Shown here: positions 1 through 64,000 of the stretch, in pieces
How positions within the stretch are numbered: position 1 is the stretch's first letter
Layout of the letters: each line of letters begins with the position of its first letter
Assembly: GCA_031272885.1 (NCBI GenBank)
Contig: JAISSX010000036.1
Location: forward strand, 1-64,000
Reading direction: 5' to 3'
DNA: 64,000 bases
Source: Bifidobacteriaceae bacterium
GTDB lineage: Bacteria; Actinomycetota; Actinomycetes; Actinomycetales; WQXJ01
Made by a program: the position numbers and the translations under genes
Notes under the pieces: model-generated
What the model was told of the DNA's origin: nothing
Database searches by the model: none
The model's input: only the letters and a program-made list of their open reading frames with translations

Positions 1-201
1 CATCGAATCCGCCTTTTTCGGTGGGGTTTTCCATCGAATCCACCAAATCTGGCGTCACCCGGCCCCACCGCCAGGACGAAACCGCAGGTCAGCGGGTTGG
101 GGCGGCATCGGGCAACGCCAAATTTGGCGGACTCGACGCCAAACCCCACCAGATCCGGCGGACTCGATGACCCGAAACGCCAGAAATGGCGGACTCGATG
201 A
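1..201. repeat. Degenerate repeat array in both orientations
   Basis: A core close to GGCGGACTCGATG occurs at about 125-138, 158-169 and 188-200. Its inverse CATCGAATCCGCC or CATCGAATCCACC occurs at 1-13 and 32-44. Neighbouring bases (AAATTTGG, AAATCTGG) are partly shared. That makes five related copies in 200 bases. The array starts at the window edge, so its left end is unknown. No coding frame across it looks real. Confidence 0.6.
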
Positions 202-582
202 ACTCAACCAACCGAAGAGATTGATGGGGACCTCAATTGCGGGCTTCGCGCACTTTTTGGACACGGCGGCGCAGTTGAGGTCGATGGCTGGGCTGGCGAC
301 GGAACACCGGATTGAGTGTTTGTGCAGGTCAGGGGCTTAGACGTTCTGCGTGCCGGTCGGCAAGACACGAGCTGACACGGTTCGGGGCCCGGCCTGGCGC
401 CCAAAAAGTGTGCGAAGGTCGCAACGGTGACCTGCACGGCGGGGAGGGGCTGCGGTGATCTCACCGGCAGCCTCAGCCATCCTGCCTGGCCCGCGCGCAT
501 CCACCACAAACCCGTCCCAACGACGCCAGGGGCAGCTTTACATTTTGGCCAACGGTGGCCGGCAGCGGCCACAATCCAAGGT
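202..582. other. No gene recognised
   Basis: Open frames cross this stretch on both strands, but none has a ribosome binding site, a recognisable domain or a plausible composition. It presumably holds the promoter for the dehydrogenase that starts at 583; I could not pick a clear -35/-10 pair. Confidence 0.4.
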
Positions 583-1812
583 ATGGCCGCCCGGCAACTG
601 CCCAAACCCAAGGAGTTAGCCGCCTGGCTGACCCCGCGCCGGCCCCAACTGGACCCCACCGCCAGGCGCCTGGCCCAGGCCTACACCGTTCACGACCTGC
701 GGCGCCTCGCCGCCCGGCGCACCCCCAAGGCGATCTTCGACTATGTGGACGGCTCGGCCGAATATGAACTGACCCTGCGCCGGGCCTGGCGCCTGTTCCG
801 CCGGGTCGAACTGGTGCCGCAGATCCTCCAGGATGTGCGCGGCATCGACCCGTCGGCCAACTTCCTGGGTCAAACCGCCAACCTGCCCTGGGTGCTGTCC
901 CCCGCCGGGCTGACCGGCGCCATCCGGCCTGGTGGAGAGGTGGCGGTGGCGCGCTCGGCCGCTCGCTTCGGGGTGCCATACGGCCTGTCCCAATACACCA
1001 ACACCGCCGTCGAAACCGTCGCCGCGCAGGCTCCCGGCGCGCACCTCTGGATGGGCGCCGTGATGCCCCGCCCGGACCAGCGTGACCAGGCCAAACGCTT
1101 CTTTGACCGGGCGCGCCAGGCCGGCTGCGACGCCCTGGTGGTGACCCTCGACATCGACACGCCGGGGTCGCGTTTCCGGGATCGCCGCAACGGCCTCAGC
1201 TTCCCGCCGCGCCTCTCCCCCGCCGCCATCGCCGATGCCGCCCTGCACCCCGCCTGGTGGCTGGACTTCCTTTCGTCTGGGCCCATCGACCTGCCGCACA
1301 CCTTCCTGCCCGATGCCGCCCCACCGGCCGATCCGCTTGAACCCTCCAACGCCTTCCAAACCGTGGATGACTTTGCCTGGTTGGTCCAGGTCTGGGGCGG
1401 CCCGGTGATTGCGAAGGGCCTGAACACGGCCCAGGATGCCCGCCTGGTGGTCGATGCCGGGGCCGCCGCCGTGGTCATCTGCACCAACACCGGCCGCCAG
1501 GACCAGGGGCCGCTGGCCTTGCGCGAACTGCCGGCCGCCGTGGCCGAAGTGGGCCAACAGGTGCCGGTGTTCCTGGACGGCGGCGTGATGCACGGCATCG
1601 ACATTGTGGCGGCGCTAGCCCTTGGCGCCAAGGGTGTCTTCTTGAGCCGCGCCTACCTGTACGGCCTGATGGCGGGCGGCGAGCGCGGCGTCGACCGGGC
1701 CAATGAGCTGCTACGGGAACAACTGGTGCGGGCCATGGCCTACCTGGGCGTGACTCGCCTTGACCAGCTCAAACCCAGCCACATCCGCCTCCCGCGGCCG
1801 GCCCACGCCTGA
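583..1812 (+). CDS. FMN-dependent alpha-hydroxy-acid dehydrogenase family protein with altered active site
   Basis: This 409-residue protein belongs to the L-lactate dehydrogenase/glycolate oxidase family (TIM barrel, FMN). It matches the actinobacterial LldD2-like branch along its length, including FDYVDGSAE near the N-terminus, the barrel Lys (IAKG, K278), an intact Arg of the flavin site (R305) and a C-terminal YLYGLMAGGERGVDRA stretch. The usual catalytic motif SNHGGRQLD reads CTNTGRQDQ here, so the proton-abstracting His is Asn302. The FQLY segment that carries another active-site Tyr reads LWMG. The ATG at 583 was chosen because the family N-terminus starts just after it; an upstream in-frame start at 427 adds unconvincing sequence. 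The fold is secure; oxidation of lactate-like acids is doubtful. Confidence 0.85.
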   Translation: MAARQLPKPKELAAWLTPRRPQLDPTARRLAQAYTVHDLRRLAARRTPKAIFDYVDGSAEYELTLRRAWRLFRRVELVPQILQDVRGIDPSANFLGQTANLPWVLSPAGLTGAIRPGGEVAVARSAARFGVPYGLSQYTNTAVETVAAQAPGAHLWMGAVMPRPDQRDQAKRFFDRARQAGCDALVVTLDIDTPGSRFRDRRNGLSFPPRLSPAAIADAALHPAWWLDFLSSGPIDLPHTFLPDAAPPADPLEPSNAFQTVDDFAWLVQVWGGPVIAKGLNTAQDARLVVDAGAAAVVICTNTGRQDQGPLALRELPAAVAEVGQQVPVFLDGGVMHGIDIVAALALGAKGVFLSRAYLYGLMAGGERGVDRANELLREQLVRAMAYLGVTRLDQLKPSHIRLPRPAHA

Positions 1813-1843
1813 CGGCACCAGGCTAGTGATGCACCAAGATCGT

Positions 1844-1861
1844 CAGTGCTACACTGGCTTA
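1844..1861 (+). promoter_or_regulatory. -10 box overlapped by a palindrome, antitoxin promoter
   Basis: An extended -10 (TGCTACACT, -10 at 1850-1855) ends exactly six bases before the GTG at 1862, as expected for a leaderless mRNA. The palindrome CAGTG-CTA-CACTG (1844-1856) covers it and is a likely site for autorepression by the antitoxin. No good -35 is visible. Confidence 0.55.
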
Positions 1862-2128
1862 GTGGTCACGACACTCCCCCGATACACGGTCACCGAGGTG
1901 CCGGCCCTTGCACAAGCACTGGCCAAGGCTCGGGCAGCCTGGCCGGAGGTGAAGTCGGTCTCACAACTGATTGTGCGGTTGGCTCAACTGGGTGGCGAGA
2001 CGCTTGACAGCAGCGAACGGCAGGCCAACGAGGCTCGCGACGCGCTGATCGACGCTTCCGTTGGCCTGTTCCCCTATGAAGGCGGACTGGCCGCGCTGTA
2101 CCAGTCACGCCAGGACGAATGGTCCTAG
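1862..2128 (+). CDS. Antitoxin of a PIN-toxin pair
   Basis: A small, mostly helical protein of 88 residues that begins VTTLPRYTVTEVPALAQAL and ends in an acidic tail. It sits immediately upstream of, and overlaps by 10 bases, a PIN-domain gene, which is typical of VapB-type antitoxins. Its sequence does not place it in a well-known DNA-binding class with certainty. The GTG start was chosen over the ATG at 1829 because it lies six bases after the -10 box. It probably binds and neutralises the toxin and represses its own promoter through the overlapping palindrome. Confidence 0.7.
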   Translation: MVTTLPRYTVTEVPALAQALAKARAAWPEVKSVSQLIVRLAQLGGETLDSSERQANEARDALIDASVGLFPYEGGLAALYQSRQDEWS

Positions 2129-2511
2129 CCGTGGCAGCCAAGGCGGTGGCCGCCATTGACGCATCCATCGTGGTGGCATGGCAAGACGCGAACGAACCAC
2201 ACCACAACGATGCCGTGGCCCTGATCAAGGCATTTCCCCACCTGGTGCTGCACACTGTCAACCTGGCTGAGGTGTTGGCCGGAATGCCACGCTCCCAGTG
2301 GCCCGGCGTCTGGACCCGCCTGCAGGCCATCGGCTTCGAAATCCACTTCACTTCGGCGGACGAGATGGCAGCAGCCAAACAAGACACCAGGCTCAAGATG
2401 CCGGAGGCCTGCGTCATCGCCGCCGCCAGGGCCCGTCGAGCCGATGTCGTGTTGACCTTCGACGACCGGCTCAAGGCGGCCGCCCGCCGTTTCGGCTTCG
2501 CAACCAACTAG
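2119..2511 (+). CDS. PIN-domain ribonuclease toxin (VapC family)
   Basis: A 130-residue PIN-fold protein, expected to be a Mg-dependent ribonuclease held inactive by the preceding antitoxin. Acidic positions of the active site are visible: D14 (AIDAS), E51 (NLAEVL) and D116/D117 (TFDDR). The third position, usually Asp in a segment before an Ala-rich helix, is E96 here (MPEACVIAAA), a conservative change. The start overlaps the antitoxin end, suggesting coupled translation. The RNA target cannot be read from the sequence. Confidence 0.8.
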   Translation: MVLAVAAKAVAAIDASIVVAWQDANEPHHNDAVALIKAFPHLVLHTVNLAEVLAGMPRSQWPGVWTRLQAIGFEIHFTSADEMAAAKQDTRLKMPEACVIAAARARRADVVLTFDDRLKAAARRFGFATN

Positions 2512-2520
2512 CCTTTGGGT

Positions 2521-2622
2521 ATGACAGCCGCCGATGACGCGTCAGCCAGTGACGTAGACCCCGGCCGCGAGGCCGTGGACGCCTACATTCAAGCCCAGCC
2601 GGCCGAGCCCCACCGGCGCTGA
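2521..2622 (+). pseudogene. Short reading frame resembling a truncated DUF1801 N-terminus
   Basis: This 33-codon frame begins ATG exactly six bases after a TAGCCT box (2509-2514), matching the leaderless arrangement of other genes here. The end of the frame (EAVDAYIQAQPAEPHRR) resembles the start of DUF1801/YdhG-type proteins, where VDAYIAAQP-like segments begin the domain, but a stop follows at once. It is either a remnant or a small peptide. The similarity is short, so the call is tentative. Confidence 0.3.
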
Positions 2623-2699
2623 CGGCCACCGCCCGGCGGCGTCCGGGTGGGCTCCGGCCCGCGGCGTCGCGCCCGCGGCCGGGCTCGACGGGTCGGTGT

Positions 2700-2783
2700 C
2701 TTTGGTCCCAGGGGCGGGGGGAATTCAAGAGCAGAATTCGACTCAAATTAATTGCCCCAATTGTGACAAGGGAGTCACGCCCC
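2700..2783 (+). promoter_or_regulatory. AT-richer leader before the VCBS gene
   Basis: The stretch at about 2720-2765 is clearly richer in A and T than its surroundings and contains two GAATTC boxes and CAAATTAATTG. A Shine-Dalgarno AAGGGA lies at 2768-2773, before the ATG at 2784. It is likely the promoter and leader of the secreted protein gene; exact -35 and -10 boxes are not assignable. Confidence 0.35.
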
Positions 2784-3797
2784 ATGACCAGAACCAGAAC
2801 CGAGCACCATCCTTCCCGCGTGGTCGCCGCCTTCTCCGCGGCGGCGCTGGTGGCCGCGGGCGCCATCACCCTCGTCGCGGCCAGTTCGGCCGCCCGGGCG
2901 GACCTCCCACTGACCGACTGCGGCCAGGTTGACTTCACCCTCTCGCCGGACATGAATGGCGATGGCCGCGGTGAGATCATCTTGGTCAGCGCCAGTGCCC
3001 ACAAGGGGCTGGAAATCATACCGGTCACGGCGGCGGGCGAGCCTGGCATCGGTTCAACGGTGGCAACAGACCACGATTTCAGCGCCAGCAAGGTCTACGG
3101 TCCGGGCGACTGGAACGGCGACGGCAAGGCCGACATCGTGGAGGTGGACCAAGCCGGCTACATGTGGCTGTGGCCCGGCGACGGCAATAATGGGCTCGGC
3201 TCCCGCGTGGAGATCGGCCACGGCTGGAAGCCGTTCCGCATCATTCCGGCCGGTGACCTGACCCAGGACGGCGCCAACGACCTTCTGGCCATCGACAAGC
3301 AAGGCCGTCTGTGGCTGTACTACGGCAGCGGCAGGGGCGGGTTTAAGGGCACGCCGCGGCAGGTCGGCCAAGGCTGGGTTGGCCTGGAACTCTATGCCGC
3401 CGGTGACCTCAATGGCGACCGCAAGAACGACATTCTGGCCATTTTGCCGGACGGCACCCTGTGGGCCTACCAGGGCCGCGGCAACGGCACGTTCGGCGTG
3501 CCGAAGCAGGTGGGCCGCGGTTGGGGCACGTTCAAACTGGCCGCTGGGGCGGACCTGAACGGCGACGGCCGGGCCGACATCGTTGGGCAAGACACCGTCC
3601 GCACAAAGGACATCTACCATTCGGAGGACTACCTGTACTACTACCGCGGCAACGGTGGCGGCTCGTTCCAGGCCCCCAAGATCATCATGCAGCGGATCGG
3701 CTACTACCCCCACTGTGAAGTGTTCATGGGTCCGGCGTGGGACAACATCTCAATTTCGCCCACCGCCTCTCCCGGCCGCTACCCGTGGGGCAACTAA
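2784..3797 (+). CDS. Secreted FG-GAP/VCBS-repeat protein
   Basis: A 337-residue exported protein. An N-terminal signal peptide (basic start, hydrophobic core, cleavage after about residue 40 at ARA-D) is followed by four or five FG-GAP/VCBS repeats with calcium-loop motifs such as DMNGDGRGE, DWNGDGKAD, DLNGDRKND and DLNGDGRAD. Between the loops the recurring LW.Y.G.G.G strands fit a beta-propeller. Such domains bind ligands or other proteins at the cell surface; no catalytic domain is present. The ATG with a ribosome site (AAGGGA) was preferred over the GTG at 2763. A strong terminator follows, so the gene is probably monocistronic. Confidence 0.8.
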   Translation: MTRTRTEHHPSRVVAAFSAAALVAAGAITLVAASSAARADLPLTDCGQVDFTLSPDMNGDGRGEIILVSASAHKGLEIIPVTAAGEPGIGSTVATDHDFSASKVYGPGDWNGDGKADIVEVDQAGYMWLWPGDGNNGLGSRVEIGHGWKPFRIIPAGDLTQDGANDLLAIDKQGRLWLYYGSGRGGFKGTPRQVGQGWVGLELYAAGDLNGDRKNDILAILPDGTLWAYQGRGNGTFGVPKQVGRGWGTFKLAAGADLNGDGRADIVGQDTVRTKDIYHSEDYLYYYRGNGGGSFQAPKIIMQRIGYYPHCEVFMGPAWDNISISPTASPGRYPWGN

Positions 3798-3820
3798 CTA
3801 AGCCCTACCAAGTAGGATCA

Positions 3821-3855
3821 CGCGCCCGCCTGGCCACCATGGCCGGGCGGGCGCG
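3821..3855 (+). terminator. Rho-independent terminator-like hairpin
   Basis: CGCGCCCGCC-T-GGCC pairs with GGCC-G-GGCGGGCGCG around ACCAT, a 14-bp GC-rich stem just downstream of the VCBS gene. The following T-run is short, as is common in high-GC genomes. Confidence 0.7.
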
Positions 3856-4191
3856 TTGCATACCACCAATTCGAGATCAGTGCGCGGCTGAGCCAAGGGC
3901 AGCAGAGCAGGACAGCAGCAAGGCAGCAGAGCGGCAAGTTGAAGAAGCTAGCGGGGCGCGACGGCAGCATTCCCCTATGAACTACCGCCGCGCCCCACTC
4001 ACACCGCCTACGGCCGTGAGAGCTGAGCCGAACTGGCGGTGCCCCGGGGCTCGCGCCGTCCCTGCCGCGCAAGCCCTCGGGAAGCGTGACCGCCCAGTCA
4101 TGGGCTGGGCTGCCACAGGCGTGATTGCCTGCGTCAATGACTAGCAGCAACACGGGGCATAGCAGAACCCCCGTCTTTGCTATGAAGGGCA
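3856..4191. other. No gene recognised
   Basis: The stretch contains an AGCAG/GCAGAG-rich segment (3895-3935) and otherwise unremarkable sequence. The open frames crossing it lack ribosome sites and recognisable domains. Confidence 0.4.
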
Positions 4192-4203
4192 TAAGATCAG
4201 ATT
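4192..4203 (+). promoter_or_regulatory. -10 box of the LysR gene, leaderless
   Basis: TAAGAT at 4192-4197 is followed by six bases (CAGATT) and then the ATG at 4204. No Shine-Dalgarno is present, which supports a leaderless transcript. Confidence 0.5.
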
Positions 4204-5166
4204 ATGGCAATCGACCCGCGCCGCCTGCTGATTCTGAACGAAGTGGTAGAGGCCGGCTCCATCACCGCCGGGGCTCGCCGCCTGGGCTGGACCCAGCCGG
4301 CGGTGACCAGCCACATCCAGGCCCTCGAACAGTCCCTGGGCGTCCCCCTGCTGCTGCGCCACGCCAGCGGCGTCACCCCCACGGAGGCCGGCCTGGCCCT
4401 GCTCAACCACGCCAAGGCCGTGGCCGCCCACCTGGACGCCGCCGCCGCCGAAACAGCCGAACTCAAGACCCTCCAACGCGGCAGCGTCCGCCTGGCCGCC
4501 TTCCCTTCGGCCCTCGCCACCCTGGTGCCGGCGGCCCTGGCCAACCTGCGACAGGTGGAGGGTATCGGCCTCGAAATCCGCCTCAACGAGGCCGAACCGG
4601 CCGCCGCCGTGGACGCCCTGGCCCAGAACGAAGCCGACATCGCCGTGGTGTTCCAACACGAGGGTGACCTGTCCGCGCCCGAACTGGCCCCCGGCTTTGT
4701 CCATTGGCCCCTGATGCGCGAGGACGTGCTGCTTCTGCTGCCCCAGACCCGCGTGCGCCAGGCCGCCGGCCCCCTGAACCTGGCGGATTTCGCCGACGAA
4801 AACTGGATTTTCGGCCGCTCGCGCTGCCACGACCACCTGGTGGACCTGTGCCACCGGGCCGGCTTCAGCCCCCGCATCAAACACGAGACCGATGACTATG
4901 TGGTGGTCCAGGCCCTGGTGGCGCAGGGCCTGGCCATCAGCGCCCTGCCGCAATCAGCCCTGGCCGCGCACCGCCACCCACAGGTTGCGGTGCGACCGCT
5001 GGCCGAACTGACCGGCCACGCCATCACCGCCGTCTGCCGGCCGGGGGCCGATTCGGTGCCGTCGGTCCGCGCCGTGCTTGATGTCCTGCGCGCCGCCTGC
5101 CGCGGCCGGGGCAGACAAGGCCCAGCCCAGCAGCCGCCCGCCACCCGTCAGCCGGCCTTGACGTAG
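4204..5166 (+). CDS. LysR-family transcriptional regulator
   Basis: A 320-residue regulator. An N-terminal winged helix-turn-helix (residues about 1-60: AGSITAGARRLGWTQPAVTSHIQALEQSLG) is followed by a periplasmic-binding-like effector domain (about 90-295). The C-terminal 25 residues are a Pro/Gln-rich tail. The end overlaps the convergent lipoprotein gene by 19 bases. No divergent partner gene is present, so the target cannot be inferred from context. Confidence 0.9.
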   Translation: MAIDPRRLLILNEVVEAGSITAGARRLGWTQPAVTSHIQALEQSLGVPLLLRHASGVTPTEAGLALLNHAKAVAAHLDAAAAETAELKTLQRGSVRLAAFPSALATLVPAALANLRQVEGIGLEIRLNEAEPAAAVDALAQNEADIAVVFQHEGDLSAPELAPGFVHWPLMREDVLLLLPQTRVRQAAGPLNLADFADENWIFGRSRCHDHLVDLCHRAGFSPRIKHETDDYVVVQALVAQGLAISALPQSALAAHRHPQVAVRPLAELTGHAITAVCRPGADSVPSVRAVLDVLRAACRGRGRQGPAQQPPATRQPALT

Positions 5167-5555
5167 GTAATGGTGACGTTGCCGATGCCGGCCTGCCCGA
5201 ACAGGTCACCAGGGGCCCTGAACGTGATCGTATTACCGATGATGACGCCTTTCAGCTCGATATCGGACGTCACCGTGATGGTGTTTTCCACCACCTCATA
5301 AGTGCCTTCGCCGGTCTTGCCTTCAGGGAAGGTGAAGGTGCACTTGGCGCCCTTGTCCACGAAGTCGACCTTCATCACGTTCAGGCCCGTCGCCGTCAGC
5401 GCCTCGCCCTCCAGCGTGGCGCCGCCCTCCTCGATCGACATCAGCTTGTAGGTGCCCTCCAGCCCGCCCTTTGGCCCGCCACAGCCGCTCAGACCGGCCA
5501 GGCCCAGCAGGGCGGCCGCCGCCAGCGCGGTCACAGCACGTCGCGTCAGGTTCAT
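5148..5555 (-). CDS. Small lipoprotein, unknown function
   Basis: A 135-residue predicted lipoprotein with a lipobox (LSGC) at about residues 22-25. The mature part is a short beta-rich domain with lines such as GTYKLMSIEEGG and GEGTYEVVENTITVT, similar in pattern to lipocalin-like small lipoproteins of actinobacteria and Firmicutes (for example DUF5640-type), but not firmly identified. The ATG at 5555 has a strong GGAGGT seven bases upstream. It is tail-to-tail with the LysR gene and just downstream of the crcB pair on the same strand. Confidence 0.75.
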   Translation of the reverse strand: MNLTRRAVTALAAAALLGLAGLSGCGGPKGGLEGTYKLMSIEEGGATLEGEALTATGLNVMKVDFVDKGAKCTFTFPEGKTGEGTYEVVENTITVTSDIELKGVIIGNTITFRAPGDLFGQAGIGNVTITYVKAG

Positions 5556-5636
5556 CGTTGGTACCTCCGAGGTGGGCGAATAGGGCAAGCCTACGGGAAG
5601 GTGCCCGATGCCGTCCCTCCGCCCGGGCGGCAACAG

Positions 5637-6029
5637 CTAGGCCATGAAGGCCGCCATCCCCAGCAGGGCGGCCACCAGGCAGGCCCCGGCCATGCCCGCC
5701 GCGTAGCCGGCCGCCCGCAGCACGGGTTGGCCACCCGCCTCCCCGGCCTCGGCCCCCGTCACCCCAGCCAACGCCAACCGGGCCGCCTCCACCGAGGCAG
5801 TGGAGAACGTGGTGAAGCCACCCAGCAGACCGGTGCCCAGGATCAGCGCGGCCCGGCCATCCCCCATGCCGGCGCCCACCAGCGAACCCAGCGCCGCCGA
5901 ACCGGCCAGGTTAACCACCCAGGTGCCCCACGAATAGTGCGGCCGCGGCCAGGCCGCCGCCACAATCCGGTCAACCAGGAAACGCAGGCCGGCGCCCACG
6001 CCGCCGGCCAGGGCCAGCCACAACACCAT
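5637..6029 (-). CDS. crcB: Fluoride channel subunit CrcB/FluC (second of pair)
   Basis: A 130-residue membrane protein with four hydrophobic helices. It shows the FluC hallmarks NLAGSAALG (pore Asn) and GLLGGFTTFST (central break helix). FluC dimers export fluoride; paired genes such as this usually encode the two halves of a heterodimer of opposite orientation. It starts inside the stop of the first copy (TGATG overlap), so the two are translationally coupled. Confidence 0.92.
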   Translation of the reverse strand: MVLWLALAGGVGAGLRFLVDRIVAAAWPRPHYSWGTWVVNLAGSAALGSLVGAGMGDGRAALILGTGLLGGFTTFSTASVEAARLALAGVTGAEAGEAGGQPVLRAAGYAAGMAGACLVAALLGMAAFMA

Positions 6030-6505
6030 CACGCGCCGGCCCGCCCTTCGGCCCGGGCCGGCCTCGCCCGCCCGGCCCGGCCGCCCACCAGCAGGCCCAG
6101 GCAGGCCAACACCACGCCGGCCGCCACCGACAACACCAGGTAGACCAACTGCAATCCGACCCAGGCCACCGGCTCGCCGCTGCCGGTCAGCCCGTACACC
6201 ACTGCAGTGGAGGCCTCCACCGCCAGCGCCGAATAGGTGGTGAAGCCGCCCAGGAAGCCCGGCCCCAAGGTAAGGCGCAGCACCCGCCACCGGGCGGCAT
6301 CGGGCATAGACCCCAGGTAACCGAGCAGCCAACCCAGGGCCAACGAGCCCGCCAGGTTGACCACTAAGGTGCCCCACGGCCACGGCCCAATGCCCTCCAG
6401 GGCCACCTCCACGCCGTAGCGCGCGGCGGCCCCGAACGCCCCACCCAATGCGACCAGGCCGGCCTGGGCGGCGGTCGCCCGGCGCTGACCGGGGCGGTCC
6501 TTCAC
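6029..6505 (-). CDS. crcB: Fluoride channel subunit CrcB/FluC (first of pair)
   Basis: A 158-residue FluC subunit with GGAFGAAARYGVE, NLAGSLALG and GFLGGFTTYSALAVE motifs. It has an Arg/Ala-rich C-terminal tail that the second copy lacks; charge differences of this type fit opposite membrane topologies. The start is GTG, directly abutting the TAG stop of the upstream nuclease-like gene, so all three are probably co-transcribed. No fluoride riboswitch is recognisable upstream. Confidence 0.92.
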   Translation of the reverse strand: MKDRPGQRRATAAQAGLVALGGAFGAAARYGVEVALEGIGPWPWGTLVVNLAGSLALGWLLGYLGSMPDAARWRVLRLTLGPGFLGGFTTYSALAVEASTAVVYGLTGSGEPVAWVGLQLVYLVLSVAAGVVLACLGLLVGGRAGRARPARAEGRAGA

Positions 6506-7099
6506 CTAACGCTGTCTCTCAAGCTGGGCGTAACGGTGCTTGCGGGCGTTCCAGCCGTCGACCGACAGTTGCAGGGCAGACTCGGTATCAAACACCTCCA
6601 CCAGGTGGCGCCCGCCCGGCAGCCACAGCCAGGCCGGGTCCAACACCACGGGCGCCCCATCCGGGTCCTCGCCCTTCTTGATGTCCAGGTCAAGCAGCAC
6701 CGCGTGCTGGTAGTCGTAGCGGCGTTTGGTCTGGTCCAGCCGCGCCACCTCGGCCTTCAGGTCCTTGACGCCGTGGGTCTTGACCTCGATGACCATCAGG
6801 TTGTCCATCCGGCCGGACAGGCCGCGGTGGTGGATCGAGATGTCGACCGGCCGGGCCGCCGGGTCCGGTTCGTCGGGCTTGGGGCCGCCGGCCAGGGTGC
6901 CGTGGCCTACCCGGTTGTATTCCACATCGACATCCCATGATCGCTCGTATTCGGTCCGCAGCCGCCACGCCAACTGGTGGGCAATCACCCGTTCGGAGGC
7001 TGGCAGCGGCAGGCGTACCGTCTCCAATAGGGAGTATTCGTCCAGGACCAGGGTGATGATGGCGGTGCGAAGCCGCGCCTCGATGTCGATATATGGCAT
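6506..7099 (-). CDS. PD-(D/E)XK nuclease-fold protein, unknown role
   Basis: A 197-residue protein. The core RPVDISIH...MDNLMVIEVKTHG...DYQHAVLLDLD has the spacing of a PD-(D/E)XK nuclease active site, with D86 and the E-V-K triplet near residues 104-106. No fused DNA-binding domain is visible. It resembles stand-alone restriction-like or archaeal Holliday-junction-resolvase-like families that are often hypothetical. It is first in a run with the two crcB genes. Nuclease activity is an inference from the motif. Confidence 0.6.
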   Translation of the reverse strand: MPYIDIEARLRTAIITLVLDEYSLLETVRLPLPASERVIAHQLAWRLRTEYERSWDVDVEYNRVGHGTLAGGPKPDEPDPAARPVDISIHHRGLSGRMDNLMVIEVKTHGVKDLKAEVARLDQTKRRYDYQHAVLLDLDIKKGEDPDGAPVVLDPAWLWLPGGRHLVEVFDTESALQLSVDGWNARKHRYAQLERQR

Positions 7100-7237
7100 G
7101 GCTGCAGGTTATCAAGGTCGTGTTAACAGCCAACTTGTCAAGACCGGCCTGGCCGTTTGGGACCGTGGTGCATGTCAACGGTCCGCCGGGCCGATACGAT
7201 GGTCCTGGCAGGTCAACTATTACGCAGGGAGCGAACT

Positions 7238-7705
7238 ATGGGATTCTTCGACAAACCAGGCGGTGGCGGGGCTTACGGTGCCGCTCCGCAGCCTTTGACC
7301 AGGGACCGCATCGAGCAAGCCCTCAAGGCCGAGGGCTGGGTCTACCAGATCGACTCGGATGGTGACGTTGGCGGCATCTGGGACAACAACCTGTTCTACT
7401 TCTTCCTCTACGGCGAGCAGAAAGAGATCCTGCAGGTCCGTGGCCGGTGGCATCAGGCCCTGTCGGTTGACCTGCGGCCGCAGGTCCGCGAGGCCATCGA
7501 CGAGTGGCACCTCCAGAAGATCTGGCCCAAGGGCTACACCCGGGTCGATGACGAAGGCCGCCTGTGGGTCATCTCCGAGCACTCGGTGGACTGGGAGTTC
7601 GGCGTCACCGATGACCAGTTGCGGCTGACGCTGCGCTGCGCCATCACCACCTCGCTGTCGATGTACAAGCAACTGTCCGACAAGTTCATCGGTGGCGGCA
7701 ACTGA
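7238..7705 (+). CDS. YbjN-domain protein
   Basis: A 155-residue cytosolic protein in which residues about 20-150 match the YbjN sensory-regulator fold seen widely in actinobacteria (GWVYQIDSDGDVGGIWDNNLFYFFLYG, WPKGYTRVDDEGRLWVISEHSVDWEFGVTDDQL, each quoted as part of the domain). The fold resembles type III secretion chaperones; its role in actinobacteria is poorly defined. The ATG follows GCAGGGA. A possible -10 (TACGAT, 7195-7200) lies upstream. Confidence 0.8.
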   Translation: MGFFDKPGGGGAYGAAPQPLTRDRIEQALKAEGWVYQIDSDGDVGGIWDNNLFYFFLYGEQKEILQVRGRWHQALSVDLRPQVREAIDEWHLQKIWPKGYTRVDDEGRLWVISEHSVDWEFGVTDDQLRLTLRCAITTSLSMYKQLSDKFIGGGN

Positions 7706-7736
7706 CCCACTGGTGGGCTGAACGGCCGGTAATCGC

Positions 7737-8690
7737 ATGACTTCAACTCCCGTCAAGGCGGGCGCCCTATTCTTGGGCGCTTGCCTTGCGGCTTTAGGGG
7801 TCGGTTTGGCGGTGGCCACACCGGTGGGCCAAACCGGGGACTCGGTGGCCGCCTCCCGTAGCGCCACTCCCACGGTGCCCGATGTCGCCGCCTCCCCTAG
7901 CGCCTCGGCTGCCGCTGCGGCCGATCTTTCCCGCACGGAAACCAGCCGGACGCCGGCCGCCACGGCCACGGCCACGCCATCGGGTACCGGGACGCCATCG
8001 GCCACCCCCACACCGACGCCGACCCCGTCACCCGCCCTGCCGCTGGAGGGCCGGGTGGTGGCGCTGGACCCAGGCCACCAGAGCGGGCCCGGCTCCAGCG
8101 CTCAGGTGCCCAACGGGCGCGGAGGAACCAAGGCCTGCAACAACTCGGGCACCTCGACCAACGCCGGCTACACCGAGCCCGAGTTCAACTGGGACGTGGT
8201 GGCCCGGGTCAAGGCGCTGCTGGAGGCCCAAGGGGCCACGGTGCTGTTGACCCGCGAAACCATTGACCAGCTGGTCTGCGTCGATGAACGCGGCACCTTC
8301 GCGCAGGACCATGGGGCGGAGATCATCGTCTCGATCCATGGCGACGGCAACGAGAACACCTCTGTCAAAGGCTTCTTCGCCATCGTCTCCGACCCGCCGT
8401 TGAACGACGCCCAGGGCGCGCCGTCCCAGGCCCTGGCCCGGGCGGTGCTGGACCGGCTGGGCGAGGCCGGCTTCACGCCCAACGCCGCCTACCCGGGCGG
8501 CCTGTCCTACCGCAGCGACATTGCCGGCGTCTCCCTCAGCGAGCGCCCGGCCGTCATGTTCGAACTGGGCGAGATGCGCAACCCGGACGAGGCCGCCCTG
8601 ATGAGCTCCGAAGAGGGCCGGGCCCAGTACGCCGAGGCCGTGGCGGCCGGCATCGCCGACTACCTGCTGGCCAACCCCCTAGAGCCGTAA
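7737..8690 (+). CDS. N-acetylmuramoyl-L-alanine amidase (Amidase_3), secreted
   Basis: A 317-residue zinc amidase that cleaves the bond between N-acetylmuramic acid and the stem peptide. A signal/anchor segment (about 7-29) is followed by a Ser/Thr/Ala/Pro linker (35-100) and then the catalytic domain. Zinc ligands visible are H114 (LDPGH), E149 (YTEPEF) and H201 (SIHGDG); the catalytic Glu is in FELGEM (E276 or E279). It probably works in cell separation or wall turnover. It converges on pcrA with only six bases between stops. Confidence 0.9.
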   Translation: MTSTPVKAGALFLGACLAALGVGLAVATPVGQTGDSVAASRSATPTVPDVAASPSASAAAAADLSRTETSRTPAATATATPSGTGTPSATPTPTPTPSPALPLEGRVVALDPGHQSGPGSSAQVPNGRGGTKACNNSGTSTNAGYTEPEFNWDVVARVKALLEAQGATVLLTRETIDQLVCVDERGTFAQDHGAEIIVSIHGDGNENTSVKGFFAIVSDPPLNDAQGAPSQALARAVLDRLGEAGFTPNAAYPGGLSYRSDIAGVSLSERPAVMFELGEMRNPDEAALMSSEEGRAQYAEAVAAGIADYLLANPLEP

Positions 8691-8696
8691 ACCGGG

Positions 8697-11204
8697 CTAG
8701 AGCTTGGTGACCGGGGCGAAGCGCAGCAAGATGCGCTTGACGCCCTCCTCGCGGAACTGGATGCGGGCCACCGCGTTCAGGCCCTCGCCTTCCGTGGCCA
8801 CCACCGTGCCCAGGCCGTAGACGTCGTGGGTGATCATGTCCCCCACCTCCAGGTGCGGAATGTCCTTGGCCGGCCGGGGTGTGGCCGAGCCGAACTGGGC
8901 GCCGGAACCACCCTCGCGTCCGGCCGCCGGGCCGTGATAGGTGGACCGGCGCCCGCCGCCCGGGTAGCTGGTCCGCACCGGGCCGGCCCAAGACTCGGGC
9001 CGCAGCGCCCCTGACGAGCCCTTCTCGCGCCGCCACTCCATCACCTCTGGTGGAAGGTTCTCCAGGAAACGGGACGGCGGCAGATACTGCGGCGCCCCCC
9101 AAGTGGTGCGAACCTCGGCCCGCGACAGGTACAGCCGCTGCCGGGCTCGGGTCAGGCCCACGTAGGCCAGGCGGCGCTCCTCCTCCAGTTCCTGCTCCGA
9201 AGCGAACGAGCGCTGGTGCGGGAAGGTGCCGTCCTCGAAACCGGTCACAAACACCACCGGGAACTCCAGGCCCTTGGCCGTGTGCAGCGTCATCAGCGTC
9301 ACCTGGCCGGCCTCGGCTGCGGCGGCCGCCGCCGCGGCCTCCGCAGCCGCCTCCTCGGCCGTGCCGGCCTGGGGCGGCAGTTGATCCGAGTCCGCCACCA
9401 GCGACACCCGCTCCAGAAAGTCCGCCAGCGTGCCGTCCGGTGTGGACTGTTCGAACTCCGAGGCCACGGCGTGCAGTTCCGCCAGGTTCTCCACCCGCGA
9501 GGCGTCCTGCGGGTCGGTCGAATCCTGCAGTTCCGCCAGGTAGCCGGATTCCGCCATGGCGAAGTCGAGAATCTGGGCCGGCCCGGCACCATCGGCCGCC
9601 ATCTCGCTCAAAGTAGCCAACAGGTGGGCGTATTGGCCGATGGCGCGCACCGCCCGGGCGGTCAGGCCCGGCATGTCCTCCACCTGAGCCAGGGCGGCCC
9701 CGAAACTGATGCCGTGGCCGGCGGCATAGGCCTGCGCCGCCGCCAAAGCCCTGTCCCCCAGGCCACGCTTGGGCACGTTAAAAACCCGCTGCACGCTGAC
9801 CGTGTCATCCAGGTTGGCGGCCGCCCGCAGGTAGGCCACGGCGTCGCGGATCTCGCGCCGCTCATAGAAGCGGGTGCCGCCCACCACCACATAGGGCAGG
9901 CCCACCCGCACCAGCACTTCCTCCAGCGCCCTGGACTGGGCGTTGGTGCGGTAGAACACGGCCACGTCCCGCGGGCGAATGCCGTACTCCTTGGCCAGGC
10001 GGTCGATCTCATCCGCGATGAACTGGGCTTCGTCGTGTTCGTTGTCCGCCACGTAGCCCACCACCTTGGGGCCGTCCTCATTGTCCGTCCGGAGGGGCTT
10101 CCCCTTGCGGCCTTTGATGAGGCTGACCACACCATTGGCTGCCCGCAGAATGTTGAAGGTGGAACGATAATTCTGGTTCAGGAAAATGGTGGCGGCGTTG
10201 GGGTAGTCGGTTTCGAACTCGGTGATGTTGCGGATGGTGGCGCCGCGGAAGGCGTAGATCGACTGATCGGCATCACCCACCACGGTCAGTTCCCCAGGTT
10301 CCAGCCCGCCGGCCCGGCGGGCGTCCGCCGCCACCCCGGTCAGCTCCCTGACCAGCACATATTGGGCATGGTTAGTGTCTTGATACTCATCCACCAGGAT
10401 GTGCCGGAAGCGCCTACGGTAGTGCTCCGCGACATCGGGAAACGCCTGCAACAAGTTGACCGTCTGCATGATCAGGTCGTCGAAATCCAGGGCGTGGGCC
10501 TGGGCCAGCCGCTGCTGATAGAGGGCGTAGACCCGGGCCGTGACGGCCTCCACTGGGTTGGTTTCGGAGACCTGCGAACTGTAGGTCTCGTAGTCGATCA
10601 GTTCGTTCTTCAGGTTCGAGATGCGGTGGGCCAGCTTCTTAGGCGTGAAGCGCTTGGTGTCAAGCGCCAGTTCGTTGGCGCACAACTGCAGCAGGCGCTG
10701 CGAATCCTGCGTGTCATAGATGGAAAAAGTGGACTTGAGGTTCAAGTGGGCGGCCTCGCGGCGCAGAATGCGGACACAGGCCGAATGGAAGGTGGACACC
10801 CACATGGCCTTGGCCCTGGGGCCCACCAGGGCTTCGACCCGTTCGCGCATCTCCGCCGCCGCCTTGTTGGTGAAGGTGATGGCCAGGATCTCGCTGGACC
10901 GGGCCTGGCCCGTGGCCAGCAGGTAGGCGATGCGCCTGGTCAACACCCTGGTTTTGCCGGAACCCGCTCCGGCCACGATCAGCAGCGGGCCGCCGCGATG
11001 CAGCACGGCGGCCTTCTGCTCCGCGTTGAGGCCGTCCAACAGACGGTCGGCCTGGGCTTGGGCCTGGGCGGCAGCGGTGCCCGATGGCGCCCCCTCCGCC
11101 CAGCCGTCCAGGTCGCCATCGGGCACAGAGGCAGGCGCCAACGACGGCAGGCGAGTCAAGTCGATCAAGGCGGGCAGCGCGGAACTGGTGAAGAGGTCAT
11201 TCAT
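8697..11204 (-). CDS. pcrA: ATP-dependent DNA helicase PcrA/UvrD
   Basis: An 835-residue superfamily 1A helicase. It carries Q and Walker A motifs (NAEQ, GAGSGKT at about 79-85), TFTNKAAAEM, the DEYQDTN Walker B, GDADQSIYAFRGA, NYRS, TLHTAKGLEF and VGLTRAR. The C-terminal 50 residues (VGDMITHDVYGLGTVV...) form the Tudor-like domain that contacts RNA polymerase in PcrA. Functions in the family are nucleotide-excision repair, rolling-circle replication and removal of RecA. A run of Ala/Glu in domain 2B (about residues 610-635) and a disordered N-terminus of about 50 residues are extra. ATG 11204 was chosen; an upstream in-frame GTG adds 11 residues. Confidence 0.96.
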   Translation of the reverse strand: MNDLFTSSALPALIDLTRLPSLAPASVPDGDLDGWAEGAPSGTAAAQAQAQADRLLDGLNAEQKAAVLHRGGPLLIVAGAGSGKTRVLTRRIAYLLATGQARSSEILAITFTNKAAAEMRERVEALVGPRAKAMWVSTFHSACVRILRREAAHLNLKSTFSIYDTQDSQRLLQLCANELALDTKRFTPKKLAHRISNLKNELIDYETYSSQVSETNPVEAVTARVYALYQQRLAQAHALDFDDLIMQTVNLLQAFPDVAEHYRRRFRHILVDEYQDTNHAQYVLVRELTGVAADARRAGGLEPGELTVVGDADQSIYAFRGATIRNITEFETDYPNAATIFLNQNYRSTFNILRAANGVVSLIKGRKGKPLRTDNEDGPKVVGYVADNEHDEAQFIADEIDRLAKEYGIRPRDVAVFYRTNAQSRALEEVLVRVGLPYVVVGGTRFYERREIRDAVAYLRAAANLDDTVSVQRVFNVPKRGLGDRALAAAQAYAAGHGISFGAALAQVEDMPGLTARAVRAIGQYAHLLATLSEMAADGAGPAQILDFAMAESGYLAELQDSTDPQDASRVENLAELHAVASEFEQSTPDGTLADFLERVSLVADSDQLPPQAGTAEEAAAEAAAAAAAAEAGQVTLMTLHTAKGLEFPVVFVTGFEDGTFPHQRSFASEQELEEERRLAYVGLTRARQRLYLSRAEVRTTWGAPQYLPPSRFLENLPPEVMEWRREKGSSGALRPESWAGPVRTSYPGGGRRSTYHGPAAGREGGSGAQFGSATPRPAKDIPHLEVGDMITHDVYGLGTVVATEGEGLNAVARIQFREEGVKRILLRFAPVTKL

Positions 11205-11267
11205 GGCGCCCTCAAGCCTAAGGCGTACCACCGACATTCAGGGGGCGACTCGGCCTTCCGGGGTATC

Positions 11268-12779
11268 TCAGTACTTGTCGCGGTAGGTACGGACCGGGGC
11301 CTCGGTGGCCGGTGGCACCACCGGGCGCTGGCCGAAGGCCTGGGTCGGCTCGTCCGAACCCAACTGCCGGCGCGAGGGGGCGGCCGACGCGGCCGGGCGG
11401 CTTGAAGCGGCCGGGCGGCTGGGGGCGGCCTGGCGCGTGCCCGCCTGGCGGGGGGTGGCGCCATCGGACCTGGCCTGGCCGCTGCCGGCGTAGCTGCCCT
11501 GGCCGCTGCCGGCCCGCGACACCACCTGCTTGGGCGGCAGGGTGCCGAACGGCACGGCCAGCCAGCAGGCGATGACCGGCGCGACCACCAGCAGGACGCC
11601 GGCCATGATCAACCCGCCATACCAATCCAGGGCGGGCAGCGAGCTTTGCGCCAGCTTGCCGGCCACTTGCTCATACCACAGCCAGCCCGCGCCCACACCC
11701 AGGCCACCGCCTATCACCACCATGACATAGGCGGCCGGCTTGCGCCGGCGCAGGATCAGCCAGGCCAGGGTAACCAGGGCCGCCCAGGCGCCGGGCAGGA
11801 TGTACTCCAGCCAGACCGCCGGCACGGTCTCCGGGTGGCCCCACCACAATTGCCAGCCCAGCATGCCGGCCGAGAAGATCCCCATGAAGGCGTTGCCGGC
11901 GCTGTCCGGGGCGATGCGTTGCGTCACGGCGCGCCACAGGAAGACGAACACCACCGCCACCACCAGGCGGGTGCCCACCACGGTCCACTCATTCAAGCCC
12001 AGGGAGGTGAAGAACTTGGCGATGGCCCAGTCCAGGCGCTCGCACAGGAACTCGATCAGGAAGACGGAGAGGGCCAAGCCCAGGCCGGTCAGGCACCAGC
12101 GACCGGCGCTTGAGGCCGCCGCGGGTTGCGGCTGCGGGAACAGCGGGCCGGAGTTGGGCTCGGCCGGCGCGGCGGGCCGCGCCGCCGGAGTTGGTGTGGG
12201 CGCCGCGGGCGCCGGTGCGGGCGCCTGATAGGCAGCCGGCGCGGCGGACGCGGGCGGCTGCTGATAGGCCGGCGGCGCGGCGGCTGGGGCCGATGCCGGC
12301 GCCGGCGCAGTAGGCGCGGCTGTGGGCGGCTGCTGATAGGCCGGCGCAGCAGCTGGGGCAGGCGCGGCGGCTAGGGCCGGTGTTTGCACTGGTGCCGGAG
12401 CCACCGGCGGCACCTGGTAGGCCGGCGGCGCCACCGGCGCGGGAGCAGCGACCGGGATCCGTGCCGGTGCGGGCGCCGCAGGTGCCGGGGCTGTAGGCGG
12501 CTGCTGATAGGCCGGCGCAGCGGCTGGGCCGGGCGCGGCGGCTGGGGCCGGTGTTTGCACTGGTGCCGGAGCCACCGGCGCCGCCGGCGCCGGCGCGGCA
12601 TGCTCCTGAGCGGCGGGAGGCACAGCGTAAGGCGGCGCGGCCGCGGGCGGGGCTTGCAGCGGCATCGGCGGCTGGTAGGTGGCCCCGGAGGCCCCACCCC
12701 CTGCCAAGGGCACACCGCAGTAGATGCAGAAGAAAGAGCCTGCTGGCACCTCGCGGTGACAGGTGTGACACATCGCCAT
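11268..12779 (-). CDS. Zinc-ribbon membrane protein with Pro/Ala repeat linker
   Basis: A 503-residue protein. An N-terminal zinc ribbon (C-x2-C...C-x2-C: CHTCHREVPAG, FCIYCGVPL) leads into a long Ala/Pro linker (about 30-215) built from imperfect repeats of PAPAAAPAYQQPP type. About five membrane helices follow (about 235-435), then a second disordered tail. No enzyme motif is seen. Zinc-ribbon plus low-complexity plus membrane region is a common layout of uncharacterised actinobacterial envelope proteins. The start follows AAGGAGACGG. Confidence 0.7.
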   Translation of the reverse strand: MAMCHTCHREVPAGSFFCIYCGVPLAGGGASGATYQPPMPLQAPPAAAPPYAVPPAAQEHAAPAPAAPVAPAPVQTPAPAAAPGPAAAPAYQQPPTAPAPAAPAPARIPVAAPAPVAPPAYQVPPVAPAPVQTPALAAAPAPAAAPAYQQPPTAAPTAPAPASAPAAAPPAYQQPPASAAPAAYQAPAPAPAAPTPTPAARPAAPAEPNSGPLFPQPQPAAASSAGRWCLTGLGLALSVFLIEFLCERLDWAIAKFFTSLGLNEWTVVGTRLVVAVVFVFLWRAVTQRIAPDSAGNAFMGIFSAGMLGWQLWWGHPETVPAVWLEYILPGAWAALVTLAWLILRRRKPAAYVMVVIGGGLGVGAGWLWYEQVAGKLAQSSLPALDWYGGLIMAGVLLVVAPVIACWLAVPFGTLPPKQVVSRAGSGQGSYAGSGQARSDGATPRQAGTRQAAPSRPAASSRPAASAAPSRRQLGSDEPTQAFGQRPVVPPATEAPVRTYRDKY

Positions 12780-12840
12780 GATGTCCGTCTCCTTGCGCTG
12801 GGGCACGGGCTAAACGCAATGCTAGCGGCAGGATGGCCAG

Positions 12841-14118
12841 TCAGGGCAGCGTAGCCAAGGCCGCCACCGCCTGGTCAACCCGGCCATCCGGGGTTCGCCC
12901 GCAGTAGACGCCCGCATCGCAGGCAGCACCCAGCCCGCTACTGCCGCCGCAAGTGGCCGATGTCGGGTTGGCGGGCGGGTCGACCTGCGCCACCTCCAAC
13001 AATTCCTCACCCGTAGCAGCGGACTTGATGACCGTCCGGACGCCGGTCTCCCAGGACTTGATGGGCGTCGCCCGGCCCGTCACGGCGTATTCGGGGCCCG
13101 GCTGGCTGGCGTACTGAACCTCAACCACATACTCGACCTCGGCCAGGCTGGCGGGCCGGCGTTCAGCCGGCAGCAGCGCCATCCCCTCGGTGCTGACCTC
13201 GCCGGCGCCCTGCACCTGCAGGCAGGCGGCGTCCGGCTGATCCGCCCGGGTGTCGGTCTTGATCACCACGGCCTTGCCGGCCGGCGCCGTGCCGATGGTA
13301 GCCAGGTCGGCCGGGGTCAAGCTGTAAGGACTCAACGAACTCAGGGAGGCCAACCTGCCCGGCTGGGACTGGTCGGCCCAGATGGCCCATAGCGCCAGCC
13401 ATTCGTCCCCGGTGGCGGCCGGCTCCAACACGGTCACCTTGATGGTGGTTGACGCCTCGCCGGCGGTCACCGTCACCGTCGTCTCACCCGCCGCCTTCGG
13501 GCGGAGGCTCCCATATTCGCCGGGGAAGGCGGCATAGGATCGATCCGCGATGACGCCGGCAACCGACGGATCGGCCGTTTCCCAGGTCACAGACGGATCG
13601 GCTACGGTGGCGCTGCCATCCGCGGCGGCCACCACCGCCATCAAGGCGACTGACGCGGTGGTGTCCATGATCACCTCGGTGACGGGCTCCTCTGACAGGT
13701 TGGCCTGCTTGACCCAAACCTCGCCAACCGGCCCCGGGCTGGGGGTCGCGGCCTCCTCCACGATGATGTTGAACCGCATCACGGCCTCGCAGCCGTCACC
13801 CTTGGCCAGGACAGTGGCGCCGCCCAGATTGAGGGCAGTCACCTGGCCGTCGGCCGAAACCTGCAGGGCATCGTTCTGGTCCAAGCCCTCCTCGCCGTAC
13901 GGCGACGCGAGCGACCAGTCGGTGGCGCCGCCGGGGCAGCCCTCGCTGGCGTCCAACTGGACCACCTCACCGGGTGCCAGGAGGATCTGCTCACCGTAGC
14001 GAATGGTTGACAGGCTGGTTGGTGTCTTGCCTGAGCAGCCAGCTAGGCCGCCCGTCAGAGCTGCGCACACAGCGACAGCCGCTGTGCCGGCCAGGCGAGC
14101 GGTCAAGCGGCGCATCAT
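12841..14118 (-). CDS. Lipoprotein with bacterial Ig-like domains
   Basis: A 425-residue predicted lipoprotein (lipobox LAGC near residue 28). Two Big_2-like segments are visible: one ending VSADGQVTALNLGGATVLAKGDG, the other VTWETADPSVAGV...LRPKAAGETTVTVTAG. The C-terminal third is Cys-containing (CGGSSGLGAACDAGVYCG) and unrecognised. Such proteins are surface adhesins or wall-associated factors; the ligand is unknown. The start follows GAAGGAG. It lies downstream of the MFS gene on the same strand with a 91-base gap. Confidence 0.75.
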   Translation of the reverse strand: MMRRLTARLAGTAAVAVCAALTGGLAGCSGKTPTSLSTIRYGEQILLAPGEVVQLDASEGCPGGATDWSLASPYGEEGLDQNDALQVSADGQVTALNLGGATVLAKGDGCEAVMRFNIIVEEAATPSPGPVGEVWVKQANLSEEPVTEVIMDTTASVALMAVVAAADGSATVADPSVTWETADPSVAGVIADRSYAAFPGEYGSLRPKAAGETTVTVTAGEASTTIKVTVLEPAATGDEWLALWAIWADQSQPGRLASLSSLSPYSLTPADLATIGTAPAGKAVVIKTDTRADQPDAACLQVQGAGEVSTEGMALLPAERRPASLAEVEYVVEVQYASQPGPEYAVTGRATPIKSWETGVRTVIKSAATGEELLEVAQVDPPANPTSATCGGSSGLGAACDAGVYCGRTPDGRVDQAVAALATLP

Positions 14119-14209
14119 CAGGCTCCTTCGCTGGCGGATGGTTGGCTATCACCAAGTAAACCGGACGCCATCGGCCACCGCCATGGGGACAACTCCCCCA
14201 CCCGCCACC

Positions 14210-15400
14210 TCAGGACTGGCCAGCCGCCCCGCCGTGGGTGGTTGGCAGGCGGCTGGACAGCCCGGCCGAGCCGAACCACAACACCGCGCCCACCGCGAAC
14301 GCCACCGGGTAGGACACGTGCTGGGCCAGGAAGCCGGCCACCAGTGGCCCCACCACCGAGCCGGTGTCGCCCGCCATCGAATAGATGGCGATGGCCCGGT
14401 CGCCGCCCGGCCCGGCGGCATCGCCCACCGCGGCCGAAGGCGCCGTGCCCAGGAGAGCCGAACCGACCGCGTAGACGCACATCAAGGCGGTCAAGGGCAC
14501 AATCGCGCCCGACCAGGGGAAAAAGGCCAAGGCGGCCCCCGCCACCAGGGCCCCGGCCACCATCGGCACCCGGCGGCCGTAACGGTCCACCGCCCAGCCG
14601 GCCGGCATGACCACGGCGATTTGGACAGCCGCCGCCACCGCCATGGCCACGCCAGTCCACAGGGAGGCCTGTTCCTCGGAGCCGGCCAAGTAGCCGGCAA
14701 TGAACAGCGGCACCAGCGTGGACCGGGTGCCGTTCGAGTTCCAGCCCTGGGTCAGGTTGGCGCCGCAGGCAGCGATGAAACGCCAGTCGCGCAGCACCTG
14801 GCTCAAGGGGCGGCGGTGTTGACCCGCGCCCGGTGCCCCTTCCCGGCCGCGCCCGGCCACGGCCACCGGGGTCAGGAACAGCCCCACGGTGGCGGCCACG
14901 GCCAGCGTGCCCGCGTAGAAGAAGAACGGCGCCCGCAGCGAGATGCCGCCGAACAGCCCGCCAATGGCCGGCCCGATGACCGCCCCCACCAAGAAACCGC
15001 CCTGGTAGAGACCCGAAGCCCGGCCCCGGTGGGCGGCATCGACGGACGCCAGCAGCACCGTCATGCCGGCCACCGAGAACATGGCCGAGCCGACGCCGCC
15101 CAGGCCCCGCAAGATGATCAGTTGGGGGTAGTTCTGGGCGAAGCCGGTCAGCACGCTGGAGACGGCCACGATCAGGATGCCGCTGGTCAACACCGCCCGA
15201 TGGCCCAGGCGGTCATCCAGACGGCCTACCGCCGGCGCAAAGACCAGTCGCATCAGGGCGAAAGCGCTGATGACGGCCCCGGCGGCCATTTCGTTGACGC
15301 CGAATGAGGCCGCGAACATGGGCAGCACCGGCGCCACTACACCAAAGCCGATGGCCACCGACAGGGAAATCCCGGACAGCACCCAAACGTTGCGTGGCAC
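14210..15400 (-). CDS. MFS transporter
   Basis: A 396-residue transporter with 12 predicted helices. The loop 2-3 signature reads GRLDDRLGHRAVLTSG, with its counterpart DRYGRRVPM in the second half. It resembles drug-efflux MFS proteins (DHA1 type); the substrate is unknown. The start is GTG with no Shine-Dalgarno, six bases after a TAGGCT box, so the gene is probably leaderless. Confidence 0.88.
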   Translation of the reverse strand: MPRNVWVLSGISLSVAIGFGVVAPVLPMFAASFGVNEMAAGAVISAFALMRLVFAPAVGRLDDRLGHRAVLTSGILIVAVSSVLTGFAQNYPQLIILRGLGGVGSAMFSVAGMTVLLASVDAAHRGRASGLYQGGFLVGAVIGPAIGGLFGGISLRAPFFFYAGTLAVAATVGLFLTPVAVAGRGREGAPGAGQHRRPLSQVLRDWRFIAACGANLTQGWNSNGTRSTLVPLFIAGYLAGSEEQASLWTGVAMAVAAAVQIAVVMPAGWAVDRYGRRVPMVAGALVAGAALAFFPWSGAIVPLTALMCVYAVGSALLGTAPSAAVGDAAGPGGDRAIAIYSMAGDTGSVVGPLVAGFLAQHVSYPVAFAVGAVLWFGSAGLSSRLPTTHGGAAGQS

Positions 15401-15412
15401 GTCCCGAGCCTA
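15401..15412 (-). promoter_or_regulatory. -10 box of the MFS gene, leaderless
   Basis: On the minus strand, TAGGCT (15412-15407) is followed by CGGGAC and the GTG at 15400. The box overlaps the last codons of the DUF4291 gene. Confidence 0.5.
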
Positions 15413-16036
15413 CTGGCCTCCGGTCGCATTAGCCGTGGCAGCGGCCGTCGGCGCTGCAGGGGTGGCTCCGATGCGTGTGGCCAGGGTGTCCGGTAGGGGA
15501 TAGGGCCGCTCGGGGGGGTCGAGGACCCGGTCGGCCGGCGGTGTCGCTGCCAGGGTGTGGACGCGTGGTGTGACGTCCGTGAGATCGAGGGTCCAGTCGT
15601 CGACGTAGCGCTCCACGGCCGGACCGCTCAGGCCCATCTGGAGTGAGCGGTACGGCAGCGGCTCCAGTGTGGCCGAGCGCTCCGGGTCCCACTGGATGCG
15701 TACGGGCGACGCCGCCAACGCCGCACGCCAGGCGGCCTCACTGTCGTGGAGCGCCGGGTCGAAGTGGCTCAGCACGGCCCACGACAGGGCTTCCTCGAAG
15801 CCGGCCCGGCTGAGCCTGATCGCCAGGACCCGTTCCTGGCCCGGCTTGCGGGCCCACCCCGAGCGATACATCATCCAGTAGAAGGACGGTTTGATCCACG
15901 TCATCCGCTCCCGGCTGAACGGGGCCACGAAGCGGCCGGCCGCCACGGCCGGTCCGGCGATGGCCTGGGAGTAGGCCTGATAGACGACAATGGACGAGTC
16001 GTCGTAGACGGCCCGGATCTGGCGCCACGGTGTCAT
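15410..16036 (-). CDS. DUF4291 family protein
   Basis: A 208-residue protein. Its N-terminal half is a clear DUF4291 sequence (IRAVYDDSSIVVYQAYS, FSRERMTWIKPSFYWMMYRSGWA). The family is widespread in bacteria and fungi with no assigned function. The C-terminal 40 residues are a Pro/Ala-rich tail. It follows the response-regulator gene by 50 bases on the same strand and may be its distal co-transcribed neighbour. Confidence 0.88.
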   Translation of the reverse strand: MTPWRQIRAVYDDSSIVVYQAYSQAIAGPAVAAGRFVAPFSRERMTWIKPSFYWMMYRSGWARKPGQERVLAIRLSRAGFEEALSWAVLSHFDPALHDSEAAWRAALAASPVRIQWDPERSATLEPLPYRSLQMGLSGPAVERYVDDWTLDLTDVTPRVHTLAATPPADRVLDPPERPYPLPDTLATRIGATPAAPTAAATANATGGQ

Positions 16037-16086
16037 GTCATGCCCTGCATGTCTCTCGCGGGTGGTCTTGGTCCATTGCCCCGGCC

Positions 16087-16764
16087 TCAGACCAGGCGGC
16101 GTTGGGCGGCCCAGCGGGTCAGCTCGGCCCGGGAACTCAGTTGCAGCTTCCGCAGCACGGCGCTGACGTGCGTCTCCACCGTCTTGATCGAGATGAACAG
16201 GTCAGATGCCACCTCGCGGTAGGTGTAGCCGCGGGCAATCAGGCGCATCACTTCCTGTTCGCGGGCCGTCAGGCGGTCTAGTTCGTCATCCGCCAGGGCC
16301 ACATCCCCCGCCCCGGCCCCGAAGGCGTCCAGCACAAACCCGGCCAACCGAGGCGAGAAGACCGCATCACCCTCCGCTACCCGGCGCACCGCCCCGATCA
16401 GTTCGTGGGCCGTGATCGACTTGGTGACATAACCCCGGGCGCCGGCCCGGATCACCGCTACCACGTCTTCCGCGGCATCGGACACGGAGAGAGCCAAGAA
16501 GCGCACCTGGTCCAGCACATCGGCACAGGCCCGCAGTACCTCGGCCCCGCCACCGCCAGTGCCACCCGGCAGGTGCACATCCAGCAGCACCACGTCCGGC
16601 CTGACCTCGTGGATCACCGCCACCGCGCCCTCGACCGAGCCGGCCTCGCCCACCAGGTCGAGGTCGGCACCCAGTTCGGCCTTCAGGCCGGCCCGGAACA
16701 GGGCGTGATCATCCACCAGCACGGTCCGCAAACGGGCCACACCAGCATCACTTGCCAACGCCAT
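16087..16764 (-). CDS. LuxR/NarL-family response regulator
   Basis: A 225-residue response regulator. The receiver domain (about 10-130) has the acidic pair VDDH, the phosphorylation site LLDVHLPG and the conserved Lys in GYVTKS. The C-terminal LuxR-type helix-turn-helix (about 160-220) reads LTAREQEVMRLIARGYTYREVA. The ATG at 16764 lies inside the end of the kinase gene (17-base overlap), so the two are translationally coupled. Confidence 0.93.
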   Translation of the reverse strand: MALASDAGVARLRTVLVDDHALFRAGLKAELGADLDLVGEAGSVEGAVAVIHEVRPDVVLLDVHLPGGTGGGGAEVLRACADVLDQVRFLALSVSDAAEDVVAVIRAGARGYVTKSITAHELIGAVRRVAEGDAVFSPRLAGFVLDAFGAGAGDVALADDELDRLTAREQEVMRLIARGYTYREVASDLFISIKTVETHVSAVLRKLQLSSRAELTRWAAQRRLV

Positions 16765-18280
16765 CGGACACCTCTCCTTCCGCCCGCACGGCATCGCCGG
16801 CCGGCTCCCCACTACCCGCACCCACCGGCTCCCCAGGACCAGCCGGGACGGCATCGCCGGCCGGCATGGTGAGCCGCACCTCGGTGCCACGTTCCGGCGA
16901 ACTGACCAGTTCGGCCGTGCCGCCGTGGCGCCGCACCCGGCCCAGAATCGACTCGCGCACACCCAGGCGATCCGCCGCCACCTCAGCCAACGAGAAGCCC
17001 GCCCCCCGGTCGCGCACGAATACGGACACGGTACCGCCGGCCACCTCGGCGTACAGCGAGACCGGCGGGGCGCCGTGGCGGCAGGCGTTCAGCAGGGCCT
17101 CCCGCGTGGCGCTGACCAGGGCTTCCAGCGGCGCGGTGGGCAACGAATCACCCACCAGCACCACGCCAACCTCGACGCCGGTGATGTCTTCCACTTCGCC
17201 CGCCACCTCGCGCAGGCGGGCCGCCAGCGACGTGCCCGGCTGCGCCCGGTCCTGATACAGCCATTCGCGCAGTTCGCGTTCCTGGGCCCGGGCCAGGCGA
17301 CGCACCGCCTCTGGGTCGTCCGCCCTGGCCCGCAGCACCGCCAAGGTCTGCAGCACCGAATCATGCAGGTGGGCGGCGATGTCGGCCCGTTCGGACTCCC
17401 GAGCCCTAGCCGCCCGTTCGTCCCCCAACGCCCCAATCAACCGCAGCCACCAAGGCGCCAACACCAGCGCCACGCCGGCCAGCACCGCCAGGCCGGCCAG
17501 CAGCGCCCACAGCACCGACGACGGCCCCCGGTCCTGTGCGATCAACAGCGCAATACCCAGCACCACCAGCGCTAATGCGCCGATCAGCCGCAACCAGGAG
17601 ATCCCACGGGAGCGCGGCGCGGCGGCATCGGCCGTCTCAAGTTGGCTCCACGCCAACGCCAAGCCGCCCAACAGGGCCAGGCCCGGCAACAGCCACTGCC
17701 ACGGGATATCGGCCCCGAACCAGGCCGCCACCACCAGTCCCGCCAGCGCCACCAACAACACGCCCACCAGCAGGCGCAGGGCCGGCAACTGGCGGTCCGC
17801 CTGACGCAGTTTGGGCGCCAGCCGCGCCAGGGCGGGCGGCTTGGCAGAGGTGTCGCCGCTGGGCACCGTCAGGCAGAACCAGACATACAGCACCAGGCCG
17901 GCACCCAACAGCCCGGTCACCACGAAACCGATCCGCACGGCCTTCAGCTTCAAGCCCAGGTGGGTGGCTAGGCCGGCCGCCACGCCCGCGATCTTGCGGC
18001 CTTCCCTGGGGCGCACCAGCGGCGGGCGGGGTTTGGGCCGGAACAGTTCCGCCACCGGGTCCGGTGGGGCTTGGGTGGCGGCGGTGCCCGATGGCGCCGC
18101 GGCGGCCGGCGGCATCGGCGAACCACCCGGCATCGGCGAGCCAGGCGGGTTGGGCGGCGCGGCGGCGGTACCCGATGGCGCGGCGGCAGCCGGCGTGGGC
18201 ACCCCACCCCCAGGGGCCAAGCCTGGCCCACCGTCGATCCGCATGAGTTCATCGAACCACGGACCGCCCGTTAGAGACAC
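16748..18280 (-). CDS. PspC-domain sensor histidine kinase
   Basis: A 510-residue kinase. A disordered N-terminal segment of about 75 residues precedes a PspC domain (REGRKIAGVAAGLATHLGLKLKAVRIGFVV), followed by several membrane helices (to about 300), a HisKA_3 dimerisation helix with the phospho-accepting His in AAHLHDSVLQTL, and a HATPase domain (NACRHG, DRGAGF). This architecture is known in actinobacteria as a cell-envelope stress sensor next to NarL-type regulators. The GTG at 18280 is the longest start; an ATG at about 18244 is possible. It is divergent from a second PspC gene, a likely regulatory target. Confidence 0.9.
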   Translation of the reverse strand: MSLTGGPWFDELMRIDGGPGLAPGGGVPTPAAAAPSGTAAAPPNPPGSPMPGGSPMPPAAAAPSGTAATQAPPDPVAELFRPKPRPPLVRPREGRKIAGVAAGLATHLGLKLKAVRIGFVVTGLLGAGLVLYVWFCLTVPSGDTSAKPPALARLAPKLRQADRQLPALRLLVGVLLVALAGLVVAAWFGADIPWQWLLPGLALLGGLALAWSQLETADAAAPRSRGISWLRLIGALALVVLGIALLIAQDRGPSSVLWALLAGLAVLAGVALVLAPWWLRLIGALGDERAARARESERADIAAHLHDSVLQTLAVLRARADDPEAVRRLARAQERELREWLYQDRAQPGTSLAARLREVAGEVEDITGVEVGVVLVGDSLPTAPLEALVSATREALLNACRHGAPPVSLYAEVAGGTVSVFVRDRGAGFSLAEVAADRLGVRESILGRVRRHGGTAELVSSPERGTEVRLTMPAGDAVPAGPGEPVGAGSGEPAGDAVRAEGEVSDGVGK

Positions 18281-18392
18281 CCCAACAGCCCCCTCCGGGG
18301 CCTCAATCAGGGGTGTTTCCGGGCGAAATCAGGGGGACCTCAGGGTGGTTCCCCCATAGCGGGCGCCGCCCGGCCGGGCCAGTCTTGATGCC

Positions 18393-20303
18393 ATGAGCAC
18401 AAGCGTTCCTCCTCCCGCCGGCCCCGGCCCCGCCCCGCTGCGGCCGCCCGCCGGCCAAGGTTTTTTCAACTGGGTCCGCCAACAAGGCTTGTGGCGGACC
18501 GATGATCGCTGGCTGGGCGGCGTGTCCGCCGGGCTGGCCCACCGGCTGGGTTGGGACCCGCTGATTGTGCGCGGCCTGTTCATTGTGGCCGCCTTCTTCA
18601 GCGGCGTCGGCCCGCTGGTCTACGGCGCCGCCTGGCTGCTGTTGCCCGAGGCCTCAGACGGCCGCATCCACGCCCAAGAGGCGCTGTCCGGCCGTTGGAC
18701 CGCCGGCACCGTGGGCGGCATTCTGATGTTCATTGCCGGCACCGTCAGCGCCCCGATTTGGCTAGTGCACACCGGCCCGGTGGGCCTTGGTTGGGCCCTG
18801 TTGGTGCTGGTGGCCGCCCTAGTGGTGGTGGCCGTGTCGACCCGCGGCAACCAGGCCACGCCGTGGCAGGCCCCGGCCGCCGGCCCAGCACCCTACGCCG
18901 CCTACACGGCTCCAGGCACCCCCGCCGGAGGCCCCGCTCCCTACGCTGCGGCCGCCATGCCGCCACCGTACGTGCCTACCGGAAGCCCGGCCGCGACATC
19001 GGGCACCGTGCCATTCCAGGGGCCGCCCCCTTTCACGGGTACAGAGCCTGAAGCCGTGGGCACCCCCGCCGTGCCCGATGGCGTGCCGTCCGGCTCAGGT
19101 GCCGGCGCGGCGTCGTCCAGCGTGCCGTTCCAGGCGCCGCCCGCCTATCAGACGCCGGCGCCAACCACCACCTACGCCGTGCCGCCGCCGTATGTGCCCG
19201 CCACCCAGGCGAAGGCGCCCAAGCCGCCCAAGCCGGCGCGCCCGGTGATGCCGCCGCCCCCGCCCCAGCCCAGGCGCCGCCGCGGCGGCGTGGTGACCTA
19301 CTGCCTGGTGGGCCTGGTCTTCCTGGCGCTGGCCGCCATTATGGTGCTGGAACGCTCCACCGACGTGTTGGACGGCCTGTTCGTGACCGCCTTCGCCGTG
19401 GGCGTGGTGCTGGGGTTGCACGGCCTGGGCCTGATCGTGTTGGGTCTGTGCGGGCGGCGCGTGGGCGGCTTCGTGGCCGCCACCATCCCGCTGGTGATCC
19501 TGGCCGGGCCGGTCACCGCCACCTCGCAGGCGGCCCACATGGCCGGCGGCGCGCTGCGGATCGGCGAGTACAGCTACAGCCCTGACAACGTCGCCGACTT
19601 GCCGTCCACGTACGGCGTCTCGATGGGCGACCTGGGGCTGGACTTGACCGGGCTGGACCTAACCGCGGATTCGACGCCGGTCAACGTGGAGACGCAACTG
19701 GGCATTGGCCTGGCCGAGATCTACCTGCCCGATAATGTGCCGATCCGGATCCAGGCACACGTCGAGGCCGGTTCGATCTACCTGGGGGGCCAGTCTTGGA
19801 GCCGATCCTCTAACTGGTCGTTCGACTGGGAGACCACCTGGTCACACAACCAGTTGTTCGGCACGGCCGTGAGCCCCAGCGCCTCCAACACCGCCAACGA
19901 TGACGTGCTGCGCTGGCGTGGCTACACCGCCTTGTCCACCAACCGGGCCACCGATTGGGCCGGGCAGTTCCAGTTCGATGAAGGCGATGGCCTGAGCATC
20001 TGGCTGGTGGCCGAATCGCCCGAGGTGGCAGATGGTGCCGAACCGGTCATCACTTTGACGGTCGATTGCGCCATGGGCCGTATCGAAATCTGGCAACCGA
20101 CCAGCGGCAACAACATCGAGCCGGTCGAACCCGTCGAACCCCTGGATCCAGACGGCCAGGTGCTGCCCGATGAGGCCTCAGCCGAACCTTCGGCCGGCGC
20201 CAGCCGGCCGGCCAGCCAATCCACCCAGTCCAACAACGGGAACACCGGCAGCGATCCTCGCTTGCCTGACCTGCCTGCCATTCCATCAGAGCCCCAAGAC
20301 TGA
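18393..20303 (+). CDS. PspC-domain membrane protein with LiaF-like C-terminal domain
   Basis: A 636-residue protein. The PspC domain (about 30-90: LWRTDDRWLGGVSAGLAHRLGWDP) spans the membrane, a Pro-rich cytosolic linker (about 160-290) follows, then two or three further helices (about 295-390). The exported region (about 395-560) has a DUF4097/LiaF-like beta-helix look (DLTGLDLTADSTPVNVETQLGIGLAEI). The end is a Ser/Asn/Pro tail. PspC and LiaF relatives monitor membrane or cell-wall damage. The gene is divergent from the PspC kinase and followed by a small two-helix membrane protein gene. Confidence 0.82.
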   Translation: MSTSVPPPAGPGPAPLRPPAGQGFFNWVRQQGLWRTDDRWLGGVSAGLAHRLGWDPLIVRGLFIVAAFFSGVGPLVYGAAWLLLPEASDGRIHAQEALSGRWTAGTVGGILMFIAGTVSAPIWLVHTGPVGLGWALLVLVAALVVVAVSTRGNQATPWQAPAAGPAPYAAYTAPGTPAGGPAPYAAAAMPPPYVPTGSPAATSGTVPFQGPPPFTGTEPEAVGTPAVPDGVPSGSGAGAASSSVPFQAPPAYQTPAPTTTYAVPPPYVPATQAKAPKPPKPARPVMPPPPPQPRRRRGGVVTYCLVGLVFLALAAIMVLERSTDVLDGLFVTAFAVGVVLGLHGLGLIVLGLCGRRVGGFVAATIPLVILAGPVTATSQAAHMAGGALRIGEYSYSPDNVADLPSTYGVSMGDLGLDLTGLDLTADSTPVNVETQLGIGLAEIYLPDNVPIRIQAHVEAGSIYLGGQSWSRSSNWSFDWETTWSHNQLFGTAVSPSASNTANDDVLRWRGYTALSTNRATDWAGQFQFDEGDGLSIWLVAESPEVADGAEPVITLTVDCAMGRIEIWQPTSGNNIEPVEPVEPLDPDGQVLPDEASAEPSAGASRPASQSTQSNNGNTGSDPRLPDLPAIPSEPQD

Positions 20304-20320
20304 CCCACAGGAGACCTACC

Positions 20321-20845
20321 ATGAGCGAGAAATTCGACGAGGCGGCCCAGGCCGCCGCAGAAGTGACCGAGACCAGCGAACTGCCGCTGGAAGCAACTGG
20401 GCTGGCTGAACAGGTCCAGGAGGAGGCGCCGGCCGCAACGACACCGCTGCCGAGTTTGGCCGCCGAACCAGTGGCGGCCGTGGCCAGCGCAGACGCGACG
20501 GCCTCCGCTATGGCCAGCCCCCTGCCGGGCGTGACCGCCCCTGGGTTTGGCGCGGCCCCTACGGTGACCGCACCGGCGGTGGCGGCCGCGGCACCGGCGG
20601 TGGCGGCGGCCCCCGGCCCCTACCAGCCCCAGTTCTGGGCCGGACCGGCGCCGGTCAAGACCGGCCCCCGGGTTGGGGTGATCGTCTGGGGCTTCATCAT
20701 CATCGCGATGGCCGTCTGGATCATCGCGGTCGCCAGCGGCTTCATGATCGACGGCCAGTTGGCCCTGATCATCATCCTGGCCGGTGCCGGGGCGGCCTTG
20801 ATTCTCAGCGCCTTGATCGCTGCCACCAGGCGCAACCGCACCTAG
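20321..20845 (+). CDS. Small membrane protein, unknown function
   Basis: A 174-residue protein with a disordered Ala/Pro/Glu N-terminal half and two membrane helices near the C-terminus (about 118-140 and 145-167), ending TRRNRT. It starts 17 bases after the PspC gene with GGAGA upstream, so it is probably in the same operon. No family was recognised. Confidence 0.7.
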   Translation: MSEKFDEAAQAAAEVTETSELPLEATGLAEQVQEEAPAATTPLPSLAAEPVAAVASADATASAMASPLPGVTAPGFGAAPTVTAPAVAAAAPAVAAAPGPYQPQFWAGPAPVKTGPRVGVIVWGFIIIAMAVWIIAVASGFMIDGQLALIIILAGAGAALILSALIAATRRNRT

Positions 20846-20909
20846 CAGCCGGCGGCGCCACACCTAGCGGTGCCACACACATCCCCGGGGTTGGAGGAGG
20901 GCCAGCCCC

Positions 20910-21090
20910 GGGGGTTACAGGGGACGGTTCCGTGTAACATGTTGCAGTGCTACTGCAACATGTGTCACGGAACCGTCCCCTGTAACCCCCGGAACCGTCC
21001 CCTGTAACCCCGGAACCGTCCCCTGTAACCCCCGGAACCGTCCCCTGTAACCCCCGGAACCGTCCCCTGTAACCCCCGGAACCGTCCCTC
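20910..21090. repeat. Long palindrome followed by 22-bp tandem repeats
   Basis: Perfect 25-bp inverted arms (20910-20934 and 20966-20990) surround a second 12-bp perfect stem (ACATGTTGCAGT/ACTGCAACATGT around GCT). The right arm then repeats in tandem: units starting GGAACCGTCCCCTG lie at 20969, 20991 (21 bp), 21012, 21034 and 21056, with a broken sixth at 21078. The arm sequence is of the REP-like GGGACGGTTC type seen near Y1/RAYT transposases in other bacteria; no such transposase is in the window. It separates the PspC operon from glgP. Confidence 0.9.
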
Positions 21091-21106
21091 TTGGCCTACC
21101 CCGCGG

Positions 21107-23680
21107 CTAGGCCTGGGTGATCAGGCCCAGGTCGGCCGGGCCGGCCAGCAGGGCGTGCCGCGGCACCACGCGCACGGTGTAGCCGAACGATCCGGACCGG
21201 TCAAGGTTGATCGAACCGGTGAAGCTATGGCGGCCCCCGGCCAGCGACCCGGCCAGCGCCAGCGACTCGGTCTTGTAGCCCTTGCCCAGCGAATCGGCCT
21301 CGGTCGCCCGGCCGTACGCCACCTGCACGTCCACGTCATCGGGCGACAGGCCATCCAGCGACACCACGGCGGTGACCTGGACCACGTCACCCACGTGCAC
21401 CACCTCGCCGATGCCGCCCGTCTCCACGGTCTCAACCCGCACCGCGCCCCAGGCGCCCCGCACCTTGGCCTTCCAGGCGGCCAGGGCCTTAGCCCCGGCA
21501 AAATCATCGGACGCCAAGGCCCGCCCGGCCACGGCGGCCGGGGTGTAGAGGCGCTCCACGTATTCGGCCACCATGCGGGTGGCCTGCAGCTTGGGGGCCA
21601 GGGTGGCCAGGGTGTGGCGCACCATCTCCAGCCAGGTGACGGGCAGGCCGCGGGCGTCCTTGGCGTAGAAGCGCGGCGCCACCTCGTTCTCGATCAGGTC
21701 GTACAGCGCCGCCGCCTCCAGGTCGTCCCGGCGCCCCGGGTCGGTCACGCCATCGGCCGTGGGGATGGCCCAGCCGTTCTGGCCGTCGTACCACTCGTCC
21801 CACCAGCCGTCCAGGATGGACAGGTTGAGGGCACCGTTGATGGCGGCCTTCATACCCGAAGTGCCGCAGGCCTCCAACGGCCGCAACGGGTTGTTCAACC
21901 ACACGTCGCAGCCGGGGAACAGGGTCTTGGCCATGGCCATGTCGTAGTTGGGCAGGAAGACGATCTTGCCGCGCACCTCGGGGTCTTCGCTGAAGTGCAC
22001 CAGCTCTTGGATCAGGGTCTTACCCAGTTCGTCGGCCGGGTGGGCCTTGCCGGCGATGACGATCTGGACCGGCCGCTTCGGGTCGGTCAACAGCTTCTTC
22101 AACCGGGCCGGATCGCGCAGCATCAACGTGAGCCGCTTATAGGTGGGCACCCGCCGGGCAAAACCGATGGTCAACACGTCCGGCGACAGGGCCGAGTCGA
22201 CCCAGCCCAGTTCGGCCGGCGAGACACCACGCGTCAGGTATGAGGCCCGCACCCGTTCGCGGGCCTCCTCCACCAGCCGCGAGCGCGAAGCCCGGCGCAG
22301 GTCCCACAAGGTCTGGTCCGACACCACGTTCGGGTCCAGCCAGGCCTCCGAGCCCTGGGCGTCCGGCCCTTCGCCGATCTGGACGGCCTCCAGTTCGCGG
22401 TAGGTCCGGTCGATCCAGGAGGGGCTGTGGACGCCGTTGGTGACAGAGGTGATCGGCACCTCATCCGGGTCGAAGCCCGGCCACAAGCCGGCGAACATGA
22501 CCCGCGACACGGCGCCGTGCAGCAGCGACACGCCGTTGGCGCGCCCGCCCAGGCGCAGGCCCATGACAGCCATGTTGAACACGGCCGGGTCGCCGCCCTG
22601 GTAGTCCTCGGCCCCAAGGGCCAGAATCTTGGCCACGTCCACCCCTGGGGTGGCCAGGGCGCCGGTGAAGTACTTCGCCACCAGCCCGCCGTCGAACCGG
22701 TCGATGCCGGCCGGCACGGGCGTGTGCGTCGTGAAGACAGTGGAGCCGCGGGCGGCCTCCAGGCCGTCCTCGAAGGTGAGCCCCTGGGCCACGTACTCCT
22801 TGATCCGCTCAATGCCCAAGAAGCCGGCGTGGCCCTCGTTGGTGTGGAACACCTCGGGCGCCGGGGCGCCGGTCAGGCGAGAGTAGGCCCGCAGCGCCTT
22901 GACGCCGCCCATGCCCAGCAGCAGTTCCTGTTGCAGGCGGTGTTCGCCGCCGCCGCCATACAGCCGATCGGTGACGGACCGGGCCTGGTCGTCGTTGTCC
23001 GGCACGTTCGAATCGAGCAGCAGCAGCGGCACCCGGCCCACCTGGGCCTTCCAGATGTAGGCCCGTAGGCTGCGGCTTTCGGGCAGGCCAAGGGTCACCA
23101 CCACCGGTTTGCCGTCGGCCTCGCGCAGCATCGACAGCGGCAGGCCGTCCGGGTCCAGCACCGGGTAGGTTTCGGACTGCCAGCCGTCCCGCGTCAGGGC
23201 CTGCTTGAAGTAGCCGGCGCCGTACAGCAGGCCCACGCCCACAATCGGCACACCCAGGTCAGAGGCGGACTTGAGGTGGTCACCAGCCAGAATGCCCAGG
23301 CCGCCGGAGTATTGGGGCAGCACGGCGGTGATGCCGAACTCGGGCGAGAAGTAAGCGATGGCCGATGGCGCGTCGGCACCGAGGGACTTCTGGTACCAGC
23401 GCGGTTCTTCCATGTACCGCTGCAGATCGGCCGCCAGGCCGTTCAGCCGGTCCACGAAGTCTTGGTCTTGGGCCAGTTCGGCCAGGCGACTGGCCTCGAG
23501 CGAACCGAGCAGGGCCACGGGGTCTCCGCCCACTTCGCGCCAGGCCTTGGGGTCCATCGATTCGAACAGGTCCCGCGTTGGCGCATGCCAGGACCAACGC
23601 AGGTTGGTGGCAAGCTCATCGAGGGCCGCGATCGACTGGGGTAGGACGGTGCGGACGGTAAAGCGGCGTATCAATCTCAC
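21107..23680 (-). CDS. glgP: Alpha-glucan (glycogen) phosphorylase
   Basis: An 857-residue GT35 phosphorylase of the short, DUF3417-containing branch (N-terminal LATNLRWSWH...). It releases glucose 1-phosphate from alpha-1,4-glucan ends. The pyridoxal-phosphate region is visible as EACGTSGMKAAINGALNLSILDGWWDEW; other active-site stretches are YSGGLGILAGDHLK, HTNEGHAG and VTNGVHSPSW. The GTG start is seven bases after a TAGGCT box. It is divergent from glgE, placing glucan breakdown and synthesis at one control region of about 75 bases. Confidence 0.95.
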   Translation of the reverse strand: MRLIRRFTVRTVLPQSIAALDELATNLRWSWHAPTRDLFESMDPKAWREVGGDPVALLGSLEASRLAELAQDQDFVDRLNGLAADLQRYMEEPRWYQKSLGADAPSAIAYFSPEFGITAVLPQYSGGLGILAGDHLKSASDLGVPIVGVGLLYGAGYFKQALTRDGWQSETYPVLDPDGLPLSMLREADGKPVVVTLGLPESRSLRAYIWKAQVGRVPLLLLDSNVPDNDDQARSVTDRLYGGGGEHRLQQELLLGMGGVKALRAYSRLTGAPAPEVFHTNEGHAGFLGIERIKEYVAQGLTFEDGLEAARGSTVFTTHTPVPAGIDRFDGGLVAKYFTGALATPGVDVAKILALGAEDYQGGDPAVFNMAVMGLRLGGRANGVSLLHGAVSRVMFAGLWPGFDPDEVPITSVTNGVHSPSWIDRTYRELEAVQIGEGPDAQGSEAWLDPNVVSDQTLWDLRRASRSRLVEEARERVRASYLTRGVSPAELGWVDSALSPDVLTIGFARRVPTYKRLTLMLRDPARLKKLLTDPKRPVQIVIAGKAHPADELGKTLIQELVHFSEDPEVRGKIVFLPNYDMAMAKTLFPGCDVWLNNPLRPLEACGTSGMKAAINGALNLSILDGWWDEWYDGQNGWAIPTADGVTDPGRRDDLEAAALYDLIENEVAPRFYAKDARGLPVTWLEMVRHTLATLAPKLQATRMVAEYVERLYTPAAVAGRALASDDFAGAKALAAWKAKVRGAWGAVRVETVETGGIGEVVHVGDVVQVTAVVSLDGLSPDDVDVQVAYGRATEADSLGKGYKTESLALAGSLAGGRHSFTGSINLDRSGSFGYTVRVVPRHALLAGPADLGLITQA

Positions 23681-23755
23681 TTGCGCGAGCCTACCGTGTC
23701 ACACTCGCCCGTGCCCGTGACCCATGGCCGGGCCGTTACGGGATAGGTTGTGTAT
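23681..23755. promoter_or_regulatory. Divergent glgP/glgE promoter region
   Basis: Rightward, TAGGTT (23744-23749) is followed by GTGTAT and the GTG at 23756. Leftward, TAGGCT (23693-23688) is followed by seven bases and the GTG at 23680. Both transcripts therefore look leaderless. No shared operator palindrome was identified. Confidence 0.5.
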
Positions 23756-25801
<2,046 letters not shown>

Positions 25802-25831
25802 GGGGGTGCCCGGCCCGCTGGCGACCGACCG

Positions 25832-25878
25832 AAACTGCTCGGATTTACGGACGGCCGCAAATCCGTGCAGTTTTGCAC
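25832..25878. repeat. Palindromic repeat, copy 1 (after glgE)
   Basis: A 42-bp imperfect palindrome: AAACTGC-T-CGGATTT pairs with AAATCCG-T-GCAGTTT around a 12-base centre. TTTTGCACCC follows. A near-identical copy is at 28251. It could also act as a terminator for glgE. Confidence 0.85.
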
Positions 25879-26000
25879 CCAGGCCGGACCGGGCGCCATC
25901 GGGCACTGTGACCTACGTCACATCACGCGGCCGCCCGGCCACGTCAAGAACGGCCCTTACGGCCCCCAACACCCCCTGATGGACGTGCCAAAGTTGTTCC

Positions 26001-28184
26001 ATGACCTCGGCATCCGTTGTACCTGCTCCAGTTGATACTTCGGTGTTGTGGGCGGTGGCCCACGGCATGTACTACGACCCCCACTCGGTGTTGGGCGCCC
26101 ACGTCCACCAGGGACACGTCACCGTGCGTACCCTGCGGCCGCTGGCGGACAAGGTGGTCATCGTCACCCAAGAGCACCAAGTGGAAGCCACCCACGAACA
26201 GGACGGCATCTGGGTGGCCGTGTTGCCCGATGCCGCCGTGCCGGATTACCGGGTGGACGTCACCTACGGCGACCTCACCACCCGTAACGACGACCCATAC
26301 CGCTACCTGCCCACCCTGGGCGAACTCGACATGCAGTTGATCCGGGAAGGCCGCCACGAGGAACTGTGGCGGGCGTTGGGCTCCCACATGCGGCACTTCC
26401 CCTCCCCCATGGGTGACGTGACGGGCGCCAGTTTCGCGGTTTGGGCGCCGGACGCCCAGGCGGTGCGGGTGGTGGGTGATTTCAACTCGTGGGCTTCGGG
26501 GGCCACGGCACTGCGCTCGCTGGGCAGTTCCGGCGTCTGGGAGGTGTTTGTGCCCGGGGTGGAGCCGGGCGCCAAGTACAAGTATGAGATCCAGACCCGC
26601 GAAGGCTACTGGGTCCAGAAGGCGGACCCGATGGCGCGGCGCACCGAGGCGCCCCCGGCTACCGCCTCGGTGGTGGAAGAGTCCCACTACGAGTGGGGCG
26701 ATGCCGCCTGGCTGGACAAGCGGGCGGCCACCAACCCGCACCTGGGCCCGATGAGCATCTACGAGGTCCACATCGGGTCCTGGCAGGAGGGCCTAGGCTA
26801 CCGCGAACTGGCCACTGACCTGGTGGAATACGTCAAAGAGATGGGCTTCACGCATGTGGAGTTCATGCCCGTGGCGGAACACCCGTTCACGCCCTCGTGG
26901 GGCTACCAGGTGACCGGCTACTACGCCCCCACCGCCCGCTACGGCGCGCCGGATGACTTCCGCTACCTGGTGGACCAACTGCACCAGGCCGGCATCGGTG
27001 TCATCCTGGACTGGGTGCCGGCCCACTTCCCCAAGGACGCCTTTGCCTTGGCCCGGTTCGACGGTTCTTGCTTGTATGAATACCCGGACCCGCAGAAGGG
27101 CGAACACCCCGACTGGGGCACGTTGGTGTTCAACTTCGGCCGCACCGAGGTGCGCAACTTCCTGGTGGCCAACGCCTGCTACTGGTTCGAGGAGTTCCAC
27201 GCCGATGCCCTGCGGGTCGACGCCGTGGCCTCCATGCTGTACCTGGACTATTCGCGCAAGGACGGGCAGTGGAGCCCCAACCAGTACGGCGGGCGAGAAA
27301 ACCTGGAAGCGATCTCCTTCTTGCAGGAAACCACCGCCACGGCCTATAAGCGCTACCCCGGCGTGGTCATGATTGCGGAAGAATCCACCGCCTGGCCGGG
27401 TGTGACCGCACCCACCAGCGGCGGCGGCCTGGGCTTCGGCTTCAAGTGGAACATGGGCTGGATGAACGACACCCTGCGCTACCTGCGGGAAGACCCGGTC
27501 AACCGCAAGTACCACCACGGCGAGATCACGTTCTCCATGGTCTACGCCTACTCCGAGAACTACATCCTGCCGCTGTCGCACGACGAAGTGGTACACGGCA
27601 AGGGCTCGCTCTATTCGAAGATGCCGGGCGATCACTGGCAGAAGATGGCCGGCCTGCGCTCCCTGTTCGCCTACCAGTGGTCCCATCCAGGCAAGCAACT
27701 GCTGTTCATGGGCTCCGAGTTCGGCCAAGAAGTGGAGTGGGGCGAAGGCCATTCGCTGGACTGGTGGCTGCTGGACCTGGCGGACCGCGCCGGGCTGGCC
27801 GCCCTGGTGAAGCAGTTGAACACCGTCTACCGGGCCCACCCGGCCCTGTGGACGTTGGATTCCGACCCGGGCGGCTTCGAGTGGATCGACGCCAATGACG
27901 GCAACCGCAACACCTTGGCCTACATCCGCAAGTCCCCCGACGGCCAGATGCTGGTGGCAGTGATCAACTTCGCCGGCACGCCCCATGAGGGCTACCGCCT
28001 GGCGCTGCCCAAGGGCGGGCGCTGGCTAGAGGTGCTGAACACGGACGCACCGGAGTTCGGCGGTTCCGGGGTGGGCAACCTGGGTGCGGTCGAGGCCGAA
28101 GAGTTGCCGTGGTACGGCCGGCCCTATTCGGCCGCCGTGCGGGTGCCGCCGCTGGGCGCGGTCTGGTTCGTGCCGGAAGGCTGA
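26001..28184 (+). CDS. glgB: 1,4-alpha-glucan branching enzyme
   Basis: A 727-residue GH13_9 enzyme that transfers alpha-1,4 segments to 6-positions to make branches. Two N-terminal beta domains (about 15-105 and 115-215, the CBM48 part with [18 protein letters not shown]) lead to the barrel. Catalytic stretches are [10 protein letters not shown] (nucleophile Asp), IAEESTAWP (Glu) and [10 protein letters not shown]. Its length is normal for the family. It works on the GlgE product; the gene lies 200 bases downstream of glgE and is bounded by two copies of the same palindrome. Confidence 0.96.
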
Positions 28185-28250
28185 GCCCCGGCGGGGCGGG
28201 TCCGGGGGCACCGGCCCCGGGGCCGGGCATCGCCCCGGGCACGGGCCAAG

Positions 28251-28297
28251 ACTGCGCGGATTTACAGACGGCCGTAAATCCGTGCAGTTTTGCACCC
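28251..28297. repeat. Palindromic repeat, copy 2 (after glgB)
   Basis: ACTGC-G-CGGATTTA pairs with TAAATCCG-T-GCAGT around CAGACGGCCG; GCAGTTTTGCACCCAG is identical to copy 1. Both copies have the same orientation and lie just after the stops of glgE and glgB. Confidence 0.85.
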
Positions 28298-28336
28298 AGA
28301 CCCGGCGACTCTAGGGCCGGGGGCGGGCCGGAGCTG

Positions 28337-29302
28337 CTAGAACAGCGCCGAGGCCAGTTCGCGGCGCGCCTTGGCCACCGACGGATCGGAGGCGCCCACC
28401 ACCTCGAACAGGTCCAACAGGCGCAGGCGCAGCGTCTCCTTGTCTTCGGGGCCGGCGGCGCGCAACGCAGCCAGCAACTGGGCGAAGCCCTCTGCCGGCT
28501 GCCCCATGGCAACCGCGGCATCGGCCGCCGCCATCACGCCGGCTAGGCCGCCATCGGCCGCTTCCTCCCCAGCCGGCGCCCCTTCGGCCACCTGCAGCCG
28601 CTGCAGCAACTCCACCTGGGCCAGGCCGGCCTTGGCGGCCGCATCCGCCGGCGCCTCGGCCAGCGCCTTGACATAGGCCGCCTTGGCCGCGTCCAGGTCG
28701 CCGCGCTCGATAGCGTCGAAGGCCTCTTGGTGCAGCGGCGGCAGTTGCGGTTCGGGCAGTGCGCCCGAAGGGTCGGCGGTGCCGGACACGCCCAACTTGG
28801 CGGCCTCGGCCAGCAGGGCCTCGATGACGGCGCGAACCTGGTTCTCGGGGGCGGAACCCTGGAACAAGGGCGCCGGGCGCCCACCCACAATGGCCACCAC
28901 GGTTGGAACCGACTGCACCTGGAAGGCCTGGGCAATGGACCGGTTGGCGTCTACGTCCACCTTGGCCAGGATGAAACGGCCGCCGTATTCGCCGGCCAGC
29001 TTCTCCAGGATGGGCGAAAGCTGCTTGCACGGGCCGCACCAGGTAGCCCACAGGTCAACCACGATGGGCACGCTGGTGGACTGCTGCACCAGGGCGGCGA
29101 ATTCGGACTCGCTGGTCACCTCGACCACGAAGCGGCCGGCAGCACTCCCGGCCCCAGCGGCACCCCCAGCCCCGACAGCACCGCCGGACGGCCCCAACCC
29201 CGGGTTGGACTGGGCCGGGCCGGGGCCACCCTTGCTTAGGTCAGGCATTTTCGAATCGGCAAACCGGTCGGCACCAGTGGGCTGGTCGGGGGCTTCGGCC
29301 AT
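28337..29302 (-). CDS. Thioredoxin-domain co-chaperone with TPR-like C-terminus (YbbN/CnoX type)
   Basis: A 321-residue cytosolic protein. After a disordered Gly/Ala-rich start (1-55) comes a thioredoxin fold with an intact redox motif WCGPCK (C89, C92) and the cis-Pro in SVPTVVAI. A helical TPR-like region (about 190-321) matches actinobacterial 'tetratricopeptide/thioredoxin' proteins related to CnoX, a holdase that protects proteins from oxidative aggregation. The start follows GAAAGGA. It is last in a three-gene run with a lipoprotein and a large-tail membrane protein. Confidence 0.85.
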   Translation of the reverse strand: MAEAPDQPTGADRFADSKMPDLSKGGPGPAQSNPGLGPSGGAVGAGGAAGAGSAAGRFVVEVTSESEFAALVQQSTSVPIVVDLWATWCGPCKQLSPILEKLAGEYGGRFILAKVDVDANRSIAQAFQVQSVPTVVAIVGGRPAPLFQGSAPENQVRAVIEALLAEAAKLGVSGTADPSGALPEPQLPPLHQEAFDAIERGDLDAAKAAYVKALAEAPADAAAKAGLAQVELLQRLQVAEGAPAGEEAADGGLAGVMAAADAAVAMGQPAEGFAQLLAALRAAGPEDKETLRLRLLDLFEVVGASDPSVAKARRELASALF

Positions 29303-29319
29303 GGCTGTGGTCCTTTCAA

Positions 29320-30378
29320 CTACTCTTCGTCGGTGGGGGTCTCTTCGTCGGTGGGGGTCTCTTCGTCGGCGGGCGTCTCGTAGACGGTGGCCGCGATGGG
29401 AGTACCCGCCACCGCCATCACCTGAACGGCGCCATCGGATCCCTCCGCCGGCACCACCAACACCACGGTCTGCAGCGTCTCCAGTTGGAACGACCCACCG
29501 ACCGAGGCGCTCTGCCCCAAGCCGGCCAGGATTGGCACTTCCGCCTGGCCGCCGTCGGGAATGGTGAACTCGACGTCGACCATCGAACTGATCTGGCCGA
29601 ACACCAAGGCGCCGCCATCGGCGGTGCGGATCGCCGTCACGGAACCATCCACCACCGACGATGTCGGGGTGGCCGTCCCGCTCCAAGAGGCCACACTCTT
29701 GGCCATATTGGCCACCATGACGATCCACTGGTCACGCACCGGGTCCGAGGCCGAACCGTCGGCGTAAGTGATCAGCGCGGACTGTTCACCAGCCGGGTTG
29801 TCCTTGGCCTTGGCGTAGGTGTCAAGGGCCGCTGCCGGCGTCATCAGCAGGCCGGTCGTATCGGCCGCCAGCACCTCGCTGCCCAGCGAACTGTCGGCCG
29901 TCTTGGGCAGCACGGCCGAGGCCAGGATGGTGGCGTAGGCCGTCATCTTGTAATCCGACCGGACGTCACGCTGCGTCAGCAGGTACAGCATGGGGGCCTC
30001 TTGGCCTTCCGGCACGGTGACCGCGATGAAGGATCGCGGCCAGGTGGTCGACGCGGTCATGATCGCCTCGTCCTGGAAGGCCGTCTGGAAGGTGGTGATG
30101 CTGGTGTCATTGGGCAGGGCGGCGTAGAGCGACAGTTCGGCCTTGCGCATGGTCAGGGCGGCGCCGTCAACTCGCTGGCCCAGGCCGCTGACCGTGGTGC
30201 CGGCCTTCTCAAGGACATCGCCCAACGCGGTTTCGATCCGCTTGACCTGCACCTTCTGCAATATGGGCGGGGCCTTCTCCGGTAACGGCTCCGGGTGGAT
30301 CTCCGGTACCGGCACGCTGCAGGCGGCCAGCAGGGCGCCGATGGCGGGCAAGGCCAGCCATTGTTTCCAGTGCCTCAT
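29320..30378 (-). CDS. Lipoprotein, unknown function
   Basis: A 352-residue predicted lipoprotein (lipobox LAAC, cleavage before C20). The mature part has no recognised domain. The extreme C-terminus is a short tandem repeat (TPTDEE units) encoded by 18-bp repeats. The ATG overlaps the TGA of the upstream gene (ATGA), indicating coupled translation with the 819-residue membrane protein. An association between the two at the membrane is an inference from this coupling. Confidence 0.75.
   Translation of the reverse strand: MRHWKQWLALPAIGALLAACSVPVPEIHPEPLPEKAPPILQKVQVKRIETALGDVLEKAGTTVSGLGQRVDGAALTMRKAELSLYAALPNDTSITTFQTAFQDEAIMTASTTWPRSFIAVTVPEGQEAPMLYLLTQRDVRSDYKMTAYATILASAVLPKTADSSLGSEVLAADTTGLLMTPAAALDTYAKAKDNPAGEQSALITYADGSASDPVRDQWIVMVANMAKSVASWSGTATPTSSVVDGSVTAIRTADGGALVFGQISSMVDVEFTIPDGGQAEVPILAGLGQSASVGGSFQLETLQTVVLVVPAEGSDGAVQVMAVAGTPIAATVYETPADEETPTDEETPTDEE
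29323..29376. repeat. Three 18-bp tandem repeats at a gene 3' end
   Basis: Three copies of CTCTTCGTCGGTGGGGGT-type units (the third with changes) encode the acidic C-terminal tail of the lipoprotein. In-frame length variation between strains would be expected. Confidence 0.85.
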
Positions 30379-32834
30379 GCTTCGCCTCCTTCCGTCGCGG
30401 CCGGCTGGGCCGGCGGTGTCGGTTCGGTTGCCTCCGGGGCCGGTGTGGCCGGCGCGGTGGCGCCGGTGCCCGATGCCGCGGCGGCGGCTTCGCCCTGCAT
30501 TCTCACCCTGACTTTGGGCCGGGGTACGCCGGCCGGGCGGGAGATGGGCCCTTGCCAGGCTTCGGGCAGTTGGATCTGGCCGGGGCGCGACAGGCGAAGG
30601 GCCTCGGCCGCCGCTCGTTCCGCCTCGCGGATCTGCTTGCGGGTCAGGCCCTGGGTGGTGCCGGTGCCGGCGGCGGCGGCCATGGCGGCTGAAATGGTGG
30701 CGGCGGCCGAATCGGCATTGGTCGAATGGACCGAGCCCAAGGCCGCCAGTTGTTCTTCGAGGCTGATGCCGCGGGCGGGGGTGGCCGGCGGGCGGGTAGT
30801 GGAGGTTTCACGCAACAGCGGACCGGGCGCGGCGGCCTCGCGCAACAACGGCGCCGCCGTTGGGGCGGGCGGAACCGGTGTGGCGGGTGGCGCGGACGGG
30901 GTGCCGGCCGGCGGCGTGATGACCGGCAGAGCGGCGGGTGTGGTGGTGTCGTCGGCCGGTTCGGGCGCCTCTGTGAGCGGCCCAGCCGCCGGGGCGGGCA
31001 CCGTCAACGGCGGCAACGGCGGCAAGGGCGGCAGGGGCCCCGGAGCGGAGTCCGGGGTGACTACAAAGGGAGCACTGGGGCTGACAGGGGAGGCGCCAGA
31101 CAACCCGCTGCCTGGTGCGCCGGCGGCGACCGGGGCCGCAGGGGGCAGGGGCCCCGGATCGGAGTCCGGGGTGACTTCAAAGGGAGCACCATGGGTGGCC
31201 GACAACGCGCCACCCGGCGTGGCAGGCGGTAAGGCGCCCGGCGTGGCGGACAGCCCGCGGGCCGGGGTGACCGGCTCGGCTTCGGCCTCAGCCCCTTCTT
31301 CCAGCGCCGCCGGCTCCGAATAGGCCAGCCGTTCCCAGGTGCGGTTGGGGGTGGCGATGCCCAGGTCAAGTTCGGCCTCGCCGGCGGCTTCGGCCGCCGG
31401 CGCCGCCGGCTCGGGAACGGGTTCCGGCGCCGCCTTGCGGGCCTTGCGGCGGGCCCACCAGGACTGCTTCGGGGCGGGTGCCACATCGGGCACGATCGGC
31501 TCGGGGGCCTCCGTGGGGGCTTCAGGGCTGGGCTCGGCCGGGGCTTCGGCCTCATCCTCCGGCCGCCACAGCGGCGAGCGCCGCACCAGGGCCGGCACGC
31601 CGCCCTCGGCCTCGGGCTCTGGGCCTGAGTCCGGGACCAAGTCATCGCTGCGGGCAGCCATCGGCGCGGCCATTGGCGCGGCCGCGGCCGGGACTTCGGC
31701 AATAGCCTCCGGCGGTGCTTCGGCCGCCGGCGCAGCCGCCCCCGCGAGAGCCGCCTCGGCTGCCGCGGCCTCGGCTGCCGCCGCCTTGGCCGCCACCTTG
31801 GCGGCCTTGCGCTCGGCCCGGGCCGCCCGCTTCTCGGCCAGCGTGGCGGCCGCCCCGGCCGGCGGCGCCTCGGCCTCGGCCTGGGGGCTGGTGGCCGGCT
31901 GGGCCTGGCCGGCCGGTACCGCCACCCCGCCGGGCGCCAGCGGTTCGGCCTCAGCCACCTTGCTCAGGCGGATCAACTGGGTCTCCTCCGCCGGCTCCTC
32001 GCGCCGCGCCACGGCCGGGCCGGCCTCGCGGGTCAGGCCGGCCGCCCGCGCCGCCGCGCGCTGCTCCAAGTGGGCCCGGTGGCTGCGGATGCGCACCTGC
32101 ACCACGGCCACGATCAGGGCCGCCAGCAACAGCGCGATCCCCAGGGCAATACCCCACGGCTTGAACGGCGTGGTCGAGGCGATCTGCCAAGTCATAGCGA
32201 TGGTGGTGCCGCCCACGCCGGCCGTGGCGGCATCGTCCTCGGTTATGAGGGGCGCTATCAGGAGCGACCACCGGCCCGAGCCTTGGCGCTGCCATGTGAA
32301 GTTGCCTTCGTCGGCTTCGTCGGCTTCGGCCGTAGCTGACGCACTGGCCGATGGCGACCCACCGGCTGAAGCGGACAGGCCGGCCGAAGGCGACCCGCTG
32401 ACGGAAGGCGACGCTGCGGCATCGGGCACCGCCGTCTCACCGCTGATCTCTTTTTCGACAATCCAGAGGTCCGAGCCCTTGGCCACGCCCAAGGCGCCGC
32501 CGGTACCGGACTCGGTGGCGGTGAAGGCCTCATGGGTCTTGAGGCCGGTCAGGCGCTGCACGTGGGCGTCACCCACCCAGGCCGTGACGTCAGAATCGCG
32601 GCCCACGGCCATGACCACGGTCTGGCCGGCCGGGGGCGTCACGCGCAACACAACCTGGTCGGCTTCGGCCTCCAGCACACCGGGATCGACCACCAGCACC
32701 TGGGCGTCCTTGGCCACCTTATGGGTGGCAGTAACGGAGGCGGGTGTGGTCAAGCCGAACGGCGAGACCAACCCAACCAGCAGAAGCGCCAGGCCAACCA
32801 CAGCAATGGCGGGCGCCACAAGACGTCGGATCAC
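30375..32834 (-). CDS. Two-helix membrane protein with very long Ala/Pro/Glu tail
   Basis: An 819-residue protein of unknown family. A first helix (about 8-30) leads to an exported domain (about 31-222) with a Ser/Ala-rich insert, then a second helix (about 226-248). The remaining 570 residues are low-complexity: Ala/Glu/Lys-rich helices (KRAARAERKAAKVAAKAAAAE) and Pro-rich stretches, presumably cytosolic. The exported part is beta-rich without motifs I recognise. The GTG start has AAGGGA upstream. It heads the operon with the lipoprotein and thioredoxin/TPR genes and is divergent from the coiled-coil pair. Confidence 0.7.
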   Translation of the reverse strand: MIRRLVAPAIAVVGLALLLVGLVSPFGLTTPASVTATHKVAKDAQVLVVDPGVLEAEADQVVLRVTPPAGQTVVMAVGRDSDVTAWVGDAHVQRLTGLKTHEAFTATESGTGGALGVAKGSDLWIVEKEISGETAVPDAAASPSVSGSPSAGLSASAGGSPSASASATAEADEADEGNFTWQRQGSGRWSLLIAPLITEDDAATAGVGGTTIAMTWQIASTTPFKPWGIALGIALLLAALIVAVVQVRIRSHRAHLEQRAAARAAGLTREAGPAVARREEPAEETQLIRLSKVAEAEPLAPGGVAVPAGQAQPATSPQAEAEAPPAGAAATLAEKRAARAERKAAKVAAKAAAAEAAAAEAALAGAAAPAAEAPPEAIAEVPAAAAPMAAPMAARSDDLVPDSGPEPEAEGGVPALVRRSPLWRPEDEAEAPAEPSPEAPTEAPEPIVPDVAPAPKQSWWARRKARKAAPEPVPEPAAPAAEAAGEAELDLGIATPNRTWERLAYSEPAALEEGAEAEAEPVTPARGLSATPGALPPATPGGALSATHGAPFEVTPDSDPGPLPPAAPVAAGAPGSGLSGASPVSPSAPFVVTPDSAPGPLPPLPPLPPLTVPAPAAGPLTEAPEPADDTTTPAALPVITPPAGTPSAPPATPVPPAPTAAPLLREAAAPGPLLRETSTTRPPATPARGISLEEQLAALGSVHSTNADSAAATISAAMAAAAGTGTTQGLTRKQIREAERAAAEALRLSRPGQIQLPEAWQGPISRPAGVPRPKVRVRMQGEAAAAASGTGATAPATPAPEATEPTPPAQPAATEGGEA

Positions 32835-33001
32835 TCAGCTTCCCTTGCTTCTGACATTTCACTCCAAGCTAACAGGGTAACCGCCTACGGACAGATTCGC
32901 GCGTTTTGGTTCCTGGTAGGCGGCCCGAACCACTAGGCTTGAACCGCTGCGTGTTCCTTACGGGCGCCTGGTTGGTGTGCCTATTTTCTTGGAGGTTGGT
33001 T

Positions 33002-34969
33002 GTGTCTGACTATGGATTCCCCACATCGGTGCGGGGCTATGACCGTCAGGCGGTAGATCGTCAGTTGGAGAACCTGGAGCAGAACCTGTCCCAGGCTCAG
33101 AGCCAGGTTGACGAACTCGAATCGCGGGTAGCCGCCCTGTCGGCCGAGTTGAGCGAGGCGCACCGCCAGCTCAGGGAGGCCGAACGGCCCAGCTATTCGG
33201 GTCTGGGTGCCCGCATCGAACAGTTGATGCGGTCGGCCGAAGAGCAGTCGATGGACGTGCTGAACCAGGCCCGGTCGCAGTCTTCGGCGCTGCTGGCCCG
33301 CACCAAGCTGGAAACCGACCAGTTGAAGGCCCAGGCGGAGAACGAAGTGGCCGAGATGCTGGCCACCGCCCGCCGTGAGGCAGAAGAGGTGCAGGCGGCC
33401 GCCATGGCGGAGGCGGAGGCCGAATTGACCAACGCTTCGCGCCGAGCGGAAGAGATGGTCGGTTCAGCGGAACGCGAAGCGGCCCGGGTCATGGGTGGCA
33501 TCGCCTCGGAAGAGGCCGAGCGCCGCGCCGCCCTGGAACGCGAGATCGCGGCCCTGACCGCCTCGGTGGAGCGCGAAACCACCGAACTGCGCGTGACGGC
33601 GGAACGCGAAGCGGCCGAGTTGCGCTCGGCCGTGGCCGTCGAGGTGGCCACCCAGCGCGAAGACGCCGAGCGTTACGCCACCCAGTTGCGCAGCGCGGCC
33701 GACCAGGAAACGGCCGCCCTGCGGCTGGCCACCGACCAGGAAACGTCGCAGCTCAGGGCCGATGCCGAGGACTACTCGGCACAGACCCGCGCCACTGTGC
33801 AGCGCGAGGTGGCCGAGTTGCGCTCGGCGGCCGAAAATGAGGCCTCGCAGCGTCGCAGCGCGGCCGACCAATACTCCCAGCAGGTGCGTTCCAACGCGGA
33901 CCAATACGCGCAGCAGCTCCGGTCCGATGCCGAGCAGTACGCCCTGCAGATCCGCTCCGAGGCGGAGCATTACGCGCAGCAGACCCGGGCAGACGCGGAA
34001 CAGTTCGAAACCACCACGCGGGCCGCAGCCGAACTGGCCGCCCAGGAAATGCGCAACACGGCGGAGAAGGAAGCCACCGACCTGCTGTCCGCCACGCAGC
34101 GCGAAGCCATCGAGCTGAAGGAAAGCTCGGACCGCTACGCCGCCAAGACCAGGGCCGAAGCCGAACGGTCCGCCTCGCAACTGTACGAAGAGGCGCGGGC
34201 CAAGGCCGAGGAACTGACCACCCGGTCCGAGCGCGAAGCCTCCACGCTGTTGGCCGAAGCCAAGAAGCAGGCCGCGGCGCTGACCGAACGGGCCGAGGAG
34301 TGGAAGGCCGAGGCCGAGATCGAGATCGCCCAACGCATCGAGGCGGCCGAGGCCGCCAACGCGGAGCGGTTCGAATCGTCCAAGGCCAAGGCGGACCGCC
34401 TGATCGCCGAAGCCAACGCCCGGGCCGAAGAGGCTGAAGAGCGGGTGGCTCAAGCGCTGGCCCGGGCCGAGAAGTTGCGCCACGACGCGGACACCCAGGC
34501 GGCCGATCTGCTGGCCAACGCCCGCCGCAACGCGGATCGCGTGCTACAAGACGCCCGCAGCTTCGCCGAGCGCACCTTGACCGAGGCCGTGGAAGAGGCC
34601 GAACGCGAGCGCATCGCCGTGCAGCGCCAGGTGGACGATCTCAACCGGCAGCGCGAGTCCATCACCGGCTACCTCGAGGAACTGCGTGGGCTGCTGGGCT
34701 CAACGCCGATGCCGAACATCGAGGCCGTGCTGGAGCAGGCGCCGCCCGAGCCCGCCTACGAGCAACCGGCCTACGATGCCGCCGCCGCCTACCAGGCCGG
34801 CTACGCCGAGCCGGCCTTCGACCCGTCGGTGGTTTACGCCGAAGAACCAGTTCAGGCCGCTCCCAGCGTGGACGCTGGACAACCCACCGACCTGTTCGCC
34901 TACGCTGAGGCTGAAGCTGACGAATCACCCGAGATCGTCAACGACGAGGATGAGGCCGAAAAGCCCTAA
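33002..34969 (+). CDS. DivIVA/Scy-like hendecad coiled-coil protein
   Basis: A 655-residue protein, almost all coiled coil. The N-terminus (FPTSVRGYDRQAVDRQLENL) has the DivIVA-type GYDxxxVD motif that binds curved membrane. From about residue 210 to 460 the sequence repeats in units of 11 residues (for example YAQQLRSDAEQ, YALQIRSEAEH, YAQQTRADAEQ), i.e. a right-handed hendecad coil as in Streptomyces Scy. The acidic C-terminus is disordered. Scy organises polar growth in mycelial actinobacteria; a polarity or cytoskeletal role is inferred. GTG start with an ideal GGAGG six bases upstream. Confidence 0.8.
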   Translation: MSDYGFPTSVRGYDRQAVDRQLENLEQNLSQAQSQVDELESRVAALSAELSEAHRQLREAERPSYSGLGARIEQLMRSAEEQSMDVLNQARSQSSALLARTKLETDQLKAQAENEVAEMLATARREAEEVQAAAMAEAEAELTNASRRAEEMVGSAEREAARVMGGIASEEAERRAALEREIAALTASVERETTELRVTAEREAAELRSAVAVEVATQREDAERYATQLRSAADQETAALRLATDQETSQLRADAEDYSAQTRATVQREVAELRSAAENEASQRRSAADQYSQQVRSNADQYAQQLRSDAEQYALQIRSEAEHYAQQTRADAEQFETTTRAAAELAAQEMRNTAEKEATDLLSATQREAIELKESSDRYAAKTRAEAERSASQLYEEARAKAEELTTRSEREASTLLAEAKKQAAALTERAEEWKAEAEIEIAQRIEAAEAANAERFESSKAKADRLIAEANARAEEAEERVAQALARAEKLRHDADTQAADLLANARRNADRVLQDARSFAERTLTEAVEEAERERIAVQRQVDDLNRQRESITGYLEELRGLLGSTPMPNIEAVLEQAPPEPAYEQPAYDAAAAYQAGYAEPAFDPSVVYAEEPVQAAPSVDAGQPTDLFAYAEAEADESPEIVNDEDEAEKP

Positions 34970-34998
34970 TCCTGCCTCAAGCAAAGGATCCACGGCCC

Positions 34999-36708
34999 AT
35001 GGTGAACCAGGACCCCAGCACTGGTAGCCCCGCCAGGTCCGAGGCCGAGAGAGCCGCGGAACTGGAGGCTGCGCTGGCGCAGGCTAGGGCGCAGACCGCC
35101 GCGCTGATCCAGCGCGGCCAGGCGCTGGCCAGTGAACTGGACCAGGTGCGGGCCCAACTGGCCGATTCGGCTTGGCGCCAGCCCGGCCGGCGCCAAGGCC
35201 AAGTGGCCGGTTTCGCCGAAGTCCTGGAATCCGAGGTGCGCGGCCGGTTGGATTCGATCCAGGCCGACGCCCAACGTATCCGTGACGAAGCGGACATGAC
35301 GGCACAGCGGGAACGGGACGCCGCCCAGGCGGCCCACGCCAAGCTGATGGACCTGGCCCGCCGCGAGATCGAGGCCCTGCAATCCCAGACCGCCGCCCAA
35401 GCCCGCGCCATCAGGGAAGACGGCGCCCGGCAGGCGGCGGCGGTGTTGGCAGAGGCCGAACAGAAAGCCGCCGAACTGCGGGATTCAGCCAACAAGGCCG
35501 CCTTGGAGCGGCGCCAAGTGGTGGTGCGGGAATCATCCGCCCTGTCCCAGTCCGCCCAGCAGCAGGTGGACGCCATGCGGGCACAGGCGGCGGCCGAGGC
35601 CGATGCCGTGTTGGGCGCCGCGAAGCAAGAAGTCAACGCCATCATGCAGGCTTCTGCCACCCAGTTGGAAACGGCCGTCAGTCAGGTCGAGGCCGAGGTG
35701 GACGCGATGCGCCGCCAGGTTGAAGAAGCCATGGCCCAGGCCCTGGAGGCCGTGCGGGTCCAAACCCAAGCGGTGCGGGACGCGGCCGATGATGAGGCCC
35801 AGACCATCCTGGGTGAGACCCGCCAATACATCGACGCCCTGTTTGCCGATGCCGAACACTACGGCCTGCAGCAGCGCAACCAGGCGGCCGACGAAGCCGG
35901 CCGCCTCCGGGCCGACGCCCAGGCGGCCTCGCGCGTGGTCCGCGGCGAGGCCGAAGCCTACTCCCGGGCGCTGCGCCAAGAGGCCGACTCAGAAGCCTCC
36001 CTGGTGCGCTCCGACGCCTTGGCCTACGCCGCCTCGGTGCGGGACGAGGCCGAGCGCGACGCCGCCACCTTGACGGCCCACGCCAGGGCCGAATCGGCCC
36101 AGATCAGGGGCGAAGCCTCGACCCAAGCCGCCACCACCCGCCAAAGCGCGGACGAGGCAGCCACCGCCATGGTGACCGAGGCCCGCCACCACTCCGAGGT
36201 GGTGCTGACCGAAGCCCGCCGCACCGCCACCGCCGCCCTCGAAACCTCCCGCACTGAGGCCGACAAGATAGTCTTCCGGGCCCGCGAAGAACTGGAGCGG
36301 GTGGAACGGGCCATCACCGCCAAGACCGAAGCCAACCTGGCCCGCATCACGGAAGAACGCGACCGCGCGGTCAAGGAATCCGAACGGATTGTGGACGGGC
36401 CGGCCGAACAGCGGGCCCAGGCCACCCAGCGCCTACTGGAAGCCCAAGAGCAAGCCAGCCAGGCCATCGCCCACGCCGAAAACTACGTTGCCATGTTGAC
36501 CGAGGGCGCCAAGGAGGAGGCGGACGCGATCCTGGCCGCCGCCAACGAAAAGGCCAAGGCCGCCATGGACAAGGCCATCGAACAGGCCGAAGAGCATCGC
36601 CGGGCCTCGCAAGCCCAAATCATGCAGCTGCAGTCGCAGCGCCAGGCCCTGGCCACCTACCTGACCCGTCTACGCGGCCTCCTCTCCCGAGACCTGTCCA
36701 GGCGGTAG
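34999..36708 (+). CDS. FilP-like coiled-coil protein
   Basis: A 569-residue Ala/Glu/Gln/Arg-rich coiled-coil protein that begins 29 bases after the Scy-like gene (RBS AAAGGA). The 11-residue periodicity continues in the middle (VRDEAERDAAT, IRGEASTQAAT) and the C-terminus ends in LRGLLSRDLSRR, parallel to LRGLLG in its neighbour, suggesting an old duplication. In Streptomyces, filP follows scy in the same order; FilP forms intermediate-filament-like networks. The assignment rests on composition, periodicity and synteny rather than close identity. Confidence 0.7.
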   Translation: MVNQDPSTGSPARSEAERAAELEAALAQARAQTAALIQRGQALASELDQVRAQLADSAWRQPGRRQGQVAGFAEVLESEVRGRLDSIQADAQRIRDEADMTAQRERDAAQAAHAKLMDLARREIEALQSQTAAQARAIREDGARQAAAVLAEAEQKAAELRDSANKAALERRQVVVRESSALSQSAQQQVDAMRAQAAAEADAVLGAAKQEVNAIMQASATQLETAVSQVEAEVDAMRRQVEEAMAQALEAVRVQTQAVRDAADDEAQTILGETRQYIDALFADAEHYGLQQRNQAADEAGRLRADAQAASRVVRGEAEAYSRALRQEADSEASLVRSDALAYAASVRDEAERDAATLTAHARAESAQIRGEASTQAATTRQSADEAATAMVTEARHHSEVVLTEARRTATAALETSRTEADKIVFRAREELERVERAITAKTEANLARITEERDRAVKESERIVDGPAEQRAQATQRLLEAQEQASQAIAHAENYVAMLTEGAKEEADAILAAANEKAKAAMDKAIEQAEEHRRASQAQIMQLQSQRQALATYLTRLRGLLSRDLSRR

Positions 36709-36723
36709 AAGGCAAAGCCTTCT
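36707..36723 (+). terminator. Short hairpin after the FilP-like gene
   Basis: AGAAGGC pairs with GCCTTCT around AAA and overlaps the stop codon. There is no T-run, so it may be a weak terminator only. Confidence 0.35.
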
Positions 36724-36766
36724 CCCGCCTGCCCGGCCATGCTTGCTCTGCGCGTTTCCTACGCCG

Positions 36767-37603
36767 CTATTGCCAGACCGGGTCGCCCACCATGATGTGA
36801 TAGTGCTCGCGGACCAGGCGGGCGGCCAGTTCGGGGGCCTCCACCGGGCCCAGGTGCCCCACCCCCACCATCAGGGTCGAATGGGCCAGGCCGCGCAGCG
36901 CGGACGCCATCGCCTCGGCTTCACGCGGCGGCGCGAACGGATCATCCGAACCGACACCGATCAATGTGGGTATGGCCGCCGCTCGCAGAATCGGGATCGA
37001 ATCCTGCCGCACCGCCATCGCCCGCTGCGCCCAGGCCACGCCCTGCGGCCGGCCTTCCCGGATCCACGCCTTCAACTGGTCCACCAGGCCCGGGTGGTGG
37101 GCCTTCGATTCGGCCGAGACCAGCACCTCGGCCATCGGCTCAAGGTTGGTCACCGAACCGGACGCCAGCACCTCTTCGGCCAGGGCCAGCCGGGTCTCGA
37201 CCGTGTCGGCCGTGTCGACTCCGGCCTTGGTGTGCAGCAGCATCATGCCGGCCAGGATCTCGGGCACCTGGCGCAGGATCGCCATCACCACGTAGCCGCC
37301 CATCGACACGCCGCCGATGACGGCCCGCGCCGCCCCCAGGTCACGCACCGTGTCCGCCACCGCCAGGCCGGCTGCCTCGATACTGACCGGCTCCACCAGG
37401 CCGGACTCCCCCGCGCCTGGCAGGTCCACCAGCACGATCGGCAGGTCCGGCAGGTGGGCCACCATCGGCTCGAACATGGCCGAATGCAGCGGGAAGGCGT
37501 GCAACAAGACCAACGGAACGGTGCCAGCCTCAAGGACCGGGACGCCATCGGGCATAGGCCCCGTGCCAGCCAAAGACCCCCGCAAGTGAACCGCCAAGAC
37601 CAT
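36767..37603 (-). CDS. Alpha/beta hydrolase
   Basis: A 278-residue hydrolase. The nucleophile elbow reads GGVSMGGY (Ser), the acid is probably in GVGSDDPFAP, and the His is in GVGHLGPVEAP, a complete triad. It resembles 3-oxoadipate enol-lactonase-like enzymes, but the substrate is unknown. The ATG at 37603 lies seven bases after GGAGG; a TTG two codons upstream is less likely. It begins two bases after the stop of another hydrolase, so the pair is co-transcribed. Confidence 0.85.
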   Translation of the reverse strand: MVLAVHLRGSLAGTGPMPDGVPVLEAGTVPLVLLHAFPLHSAMFEPMVAHLPDLPIVLVDLPGAGESGLVEPVSIEAAGLAVADTVRDLGAARAVIGGVSMGGYVVMAILRQVPEILAGMMLLHTKAGVDTADTVETRLALAEEVLASGSVTNLEPMAEVLVSAESKAHHPGLVDQLKAWIREGRPQGVAWAQRAMAVRQDSIPILRAAAIPTLIGVGSDDPFAPPREAEAMASALRGLAHSTLMVGVGHLGPVEAPELAARLVREHYHIMVGDPVWQ

Positions 37604-37605
37604 GG

Positions 37606-38385
37606 TCAAGCCTCCTTCGCTCGGTAAGTACTGTACGGCCCGTGCCAGGTGGTGGGCAGCGGCCCGAAGCCGGGGCGGACAATCTGAACTATGTGGTCAA
37701 GCACCAGTTGCACGGCCTTTTCGCCCACCCAAAGGTGGCCGCAACCGGGGGCTTCGATCACCTTGGCGTGGGGCGTCATCGCGAACCGGTCGCGGGCCGG
37801 GCGGGGCGGCAGGAAGTCGTCGTTCTCGGGCACGATGGCGTAGAGCGGCTTGCGTGAGGCGGCCCACTGGACGAGGTGTTGGCTGGTGGCGCGGATCAGG
37901 GGTGGGGCCAGGGCGATGACGCCCTCAACCGGCAGGTGGGCGGCGTGCATGATGGCGATTTCGGCGCCGAAACTCCAGCCCACCAGCCAGATCTTGGGTA
38001 GGCCGGCCGCCTGGGCCCAGGCGATGGCGGCCAGGATGTCCGCCCGTTCGGCCGGACCGTCCGTGAACGTGCCCTCGGAGCGGCCACGGGCGGAGGTGGT
38101 GCCGCGGGTGTTGAGGCGGATGACGGCCAGGTCCGCCAGCGCCGGCAGCCGCCAGGTCGCCTTGCGGAACAGGTGCGAATCCATGTTGCCGCCCTGGGTG
38201 GGCAGCGGGTGCAGCAGGATCAGGGTGGCGGCGGGCGGCCGGCCGTCCGGCGGCAGGGCCACGTCGCCCACCAAGGCGAAGCCATCGGCCGTTTGCAGCA
38301 CGATGTCGCGCCGTTCGGCCGGCAGGATGGTGTGCGCCCCAATCCGCACCGCCTCACCCAGGTTCACCCCACCATTCTGAGCCAT
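37606..38385 (-). CDS. Alpha/beta hydrolase (dienelactone-hydrolase-like)
   Basis: A 259-residue hydrolase: nucleophile GWSFGAE, acid ENDDFLPP, and His GCGHLW. The early motif HPLPTQGGNMDSHLFRK is typical of the YcjY/OsmC-linked 'alpha/beta hydrolase' group. The substrate is unknown. It is the fourth of five close minus-strand genes running dapA, rnj, zinc protein, this hydrolase, second hydrolase. Confidence 0.85.
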   Translation of the reverse strand: MAQNGGVNLGEAVRIGAHTILPAERRDIVLQTADGFALVGDVALPPDGRPPAATLILLHPLPTQGGNMDSHLFRKATWRLPALADLAVIRLNTRGTTSARGRSEGTFTDGPAERADILAAIAWAQAAGLPKIWLVGWSFGAEIAIMHAAHLPVEGVIALAPPLIRATSQHLVQWAASRKPLYAIVPENDDFLPPRPARDRFAMTPHAKVIEAPGCGHLWVGEKAVQLVLDHIVQIVRPGFGPLPTTWHGPYSTYRAKEA

Positions 38386-38417
38386 ATCGGCGGGCGCGGC
38401 AGAGGACCAAACGGGCG

Positions 38418-38711
38418 TCACGGCACCCGGCGGCGCCAACAGGCGGTATGCCAGTGGCGGCGCAACTCCATGGCGCCGGACGCACCGAACAGGGAATCGG
38501 CTTCGATCACCGTCACCTGGGACTGGCCCACCGCGATGGTCTGGGCGCAACCCGGGCAGGTGTAGGCCTTTTCGGCCGGCCGCGAGGGCGTCACCAGGTA
38601 TTCGCCGCTAGCCGTCACCACTCGGACCGGCCCTCCGCCGCGGGCCCGTTCCAGGTTCAGTTCCGGGTGGCCAGCGGCGGCCCGTTTGGCTCGCCTGGAA
38701 CCGCTGGGCAC
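38418..38711 (-). CDS. Small zinc-binding protein
   Basis: A 97-residue basic protein with a CPGC knuckle near residue 52 and a second metal pair in HWHTAC (about 86-91). Conserved small proteins of this kind are annotated in actinobacteria as hypothetical, often next to RNase J. Its GTG start shares one base with the RNase J stop (TAGTG), so it is translated with it. A nucleic-acid-related role is inferred only from basic charge, the zinc site and the neighbour. Confidence 0.75.
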   Translation of the reverse strand: MPSGSRRAKRAAAGHPELNLERARGGGPVRVVTASGEYLVTPSRPAEKAYTCPGCAQTIAVGQSQVTVIEADSLFGASGAMELRRHWHTACWRRRVP

Positions 38712-40393
38712 TAGACGGTCACCAGAACGGGGATGATCATGGGCCGGCGGCGCAGTTCCTTCGACACCCAGCGGCCCACCACCTTGCGAATCACCTGCTG
38801 CAGTTGGTAGTGGTCGTGGGCGCCGCCGTCCAGGGCCTGAACCAGGGCCTCGGTGATGTGGGGCACCAGGGGGCCGAATACCTCGTCTGGCTCCGCCATG
38901 CCGCGGGCCTGGATGGTGGGTTCCGCCAGGACGGTACCAGCCTTGGTGTCCACCACCGCAAACACCGAAATGAAGCCTTCGTCCCCCAGGATGCGGCGGT
39001 CTTTCAACTCGACCTCAGTCAGCTCGCCCACCGAGGTGCCATCGACGTAGACGTTGCCCACGTCCACCTGACCCACAATCTGGGCGTGGCCGGCCGCCAG
39101 GTCGATCACCACGCCGTTCTCCGCCAGGATGACGTTCTGGGGTGGCACACCCGTGGCGACGGCGTGGGAACCGCAGGCCACCAGGTGGCGGATCTCGCCG
39201 TGGACCGGCATGACGTGGCGTGGGTTCACAATGTTGAAGGTGTAGAGCAGTTCACCCGTGGCGCTGTGGCCGGACACGTGCACCCGCGCGTTACCCTTGT
39301 GCACCACCTTGGCGCCGTAGCGCATCAGGCCGTTGATGATGCGGTAGACCGAGTTTTCGTTGCCCGGGATCAGGGACGAGGCCAAGATGACCGTGTCGCC
39401 GGGGCCAACGTGGATCTTGTGGTCCCCGTTGACGATGCGGGACAGGGCCGCCATCGGCTCACCCTGCGAACCGGTGGTGACAAAAACCACCTGGTCCTTG
39501 GGCAGTTCATCGGCCGTGCGCAGGTCCACGATGGTGTCCTCTTGAGCCGTCAGGTAGCCCATCTCCAAGGCGATGGTCATGTTGCGGATCATCGACCGGC
39601 CGGCGAAGGCGACCTTGCGGCCGTGGGCGGCGGCGGCATCGAGCACCTGCTGCACCCGGTGGACGTGCGAACTGAAACAGGCCACCAGCACCAGGCCGCC
39701 GGTGGCGGCGATCACCTGGTCGATGACCGGCCCGATCTCCCGTTCGGTGGGGATGAAGCCCGGCACCTCGGCGTTGGTCGAATCGACCATCAGCAGGTCC
39801 ACGCCGGCCTCACCTGCCCGGGCGAACGCCTGGAGGTCTGTGACCCGCCCGTCCAAGGGCAGTTGGTCCATCTTGAAGTCGCCCGTGTGCAGCACCGTGC
39901 CGGCGGCCGTCTTGATGGTCAGGCCCAAGGCGTCCGGAATCGAGTGCGTCACGGCCATGAACTCACAGGTGAAGGGGCCTAGGGTCTCCTTGTCGCCATC
40001 GGCCACCGCCAAGGTGAGCGGTTCGATGCGGTGCTCTTTCAACTTGGCTTCAACGAAGGCCAAGGTGAGCTGGGAGCCAACCAGCGGAATGTCGGGCCGC
40101 AGCCGCAGCAGGTAGGGCACGGCGCCAATATGGTCCTCGTGGCCGTGGGTCAGCACCAGTGCCACAACGTCGTCCAGGCGGTCCCGGATGGGCGCGAAAT
40201 CCGGCAGGATCAGGTCAACGCCGGGCTGGTGTTCCTCCGGGAACAGCACGCCGCAGTCAACGATCAAGATCTGGCCGTCGATTTCGAAGGCGGTCATGTT
40301 GCGGCCAACTTCGCCCAGCCCGCCCAGCGGGATCAAGCGCAACGTGCCTGGGGCTAGGTCTGGGGGGAGACCGAGAGGGGCGGCATCGCTCAC
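38711..40393 (-). CDS. rnj: Ribonuclease J
   Basis: A 560-residue metallo-beta-lactamase/beta-CASP ribonuclease with 5'-exo and endonuclease activity on mRNA and rRNA precursors. The zinc motif THGHEDH lies at 82-88; other ligands are in VTHSIPD and HTGDFK; the beta-CASP region has FSSHVHR, TTGSQGEP and HVSGHS; a C-terminal dimer domain follows. The GTG start overlaps the dapA stop by four bases (GTGA), the usual dapA-rnj order of actinobacteria. Confidence 0.96.
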   Translation of the reverse strand: MSDAAPLGLPPDLAPGTLRLIPLGGLGEVGRNMTAFEIDGQILIVDCGVLFPEEHQPGVDLILPDFAPIRDRLDDVVALVLTHGHEDHIGAVPYLLRLRPDIPLVGSQLTLAFVEAKLKEHRIEPLTLAVADGDKETLGPFTCEFMAVTHSIPDALGLTIKTAAGTVLHTGDFKMDQLPLDGRVTDLQAFARAGEAGVDLLMVDSTNAEVPGFIPTEREIGPVIDQVIAATGGLVLVACFSSHVHRVQQVLDAAAAHGRKVAFAGRSMIRNMTIALEMGYLTAQEDTIVDLRTADELPKDQVVFVTTGSQGEPMAALSRIVNGDHKIHVGPGDTVILASSLIPGNENSVYRIINGLMRYGAKVVHKGNARVHVSGHSATGELLYTFNIVNPRHVMPVHGEIRHLVACGSHAVATGVPPQNVILAENGVVIDLAAGHAQIVGQVDVGNVYVDGTSVGELTEVELKDRRILGDEGFISVFAVVDTKAGTVLAEPTIQARGMAEPDEVFGPLVPHITEALVQALDGGAHDHYQLQQVIRKVVGRWVSKELRRRPMIIPVLVTV

Positions 40394-41295
40394 TTGATCA
40401 GCCCCGCTTCCTTGAGCGCCTGGCGGACGTGGCCGGCCTCGACCTCCGAGGCCGGGAACAGCGGTTCGCGCACGGTGCGGCTGGGCAGGACGCCGGTGAT
40501 TTCGAGGGCGGCCTTGGCCATGACGGCGCCCTGACCGCCGCCCATGATGGCGTGTATGACCGGCAGCAGCCGGGCGGCCGTCAAGCGGGCCTTGACCAGG
40601 TCTTGGGCGTCCACGGCGTCGATCACCTGGCGCCAGATCTGGCCCGTGACGTGGCCGATCACCGAGACGATGCCGGCCGCTCCTTGGGTTAGCAGGGCCA
40701 GCCCCAGGGCGTCATCGCCGGCGTAGTAGGCCAGGCCGGTTGTGACCATCTTGCGGAAGGCCTCCCCAGCCTGGCCGGTGGCGTCTTTGACCGCCACGAT
40801 CTGGTCGTGTTGGGCCAGGTTGACGAGGGTCGCTTCGGCCAGTTGGACGCAGCTGCGGCCAGGGATGTCGTAGATCATGATGGGCAGCTCGGTGGCGTCC
40901 GCGAGGCGCAGGAAGTGCTGGGTCAGGCCGTCCTGGCTGGGCCTTGAGTAATAGGGCGTGACCACCAGCAGGCCGTCCGCGCCGGCCTGGGCGGCCTCCT
41001 TGGCCAGGCGGACCGAGTGGGCCGTGTCGTTAGTACCCACGCCGGCCACGATCTTGACCTTGGAGCCCACGGCTTCGCGGGTGGCCTCGATGACCAGGCG
41101 CTTCTCACCATCGGACGTGGTGGGGGCCTCGCCGGTGGTGCCGTTGACCACGATGCCGTCGTGGCCGGTGGCCGCCAGGTGGGCGGCCAACTGCTTGGTC
41201 AGCGGCAGGGACAGTTCGCCCGCCTCGGTGAACGGCGTGGCCATAGCGGTCAGGAGAGCGCCGAACGGGCGCTGGGGTGTAGCGGTATAGGCCAT
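40390..41295 (-). CDS. dapA: 4-hydroxy-tetrahydrodipicolinate synthase
   Basis: A 301-residue TIM-barrel aldolase that condenses pyruvate with aspartate semialdehyde for lysine and meso-diaminopimelate synthesis. The Schiff-base Lys is K170 (VAVKDATG) and the catalytic Tyr is Y142 (IYDIPGR). NGTTGE and the Thr-Thr pair of the relay are present. The ATG is at 41295; longer starts add unrelated sequence. Confidence 0.96.
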   Translation of the reverse strand: MAYTATPQRPFGALLTAMATPFTEAGELSLPLTKQLAAHLAATGHDGIVVNGTTGEAPTTSDGEKRLVIEATREAVGSKVKIVAGVGTNDTAHSVRLAKEAAQAGADGLLVVTPYYSRPSQDGLTQHFLRLADATELPIMIYDIPGRSCVQLAEATLVNLAQHDQIVAVKDATGQAGEAFRKMVTTGLAYYAGDDALGLALLTQGAAGIVSVIGHVTGQIWRQVIDAVDAQDLVKARLTAARLLPVIHAIMGGGQGAVMAKAALEITGVLPSRTVREPLFPASEVEAGHVRQALKEAGLIK

Positions 41296-41421
41296 GGTGA
41301 AAACCCTACCTTGCGGTGGGCGGCGCGGGCGGGAGGTCCGGCTCCGCCTTGGTTGGAGTTCGAGAGCCGCGGAACCCCAAGCCAGGAAGGCAGGAACGGG
41401 ATGATGGCAGCGGTTGGCAGC

Positions 41422-41439
41422 GGTACCATATTTGGTACC
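41422..41439 (+). promoter_or_regulatory. Operator of the YefM/YoeB module
   Basis: A perfect inverted repeat GGTACCA-TATT-TGGTACC lies 27 bases before the antitoxin start. YefM proteins bind palindromes at their promoter, so autorepression is expected. TTGGCA at 41414 may be the -35. Confidence 0.65.
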
Positions 41440-41466
41440 AGAACCCAAACAAGGTGGAGATTTCCG

Positions 41467-41718
41467 ATGGCGATTACCGCAAGCCAGGCGCGGCGAGAGT
41501 TGTTCCCGTTGATCAAACGGGTCAACGATGACCGGGATGTGGTTGAGATCGTCTCGAAGCACGGCAACGCCGTGCTGATGTCCGAGGCCGAATACCGCTC
41601 GTGGCGCGAGACGGCCTACCTGCTAGCCTCGCCAGCCAACGCCCGGCGCCTGCGCGAGTCGGTCGAGGCCGCGCGCCGGGGCGAGGTGGAGCACCACAAC
41701 CTGATTGCCCCGGAGTGA
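41467..41718 (+). CDS. yefM: Antitoxin YefM/Phd
   Basis: An 83-residue Phd/YefM antitoxin. The N-terminal DNA-binding half reads MAITASQARRELFPLIKRVNDD and continues VEIVSKHGNAVLMSEAEYRSWRET; the C-terminal acidic tail wraps the toxin. The start follows GGTGGAG. The toxin gene begins six bases after its stop. Confidence 0.93.
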   Translation: MAITASQARRELFPLIKRVNDDRDVVEIVSKHGNAVLMSEAEYRSWRETAYLLASPANARRLRESVEAARRGEVEHHNLIAPE

Positions 41719-41724
41719 TGGGGC

Positions 41725-41979
41725 ATGAATCTCGTTTTCACTGCCCGTGGCTGGGAAGACTACAGCCACTGGGCCGAATCGGATCGCGCCATGTTGAAGC
41801 GCATCAACCGACTGATCCAGAGCGCCACCCGCACGCCCTTCTCAGGCCTGGGCAAGCCCGAACCTCTGGTGAGTGAGTACGCCGGCCTGTGGTCGCGCCG
41901 CATCACCGACGTGCACCGCCTGGTGTACGAGGTGGGTGAAGGCACCATCGCCATCCACCAAGCCAGGTACCACTACTAG
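41725..41979 (+). CDS. yoeB: mRNA interferase toxin YoeB
   Basis: An 84-residue RelE-family toxin, the same length as E. coli YoeB, with the catalytic set at the same numbers: E46 (GKPEPL), R65 (VHRLVY), H83 and Y84 (ARYHY at the C-terminus). It cuts mRNA in the ribosomal A site. No changes suggest inactivation. Confidence 0.95.
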   Translation: MNLVFTARGWEDYSHWAESDRAMLKRINRLIQSATRTPFSGLGKPEPLVSEYAGLWSRRITDVHRLVYEVGEGTIAIHQARYHY

Positions 41980-42009
41980 GCCGCCCCCTGGGATGGGACG
42001 CCGGATGTC

Positions 42010-42131
42010 AGTTTGGCCAGCCTGTGGGGCAAATCCCGTGCAGCGGCGGCCTTCCGTGCGGGTTTCGCCGGCCTGTGGGACACAAACTGGGGCGAATCAC
42101 GCCGCTTCTTGACCCACAGGCTGGCCAAACT
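42010..42131. repeat. Inverted repeat with 19-bp perfect arms
   Basis: AGTTTGGCCAGCCTGTGGG (42010-42028) is matched by its exact inverse at 42113-42131. A third degenerate copy (CGCCGGCCTGTGGGACACAAACT) lies inside at about 42066. The stretch CCAAACTCGCAATAACTGG (42125) recurs, with one change, at 42921 on the other side of the VapBC pair. No gene is visible in 41980-42206. Confidence 0.85.
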
Positions 42132-42206
42132 CGCAATAACTGGCCGCTGGCGGTCCCGATTGACCCACAGAGCCATTTCACTCGCAGGCCGGCGGCGGCA
42201 CTCCGG

Positions 42207-42614
42207 CTAGGAAGGAAGCAGTTGGGCTTTGACGCCGGGTAGGTCGCCAAAGCGGGCCCGCTGATCCAATGTGAGCAAGACCCGGTCGGTGGCCGCTGCG
42301 GTGGCCGCCACGATCAAGTCGGCGGAACCACGCGGTACCCCGTTCTGCCTGGTCCAGGCAAGCAGCCGGGCGTGGTGCTCCAATATTGCAGCGTCATAGA
42401 GCAACACTTTGGCAACGTCCAGCAGACTGTCAATGAATCGTTCCATGCGCGGCCGGTGCTGGTCGGTGGCAAGAGCCAGGCCAGCCTTCAGTTCTGCCAA
42501 AGTCACCACTGAAAAGCCAACTTCATCTTCCGGTTCCAGTATTTCTGTGGCAGCCAGGCGGCCGCGTTCCAGGGCAACAATTACGCCCGTGTCGAGAACT
42601 AGCCTTCGGCCCAT
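42207..42614 (-). CDS. vapC: PIN-domain ribonuclease toxin VapC
   Basis: A 135-residue PIN toxin with all four acidic residues: D8 (LDTGVIVALERG), E41 (TLAELKAG), D99 (GSADLIVAATA) and D117 (TLDQRARFGDLPG). It is the classic VapC layout, predicted to cut tRNA or rRNA. Its start overlaps the antitoxin gene by 16 bases. Confidence 0.92.
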   Translation of the reverse strand: MGRRLVLDTGVIVALERGRLAATEILEPEDEVGFSVVTLAELKAGLALATDQHRPRMERFIDSLLDVAKVLLYDAAILEHHARLLAWTRQNGVPRGSADLIVAATAAATDRVLLTLDQRARFGDLPGVKAQLLPS

Positions 42615-42889
42615 GCCAGGCGCTCCAGGTCGCTTGGAATCGGATCTCGGAACGCCAGGACCGCCGACTCGGCGTCGGCGTCAAAGGCGCCGCCCTCCCA
42701 ATCGGCAAAGAAGGCAAGCACCGCCGCGCCGTTGGCGGGGCGCTCTGGCGGCAGAATCTGAGCGACCACTTCCCCATTCTTGGTCACGCTGAAGCGCTCA
42801 CCGGCTTTGGCTCTCTCCAGGACGGCCGCGAAGGAACGACTGGCCTGGGTAGCGGTCACAGTGGTGGTTGGCGGTACGGTCATGGTCAC
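42599..42889 (-). CDS. vapB: Antitoxin VapB (Phd-like)
   Basis: A 96-residue Phd/YefM-fold antitoxin (VTATQASRSFAAVLERAKAGERFSVTKNGEVVAQILPP) paired with VapC. The GTG at 42889 was chosen because a TAATCT -10 ends six bases before it; an ATG two codons later is the alternative. A 13-bp palindrome covers the -10. Confidence 0.88.
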   Translation of the reverse strand: MTMTVPPTTTVTATQASRSFAAVLERAKAGERFSVTKNGEVVAQILPPERPANGAAVLAFFADWEGGAFDADAESAVLAFRDPIPSDLERLAWAEG

Positions 42890-42906
42890 GTTCTCAGATT
42901 ATCTGA
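42890..42906 (-). promoter_or_regulatory. vapBC promoter with overlapping palindrome
   Basis: The palindrome TCAGAT-T-ATCTGA (42894-42906) includes the minus-strand -10 TAATCT, which is followed by GAGAAC and the GTG start. Binding of the antitoxin there would directly block RNA polymerase. Confidence 0.6.
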
Positions 42907-42976
42907 TTCCACCCCACCGACCAAACTCGCAAGAACTGGTGGCAGCGGACCAATTGGACAACCCCCACCTCCCTCA

Positions 42977-43098
42977 CGAAAGGTCAATTCCGTCAATTCG
43001 TCATCCCGGACTTGATCCGGGATCAGGATATAACAGCAGGTCAGGGGCTTGAGATCCCGGATCAAGTCCTGGATGACAAGAACGGAATTGACCTTTCG
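42977..43098. repeat. Nested palindromic element (MITE-like)
   Basis: Outer arms CGAAAGGTCAATTCCGT (42977-42993) and its exact inverse (43082-43098) enclose inner 25-bp arms (43000-43024 and 43053-43077, one mismatch) centred on CCCGGACTTGATCCGGG. The inner arm is a REP-like sequence common in many bacterial genomes. The right outer arm is also the first 17 bases of the long direct repeat at 43082. Confidence 0.85.
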
Positions 43099-43213
43099 CG
43101 CAGGAAAAGTGACCTCTCGTGAGGAAAGGGGGCGGGGGGACAGGGCGGGGCGAGGGGACAGGGCGCGAAGCAAGAGCGGCTAGAAGGGATCGGTGTCGGG
43201 GAAGGGCCAGGGC
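43082..43213. repeat. Long direct repeat R1 (left end of the ascorbate block)
   Basis: This 132-bp sequence recurs at 59202-59328 in the same orientation. The first 54 bases are identical; further on there is a 5-bp indel and about three substitutions. It overlaps the last 34 bases of the downstream-most gene of the block and supplies its last residues (PWPFPDTDPF). Confidence 0.92.
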
Positions 43214-43731
43214 GTGCCGTCATCAATGCCCAATTCGAACGTGTTGAGGCCCCAGGCGCTCATCGAAAAGCTGCCCAGACAGCCCAAGAGATCGACCAGG
43301 CCCTCGATGCCCAGGACCTCCCTGGTCTCGGCATAGAGCTGGTCGCTGACATGGTGGTCTTCCAGCACGGCTTTGGTAAAACGGTAGGCCACGTCTTCGT
43401 CCAACGCCTCGAACTGGGGATCCTGGCCGGCCGCCAGGCGCTCTAGGCAAGCCTTGGGAACGCCAGCCTCGATAGCGCTGTCGAAGTGAGCCCACCAGGC
43501 GAAGGGCGACCGGTTGTGGCGGCCGACAATCAGCACACTCAACTCGCGCAGCCGCTTCGGCAGGTTGGCGGTGCCGCGGCAGTAACCACCCAGCGGCTCA
43601 ACGTGCTCGGCTAGGCCGATCGACTGGGCCCAGATCCAGAAGGGCGGCGGCGTGTGGTCGATTTCGCCCAGGACCCGTTGGCGCAGCGCCAGCGCCCGGG
43701 CGTCAAGTTCGGTGACGGATAGTTCGCGCAC
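43180..43731 (-). CDS. Carboxymuconolactone-decarboxylase-like (AhpD superfamily) protein
   Basis: A 183-residue helical protein. LPKRLRELSVLIVGRHNRSPFAWWAHFDSAIEAGVPK has the pattern of the CMD/AhpD family, but the CxxC redox pair of AhpD is absent, so it is closer to lactone-decarboxylase-type members. The GTG start follows AAAGGAG. The C-terminal ten residues are encoded by direct repeat R1, so the original C-terminus may have been replaced. It is the last gene of the run that starts with the ABC importer; its substrate is unknown. Confidence 0.7.
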   Translation of the reverse strand: MRELSVTELDARALALRQRVLGEIDHTPPPFWIWAQSIGLAEHVEPLGGYCRGTANLPKRLRELSVLIVGRHNRSPFAWWAHFDSAIEAGVPKACLERLAAGQDPQFEALDEDVAYRFTKAVLEDHHVSDQLYAETREVLGIEGLVDLLGCLGSFSMSAWGLNTFELGIDDGTPWPFPDTDPF

Positions 43732-43793
43732 CGGTATCTCCTTTCGTCGAGACGTGGCAGCAGCCGGGCAGGGTTGCCCTGTGCCGCCCAGTG

Positions 43794-44696
43794 TCACGCG
43801 CCATCGGCCAGCCAGCGGCTGTCGGCGGGACTCAGGTCCAGGGCGGTGGCGGCCAGGGCCTGCTCCAGTTGGGCCGGCGAGTCTGGCCCCACGGAGGCCC
43901 ACACCTGGGGGTGGCCCAGGCTCCAGGCCAGGGCCACGGTGGCCGGTTCCAGCCCGCGCAGGGCCGCCAGTTCCCGGCAGCGTGCCCGCCTGGCCCGGCT
44001 GAGCGGGGTATCGAATGGGTCTGGTCCACCTCCGGGCGTTGGGTCCGCGTCAGTTCGGGCGAAAAAGCCGCCGGCGTTGGCGGACCAGCTCAGCAACGGC
44101 AGACCATACTCCCCCACCACCGCCAAGATCTGGGGTGTCGAGGGCAGGGTGGTGCCGGGGAACAGGGCGGCATCGGGCGCTGCCAACGAGAAGTGGTAGC
44201 TGGCCAGCGGCAGGTGGCCCCGCTCAAGGAGCAGCGGCACCAGGGCGGCTAGCCGCGGGGCGGTCCAGTTCGACACTCCAACCGCCTCGGCCACACCTTG
44301 GTCGATCAAGGCCACAAGGGTGTCGGCGATTTCGTCCACCGGCCGGCCCGGATCATCGCAGTGCAGCACCATCACGCCCAGGGCCGGCACATGCAACGCA
44401 GCCACCGCCGCAGTGGCGTCAGCGAAGATGTTTTCCCTGGTCAGAGGAATGTCAACGCCCCTGGCGCCGTGGCCGATCTTCATCACCACCTTGAGCCGGC
44501 CAGGGTGGCCGCGTTGCCAGGCACCCACGGCCGCCATGCCCTTGCCGCCAAAGTAGGTGAAGCCGGATTCGACAAACTGGCCGCCCGCGGCGGCGAACGC
44601 CTCCAGGCGGCGGTCCGAATCAGCCTGGGACTCCAATCCAAAGGCGCCGCCCAACACCAGGCGCGTGGTTCCCAACGGCCTTGCCAATGTCGGCAT
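43794..44696 (-). CDS. Aldo/keto reductase
   Basis: A 300-residue NAD(P)H-dependent AKR barrel. Of the catalytic tetrad, Tyr (GFTYFGGKG), Lys (VVMKIGH) and His (VMVLHCDD) are seen; the usual Asp of the DTA motif is Glu (VESG). The cofactor part shows VGVSNWT. It lies 17 bases after the ulaG stop, so it is probably co-transcribed; a role in reducing an ascorbate-derived sugar is possible but not shown. Confidence 0.85.
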   Translation of the reverse strand: MPTLARPLGTTRLVLGGAFGLESQADSDRRLEAFAAAGGQFVESGFTYFGGKGMAAVGAWQRGHPGRLKVVMKIGHGARGVDIPLTRENIFADATAAVAALHVPALGVMVLHCDDPGRPVDEIADTLVALIDQGVAEAVGVSNWTAPRLAALVPLLLERGHLPLASYHFSLAAPDAALFPGTTLPSTPQILAVVGEYGLPLLSWSANAGGFFARTDADPTPGGGPDPFDTPLSRARRARCRELAALRGLEPATVALAWSLGHPQVWASVGPDSPAQLEQALAATALDLSPADSRWLADGA

Positions 44697-44713
44697 GATC
44701 GAACCCCTCTCCC

Positions 44714-45778
44714 CTACAGAAACGCCGTAAAGGGCAGGTCGGTCTCATGGCTGAAGGCGTCGTCGAAGCCCCGCGGGTAGTGGTAGCGCAGCCTCGCCGC
44801 ATCATCCGGGTAGGTGAAGCGGCCGCCTACCTGCCAGATGTAAGGCATGAAGCTGTAGTCCAAGGCGTGGCGCTTCATTTCCCACAGCATCACGATCTCT
44901 TCCGGGTTGGCCATGAAGTTGGTCCAGATGTCGTGATGGAACGGGATCACCACCTTGGCCCGCAGGCCTTCGGCCATGCGCAGGATGTCCGACGCTGTCT
45001 GCTTGTCGGTGATGCCCCGCGGGTTCTCTCCGAAGGCCCCCAGCGCCACATCGACTTGGTGTTCGTTGCCGTGTTTGGCGTACATGTTCGAGTAGTGCGA
45101 ATCGCCACCGTGGTACACGCTGCCGCCTGGAGTGACCACCAGGTAGTTGACGGCGGCATCATCCATGTTGCGCACCGGCCGGCCCTGCAACACCTCGTCC
45201 GCTGGCGCGGTCAGCAGCACGGTGCGGTCGAAGGAATCAAGCACCTCGATCATCGTGTCCTTGATCTTGACCGTGTCGCCGGGCCGCACCACCTGGCAGC
45301 GTTCGGCCGGCACGCCCCAACTGATCCACAGGTCAACGGCCGCCTGCGGGCCGATGAAAGGCACCGTGTCGGGGCAGTTGGCCAGGATGGCGGCGGCCAC
45401 GTTGATGTCAATGTGGTCGGTGTGAGTATGGGTGGCCAGCACGGCGTCAACGGTCCGGATGGCAAAAGGATCGATGACGAATGGCGACAGCCGCAGGTTG
45501 GGTTGAAGCTGGCTGACGCCCGACATGCGCATCATCTGGTGTCCCTTGACCATGTTGGGGTTGTGCCTGGTTCGCTTGCCGGTGCCAACCCAAAGGTCGA
45601 TCAGAATGTTGGCGTCGCCTTCGGACTTGACCCACAGGCCGGTGCAGCCGAGCCACCACATTTGGAACGTGCCGGGCGCCACCTGGGCGGCCTCGATCTC
45701 TTCGTTCAGCCAGGTACCCCACTGCGGGAAGGTCTTGAGAATCCAACTCTCACGGGTGATGTCTGCTATGGGGCTCAC
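44714..45778 (-). CDS. ulaG: L-ascorbate-6-phosphate lactonase
   Basis: A 354-residue metallo-beta-lactamase-fold enzyme matching UlaG along its whole length ([20 protein letters not shown] near the start). It opens the lactone of L-ascorbate 6-phosphate to 3-keto-L-gulonate 6-phosphate. The metal motif THTHTDHID lies at 116-124; other ligand regions are [11 protein letters not shown] and IPFHHDIW. The GTG overlaps the stop of the ABC ATPase gene (GTGA). In PTS-using bacteria its substrate comes from UlaABC; here an ABC importer precedes it. Confidence 0.93.
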
Positions 45779-46758
45779 GGGATTGTCTCCTTCGAATCTG
45801 GGGTCAGCAGGTGGCAGGCAGCCAGGACTCCTTGGTAGGGCACCAAGGCGGGGCGTTCGGTGTGGCAGCGGCCGATGGCGCCCGGGCAGCGAGCGGCAAA
45901 GGGACAGCCGGTTTGGCCGGTTGACCCGGCTGAGGGGGCAACTTTGGTGCGGGCAGCCTGGCGGGCAGCCTGTAGTTCGGGGTCCGGCACCGGCGCTGCC
46001 TCGGTCAGGGCTTGGGTGTAGGGGTGGACCGGGCGGTCGGCTACTAGATCGACTGGTCCGCGTTCCATCACCTGGCCGGCGTACAGCACCACGATCTGGT
46101 CGGAGATGTAGCGCACCACGGCCAGGTCGTGGGTGATGAAGAGGTAGGCCAAACCGCGCTCTTGGCGCAGCTTGACCAGCAGGTTCAACACTTGAGCCTG
46201 GACCGACAGGTCTAAGGCCGAAACGGCTTCGTCGCAGATCACGAAATCGGGGTCCATGATCAGGGCTCGGGCGATGGCGATGCGTTGGCGCTGTCCTCCG
46301 GAGAACTCAGTTGGATAACGTTCGGCAGCGTCCAGCGGTAGGCCCACGTCTGCCAAGGCCTGGGTCACGCGTTCCCGGATCTGCGCCTTCGGCAGGCCCA
46401 GGTTGTAGCGCAGGGCCTCGGCTACCGTCTCGCCTACCGTCAGGGACGGGTTCATCGAACCGAACGGGTCTTGGAAGATGACCTGAATCCGCCGGGCCAG
46501 CAGACGGCGGTCGGCGCGGGGGCAATGGGTGATGTCGGCGCCATCGAATTCGATCCGGCCATCGGCCGGATCGGCCAGACCCAGAATGGCGTTGCCGATA
46601 GTGGATTTGCCGGAACCGGATTCACCGACCAGACCCACGGTTTGGCCACGCTCAATGCCGAAACTGACACCGTCCACCGCCCGCAGCAGGCCGCCGCGGC
46701 CAGGCAGGCGGTATTCCACCGTCAGGTTATTGACGTTTACCAACGGGTTAGCCACCAT
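45775..46758 (-). CDS. ABC transporter ATPase, OppF/DppF type
   Basis: A 327-residue ATPase. Walker [11 protein letters not shown]-loop [10 protein letters not shown], signature FSGGQRQRI, Walker [12 protein letters not shown] and the switch His (THDLA) are all present. The C-terminal Cys cluster ([15 protein letters not shown]) fits the iron-sulfur/oligopeptide extension of OppD/F. Its first 11 bases overlap the permease-ATPase gene. Confidence 0.95.
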
Positions 46759-48730
46759 CTTGGCCCCCCGTTCCGGCCGGCGCTGCCTGAACTACCGTTG
46801 TTGCCTGGCCAGCCAGGAGACAGCGCGAGAAGCGCCCGGGCGCTACCGCCACCAAGGGCACGGCGGCGGTGCGGCAGGCCGCGGCCGCCAGCGGGCAGCG
46901 ACCCTGGAAATGGCAGCCCACGGGCCAGTCGGGCGGCGCCGGCACGGTGCCTTCGAGGGACGGCAGGGGCTGCCCGCGCCGACCGCGATGCGGATCGGAT
47001 CGCAAGAGGGCCTGGGTGTAGGGGTGGGCGGGGTCCCGCACGATCGGTGTAATGGGGGATTCCTCCACTACCTCGCCGGCATACATCACCACGGCCCGGG
47101 AGCACAGGTCCGCCAGCAGGCCCCAGTTGTGGGTGATCAGCAGGATGGCAGTGCCGCCGGCCCGCAGGTCGCGCAGCAGGTCGAGGATCTCGGCTTGGAC
47201 GGTGACGTCGAGGGCGGTGGTGGGTTCATCAGCGATGATGATGTCCGGCTTGGCCGCCAGGGCGGCGGCGATGCCGACCCGTTGCGCCATGCCGCCGGAC
47301 AGTTGGTGGGGATAGCTCTTGGCCACGCGGGCCGGGTCCGGCAAACGCACCAGGGCGAACAGTTCAAGGGCCCGCCGCTTCGCTTCCTTGCGGGAACAAC
47401 CGGTGTGCAACCGCACCACTTGGGCCACCTGGGCGCCGGCCGTGTAAACAGGGTCAAGGCTGGAAATGGGGTCTTGGGAGATCCAGCCCACCCGGGCCCC
47501 GCGGATGGCGCGCAGTGCAGCCGGGGAAGCCTTGGTCAGGTCTTGGCCGTCGAAGAAGACACGGCCGGCGGTCACCCGGCCACCACCGGGCAGCATGCCG
47601 AACAGGGCGCTGGCGGTGATCGACTTACCACACCCGGATTCGCCGACAATGCCAACGGCTTCTCCCGGCATCACGTCGAAGGTCACGTCCCTGACCGTCA
47701 CGGTGGCCCGGCCCGCCATCGGCAGAGTCACCGTCAGGCCGCGCACCGACAGCAGGGCGCCCTCGGTGGGCTCTTGGCCGGCCGTTACCGCTGCGGTTGC
47801 AGCCTGGGTGGCCGATGGCGCCTGGCGCCGGCCCGGGCTGCGCACCACGGCCGCGGCGTGGGCCTCTTCGGCGGCGTCCCGAATGCCGTCCCCGATGGTG
47901 CTGAGGGCCAGGACGAAGACGATGATGATGCCGCCCGATGGCACCAACAGCCACGGGTTGAGACCGATGTTTCGTGAAGCCTCGCCCACCAGCGAGCCCC
48001 AACTCGATTCCTTGGTGCCAACGCCAAGGAAGCCCAAGCCGGTCTCCATCAGAACGGCCGTGGCCGCGAAGACGGAGACCTGCACCAGGATGACCCCGGC
48101 CACGCGCGGCAACACGTGACGCAGAATGATGACGCCGTCCTTCAGGCCGGAGGTGATGGCGGCCCGGACAAACAGTTCTTGGCGCACCCCCATGGCAGCG
48201 GATCGCACCACTCGGGCCAGACCCGGCGCGCCGAGCAGGCCGAACGCCACCATGGCGGCGGTCTCGTTGTGGCTGAACACGGCCAGGACGGCCAAGGTGA
48301 CGATGATGCTGGGCACCGCGAAGGCGACATCGGCCGATTTGAGCACCAGCCAATCGAAAACGCCGCCCTTGTACCCGGCCAGGATGCCCAGTGGCACGCC
48401 GCAAGCCAGGTAGACCACCATGGCGATCAGGACAACGGTCAGCGTCACGCGGCCGCCGAAGACCAGCCGAGCAAACACATCCAGACCCAGTTCGCCGGTG
48501 CCAAGCCAGTGGCTGGCCGAGGGGCCCTTGAGGGCATGTAGCAGGTCCTGCTGTTCAGGGCCGTAGGGTGAGATGACACTCGCCAGCGCGGCGCACAGCA
48601 CTATGACGGCCAGCACCGCCAACGCCACCACCACGGCCGGGCGCCGCAGCAGCAGGCGGGCGATGCCGGGCCGCGCCTGCGGGCGGGCGGCGCCAGGCTG
48701 GGTGCCAGGTTGGACAGCGGGGCCGCTCAC
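46748..48730 (-). CDS. ABC transporter permease-ATPase fusion (DppC-DppD)
   Basis: A 660-residue fusion. Residues about 1-305 are a DppC-type permease with six helices and the coupling EAA loop (RAAITSGLKDGVIILRHVLPR). After an Ala-rich linker, residues about 335-660 are a DppD ATPase (GESGCGKSI, QDPISSLDP, LSGGMAQRV, IIADEPTTALD, THNWG). Such fusions are known in actinobacterial peptide importers. The GTG start overlaps the DppB stop (GTGA). Confidence 0.94.
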   Translation of the reverse strand: MSGPAVQPGTQPGAARPQARPGIARLLLRRPAVVVALAVLAVIVLCAALASVISPYGPEQQDLLHALKGPSASHWLGTGELGLDVFARLVFGGRVTLTVVLIAMVVYLACGVPLGILAGYKGGVFDWLVLKSADVAFAVPSIIVTLAVLAVFSHNETAAMVAFGLLGAPGLARVVRSAAMGVRQELFVRAAITSGLKDGVIILRHVLPRVAGVILVQVSVFAATAVLMETGLGFLGVGTKESSWGSLVGEASRNIGLNPWLLVPSGGIIIVFVLALSTIGDGIRDAAEEAHAAAVVRSPGRRQAPSATQAATAAVTAGQEPTEGALLSVRGLTVTLPMAGRATVTVRDVTFDVMPGEAVGIVGESGCGKSITASALFGMLPGGGRVTAGRVFFDGQDLTKASPAALRAIRGARVGWISQDPISSLDPVYTAGAQVAQVVRLHTGCSRKEAKRRALELFALVRLPDPARVAKSYPHQLSGGMAQRVGIAAALAAKPDIIIADEPTTALDVTVQAEILDLLRDLRAGGTAILLITHNWGLLADLCSRAVVMYAGEVVEESPITPIVRDPAHPYTQALLRSDPHRGRRGQPLPSLEGTVPAPPDWPVGCHFQGRCPLAAAACRTAAVPLVAVAPGRFSRCLLAGQATTVVQAAPAGTGGQDGG

Positions 48731-49668
48731 CGTGTCCTCACCTTCGGGTTGACCAGCGCATACAGCACTTCGATCACCAGGTTGACCACAATCACGAAGA
48801 CGGTGAAGACCACGGCCACACCCTGCATGGTGGTGATGTCCTGCCCGGCGGCAGCCGAGACGGCCAGGCCGCCCAGGCCAGGCATGGCAAAGACGTTCTC
48901 GATCAGAACACTGCCGCCGAACATGCCCACCACCACGATGCCCAGTACCGTGATGATCGGGGCGGCGGCGTTGCGCAACACGTGCTTGACAATGATGGTG
49001 CGCTCGGCGAAGCCGCGTGCCCGCAAAGCCCGCACATAGTCGCGGCCCAGTTCGGACAAGACGCCGTTGCGCGTCTGTTTGGCCACGGGCGCGGCGCAGG
49101 ACAAGCCCAGGGCCATGACCGGCAGCACCAGGCCCATAAACCACTTGCCGGGCGACTGGGAGAAGGGGGTGTAACCGATGGCCGGGAATAGGCGCAGCTT
49201 GACCGCGAAGACCATCGACAGGACCAGGGCGAACCAGTAGACGGGGATGGCCATGCCCAACATGGCGGTGCCGTCGATCAACCGGCCCAGCCAACCACCC
49301 TTGAGGGCACTGAAAACGCCACAGGTGACACCCACCAGGCCGGTCACAATGAAGGCCCCAGCAATCAGGCTGAGCGTGACCGCCAGGCGATCACCCACCT
49401 GGCCACTGACGGAGACGCTGGAGGTGATGGAGTCTCCCAGGTCGCCTGTCACTGCGCCTTTGAGCCAGTCCCAGTACCGCACTGGCAGCGGCCGGTTCAC
49501 GCCCAGGGCCTCGTTCATGGCAGCGACCTTGTCTGGGTCGGCTGTTTGGCCAAGGATGGTGCGCCCCGGATCGCCCGGGATCAGAGCGGTCAAGAGGAAG
49601 GTCAGCAGCGAGACGATGAACAGCACCGGGATGGCGCTGACCGCCCATCGCACCAAGATCTGCCGCAT
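48727..49668 (-). CDS. ABC transporter permease, DppB type
   Basis: A 313-residue permease with six helices. The N-terminal pattern LTALIPGDPGRTILGQ and the cytosolic loop RNGVLSELGRDYVRALRARGFAERTII (quoted in part) are diagnostic of peptide/nickel-type BPD permeases. The ATG follows a near-perfect GGAGGTGA. Full length, unlike the DppB remnant at 57449. Confidence 0.95.
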   Translation of the reverse strand: MRQILVRWAVSAIPVLFIVSLLTFLLTALIPGDPGRTILGQTADPDKVAAMNEALGVNRPLPVRYWDWLKGAVTGDLGDSITSSVSVSGQVGDRLAVTLSLIAGAFIVTGLVGVTCGVFSALKGGWLGRLIDGTAMLGMAIPVYWFALVLSMVFAVKLRLFPAIGYTPFSQSPGKWFMGLVLPVMALGLSCAAPVAKQTRNGVLSELGRDYVRALRARGFAERTIIVKHVLRNAAAPIITVLGIVVVGMFGGSVLIENVFAMPGLGGLAVSAAAGQDITTMQGVAVVFTVFVIVVNLVIEVLYALVNPKVRTR

Positions 49669-49699
49669 CGCTGCGTCACCTCCTTCCCCTCAATGATGG

Positions 49700-49745
49700 G
49701 GTGGCGACCCGCGGAACCGGGCTGCGGCATCGACGGGCCGCCACC
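49700..49745 (-). other. Intercistronic hairpin between binding protein and permease
   Basis: GGTGGCG and CGCCACC arms (49700-49706 and 49739-49745) can pair in the mRNA. Such stems often protect the 3' end of the binding-protein message and keep it in excess of the permease. Confidence 0.45.
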
Positions 49746-49767
49746 ATAGCTGTGCTGTACTGGCTAG

Positions 49768-51489
49768 CTACCCGGCGAGGTAGTAGTCGAGCGGGTTGGC
49801 CAGGCCGCTGGAGGGCGCCATGGCCACGCCCTGGATGTCGGGCCGCACAAAGTAGACCCGAGAAGAGTAGGTGACGGGGGCAAACCAGGCGTTGTCCACC
49901 ACCCACTCGTTGATCTGGCGCTCGATGGCGGCCACCTGGCTGGAGTCGGTGTTGGCCACCTGGGCGCACAGACCGTCCAGTTCTTCGTTGACGCTGCCCA
50001 GCGGGTTCAGTATCTTTTCGCCGGTTGGCAGCAGGGCCTGCTGGCAGAAAAGGTAAGCCGACGGGAAGGCGCTGATGCCCTGCACCCCAACCGGATACTC
50101 GCCGCTGACGGCTTTGCCCACCCAAGTGGGAGCCTCGGATTCGATGGTCAGATTGAGGCTGATTCCAACCTCTTCGAGTTGGGCCGCCATGGCTTTGGCC
50201 ACGGTGTCGAAACCGGCGATGCTGGCCGTAATCAGTTCGGCCTCGAAGCCGTCCGGGTAGCCGGCCTCGGCCAGTAGCGACTTGGCCTTCTCCGGGTCAT
50301 AGGGATAGGCCGCCGCCGCGGTGTCCGAATAGGAGGCCGTGCCTGGCAGAACCAGTTGAGTAGTGGGATACGAACCCTCACCCAGGAGGGCGGTGCCGAT
50401 GGCGTCGCGGTCGATGGCGTAGTTGATGGCTTGGCGCACCCGCACGTCGCCGAGTGGTTCGACGATGGCGCCGTCACGGTCAAACAGGATCATGCCCAAC
50501 GACAACGTGGGATTGTTGACCGTGTAGAGGCCGGCCTGTTCGGCCTGGGCCGCCACCGTGTAGTCGCCGGTGAAAACGTCGATTTGACCGGTGCTGGCGG
50601 CGTTGACGGCCGTCTGCTGGTCGGAGATCAGTTGCATCACGATGGTCTGGAAGTGCTGGCGCGACGGGTCGAAGTAGTTGGGGTTGGCAGTGTAGGTGTA
50701 ATGGTCACCCGCGACCGACTGCTCAGGGTCGTAGATGTAAGCGCCGGCGCCTTGCGAAACGTGGTCGGCATCCAGCGAGTCTGGGTCGGCCAGGCCGGTG
50801 GGGCTGATGATGGCGCCGGCGGCCCAGCCCTGCGACAGCATGGTGGGCAGGAGTGGGTTGGCTGAGGCCAGTTTGATCGAGACGGTGTAGTCGCCCGTCG
50901 CCGTGATTTCGGCCCCGGCCAGGGTGGTGGACCGTGTGCCGCCGGCATCGCGGACGTACTCCAGCGAGGCTTTGACGGCAGCGGCGTTGACCGGCGAACC
51001 GTCAGTGAAGACGGCGTCCTGGCGCAGCGTCAAGTCGAGTTGAGTGTTGCCTTCGCCAACAAACTCCCACGACTCCGCCAGGGCGGGCTTGATCTCGCCG
51101 TTGGCGTCCTCATAGGTCAAGGACTCATAGGCCAGCAGGACGAAGTCCGTGTTCTGATCGGCCAAGGCCGGGTTCAGCGAGTTGGGCGGCTGTTGTTCAG
51201 CCACGTGCAAGGTGTCACCTTGGGTGGCAGCGGGGGTGGTGTCGCCACCCGCCTCGCCGGCGGTCTCGCCGCCGGCGTCGCCGGCCGGGGTACTGCCTTC
51301 GGCCGTGGCGGTACCGCTGTCCTGGGTGCTGGCCGTGCCCGATGACGTGCCGCTGGTATCGTCATCGCCGCAGCCGGCCAGGGTCAGGATCATGGCGGCC
51401 GCGGCCAGAGCCGGAATCAGGCGGCCGGTGCGCCGGCCCCTGTGCGGCAGGCTCTGCTGTGGGCAGGTTGGTTGTGTACTGGGCGACAT
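49768..51489 (-). CDS. ABC transporter substrate-binding lipoprotein (peptide/nickel family)
   Basis: A 573-residue SBP family 5 lipoprotein: lipobox LAGC at about residues 36-39, an acidic/Thr linker, then the binding fold (LNPALADQNTDFVLLAYESLTYED near the start of the mature domain). Family members bind peptides, but also opines, sugars and plant-derived molecules; the ligand cannot be read from the sequence. First gene of the importer run. The start follows AAAGGA. Confidence 0.93.
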   Translation of the reverse strand: MSPSTQPTCPQQSLPHRGRRTGRLIPALAAAAMILTLAGCGDDDTSGTSSGTASTQDSGTATAEGSTPAGDAGGETAGEAGGDTTPAATQGDTLHVAEQQPPNSLNPALADQNTDFVLLAYESLTYEDANGEIKPALAESWEFVGEGNTQLDLTLRQDAVFTDGSPVNAAAVKASLEYVRDAGGTRSTTLAGAEITATGDYTVSIKLASANPLLPTMLSQGWAAGAIISPTGLADPDSLDADHVSQGAGAYIYDPEQSVAGDHYTYTANPNYFDPSRQHFQTIVMQLISDQQTAVNAASTGQIDVFTGDYTVAAQAEQAGLYTVNNPTLSLGMILFDRDGAIVEPLGDVRVRQAINYAIDRDAIGTALLGEGSYPTTQLVLPGTASYSDTAAAAYPYDPEKAKSLLAEAGYPDGFEAELITASIAGFDTVAKAMAAQLEEVGISLNLTIESEAPTWVGKAVSGEYPVGVQGISAFPSAYLFCQQALLPTGEKILNPLGSVNEELDGLCAQVANTDSSQVAAIERQINEWVVDNAWFAPVTYSSRVYFVRPDIQGVAMAPSSGLANPLDYYLAG

Positions 51490-51513
51490 CGCCGTTCCTT
51501 TCGTGGAGAGTTG

Positions 51514-52197
51514 TCAGGCTGCCTTGCGGCAGATGAACAGGTAAGTTGCCAGCGAGTGCCAGGCAATCTGAAGGTCGGTGAACTTGGCGGCTCTGAGGGC
51601 CGCCAGGTGCTGTTCGAGTGTGGCAATGGGGCGGTCGTGGTGGGGCGGAGGGCCTTCCCACAGCACGTGATAGCCGGGCCAGGCGTTTAGCACGCGCTGT
51701 TCCTCGGCCGGGTCAGTGAAACCAACGTGTTCCAGGTGCACCAGGCAGCCGCCGGGTGCCAGCAGGCTGTGGGCGGCGGCGTAGACCTCGGCGGTACCGG
51801 CCGCGTCCCGGTGCGATGACACCCACGACGTGATCAGAACGTTCGTGTCCTGAGGAATTGAGCCGTCGGTCAGATCGCGCCCGGGGCAACCGATGCGGTA
51901 GGTGACCCGCGGGCCGTAGGGGGCCAACCGTTCCTCGGCCACGGGCCGGGTGCCTTCACCGGCATCGGTCCATTGGCCGGCGGCGCGGGGAAACTGGGCC
52001 AGAAAGGCCTCAAGGAATTCACCTTGAAAGGCGCCTAGATCCACCACCAGGCCCGGTTCTGGCTGGGCTTGGGCCACCAGTGTGGCGGCCAGACGGCGTG
52101 GCCGGGCCAGCCTGTCACCCAGCGCCTCGAACGGCACTAGCGGCCTGGTTAGGGCTGGCAGCAACGTTGGGTCACGTAGCTGGCTGAGGCGGGTCAT
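51514..52197 (-). CDS. Class I SAM-dependent methyltransferase-like protein
   Basis: A 227-residue protein with a Rossmann-type motif I (LVVDLGAFQGEFLEAF) and a post-motif strand LAPGGCLVHLEHVGFT typical of methyltransferases. It lies 24 bases upstream of the binding-protein gene and shares its promoter. The acceptor is unknown, and its place in an ascorbate-type cluster is unexplained. Confidence 0.7.
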   Translation of the reverse strand: MTRLSQLRDPTLLPALTRPLVPFEALGDRLARPRRLAATLVAQAQPEPGLVVDLGAFQGEFLEAFLAQFPRAAGQWTDAGEGTRPVAEERLAPYGPRVTYRIGCPGRDLTDGSIPQDTNVLITSWVSSHRDAAGTAEVYAAAHSLLAPGGCLVHLEHVGFTDPAEEQRVLNAWPGYHVLWEGPPPHHDRPIATLEQHLAALRAAKFTDLQIAWHSLATYLFICRKAA

Positions 52198-52247
52198 GGC
52201 GCTCCCTTGCATCCGGCATCAACGGCGGAACTGTTGTTACACCTCGT

Positions 52248-52275
52248 AAACTAGCCAACCCAGAACTAATGTCAA
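52248..52275 (-). promoter_or_regulatory. Sigma-70-type promoter of the importer operon
   Basis: On the minus strand TTGACA (52275-52270) and TAGTTT (52253-52248) are 16 bases apart, the best promoter match in the window. Transcription would start about 45 bases before the methyltransferase-like gene. Confidence 0.65.
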
Positions 52276-52315
52276 TCCAAGACGAACGGATGTTCAGAGG
52301 GCAGGAGCGCGTCGG

Positions 52316-53332
52316 TCAGGCCGGCCGTGGCTGTTTCGGTGACGGCCGGCCGGCGCTGAGAGGCCACAGTTCGTCCGCCTGCTGCAGGATGCGGGCGGCC
52401 GCCTTGTCATCCGTAATCAAGGTGTCATAGAAGCCGCCCCGAGCCGCCGCCACCATCGCCTGGGCCTTGGCGGCGCCTCCCGCCATGGCCACCACGCGAG
52501 GGATGCGGCGCAGGGCACCGAGGCCAATCCCGACCACCCGATTATTGATGTCGATGTCCAACCGCCTGCCCTGGGCATCAAAGTGTTCGCCGCAAATGTG
52601 GCCCACCCCGCCCGCAGCGCGGATAGCCGAAGCTTCCTTCCCGCTCAACAAGCCGTCAAACAGCGGGCTGCGGTCACGCGGGTCCAACGTGCCGATGCCG
52701 ATCAGGGCTACGTCGGCCCTGGTGGCCAATTGCAGAATTTGGGCCAGGCTGCGGTCGCGCATCAACACGTCCCTGGTGTGGGCGTCATCCACCACCAACG
52801 GCACATGTAGGTAGCGGCAGGTGGCCTCGTAAGCCTTGGCCAGAGCCCGCGCAATGCCTGGTGAATCGGTGTTCAGGTTCTCCGCCGCCATGGCACCGAT
52901 GATCTGCACCACCTCTAGGTGCTGGGCCCGGTTCGGCTCCAGGTACTTGGCCGTGGCGGCCAGGGCCCGGCCCTGTGACACCCCCACTGTCATGCCATCC
53001 TGAAGCAACACCTGGAGGTAGCCGGCGGCCGCTCGGCCCAGGTGCTCAACGCTGCCCGGGTCGCCGCGGGGCGCCACCACGACACGGCAATCGACCAGGC
53101 CGAGGCGGCGCACCAAGGCCCGCTCCAGGGCTTCCATGCGCTGCATGGGTACCCGGATTTCGATGCGCACAATGCCCTGTTCCTTGGCCGCCGCCAGCAT
53201 GCGCGACACGGTGGGGCGTGACTTACCCAACCGGCCGGCAATCTGTTCTTGCGACAAGTTCTCCTCGTAGTAGAGGCGAGCGGCCTGCACCAGACTCTGC
53301 AATTGGTCTTCCTGCGCCCTGGTCTTGACCAT
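52316..53332 (-). CDS. SorC/DeoR-type sugar-responsive regulator
   Basis: A 338-residue SorC-family regulator. The helix-turn-helix (about 20-55: YYEENLSQEQIAGRLGKSRPTVSRML) is followed by a sugar-phosphate-binding domain with GVSQGRAL and IIGAMAAENLN. These proteins sense phosphorylated sugars. The ATG follows AAGGAGG. It is divergent from ulaD, so it is the likely switch for both arms of the cluster; the effector would be a phosphorylated ascorbate intermediate. Confidence 0.9.
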   Translation of the reverse strand: MVKTRAQEDQLQSLVQAARLYYEENLSQEQIAGRLGKSRPTVSRMLAAAKEQGIVRIEIRVPMQRMEALERALVRRLGLVDCRVVVAPRGDPGSVEHLGRAAAGYLQVLLQDGMTVGVSQGRALAATAKYLEPNRAQHLEVVQIIGAMAAENLNTDSPGIARALAKAYEATCRYLHVPLVVDDAHTRDVLMRDRSLAQILQLATRADVALIGIGTLDPRDRSPLFDGLLSGKEASAIRAAGGVGHICGEHFDAQGRRLDIDINNRVVGIGLGALRRIPRVVAMAGGAAKAQAMVAAARGGFYDTLITDDKAAARILQQADELWPLSAGRPSPKQPRPA

Positions 53333-53375
53333 GTGGCCCTCCTTGGCCGTGTTTGGTGGCCTGCCCTGCCGGACC

Positions 53376-53461
53376 GTGAACACTTGCTCACTCGGGTTTG
53401 GTGGGCTCGCCGCTGTGGGCATAGTTTTTCAGACGTGCACACTCTACGCACATCTGTTCAC
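53376..53461. promoter_or_regulatory. sorC/ulaD divergent control region
   Basis: A rightward -10 TAGTTT (53422-53427) is followed by seven bases and the ulaD GTG at 53435 (leaderless). Inverted GTGAACA (53376) and TGTTCAC (53455) lie 79 bases apart and are candidate SorC half-sites able to support looping. Confidence 0.4.
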
Positions 53462-54127
53462 GAAGGCAAGCCGGGCGCCACCCCCCGCCAGGTCCAGTTG
53501 GCCCTGGACCTGCGCGCCACCGCCACCGCCCTTACTGCCCTTGAACAGGCCGCCGACGCCATCGACATCATCGAAGCCGGCACCGTCCTATGCCTCAGCG
53601 AAGGCATGCACGCCGTCCGCGCCATCCGGACCGCCTACCCGAACCACACGCTGCTGGCCGACATCAGAATTGCCGAAGCCGGTGCCCTGTTGTCCAAGCT
53701 GGCCTTCGAAGCCGGGGCCAATTGGGTGACGGTGGTCAGCGGAGCCGCCCCCGCCACCTTCGCCACCGTAGCCAAGGTGGCGGCTGAATGCGGTGGTGAG
53801 GTTCAGGTCGAACTATCGGAAGGCTGGACCTGGGACCTGGTGCAACGCTGCCGTGACCTCGGCATCGCCCAGTTCATCCTGCACCGCAGCCGCGACGCCG
53901 AAGCCGCCGGCAGCCTGGCCTGGCCGCCCGGCGACCTGGACGCCATCGAGCGCCTCCACGCCCTGGGGGGCAGGGTCAGTGTGACAGGCGGTCTGACCCC
54001 AACCACACTTGGCGACTTCGCCGGCCGGCCAGCCGAGATCTTCATTGCCGGCCGTGCCATCTACGGCGCCGACAACCCGGCCGCGGCCGCCCTAGCCTTT
54101 CGAGACGCGGTCCTAGCCATCCCATGA
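53435..54127 (+). CDS. ulaD: 3-keto-L-gulonate-6-phosphate decarboxylase
   Basis: A 230-residue OMP-decarboxylase-superfamily barrel that converts 3-keto-L-gulonate 6-phosphate to L-xylulose 5-phosphate. Metal-site residues E47 (DIIEAGT) and D76, and the H150/R153 pair (LHRSRDAEAAG), match E. coli UlaD with a constant offset of 14. The central D-x-K-x-x-D motif reads D-I-R-I-A-E: Lys64 is Arg78 and Asp67 is Glu81. The GTG is the only in-frame start near the family N-terminus and sits seven bases after a -10 box, adding about 18 residues. Its stop overlaps ulaE (ATGA). Confidence 0.88.
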   Translation: MHTLRTSVHEGKPGATPRQVQLALDLRATATALTALEQAADAIDIIEAGTVLCLSEGMHAVRAIRTAYPNHTLLADIRIAEAGALLSKLAFEAGANWVTVVSGAAPATFATVAKVAAECGGEVQVELSEGWTWDLVQRCRDLGIAQFILHRSRDAEAAGSLAWPPGDLDAIERLHALGGRVSVTGGLTPTTLGDFAGRPAEIFIAGRAIYGADNPAAAALAFRDAVLAIP

Positions 54128-55005
54128 GTACCCCGCCGGCCCGCCGCCAAGTCGGCATCTACGAGAAGGCCCTACCTCCGGTGGGCTGGCCGGCCCTGCT
54201 CGAAACCGCCAAAGCGGCCGGCTTCGACTTCATCGAAATGTCGATCGACGAATCGGACGAGCGGCTGGCCCGGCTCGACTGGCCAACCGAAACCCGCATT
54301 GCCATCCGCCACGCCATCGAGGCCACCGGTGTCAGGATCTACTCGATCTGCTTGTCCGCCCACCGCCGCTTCGGCCTGGGCAGCCGTGACCTTGAGGTGC
54401 GCACCAAGGCTCAGACCATCCTGCACCAGGCCATCGAACTGGCGGTCGACCTAGGTGTCCGCGTGATCCAGATCGCCGGCTACTTCGCCTACTACGAACC
54501 CCCAGATCCCCAGGCCCGGGCCCGCTACGTGGCCGGCCTGCGCCAGGGCCTTGACCTGGCGGCGCAACGCGGCGTCATGCTAGCGGTGGAGAACATCGAT
54601 ACCGCCGACATGGCCTCGGCCGATGACGCCTTGGCCCTGGTTGAAGAACTGGGCAGCCCCTGGTTCCAGGTCTACCCTGACGTGGGCAACTTCGCGGTCC
54701 ACGAACTGGATGTGGTGGCCAACCTGGCCAAAGTGGCTTCCCACTCGGTGGGCCTGCACCTGAAGGATGCCCGGCCCGGTGAGCCCCGCCGGGTCCAATA
54801 CGGCACCGGAGAGGTGCCGTTCGAGGCCGTCTTCGCCTGCCTGGGATCGTTGCCCTACGAGGGTCCGTTCACGCTCGAAATGTGGAATGACCGGCCCGAA
54901 CAGGCATTGGCCGCGGCCAGTGCGGCGGCTCACTGGATCAGATTGCAGATGGCGCCGGCCGATGTAACGCAGGCCTCTGAGCCGGCCGGCCCGAGAGGAG
55001 AATAG
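54124..55005 (+). CDS. ulaE: L-ribulose/L-xylulose-5-phosphate 3-epimerase UlaE
   Basis: A 293-residue xylose-isomerase-like barrel matching UlaE throughout: VGIYEKALPP, FDFIEMSIDESDERLARLDW, SICLSAHRRFGLGS, RVIQIAGY, YPDVGN and LEMWND. It converts L-xylulose 5-phosphate to L-ribulose 5-phosphate. The next enzyme, UlaF (4-epimerase), is not in the window and may be supplied by araD elsewhere. Confidence 0.95.
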   Translation: MSTPPARRQVGIYEKALPPVGWPALLETAKAAGFDFIEMSIDESDERLARLDWPTETRIAIRHAIEATGVRIYSICLSAHRRFGLGSRDLEVRTKAQTILHQAIELAVDLGVRVIQIAGYFAYYEPPDPQARARYVAGLRQGLDLAAQRGVMLAVENIDTADMASADDALALVEELGSPWFQVYPDVGNFAVHELDVVANLAKVASHSVGLHLKDARPGEPRRVQYGTGEVPFEAVFACLGSLPYEGPFTLEMWNDRPEQALAAASAAAHWIRLQMAPADVTQASEPAGPRGE

Positions 55006-55009
55006 TGCC

Positions 55010-55987
55010 ATGGAACCCAGTCCTGCCTTGGCCGCCGTATCGATCGGCGAAGGCCAGCTGCGGCTGACGCCGCCCCACGGGGCGGCCCTGGCGCAGGCCC
55101 AAGAAGCCCGTCTTGAGGTGGCCGGCACCGAGGGCAACGTCATGGGCCTGCTGTCCCGGCTTGGCCTAGCCACCGGCCTGATCAGTGCCCTGCCCAACAC
55201 GGCCCTGGGGCTCAGGGTGGCCGAAGAATGGCGCCAGGCCGGTCTAGACCTCAGCCGGGTAGTGTGGCGCGACCAGGGCCGGCTAGCACTGTACTTCGTG
55301 GACGGTGGCGCCGGCCCCGTGCCCAGCCGGGTCATCTACGACCGCAAGGACTCCTGTTTTGCCAACCTGACGGTGGACGATGTCGACTGGGACTACATCG
55401 GCGCGGCCGGTTTAGTTCATCTCACCGGCATCACCGCCGCCCTGACCGACAATCTCTACGCCGTGGCCACCCGCGCCGCCGAGGTGGCACGGCAGGCCGG
55501 CCACCGCCTCAGTGTTGACGTCAACTACCGCTCGCTGCTGTGGCCCCCCGAGGTCGCGGCCGCCCGCCTGGAGCCGTTAGTGACCGGGGCCGATGTCATG
55601 TTCTGCGCCCGCCGCGACGCAGCCATCCTGTGGGGCATCGAAGGCCCCACAACCGCCGTGGCCCAGGCATTGGCCCAGCGATTCGAGGCCCGCACCGTGA
55701 TTGTCTCGGCAGGCCCTGAGCCCGTTGTGGTAGTCAGCGGCAGCCAAGAACTCAGCGCCAGGCCACCAACCCTCACCACGATGGTTGACCGCATCGGTGC
55801 AGGTGACTCGCTAATCGGGGCCATGCTGTACGGCGTGATCAAGGGTGACCTTGCCCTGGGCCTCAAACTGGCCATCGCCGCTGCCACGCTGGCCATCTCT
55901 CGCCACGGCGACCAGTTACACACGTCCCTGGACGAGTTGACCTGGCTGGCCGGCGCGCTGCAGGTGGGCGCCGACATCGTGCGCTGA
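55010..55987 (+). CDS. PfkB-family sugar kinase
   Basis: A 325-residue ribokinase/KDG-kinase-type enzyme. The C-terminal signature VDRIGAGDSLIGAML contains the catalytic base D266 and anion-hole Gly residues. The N-terminal substrate motif reads VAGTEGNV instead of GGAxxN. It lies four bases after ulaE, so it belongs to the operon. With an ABC importer delivering unphosphorylated substrate, this kinase is the best candidate to make the sugar phosphate for UlaG or UlaD; that role is inferred. Confidence 0.88.
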   Translation: MEPSPALAAVSIGEGQLRLTPPHGAALAQAQEARLEVAGTEGNVMGLLSRLGLATGLISALPNTALGLRVAEEWRQAGLDLSRVVWRDQGRLALYFVDGGAGPVPSRVIYDRKDSCFANLTVDDVDWDYIGAAGLVHLTGITAALTDNLYAVATRAAEVARQAGHRLSVDVNYRSLLWPPEVAAARLEPLVTGADVMFCARRDAAILWGIEGPTTAVAQALAQRFEARTVIVSAGPEPVVVVSGSQELSARPPTLTTMVDRIGAGDSLIGAMLYGVIKGDLALGLKLAIAAATLAISRHGDQLHTSLDELTWLAGALQVGADIVR

Positions 55988-56052
55988 ACTGCCATGCTCG
56001 GCCCGGTGGGCACCGTGCGCGGATCATCCCGGGAAGCGGGACAATTGATGGC

Positions 56053-56970
56053 GTGAAGATCGAGTATCTGGTCGAGTTCGCCGACCTGGCCGACAGCCTC
56101 AGCTACACCGAGACCGCGCGGCGACTCTGGCTGACAGAGTCGTCCCTGTCACGCCACATCAAGTCAATCGAGGAAGAACTGGGCGTGGCCCTGTTCGAGC
56201 GCACCTCCCGGCGGGTCCGCCTCAGCCCCTACGGCCAAGCCTTGGTACCCCACGCCCGGCAGATCGCCGGCCTGTGGGAGGCCTATCTGAAAGACCTGCG
56301 GGCCGCCAAGGCACGCGACACCTCAACCGTCCTCATCGCCTCGAACTACTACATCAACGACCTGGTGGCCTATTTCTGCGCCAAGAACCCGGGCATGTCG
56401 GTACGCCAGGTGCAGCGGGACGATTCAACCGCCGCCCTGTTGGCCATGCTGGACCGCGGCGAATGCCAGATCGTGGCCGTGATTGCCGACGAAGTACCGG
56501 CCGAACAGGTCGAATCCCTTGTCCTGGCGACCGACACCTACGTTGCGGTGCTACCCGCCGGGCATCCGCTGGCCGGGGCCACGGCCATCCGGCCCGAAGA
56601 TCTGGCCGGCGAGCACTTCATCTCGTTCAAGCTTGACACAGAGGGCGACCGGCAGATCAAGGCGATCTGCCGCCGGGCCAGCTTCGAACCGAACGTGATC
56701 ATGACGGCCGATGTCGGTTCGGCCGCCGCGCGGTTTGTGCGCGATGGGCTTGGGGTCACCTTCTTGCAGTCGAAAACGATCGCCAAGATGGACGTCAGCG
56801 GCGTGGCCTGCCTGCCGCTGGCCCCGCCGGTCGGGATCACGGTGCGGTTGGGCTGGAAGTTGGACACGCCCCTACCGCCGGCCGCGCAGGCCTTCCTGGC
56901 CTACGTGCGCGCCCAATTGGCCCTGGAGGCGGCCGAAACTGCCACCGCCCAAGCGACCACCACCACCTAG
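56053..56970 (+). CDS. LysR-family transcriptional regulator
   Basis: A 305-residue regulator with an N-terminal helix-turn-helix (DSLSYTETARRLWLTESSLSRHIKSIEEELG, quoted as the domain) and an effector domain (from about 90). A Thr/Ala-rich tail ends it. GTG start at 56053, with GACAAT seven bases upstream as a possible -10. It follows the kinase by 65 bases and converges on the DUF2798-like gene with a four-base overlap of ends. Confidence 0.88.
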   Translation: MKIEYLVEFADLADSLSYTETARRLWLTESSLSRHIKSIEEELGVALFERTSRRVRLSPYGQALVPHARQIAGLWEAYLKDLRAAKARDTSTVLIASNYYINDLVAYFCAKNPGMSVRQVQRDDSTAALLAMLDRGECQIVAVIADEVPAEQVESLVLATDTYVAVLPAGHPLAGATAIRPEDLAGEHFISFKLDTEGDRQIKAICRRASFEPNVIMTADVGSAAARFVRDGLGVTFLQSKTIAKMDVSGVACLPLAPPVGITVRLGWKLDTPLPPAAQAFLAYVRAQLALEAAETATAQATTTT

Positions 56971-57452
56971 CCCGCCGGCCGCACCCGCACCACCCGTTTG
57001 AAGATGCCCCTGGTCAGCGGACCCAGCACAAACACCTGCACCCCGAAGGCGAAAGCCCAGTTGACTGTCATCTTGGTCAGCCACACCGGAATGAACTCCG
57101 AAGTGAACCCCACGTACAGGAAGCACGAATAGCAACTCATCACCGGGCACATCATCATGACGGTGAAACCGGCCCGGATGACGTAGTACTCGATCCGGTT
57201 GGTCACCTGATAGCGGGCCGATAGCCGGCCGGCAAACTTCTGCACCAGGAAGAACTGCAGGGGGAACGCCAGCGGCGCCCGCAGCACAAACGCCTTCGGC
57301 CACTGCTTAAACAGCTCCCAACTCAGACCGCCGTGTTCCACCGCCTTGTTGAACAGCGCCATCACCGTCACCATCAGCAGCACACCGATGGTGGTGAAGA
57401 CCAAACGCTGGCCGGCAGTGCGCGGCGCCACCACGCCATCGGGCGGCTTCAT
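56967..57452 (-). CDS. DUF2798-like membrane protein
   Basis: A 161-residue protein with four predicted helices arranged as two related pairs (VFTTIGVLLMVTVMALFNKAVEHGG... and FTVMMMCPVMSCYSCFLYVGF...), matching DUF2798-type proteins (FFLVQKFAGRL, MTVNWAFAFGVQVFVLGPLTR). Function unknown. Its ATG overlaps the TGA of the permease remnant (ATGA), so it is now translated behind that fragment. Confidence 0.7.
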   Translation of the reverse strand: MKPPDGVVAPRTAGQRLVFTTIGVLLMVTVMALFNKAVEHGGLSWELFKQWPKAFVLRAPLAFPLQFFLVQKFAGRLSARYQVTNRIEYYVIRAGFTVMMMCPVMSCYSCFLYVGFTSEFIPVWLTKMTVNWAFAFGVQVFVLGPLTRGIFKRVVRVRPAG

Positions 57453-57664
57453 GCGATCTGCTCCAGCCGGTTGCAGGCCACCTGCTGGCCCAGTGACACT
57501 TCCTGCAGCGCCTGCGGTTCGGCGCAGGCGGCGGTGGCCGGGGATCCCAGCAAGGTACGGGCCGGGTCACCACGCATGAAGACCAGGATGGTAAGGCCGA
57601 TCAGGGCCGTGGCCAAGACGATGATGACCATGGCCAAACAGCGGTTGATCACATAGCGCGCCAT
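57449..57664 (-). pseudogene. N-terminal fragment of a DppB-type permease
   Basis: A 71-codon frame. Residues 1-40 (YVINRCLAMVIIVLATALIG, then LTILVFMRGDPARTLLG) are the first helix and PGDP-like segment of a peptide-type ABC permease, which normally runs to about 310 residues. The sequence then leaves the family. Start and ribosome site (AAGGAG) are intact. It is best explained as the stump of a deleted second importer. Confidence 0.75.
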
Positions 57665-57697
57665 GGCGGCTCCTTGGTCCGGATAGAAACAAGCAGG

Positions 57698-58768
57698 TCA
57701 GCCGGCGATGCCGTCCAGGGCCACAGGGGCATAGACAGAGGCGCCGGTGGCGGTGTCGCGGCTGAAGTGGCGAATGAAATCCCAGATCAGCGGCACGTGG
57801 TACTTGGTTTGGCCGTGCGGCAGGCCCACGCCGGTGACAAACCGCGCCACCGGCACGCCTTCCTCACCCAGAAAGTCACCGAACAACCAGGTCAGTTCCT
57901 CGAAGCGGGCCTGGAAGGTGCGGTGGAAGTCGAAGCCGAAGGCCCGCTTGGCCGGGTCACCACTGTGCTCCACCAGGGCCTGTGAGGCCTCCAAACCAAT
58001 TGGCACGAAGCCCGTCACCTTGGCGATGTGGGTCATCCAGATGTTGAAGTTGGCCAGGTGTTCCACCGCCGTCAGCGGGTAGCGGTCCCCGCCGTCCATG
58101 GTGCCGCCCACGCAGATCATCGGTACCCGGTAGGGCAGGTTCTTGGCGTAGCTGGAGGCGTCCTGATACCAGATGCCCTTGGCGAACAGGTTGCCGCCTG
58201 GGTCCGGCGAAACGGCCGCCAGCACGTCCGGATAGGCGCAGGCCAGCACCCCCGTGGCGTCGGAGCCGGCCGAATAGCCCACGGCGTAGACCCGGCTCAG
58301 GTCGACCGGATAGCCGCGCTTCAGCAGGGCATCCAGGATGCGCGGAAACTCGGACTCGACGCCATCGTTGGATGGGCCAAGGTTCCAAGGGCAGACCACG
58401 ATGAACTTCTGCTGCCCGGCCAGTTCGGGCCAGCCGTTGGTTTCGCACAGATTGATGGGTTGCAGGCCGGCGTGCGAGACGTAGACCAGGGCGTAGCGCA
58501 GCGACGAATCCAGGTCCAGCGGCGTAAAGACGGCATACTTGCCGTCGGTGTCTTGTTCGAACAGTTCCTTGCGAACGCCTTTGGCCGCCCAATAGGCCAA
58601 GACGTCGGGGTGCATTTCGTCGTCAGGATGAGCCTTGTAAATGGCCTGCATGGCGGCAAAATGGCGGCCGGCGCGGGAGGCCTCGAAGGCGGCTTGGTCG
58701 AAACCGGGGAGGGCCCAAGCGAAGGCGTCTCCGCCTTTAGGGGCGCCCTTGGGCATGTAATGAGCCAT
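57698..58768 (-). CDS. Esterase/PHB-depolymerase-like hydrolase
   Basis: A 356-residue alpha/beta hydrolase related to the esterase_phb group (polyhydroxybutyrate depolymerases, feruloyl and acetylxylan esterases). The nucleophile is in GYSAGSDATG, the His in GLPHGQT, and the FIVVCPWNLGPSNDG segment is typical. There is no signal peptide, so it is cytosolic. The first 85 residues are extra. It lies between the two halves of a decayed importer, suggesting it once acted on that importer's cargo (for example an ester), which is inference. Confidence 0.78.
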   Translation of the reverse strand: MAHYMPKGAPKGGDAFAWALPGFDQAAFEASRAGRHFAAMQAIYKAHPDDEMHPDVLAYWAAKGVRKELFEQDTDGKYAVFTPLDLDSSLRYALVYVSHAGLQPINLCETNGWPELAGQQKFIVVCPWNLGPSNDGVESEFPRILDALLKRGYPVDLSRVYAVGYSAGSDATGVLACAYPDVLAAVSPDPGGNLFAKGIWYQDASSYAKNLPYRVPMICVGGTMDGGDRYPLTAVEHLANFNIWMTHIAKVTGFVPIGLEASQALVEHSGDPAKRAFGFDFHRTFQARFEELTWLFGDFLGEEGVPVARFVTGVGLPHGQTKYHVPLIWDFIRHFSRDTATGASVYAPVALDGIAG

Positions 58769-58997
58769 GGTTCACATCTTTCTGTGCAGGGACTGCTGGA
58801 AGAGTTGGCGGACCGGTGTCCGATGTGGCGGTGGGCAGGGCGTTGGTGGTCTCGCCACCAATCGCGCTCTGAGTGCCCGCACCGGCGGAACCGGTAGAGC
58901 CGCTCTCGCCCGAGTCGTTGCCACCGCAGGCGACGAGCGTCACTGGCAGACCCAAGGCCGCCACGGCGGTGATGATCTTCCCAACATGGATACACAC
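58737..58997 (-). pseudogene. N-terminal fragment of a binding lipoprotein
   Basis: An 86-codon frame that begins with a lipoprotein signal (VGKIITAVAALGLPVTLVACGG, lipobox LVAC) and an acidic Ser/Gly linker, exactly like the start of the intact binding protein at 51489. It then ends without the binding domain and overlaps the esterase start by 32 bases. GTG 58997 was chosen as the first start before the signal. It fits the stump of a second ABC binding protein. Confidence 0.65.
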
Positions 58998-59036
58998 CTC
59001 TCTGTCTGCTCCTGAGGCTGGGCTTGAGGCAACTCT

Positions 59037-59055
59037 GCCAGGGCTTAGCCCTGGC
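59037..59055. other. Perfect hairpin upstream of the lipoprotein fragment
   Basis: GCCAGGGC-TTA-GCCCTGGC lies about 40 bases before the fragment start in its leader. It may be an operator or an RNA stem. Confidence 0.5.
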
Positions 59056-59122
59056 AACTTGCTTCCATTGTTCGAGGCATCTTCGCAGGTGAGCAAACCA
59101 CTTTGGGTCGTCATTGATGCAC

Positions 59123-59151
59123 TTTGCGCAACAATCCACCGGTTTGCGCAA
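59123..59151 (-). promoter_or_regulatory. Two TTTGCGCAA boxes 20 bases apart
   Basis: TTTGCGCAA at 59123-59131 and again at 59143-59151. TTGCGCAA is a self-complementary core of the type bound by LacI-family regulators; the 20-base spacing puts both on one DNA face. They lie upstream of the decayed importer operon and probably once controlled it. Confidence 0.55.
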
Positions 59152-59201
59152 GGAACCACATGGCTCGCGGGGCCGGGGCCTGCGGCGCGGCCGCGGTGGC
59201 C

Positions 59202-59328
59202 ACGGAATTGACCTTTCGCGCAGGAAAAGTGACCTCTCGTGAGGAAAGGGGGCGAGGGGGCAGGGCGGGGGGACAGGGCGCGAAGCAAGAGCGCCTAGAA
59301 GGGATCGGTGTCGGGGAAGGGCCAGGGC
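59202..59328. repeat. Long direct repeat R2 (right end of the ascorbate block)
   Basis: A 127-bp near-copy of R1 (43082-43213) in the same orientation, ending GGAAGGGCCAGGGC. Beyond it, 59329-59476 shows no gene. Confidence 0.92.
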
Positions 59329-59476
59329 AGGGAATAAACCGGCGCGCTCCGGCGTTGAAGCCAGGGAAGAACCAGAACAACCGGCCCCGCCCGCCGCCGT
59401 GGACCCCCCAAACGACCCCGGCGGCCCGGCCGCCAGCCAGTAGCGGCAGGGCCAACCCCCCCAAGGACTGACAGCC

Positions 59477-61405
59477 ATGCGTTCCAACCCTGTCCGCCGG
59501 GCCACCACCCGCCGGGCCACCACCCGCCGGGCCACCGCCCGCCGTGCCGTGGCCACCCTCGCCGCCATTGCCGTAGCATGCGGCATCGGCGCCCTGTGCC
59601 ACCAAGCCGAACCCACCAATGCCGCCTTTGCCGACGCGGAAGCCGCCCAGACGGAACTGGGTGCGCCGCTGCTGGATGACATTGTCCTGATCGACTCGTA
59701 CATGCCGCGCACCGTCTTGAACGTTCGCGGCGACGGCTCCAGCGCCCTGATTTGGGGCTTTCGCCACCGGGGCGTCTCCGGCCAGGGCACCCTGATTGTG
59801 GACCCGGCAGACCCAGCCAGCGAGGTCACCCTGCCGGATGGCCGCACCATCGACCTGATAGTCGGCGCCACCCACTTGTTCGACGCCTACACCCAGTATT
59901 CGCAAGCCGTGGCCGCCCTGGCCGGGGACGGCACGGTCTGGACCTGGGGCTGCAGCGCTGCGTCAGATGGCCGCCGCTGCGGGCGGGACGTGCCGGCAGG
60001 CGACAAACAATCGGGCAGCGAGGGCACCTATTCCACCCTGCCCGGCCAGGTGACCGATTTCCGGCCGGCGCTGGCGGCGGGCGAGACCATCATCGACCTG
60101 AAAACCACCCGCCAAACCTTCTTTGTGTTGACCAACCTGGGCAATCTGTATAGCTGGGGTGAATCGGCCGGCACCGGTTCGGTGGGCCAGGGTACGGCCA
60201 CCAATAACCCTTCAAGTACCAACCGCAAGAGCCCCCGCCCACGCCGCATCCTGACGGGCGTGCACTCCTTCGGCGTGGGCCCGGCCAACGCCTGGGCGGT
60301 GGTGACCTGCGGCTGGTCCGTTTCCACGTGGGTGGAAGGCACGGTCTACAACGATGCCACCACCGAGACCCAGGGCACGCCCCACGGTAACTGCACCAAC
60401 GCCACCACCGCCGATGACGTGCCACCCAGCCTGGTCTTCTGGGGCGCCAACAACGCCACACCCGACTCGTACGTGGCCTACGGGCGCTACGTGGGCGGCG
60501 GCCAGCCGGCCGGCTCGGCCGCCAGCGGCTTGGACGCCACCCCGGTCAACAGCTATTACTTCATGTCCCCGGCGGAGTTGAAATCGTCCAACCCGCTGCG
60601 CCAGGTCTTCGACACCATGTACACCAGCGCCACCACTTACGCGGTCGGCTCAGACGAAGACACGGGCGTCCGGATGGGTTCGGCCGGCAGGGTGGCCGGC
60701 AACGGTTTCCAGGCCCTGAAGGCGGACAACGGCACGTTCCAGTACATCAGCGGACATGCCTTCGGCTCCCAGTTGCTGGCGCGCGACCGCGCCGGCCAGA
60801 TGCACCTCTACACCTGGGGCTACGACGGCTTCTACGGGGCCGGCCACACCGCCAATCCACTGGTGCCAACCGAAGTCTCGCTGGGCGGCGGCGTCACGCC
60901 GGTGATGGTGCGCCACAGCCGCGACATGGTCTTCATCCTGGATTCCACCGGCTCGCTGTGGGCCTATGGCACGCGGCGCTTCTCCGATGACTTCCCGGCC
61001 ACCGACGCCAACGGCAAGCTGGTGTTCGCGGCCGCCACCGCGGCCAGCGCGGCCCCACACGACGGCGCCGCGCCCGGCTTCCAGGTGCCCACCCAGTTGG
61101 TGTCGGATGACCCGGTCAGCCCGTTCTACCCCGGCCGGGCGCATGAGATCGCCTGCAGCGATTTCACCTGCCTGGTGGAGGACACCAGCGGCCACTACTG
61201 GAATTTCGGCGGCGGCTGGACCACCTTCACCATCGCCAATTGGAGCGACACCGTGTCCGACACCACCTGGCAGATCAAGGTGAACAACCCATACCTGACG
61301 GTGCGGGACTGGTGGGACTGCCGCAACACGCTGGCCCTCGACACCTATCCAAACGGCCTGGTCTGGCTGCACCGCGACGGGCAGTTCCTGACCACCTGCC
61401 CATAA
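59477..61405 (+). CDS. Exported RCC1-repeat protein
   Basis: A 642-residue exported protein. An Arg-rich N-terminus built on a 15-bp tandem repeat (RRATT units, 59495-59539) precedes a hydrophobic stretch (about 24-45) that ends NAAFADAEAAQTELG, similar to the SipW-type AF.D.E signal of the three genes that follow. The remainder contains several RCC1/BNR-like blades (GTVWTWGCSA, GNLYSWGESA, HLYTWGYDGFYGAG, GSLWAYGTRR), i.e. a beta-propeller with Cys pairs. It is probably a surface binding protein. No catalytic motif. Confidence 0.78.
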   Translation: MRSNPVRRATTRRATTRRATARRAVATLAAIAVACGIGALCHQAEPTNAAFADAEAAQTELGAPLLDDIVLIDSYMPRTVLNVRGDGSSALIWGFRHRGVSGQGTLIVDPADPASEVTLPDGRTIDLIVGATHLFDAYTQYSQAVAALAGDGTVWTWGCSAASDGRRCGRDVPAGDKQSGSEGTYSTLPGQVTDFRPALAAGETIIDLKTTRQTFFVLTNLGNLYSWGESAGTGSVGQGTATNNPSSTNRKSPRPRRILTGVHSFGVGPANAWAVVTCGWSVSTWVEGTVYNDATTETQGTPHGNCTNATTADDVPPSLVFWGANNATPDSYVAYGRYVGGGQPAGSAASGLDATPVNSYYFMSPAELKSSNPLRQVFDTMYTSATTYAVGSDEDTGVRMGSAGRVAGNGFQALKADNGTFQYISGHAFGSQLLARDRAGQMHLYTWGYDGFYGAGHTANPLVPTEVSLGGGVTPVMVRHSRDMVFILDSTGSLWAYGTRRFSDDFPATDANGKLVFAAATAASAAPHDGAAPGFQVPTQLVSDDPVSPFYPGRAHEIACSDFTCLVEDTSGHYWNFGGGWTTFTIANWSDTVSDTTWQIKVNNPYLTVRDWWDCRNTLALDTYPNGLVWLHRDGQFLTTCP

Positions 61406-61538
61406 GCCTGGACCATCAGCGGACAGCCTCTCAGCCAAGAGCGGTTCTGCCGGCGGCGAAAAACGCCCCGGCCCGGGAACAGGGCCAGCGCAAGGCGCGT
61501 TATACCAATTCGGAACCAACCAAGGAAGGAGCTGGGCC

Positions 61539-62216
61539 GTGGCCTTTCATGCCCGTGGGGAAACCGGCATGACAACCTCGCACAGCGGCCGGCCGTGGCG
61601 CCAGTTGGCGTCGCTCGCGGCCGCCTTCGGCCTGCTCGCCGCCGGCGCGGTGACGGGACTCACCCTGGCCACCTACGTGGACGGGGAATACGGTGCTGCC
61701 GCCTACGGCGCCGGGGCCCACAACCTGCAGGTTTCCCTGGACAACGCCACCTGGCAGGAGACGGCGCTCGATGGCGTCACCTCCGACAATGTGCCGGACA
61801 CAGGGGTGTTGACGCCCCTGGACCTGGGTGGTTCGACGCGGATTGTGCCGGGCGACCCCATGACCGGCTACCAGGCGACGTACTGGGTGCGCAACGCCCC
61901 CACCTCCACCACGGCCTCCCGCATGGTTTTCGAACTGGTTGACCAGGGCGGTTCCGACGCGGCGCTGCTGGCCTCCTTGCGTTTCGACGTGGCGGTCGAT
62001 GGCGCCGGCGTGCTCACAGACCAGACGTTCAGCCAGTTGAGCGCCACCGGCACGCCCCTCTTGTTGGACCAAGCCGCCGCCCCCGGCACGGCGCACCAAA
62101 TCACCCTCAAGGCCACTATCCCGGACCAGGGCGACAGAGCCTCCAACTGGGCCCTAGCCGAACAGACCGTCCACCTCCTGTTGGCCGTCTACGGCAGCTC
62201 CGTGCCCATCACCTAG
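61539..62216 (+). CDS. SipW-type signal exported protein, paralogue 1
   Basis: A 225-residue protein. After a hydrophobic helix come the motifs ATYVDGEYG and YGAGAHNLQV, the alternate-signal pattern shared with the next two genes. A beta-rich domain of about 160 residues follows. TasA and camelysin have the same pattern (AF/TFxDxE then N-L). The GTG at 61539 follows AGGAAGGAG; an ATG at 61569 is an alternative start. Confidence 0.72.
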   Translation: MAFHARGETGMTTSHSGRPWRQLASLAAAFGLLAAGAVTGLTLATYVDGEYGAAAYGAGAHNLQVSLDNATWQETALDGVTSDNVPDTGVLTPLDLGGSTRIVPGDPMTGYQATYWVRNAPTSTTASRMVFELVDQGGSDAALLASLRFDVAVDGAGVLTDQTFSQLSATGTPLLLDQAAAPGTAHQITLKATIPDQGDRASNWALAEQTVHLLLAVYGSSVPIT

Positions 62217-62219
62217 CTG

Positions 62220-62263
62220 CTCCCCCGCAGTACCTCCCCCGCAGTACAACCCCCCGCAGTACC
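62220..62263. repeat. Short tandem CCCCCGCAGTAC repeats
   Basis: Three copies of CCCCCGCAGTAC at about 62222, 62236 and 62251, in the leader of the next gene, just before its ribosome site GAAGGAC. Confidence 0.8.
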
Positions 62264-62283
62264 CCCCCGAAGGACAAACAGCC

Positions 62284-63000
62284 ATGTACAACCCGCTTCA
62301 TGCCCGGCCGAGCGCCATCGTGCAGGAAAAGGTGGCCGCCCGGCGTTTCGCCGCTGCCACCGCCACCCTTGCGCTAGGCGCCGCCCTGGCTACCGGCATC
62401 ACCCACGCCACCTTCACCGATGGCGAGTACGGCCACACCGGCTACACGGCCGGCCGCTACAACCTGCAGATCGCCGCCGATGTCGCGCCCAACCTGGCGG
62501 ACACCGACTGGAAGGAAACGTCCCCGGACGGCCAGCCGGACAACAGCCCGGAAACCGGTGTCACCACTCCCATCAACCTGACCACCACGGGTGGTTCGGC
62601 CATGATTCCCGGCCTGGCGGACTCGCAGGCCACCACTTTGGCCTACATCAAGAACGCCTCGAACGTCGATTCAACCCTGAACCTGTCGCTGGTCGACCAA
62701 ACCACAACCACCTCCGCCAACGCGGCCGCCAAAGGCCTGCTGCGCTTCGACCTGGTGGTGGATGAACTGGAACAGGGTGAAGCGCCCATGCCGGTGTATG
62801 TGGCCTACGGCAAGGCGCTGACCGACCTGGATTCGGATGCCAAGGCGCTGCCCATCGTGGCTGCCGCCCCGCCCGGAGCGATGTACCGCATCACCCTGAC
62901 AGCCACCATGGCCAACGGCACCGACCAGGCCGCCACCAACGCCGCCCAAGGTGGCCAAGTGGACTTGTGGCTGGCGGTCAAAGGGGCCGCCACAGCCTAA
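62284..63000 (+). CDS. SipW-type signal exported protein, paralogue 2
   Basis: A 238-residue protein: basic start, hydrophobic helix (about 23-43), then ATFTDGEYG and YTAGRYNLQIAADV, clearly paralogous to its two neighbours. The motif DWKETSPD parallels WQET in paralogue 1. One tail-proximal segment AMYRITLTATM matches HQITLKATI of paralogue 1. Predicted fibre or matrix subunit. Confidence 0.75.
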   Translation: MYNPLHARPSAIVQEKVAARRFAAATATLALGAALATGITHATFTDGEYGHTGYTAGRYNLQIAADVAPNLADTDWKETSPDGQPDNSPETGVTTPINLTTTGGSAMIPGLADSQATTLAYIKNASNVDSTLNLSLVDQTTTTSANAAAKGLLRFDLVVDELEQGEAPMPVYVAYGKALTDLDSDAKALPIVAAAPPGAMYRITLTATMANGTDQAATNAAQGGQVDLWLAVKGAATA

Positions 63001-63182
63001 GCCAACAGGCACACACAAGCTCGCCCAGCCGTGGCCTTGCCGGCCTGCGCACTGGGTGAACCTGCCCGTCACCAGGGAATCCGGCCCTCTGGCGGTCAGT
63101 CGGAAACGATGACGTGACCCCGACCCCCCGGCCGCCGGCCACGGCACCGCAAGACAGCCATACCCCCTAGGAGATAACAACC

Positions 63183-63923
63183 ATGACGATTCAACAACAA
63201 CCCACGCAGCCGTTGGTGGTGGTGGAGAAGTCGAAGCGGCGCCGCGCCGCCGGCATCATCGCCGCCTCGGCCATGGGCCTGGCCCTGGTGACCGGCGCGA
63301 CCATCGCCGCCTTCCAAGACACCGAATGGGTCAAGCCCGGTGACGGCAACGGCTACACCGCCGCCCGCTTCAACCTGCAGATTGCCCAAGGCATCGACGA
63401 ATACGACCTGACCACCACCTCGACCAACTGGCAGGACACGGCCCGCGTGGCGGGCGTGCCGGATGGCCCGCACGAAGAGGCCGCCGCCGTGGTGGCCCCG
63501 CTCGAACTGGGCGAGGCCGATGCCCTGGTGCCGGACGTGTTCCGCAACACCACCTTCTACCTGTTGAACGACGGCACCTCGAATCAGAGCCTGACGTTCA
63601 AGATGGTGGACGCCATGTCCAGCCCCACCACCGCCCAGGCGACCCTGCGGGACAACCTGGTCTTCCAGGTCAAGGTGACCAAAGTCCAGCGCAGCGGTGA
63701 CATCGTGAGCGGCTGGGATTCGGGGCAAACCTTCCCGAGCAACGGCACCTACAGCTGGAGCCAGGCCGCCTCCGGCCAGCAGATCGTGGTGACGGCTGAG
63801 CCGAAGGCCGTCTACAAGGTCGAGGTCCTGGCCTCTATCACCGAAGCCGGTGCGAAGGCGACCAACGTGCCCGGCACCACGGTGGACGTGCTCGTCTCCA
63901 CGGTGGCTACGCCCACCGCCTGA
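63183..63923 (+). CDS. SipW-type signal exported protein, paralogue 3
   Basis: A 246-residue protein: cytosolic start with KSKRRRAAG, hydrophobic helix, then AAFQDTEW and YTAARFNLQIAQGI, followed by NWQDTA. AAFQDTE is the closest of the three to the classical TasA/SipW motif. RBS is TAGGAG. The dedicated signal peptidase expected for such cargo is not in the window. Confidence 0.77.
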   Translation: MTIQQQPTQPLVVVEKSKRRRAAGIIAASAMGLALVTGATIAAFQDTEWVKPGDGNGYTAARFNLQIAQGIDEYDLTTTSTNWQDTARVAGVPDGPHEEAAAVVAPLELGEADALVPDVFRNTTFYLLNDGTSNQSLTFKMVDAMSSPTTAQATLRDNLVFQVKVTKVQRSGDIVSGWDSGQTFPSNGTYSWSQAASGQQIVVTAEPKAVYKVEVLASITEAGAKATNVPGTTVDVLVSTVATPTA

Positions 63924-63934
63924 CGGGCAACAGC

Positions 63935-63964
63935 GAGTGGGCACACCGGGGGGAGTGCCCGCTC
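63935..63964 (+). terminator. Hairpin after the third SipW-type gene
   Basis: GAGTGGGCAC pairs with GTGCCCGCTC (one G-T pair) around a ten-base loop, followed by ATCCCT. Likely terminator of the exported-protein cluster. Confidence 0.5.
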
Positions 63965-64000
63965 ATCCCTGATGGCGGCCCGGCCCTGCGGCTCTCACCC

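Follow-up and report, generated by a model that had tools for sequence, protein, structure and literature searches.

The window, a stretch of 64,000 nucleotides from a Bifidobacteriaceae bacterium, carries two adjacent genes for coiled-coil proteins, designated P1 and P2 (Table 1). Both open reading frames were confirmed where an earlier note on this DNA had placed them (33002–36708). P1 starts with a GTG codon preceded by GGAGG, and P2 with an ATG codon 29 bp past the P1 stop codon; a promoter and terminator scan returned nothing above shuffles. In the window the pair is accompanied by genes for GlgB, a thioredoxin-like protein, hydrolases and RNase J. The synteny of P1 is kept across many families of the host's order, and all 14 genomes (of the 18 in the host's family) that have both genes on one contig show the same tandem, P1 followed by P2 on the same strand.

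Table 1. Positions of the two genes and of the parts of their products in the window
Feature	Position	Strand	Basis
P1, FilP-type coiled-coil protein, 655 aa	33002..34969	+	ORF; FilP head profile match; synteny
P1 head motif RGYDRQAVD, residues 11–19, DivIVA-like	33032..33058	+	matches consensus RGYDxxEVD; PF05103
P1 first coil, residues 15–60, without hendecad register	33044..33181	+	register scan; AF2 helix from residue 15
P1 hinge RPSYSGLGARIE, residues 62–73	33185..33220	+	nearly invariant, n = 23 sequences
P1 hendecad rod, unbroken, residues 89–429, 31 repeats	33266..34288	+	autocorrelation, register scan
P1 family tail DDLNRQRESITGYLEELRGLLG, residues 545–566	34634..34699	+	tail comparison
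P1 C-terminal extension, acidic, proline-rich, residues 567–655	34700..34966	+	sequence; without hendecad register
P2, headless hendecad protein, 569 aa	34999..36708	+	ORF; same strand as P1
P2 signature WRQPGRRQGQ, residues 59–68, at P1 hinge position	35173..35202	+	12 copies
P2 hendecad rod, residues 67–429, one register, weak stretches	35197..36285	+	register scan
P2 family tail MQLQSQRQALATYLTRLRGLL	36622..36684	+	tail comparison

Hendecad register of the two rods

Identity autocorrelation, with z computed against shuffles of the same protein so that composition is kept, gave for P1 values of 10.8, 9.8 and 9.3 at lags 11, 22 and 33, as against only 1.2 at lag 7. The corresponding values for P2 were 6.1 at lag 11, 4.4 at lag 22 and 0.9 at lag 7. 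The repeats are thus hendecads and not heptads, the hydropathy period being 3.66 rather than 3.5, and P2 has, as the earlier note proposed, the same periodicity as P1, albeit in weaker form. The column pattern described there for P1 is equally real: in the 15 hendecads tabulated (rows 221–385), Ala occupies column 2 in 11, Glu or Asp column 3 in 13, Tyr or Glu column 5 in 13 and Arg column 10 in 13. The note had counted about twenty uninterrupted repeats between residues 210 and 460. The register is indeed uninterrupted, but a leave-out scan follows it from about residue 89 to 429, so that the proposed span began too late and ended slightly too far along, and the number of repeats exceeds the claim. 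The final window (397–429) is marginal and the register shifts from about residue 430; a DNA-level repeat array of period 33 lies inside the rod at 33869–33999. The P2 register is lost or marginal at residues 210–253 and 386–418.

With 24–26% Ala, the rods also weakly match coils of no kinship, Apolipoprotein among them, which may hint that the hendecads merely reflect a low-complexity Ala/Glu/Arg composition, devoid of structural or kinship meaning. This is scarcely credible, since the lag-11 signals of both proteins survive shuffling at constant composition, the head, hinge and tail are specific, and rod length is quantised in units of 11 over the order.

P1, FilP and the growth mode of the host

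P1 aligns with Streptomyces FilP over residues 1–161 (hhalign, Prob 99.4, E 5.5e-21, 31% identity). Its head scored 28.5 bits against PF05103 in the genome search, over the cut-off, and 25.4 bits, under the cut-off, with hmmscan. As in FilP, whose head has the consensus RGYDxxEVD (PMC9858780), a short N-terminal stretch leads into the RGYD head. Both proteins also possess a PSY[SA]GLG hinge (EPSYAGLGARVE in FilP), an Ala-rich, hendecad-rich rod and a [RQ]R..I..L..[LV]R..L tail, and their hinge-to-tail distances (197 in Streptomyces, 483 in P1) fall in the same class modulo 11. However, the P1 rod is about 2.5 times longer, its lag peaks are multiples of 11 only, whereas Streptomyces FilP weakly shows 11+7 spacings as well, and an acidic proline-rich extension follows the tail. 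The surroundings differ too, the Streptomyces locus (L051) containing a glyoxalase-fold gene and a thiolase gene in place of the neighbours named above. Head, hinge, tail and N-terminal homology together support, at the level of sequence, the assignment of P1 to the FilP type. Accordingly, of the Scy/FilP-like pair announced by the earlier note, the FilP half stands, with a DivIVA-like protein in the genome to accompany it, while the Scy half is not supported.

A search of the PDB with the whole of P1 (E 0.01) gave no match; with the head profile (E 0.1) it recovered GpsB (E 0.0037 to 0.075) and a tropomyosin. An AF2 model of residues 1–170 consists of a loop and one helix, 15–169 (pLDDT 87.9, pTM 0.38); being a model of the monomer, it is no test of a dimer.

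P1 resembles DivIVA/Wag31 in its N-terminal motif but differs in its length and hendecad rod from the Wag31-like protein of the same genome, a separate product of 229 aa. The latter, a candidate for the DivIVA/Wag31 partner that the earlier note had proposed to look for, is encoded elsewhere, beside SepF- and YggT-like frames recognized by eye. Against NF050102 (Wag31, cut-off 260) it scored 110.7 bits, as compared with 45.7 for P1 and 23.8 for P2. P1 is also far longer than SepIVA, which has roughly 250–350 aa according to PMC11571769.

The gene pair had been taken to suggest asymmetric or branched growth. It is not diagnostic of either: the P1 N-terminal profile finds matches, the weakest of which may be other coils, in 201 of 297 genomes of the order, and FilP is described in PMC4255298 as widespread in morphologically simple actinobacteria and absent from most cocci. 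P1 therefore gives no sign of branching, a FilP gene being no predictor of it. The reported absence from most cocci mildly favours a rod over a coccus as the shape of the host. Polar growth is likely on genomic grounds, because DivIVA is present and the only two matches to the MreB model were recognized by eye as a DnaK and an EutJ-like protein (assembly 95% complete). A search for SsgA (PF04686) gave no match, and the controls were likewise without one.

P2, its rod and its origin

The RGYD head is absent from P2 in 12 of 12 copies, for which reason P2 is not classed as FilP; hhalign does join the two (Prob 89, E 2.3e-6), in the coil only and uncalibrated against an unrelated coiled coil. At the position of the P1 hinge all 12 copies keep the motif W-R-x-P-G-R-R-x-G-Q. 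Strong matches are confined to the host's family among the 297 genomes sampled. The frame is free of stops, and dN is lower than dS (ratio about 0.2–0.5) in five of five comparisons, including one in which P2 is truncated where its contig ends; in the same five, dN of P2 is three to five times that of P1. The common ending of the two proteins noted earlier is real (ELRGLLG in P1, RLRGLLS in P2) and belongs to a family-wide tail, found in divergent form in FilP and Scy as well.

When five segments of P1 were slid along P2, the highest mean score fell at a common zero offset, which was the best offset in 7, 6, 6, 10 and 10 of 10 genomes, respectively. Measured from each protein's own anchors, the hinge-to-tail distance is 488 in 12 of 12 P2 copies and 483 in 10 of 10 P1 copies; as P2 W59 stands opposite P1 R62, these values amount to equal rod lengths, and the rods agree in 10 of 10 pairs with no net indel. 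(P1 of genome G012, locus L008, has an in-frame stop and was left out of the length and tree counts.) Shuffling whole hendecads of P2 lowered the P1–P2 score only moderately, however, from 526 to a mean of 451 (maximum 513 in 100 shuffles). In the literature searched we found no report of this equality. Since its rod matches that of P1 without a net indel, P2 is probably a headless duplicate of P1.

Alternatively, P2 could be a diverged Scy, and the pair a scy–filP locus in reversed order. Like Scy, P2 is a long rod containing hendecads, ends in a homologous tail and adjoins a FilP gene. Moreover, in two genomes of the same order (G018 of family f2, G034 of f18) a headless rod lies beside FilP and upstream of it, as in Streptomyces, and Scy orthologues adjoin filP in some non-Streptomyces actinobacteria (PMC4255298). 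Scy, however, has about 1300 aa, an RGYE N-terminus and a gene that precedes filP, next to one of the methylmalonyl-CoA epimerase type, whereas P2 lies downstream of P1. The spacings differ as well: Scy has a period of 3.642, and its z values of 9.1, 8.7, 9.9 and 8.2 at lags 18, 29, 40 and 102 indicate mixed heptads and hendecads, while the values at these lags are 2.0, 0.9, 0.4 and 1.3 for P2, which has multiples of 11 only, and 0.4, 1.1, −0.4 and −1.0 for P1. Walshaw, in 2010, reportedly described mixed heptad–hendecad spacing with about 51 residues per unit; at lag 51, z was 6.4 for Scy and 3.0 for both P1 and P2. NF041483 (Scy, cut-off 1040) gave 38.8 bits for P1 and 18.8 for P2, and in a six-frame search of this genome (E 0.001) it found no match.

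The tail tree (58 rows, three groupings tested by p-AU) merely leans away from Scy: a clade of P2 with all Scy had a p-AU of 0.034 and one with Streptomyces Scy 0.048, both borderline. P2, on a long branch, is not sister to P1 there either (0.0498 for P2 and P1 as one clade); by eye its tail is closer to that of P1. Taken with the missing head, the position, the spacings and the NF041483 score, this led us to reject P2 as Scy, an identity that we regard as quite improbable.

Co-assembly and rod length

The reading that we favour, by a modest degree of confidence, would make P1 a polar scaffold that resembles intermediate filaments and is associated with DivIVA, and P2 its headless duplicate, co-assembling as a head-free subunit. 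By analogy with Streptomyces FilP, which forms filaments in vitro and takes up a subapical or polar location through DivIVA (PMC2680258, PMC6599971), P1 may form a parallel dimeric coiled-coil rod, self-assemble into bundles near the growing pole, be positioned there through DivIVA, and both stiffen the pole and tune DivIVA. P2 would have arisen from P1 within the host's family, losing the head while retaining an equal net rod length and the tail, and could join the P1 lattice through rod and tail, leaving heads on some subunits but not on others. By admixing P2 the cell might then adjust how densely DivIVA-binding heads are set while the filament spacing stays constant. Head-free co-assembly is plausible, since FilP without its first N-terminal coil keeps its filament repeat unchanged and its C-terminal tail is important in lateral contacts (PMC6599971). 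If P2 does copolymerize with FilP, the pair would be a naturally occurring bacterial filament of two subunits, whose head density is separable from its rod length.

It may also be that P2 forms a homopolymer of its own, apart from P1 filaments, with a separate role such as tethering to the membrane, the wall or the nucleoid by way of the Trp-Arg motif. The invariance of that motif in all 12 copies and the faster change of P2 in the five comparisons would be in keeping with this, as would an ionic pairing score that is lowest for P1–P2, and thus higher for P2–P2, in 10 of 10 genomes, although intrahelical i to i+4 pairs confound this score, which is given no weight as evidence for co-assembly. 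Colinear rods of equal length and strict adjacency nevertheless favour a shared assembly, and we consider a separate homopolymer unlikely, if the most serious competitor of co-assembly. The equal rods could, for their part, be plain inheritance from the duplication, because rods of the Cellulomonas group are mostly fixed too (516 in 16 of 18 named loci from outside the family).

It is tempting to go beyond the favoured co-assembly and to regard P1 and P2 as an obligate two-component intermediate-filament system, with P2 setting the density of DivIVA-docking heads and the FilP-family rod acting as a molecular ruler graduated in hendecads. Such a system would be the bacterial counterpart of heteropolymeric intermediate filaments, but we hold this extension to be doubtful.

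Rod lengths were tabulated for 165 loci, nine of them without a value (L008, L010, L011, L021, L071, L076, L077, L083 and L088). Of these loci, 100 were chosen from the best matches of the 201 matching genomes, weak matches being under-represented; family f1 contributes five named and nine coded rows, which partly overlap, and the 129-genome count omits family f7 (four rows, hinge unconserved), the row of the window and 23 named-contig rows. Across the order, the hinge-to-tail length varies mostly by whole hendecads, a pattern of which we found no report in the literature searched and which offers a simple test of which features of the rod are informative (the hinge–tail phase) and which are free (the number of repeats).

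Head, tail and distribution of P1 and P2

The two genes lie consecutively on the plus strand with a 29-bp gap, in a source genome of 2.95 Mb (81 contigs, completeness 95%) of which the window is contig C7; P1 has 655 aa and P2, its headless neighbour, 569 aa. Judged by sequence, P1 is of the FilP type. Its N-terminal head, RGYDRQAVD, matches RGYDxxEVD, a motif common to DivIVA, GpsB, FilP and Scy according to PMC9858780, and profile comparison with FilP heads gave Prob 99.4 and E 5.5e-21, the FilP profile having been built from four sequences (Streptomyces supplied two, families f2 and f18 the others). In the window and 22 relatives, F6, P7, R11, G12, Y13 and V18 of the head are invariant, and the hinge that follows the first coil, EAHRQLREAERPxYSGLGxRIE, is almost wholly so. 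The endings ELRGLLG (P1), RLRGLLS (P2), NVREML (Streptomyces FilP) and RVQDVL (Scy) are forms of one family tail.

When 297 sampled genomes of the order were searched with the N-terminal profile of P1 (E 0.001), 201 gave matches, mostly one per genome and several in some f16 genomes. The gene is accompanied in the window by GlgB, a thioredoxin-like protein, two ORFs without Pfam match and then two alpha/beta hydrolases. This neighbourhood is wholly or partly conserved around the homologue in Cellulomonas, Actinotalea, f3, f9, f10, f13, f14, f16, f19 and f20; none of these neighbours was found at the fetched loci of f7, f2, f18, f4 and Streptomyces, nor at one of two f16 loci.

P2 is a headless relative specific to its lineage. 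All 12 copies lack an RGYD-like head and carry W-R-x-P-G-R-R-x-G-Q at the hinge position, and the P2 N-terminal profile aligns to P1 from residue 18, directly after the head (Prob 93, E 3e-7). This profile matched 35 of the 297 genomes. Within f1, the family of the source genome, it matched 15 of 18, with 14 at E 1.6e-19 or better and one partial at 3e-4; the 20 matches outside f1 were all at E 1.8e-7 or weaker, and fell on the P1 gene in 13 genomes and on another gene in one (G455), with six (f4) unplaced. Full-length P2 as query matched all but one of the 18 genomes in f1 (17) and, among 41 genomes of other families, 15; these 15 matches lay on the P1 homologue (13) or on other coils (G020, G048). 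Outside f1, tblastn with P2 at E 1e-8 found no match in 18 named loci, and the sole ORFs matching by blastp at 1e-5 in coded loci were P1 homologues. P1 and P2 adjoin in 14 of 18 f1 genomes, namely those with both on one contig; in G002, G008, G014 and G017 (completeness below 78%) one or both are missing or on separate contigs.

Hendecad periodicity and rod length

Identity autocorrelation of P1 gave z 10.8 at lag 11 and 1.2 at lag 7, and there was a peak at each multiple of 11 from 11 to 66, with z falling from 12.6 to 7.1. The first 60 residues are not hendecad; the register scan showed a single unbroken phase over about residues 89-429 (31 repeats, the final window being marginal) and a phase shift beyond residue 430. 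P2 has the same periodicity, more weakly (lag 11 z 6.1), in a single phase over about 67-429 except for 210-253 and 386-418. These results rule out heptads as the main repeat in either rod. Streptomyces Scy (L051), in contrast, peaks at lags 11, 18, 22, 29, 40 and 102 with a period of 3.642, near 51/14, as compared with peaks at multiples of 11 and periods of 3.657 for P1 and 3.661 for P2; lag 51 is moderate throughout (Scy 6.4, P1 and P2 3.0 each).

The hinge-to-tail distance in f1 is 488 in all 12 P2 copies and 483 in all 10 of P1. Despite this difference the rods are equal in net length, since the P2 anchor W59, counted from the tail, stands opposite R62 of P1. Five separate P1 segments slid along P2 gave their top mean score at one common offset. 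The equality is of net length only, because the pairwise alignments contain small compensating gaps.

Across the order and Streptomyces, hinge-to-tail length was obtained for the window and for 156 of the 165 loci measured. In 92 of 129 coded genomes, f7 left out, it falls in class 10 modulo 11, which includes Streptomyces FilP (197) and the f1 P1-type genes (483). Genomes that share a lineage are not independent samples, so more weight is given to the 38 distinct lengths, from 197 to 1068, than to the genome counts; these lengths have period 11 with a power of 9.94; 14 other periods gave 1.27 or less (period 7, 0.35). The lineages that depart from class 10 are few, namely f10 genus g15 (class 9 in 13, class 1 in eight and class 5 in one) and some members of f3 (classes 3, 6 and one 9), and there too same-class lengths are separated by multiples of 11. 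The rod thus changes length mostly by whole hendecads, the phase between hinge and tail being held. Searches of mostly open-access literature listed no paper on whole-hendecad rod lengths. The f10 homologues of P1, with rods of 669-1068 residues, form two main classes modulo 11 and one outlier.

Headless neighbours and a possible mixed filament

A headless coiled-coil gene with a Scy-like tail lies directly upstream of FilP in two genomes, of families f2 and f18, so that more than one arrangement of a headless FilP neighbour occurs. In the tail tree these rods fall inside the FilP/Scy clade (96/95), not firmly with Scy. Scy is described as confined to Streptomycetales (PMC9858780), and Scy orthologues as adjoining filP in some other actinobacteria (PMC4255298). 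A partner of FilP that lacks the head was the subject of no paper listed in searches of mostly open-access literature.

PMC6599971 assigns the FilP tail a role in lateral contacts and ascribes subapical FilP placement to recruitment by DivIVA; FilP without its first N-terminal coil keeps its repeat, with a weaker major band. Since P1 retains head, hinge, rod and tail and P2 retains rod and tail, we propose that the two form mixed filaments, within which P2 would dilute the heads. Across five comparisons made for both genes, amino-acid identity was 0.82-0.93 for P1 and 0.51-0.74 for P2. dN was below dS in all ten cases, with ratios of about 0.05-0.11 (P1) and 0.2-0.5 (P2), dS being near saturation. 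P2 is thus retained, yet far freer in sequence than P1. The pattern would fit a partner whose sequence is less tightly constrained and is no proof of co-assembly, for which an ionic score gave no support.

Other features and the source lineage

The closest named relatives (L004-L011, L021) are bins from metagenomes, entered in the database under the name 'Bifidobacteriaceae bacterium' and, to judge by the bin names, probably of termite-gut origin. Their nearest out-group matches at the P1/P2 locus are Cellulomonadaceae-type contigs with identical gene order, and the family label may be wrong.

Coordinates of features in the window and at fetched loci
Feature	Sequence	Position
P1, FilP-type coiled-coil gene	window	33002-34969 (+)
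P2, headless hendecad gene	window	34999-36708 (+)
22-bp unit x 5.5 at 98%, core GGAACCGTCCCC	window	20968-21088
Inverted copy	window	20920
Whole repeat element	window	20920-21089
132-bp repeat, two copies	window	43082-43213; 59202-59328
Two small ORFs	window	42207-42889 (-)
Headless genes with Scy-like tail (f2, f18)	L074; L075	3237-4607; 3046-4656
EutJ-like gene (G000:C59)	L090	746-2244
f10 long-rod P1 homologues	L061, L066, L142, L150, L151, L153, L154, L156, L158, L159, L163-L165, L167, L171, L173, L176-L181	

The 22-bp repeats and their inverted copy could possibly form a large hairpin downstream of ORF 20321-20845; the element resembles a REP-type intergenic element. The copies of the 132-bp repeat are 94% identical, and the two small ORFs resemble, by eye, a PIN-domain toxin and its antitoxin. 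Elsewhere in the source genome, an Hsp70-type EutJ-like gene adjoins, also by eye, a microcompartment shell-like ORF, which suggests a microcompartment locus.

Follow-up and report, generated by a model that had tools for sequence, protein, structure and literature searches.

An actinobacterial SipW cassette in which TasA-like paralogues are accompanied by an RCC1-type propeller protein

Most of what is known of SipW-TasA fibres comes from Bacillus and Clostridium. In the DNA analysed here, a stretch of 64,000 nucleotides from an uncultured Bifidobacteriaceae bacterium (the window; positions 1 to 64,000 of contig JAISSX010000036.1), four plus-strand ORFs follow one another at 59477-63923, and all of them, as read from their translations, bear a SipW-type signal. 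Three encode paralogues that recall TasA, and the one at their head encodes a beta-propeller. What place could a propeller have among the substrates of such a peptidase? Our analysis suggests that the cassette is probably a SipW-exported TasA-like fibre system with a co-exported propeller. SipW with TasA-like cargo is known; the cassette adds a propeller as co-substrate, in a set that recurs among actinobacteria.

Gene order and the adjoining peptidase

The first gene (59477..61405, + strand) encodes a 642-aa RCC1-type beta-propeller protein, characterized by Foldseek and N-terminal motif tests, with predicted cleavage at NA/AFADAE (the slash marks the cleaved bond). It is followed on the same strand by TasA-like paralogue 1 (61539..62216; LA/TYVDGEY, then YGAGAHNLQ), paralogue 2 (62284..63000; HA/TFTDGEY, then YTAGRYNLQ) and paralogue 3 (63183..63923; IA/AFQDTEW, then YTAARFNLQ). 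The strings on which the first-pass annotation built its reading, ATYVDGEY, ATFTDGEY and AAFQDTEW, each with Y.A...NLQ behind it, are all present in the three successive paralogue ORFs, as is AAFADAE in the upstream RCC1 ORF, and each of the four motifs sits behind a hydrophobic stretch. Paralogue 1 has a GTG start at 61539 preceded by AAGGAAGGAG, and an ATG is also present at 61569. At the start of the RCC1 gene, tandem repeats (window 59480-59545) encode RRATTRRATTRRATARRA, and the signal start is unusually arginine-rich.

The first-pass annotation had named a SipW-type peptidase just beyond position 64000 as a test of its reading, and one lies there. The sipW gene (64085-65167, + strand, outside the window on the same contig, C7) starts about 160 bases after the end of paralogue 3. 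Its product belongs to the SipW/ER-type signal peptidases, matching TIGR02228 at C7:64091-64546 with 81.6 bits against a curated cut-off of 51.85, and it carries the Ser/His catalytic motifs SGSMEP and VTHR, like its relatives. The start, at about 64085, has a ribosome-binding sequence ahead of MKILR, the same as in the relatives. Between paralogue 3 and sipW lies a perfect GC hairpin of 13 bp (63974-64013, + strand), of which the window holds the left part (63974..64000); possibly it acts as an attenuator that tunes the ratio of subunit to peptidase.

SipW above cut-off was found in 149 of the 297 genomes sampled in the source order, so that SipW itself is ordinary there. In a tree, eight cassette SipWs and the one on C199 of genome G396 cluster with a support of 0.77 (0.96 with two more), separate from the remaining SipWs that these genomes encode. 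The cassette SipWs of the source family also have a conserved tail past the last hydrophobic stretch, for example VRLPNGEVVKGLSKRDAERL (L005 7031-8167; L020, L017, L018, L019, L100).

Folds of the paralogues and of the propeller

The three paralogues are mutually related (profile E-values of 2e-83 to 6e-69, partly by construction, since the profile was built with the three included), and the genome has only four such proteins, three in the cassette and one at a further SipW locus on contig C73. Of the window proteins, paralogue 3 alone clears the SipW-dependent signal model TIGR04088, with 25 bits against a cut-off of 19. Every paralogue falls below the cut-offs of the TasA/camelysin families (PF12389, NF046066), and the paralogue profile has no match among solved structures.

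The first-pass annotation had called for structure prediction. The model of paralogue 3 (mean pLDDT 67.5, with a core near 85 and an N-terminal donor region of low confidence) has as its top structural match the TasA fibre, 8aur_A (Z 8.1, 144 residues, 3.9 A), although a Z of about 8 calls for caution and can come from a common arrangement. Lower matches include FimA, the cannulae protein CanA, archaeal bundling pili and a Sulfolobus filament, which we take to be mostly donor-strand fibre proteins, together with unrelated beta-sandwich domains. Foldseek by itself returned nothing useful for this model and missed TasA. With a Z near 8 and the Foldseek miss, we use 'TasA-like' for the paralogues in the sense of fold and signal, not of family membership. 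The assignment of the first-pass annotation to the TasA/camelysin type is supported by the fold, and by the SipW signal in one paralogue, and does not extend to family membership, for which all three fall short of the cut-offs.

For the RCC1 protein, Foldseek on the model returned RCC1-type propellers (UVR8, RCC1 and HERC; E 1e-13, target TM up to 0.69, from a low-confidence model), and its profile searched against the PDB matched HERC2 at E 8.9e-22. Confidence in the propeller model is low (mean pLDDT 51.9), so we take the fold class alone from it. The Pfam RCC1 repeats PF25390 (3e-13), PF13540 and PF00415 all stay below cut-off for the window protein, and the RCC1 label holds at the level of the fold, which is predicted to be an RCC1-type propeller and not the Ig-type fold of TapA.

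The shared export motif and its recurrence

All four cassette proteins have a small residue, an aromatic P2' residue and Asp at P4'. We scanned 94 genes of the genome, taken from the window and from four further stretches, for small-X-aromatic-x-Asp/Asn behind a hydrophobic stretch, which 34 of these genes have at the N-terminus. Five matched, namely the four cassette genes and the TasA-like gene at the C73 SipW locus. The motif in the four cassette ORFs is more than chance.

We also built a profile from the 52 N-terminal residues of twelve paralogues, with the RCC1 proteins excluded, and ran it on 1,647 ORFs. After the training set and one more paralogue, the next 15 matches all lie in SipW-related loci (L051-L054, L018, L029, L019, L007 and the window), and seven of the nine cassette-type RCC1 proteins are among the next 13 non-training matches (E 0.03-0.23). 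The RCC1 proteins of G013 and G109 stand at noise level (E 4.3 and 6.8), and the best control RCC1 protein among these ORFs does no better than E 8. Single E-values for the RCC1 proteins are weak, and the argument that these N-termini resemble those of the paralogues rests on the ranking. Weak matches of the N-terminal profile genome-wide, at C32 and C51, and of the paralogue profile at C31 were judged on reading not to be SipW cargo.

In the cassette-type RCC1 proteins, Asp at P4' is invariant and P2' is aromatic (both 9/9), despite propeller identity down to 20%. P12' is hydrophobic in seven of the nine (binomial P 0.003), where TasA has the donor-strand residue F39; this signal is exploratory, since the sequences are related and the position was picked with TasA already in view. 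The hydrophobic P5' of TasA (Ile) has no counterpart in the cassette proteins.

An RCC1 gene, one to three paralogues and sipW occur together in four genomes of the same family as the source genome (G015, G013, G004 and G007). Searching 396 genomes of the order with a profile adds two genomes of a second family (G109, G248) and two of a third (G288, G311); in these four the RCC1 protein has a SipW-type N-terminus and SipW lies a short way downstream, reduced in G248 to a fragment at the contig end. In a Propionibacteriaceae genome (L029), three paralogues precede RCC1, with a cassette-type SipW elsewhere, on C199. In this genome, a lone cassette-type SipW (L100 1566-2651), apart from the paralogue-RCC1 cluster, adjoins a purL-like gene. 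The RCC1 partner is rare in the order, the cassette type being found in 9 of the 396 genomes, and in a 395-genome sample of the class (including genomes of the source order) SipW-type RCC1 relatives at E 1e-20 were confined to the source genome.

The motif was absent from the 22 RCC1-type ORFs examined at other loci, some of which are N-terminally truncated, and SipW was absent from five control genomes with RCC1-type proteins (G235, G325, G080, G334 and G194). G002 has an RCC1 match without the motif, yet SipW genes elsewhere in its genome. The link between propeller and SipW is not a local accident, and the suggestion that the propeller is a co-exported partner is borne out by its conserved N-terminus and its SipW linkage across families. 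The set turns up in several related families, which makes the propeller a probable component of a surface fibre. In four of the genomes that lack SipW (G235, G325, G334 and G194), RCC1-repeat genes adjoin one another, many encoding 1,200-2,300 aa (L078-L083, L085).

A possible end subunit and its alternatives

From the gene order, the shared motif, the adjoining SipW, the TasA-like fold and the recurrence of the set, we infer how the cassette may work. The three paralogues and the propeller would leave via Sec, and their cleavage site, A/[AT][FY]xD with its aromatic P2', would suit the cassette's own SipW; E. coli LepB handles substrates with an aromatic P2' residue poorly, and SipW processes TasA (PMC10269814). 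Export of the cassette proteins is well supported. Once cleaved, the TasA-like paralogues would polymerise into a fibre through donor-strand exchange, as TasA does through its N-terminal donor strand (residues 28-38), a strand that the N-terminus of TapA resembles (PMC9674648). Fibre formation by the paralogues is likely. The propeller would be able to give a strand and has no obvious groove for accepting one; having the same kind of cleaved N-terminus and a fold that is complete without an added strand, it would most likely sit at a fibre end. The fold of TapA is likewise complete, which limits TapA to starting a filament (PMC10151520). We tentatively propose that the propeller is an end subunit with a TapA-like role: like TapA of Bacillus subtilis, it would hand the initial donor strand to the first subunit of the fibre, so that the fibre would begin from the propeller head and display it.

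The first-pass annotation had suggested, by inference, an adhesin or cap. To read the propeller as a secreted adhesin, free or bound to the wall, that shares the export route and never enters the fibre strikes us as doubtful, with a real precedent: in honeybee bifidobacteria, RCC1-repeat proteins are LPXTG-anchored surface proteins (PMC4449606), so that secreted RCC1 proteins of actinobacteria exist without any SipW. Those proteins have several RCC1 domains each and LPXTG wall anchoring; no LPXTG was seen in the propeller sequence. The cassette propellers, however, retain the aromatic P2' and the Asp at P4', recur beside TasA-like genes and in seven of nine cases have a hydrophobic residue at P12', as at F39 of the TasA donor strand (a position chosen post hoc), and the evidence is somewhat more in keeping with a donor-strand end subunit than with a free adhesin.

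The remaining alternatives concern the cassette as a whole. The paralogues might be exported without polymerising, as soluble secreted proteins, for example the proteases that the camelysin name suggests. We consider this improbable: the weak matches to Peptidase_M73 that speak for it (E 0.0028-0.038) are below cut-off and in the window proteins span only the signal region and the part directly following, and the structural neighbours of the paralogue fold are largely fibre proteins. That the shared motif is ordinary Sec chemistry, cut by a standard signal peptidase I with the neighbouring SipW a coincidence, we regard as very improbable. Small-x-Ala sites are indeed common to all signal peptidases, but among the sampled genes the motif otherwise occurs only in one at another SipW locus, and in other families SipW lies inside or next to the cassette. 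The fibre system with its co-exported propeller is our preferred reading.

Among known systems, tapA-sipW-tasA of Bacillus subtilis shares with the cassette a dedicated SipW beside its substrates, cleavage sites with an aromatic P2' and Asp at P4', the TasA-like fold and one extra co-substrate with a similar N-terminus. The cassette differs in having three subunit paralogues instead of one, with sequences under the TasA/camelysin cut-offs, and in having an RCC1 propeller as the extra co-substrate in place of the Ig-fold TapA, a protein reported to be non-conserved even within Bacillus (PMC10151520). The sipW-bsaABCRSD operon of Clostridium perfringens, which produces filaments (PMC7395162), likewise combines SipW with several secreted proteins, of which BsaA forms the filaments; no propeller is reported there, and its two-component system genes are without counterpart among the described cassette genes. 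The actinobacterial 'alternate signal' cargo (NCBIfam TIGR04089) is also exported and SipW-linked, but the SipW of the window cassette falls in a separate group, and the model is matched by a single member of our eleven-protein TasA-like alignment, most likely the one encoded at C73, and not by the window paralogues. Our literature search found no paper linking RCC1 with SipW or TasA, within a reach that left out most subscription papers.

The recurring propeller co-substrate suggests that unrelated folds can replace the end subunit of SipW-TasA fibres, which bears on how Gram-positive fibres start and what they present. The cassette makes the starter of TasA-like fibres outside TapA-bearing species a testable question.

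Two further SipW loci above cut-off are present in the genome, on contigs C24 and C73, and there is a weak match on C20. On C24 (L006 3-8423, 9018-10160) the second SipW adjoins a repeated-domain protein longer than 2,800 aa, whose N-terminal region, DAQSFPDSANW, is a possible SipW-type site. On C73 (L007 5626-11104) the third SipW adjoins the TasA-like protein, most likely the alignment member that matches TIGR04089 at 2.7e-21, and the gene next to that of the TasA-like protein encodes a repeat protein of 1,305 aa whose wall anchor is of LPYTG type.
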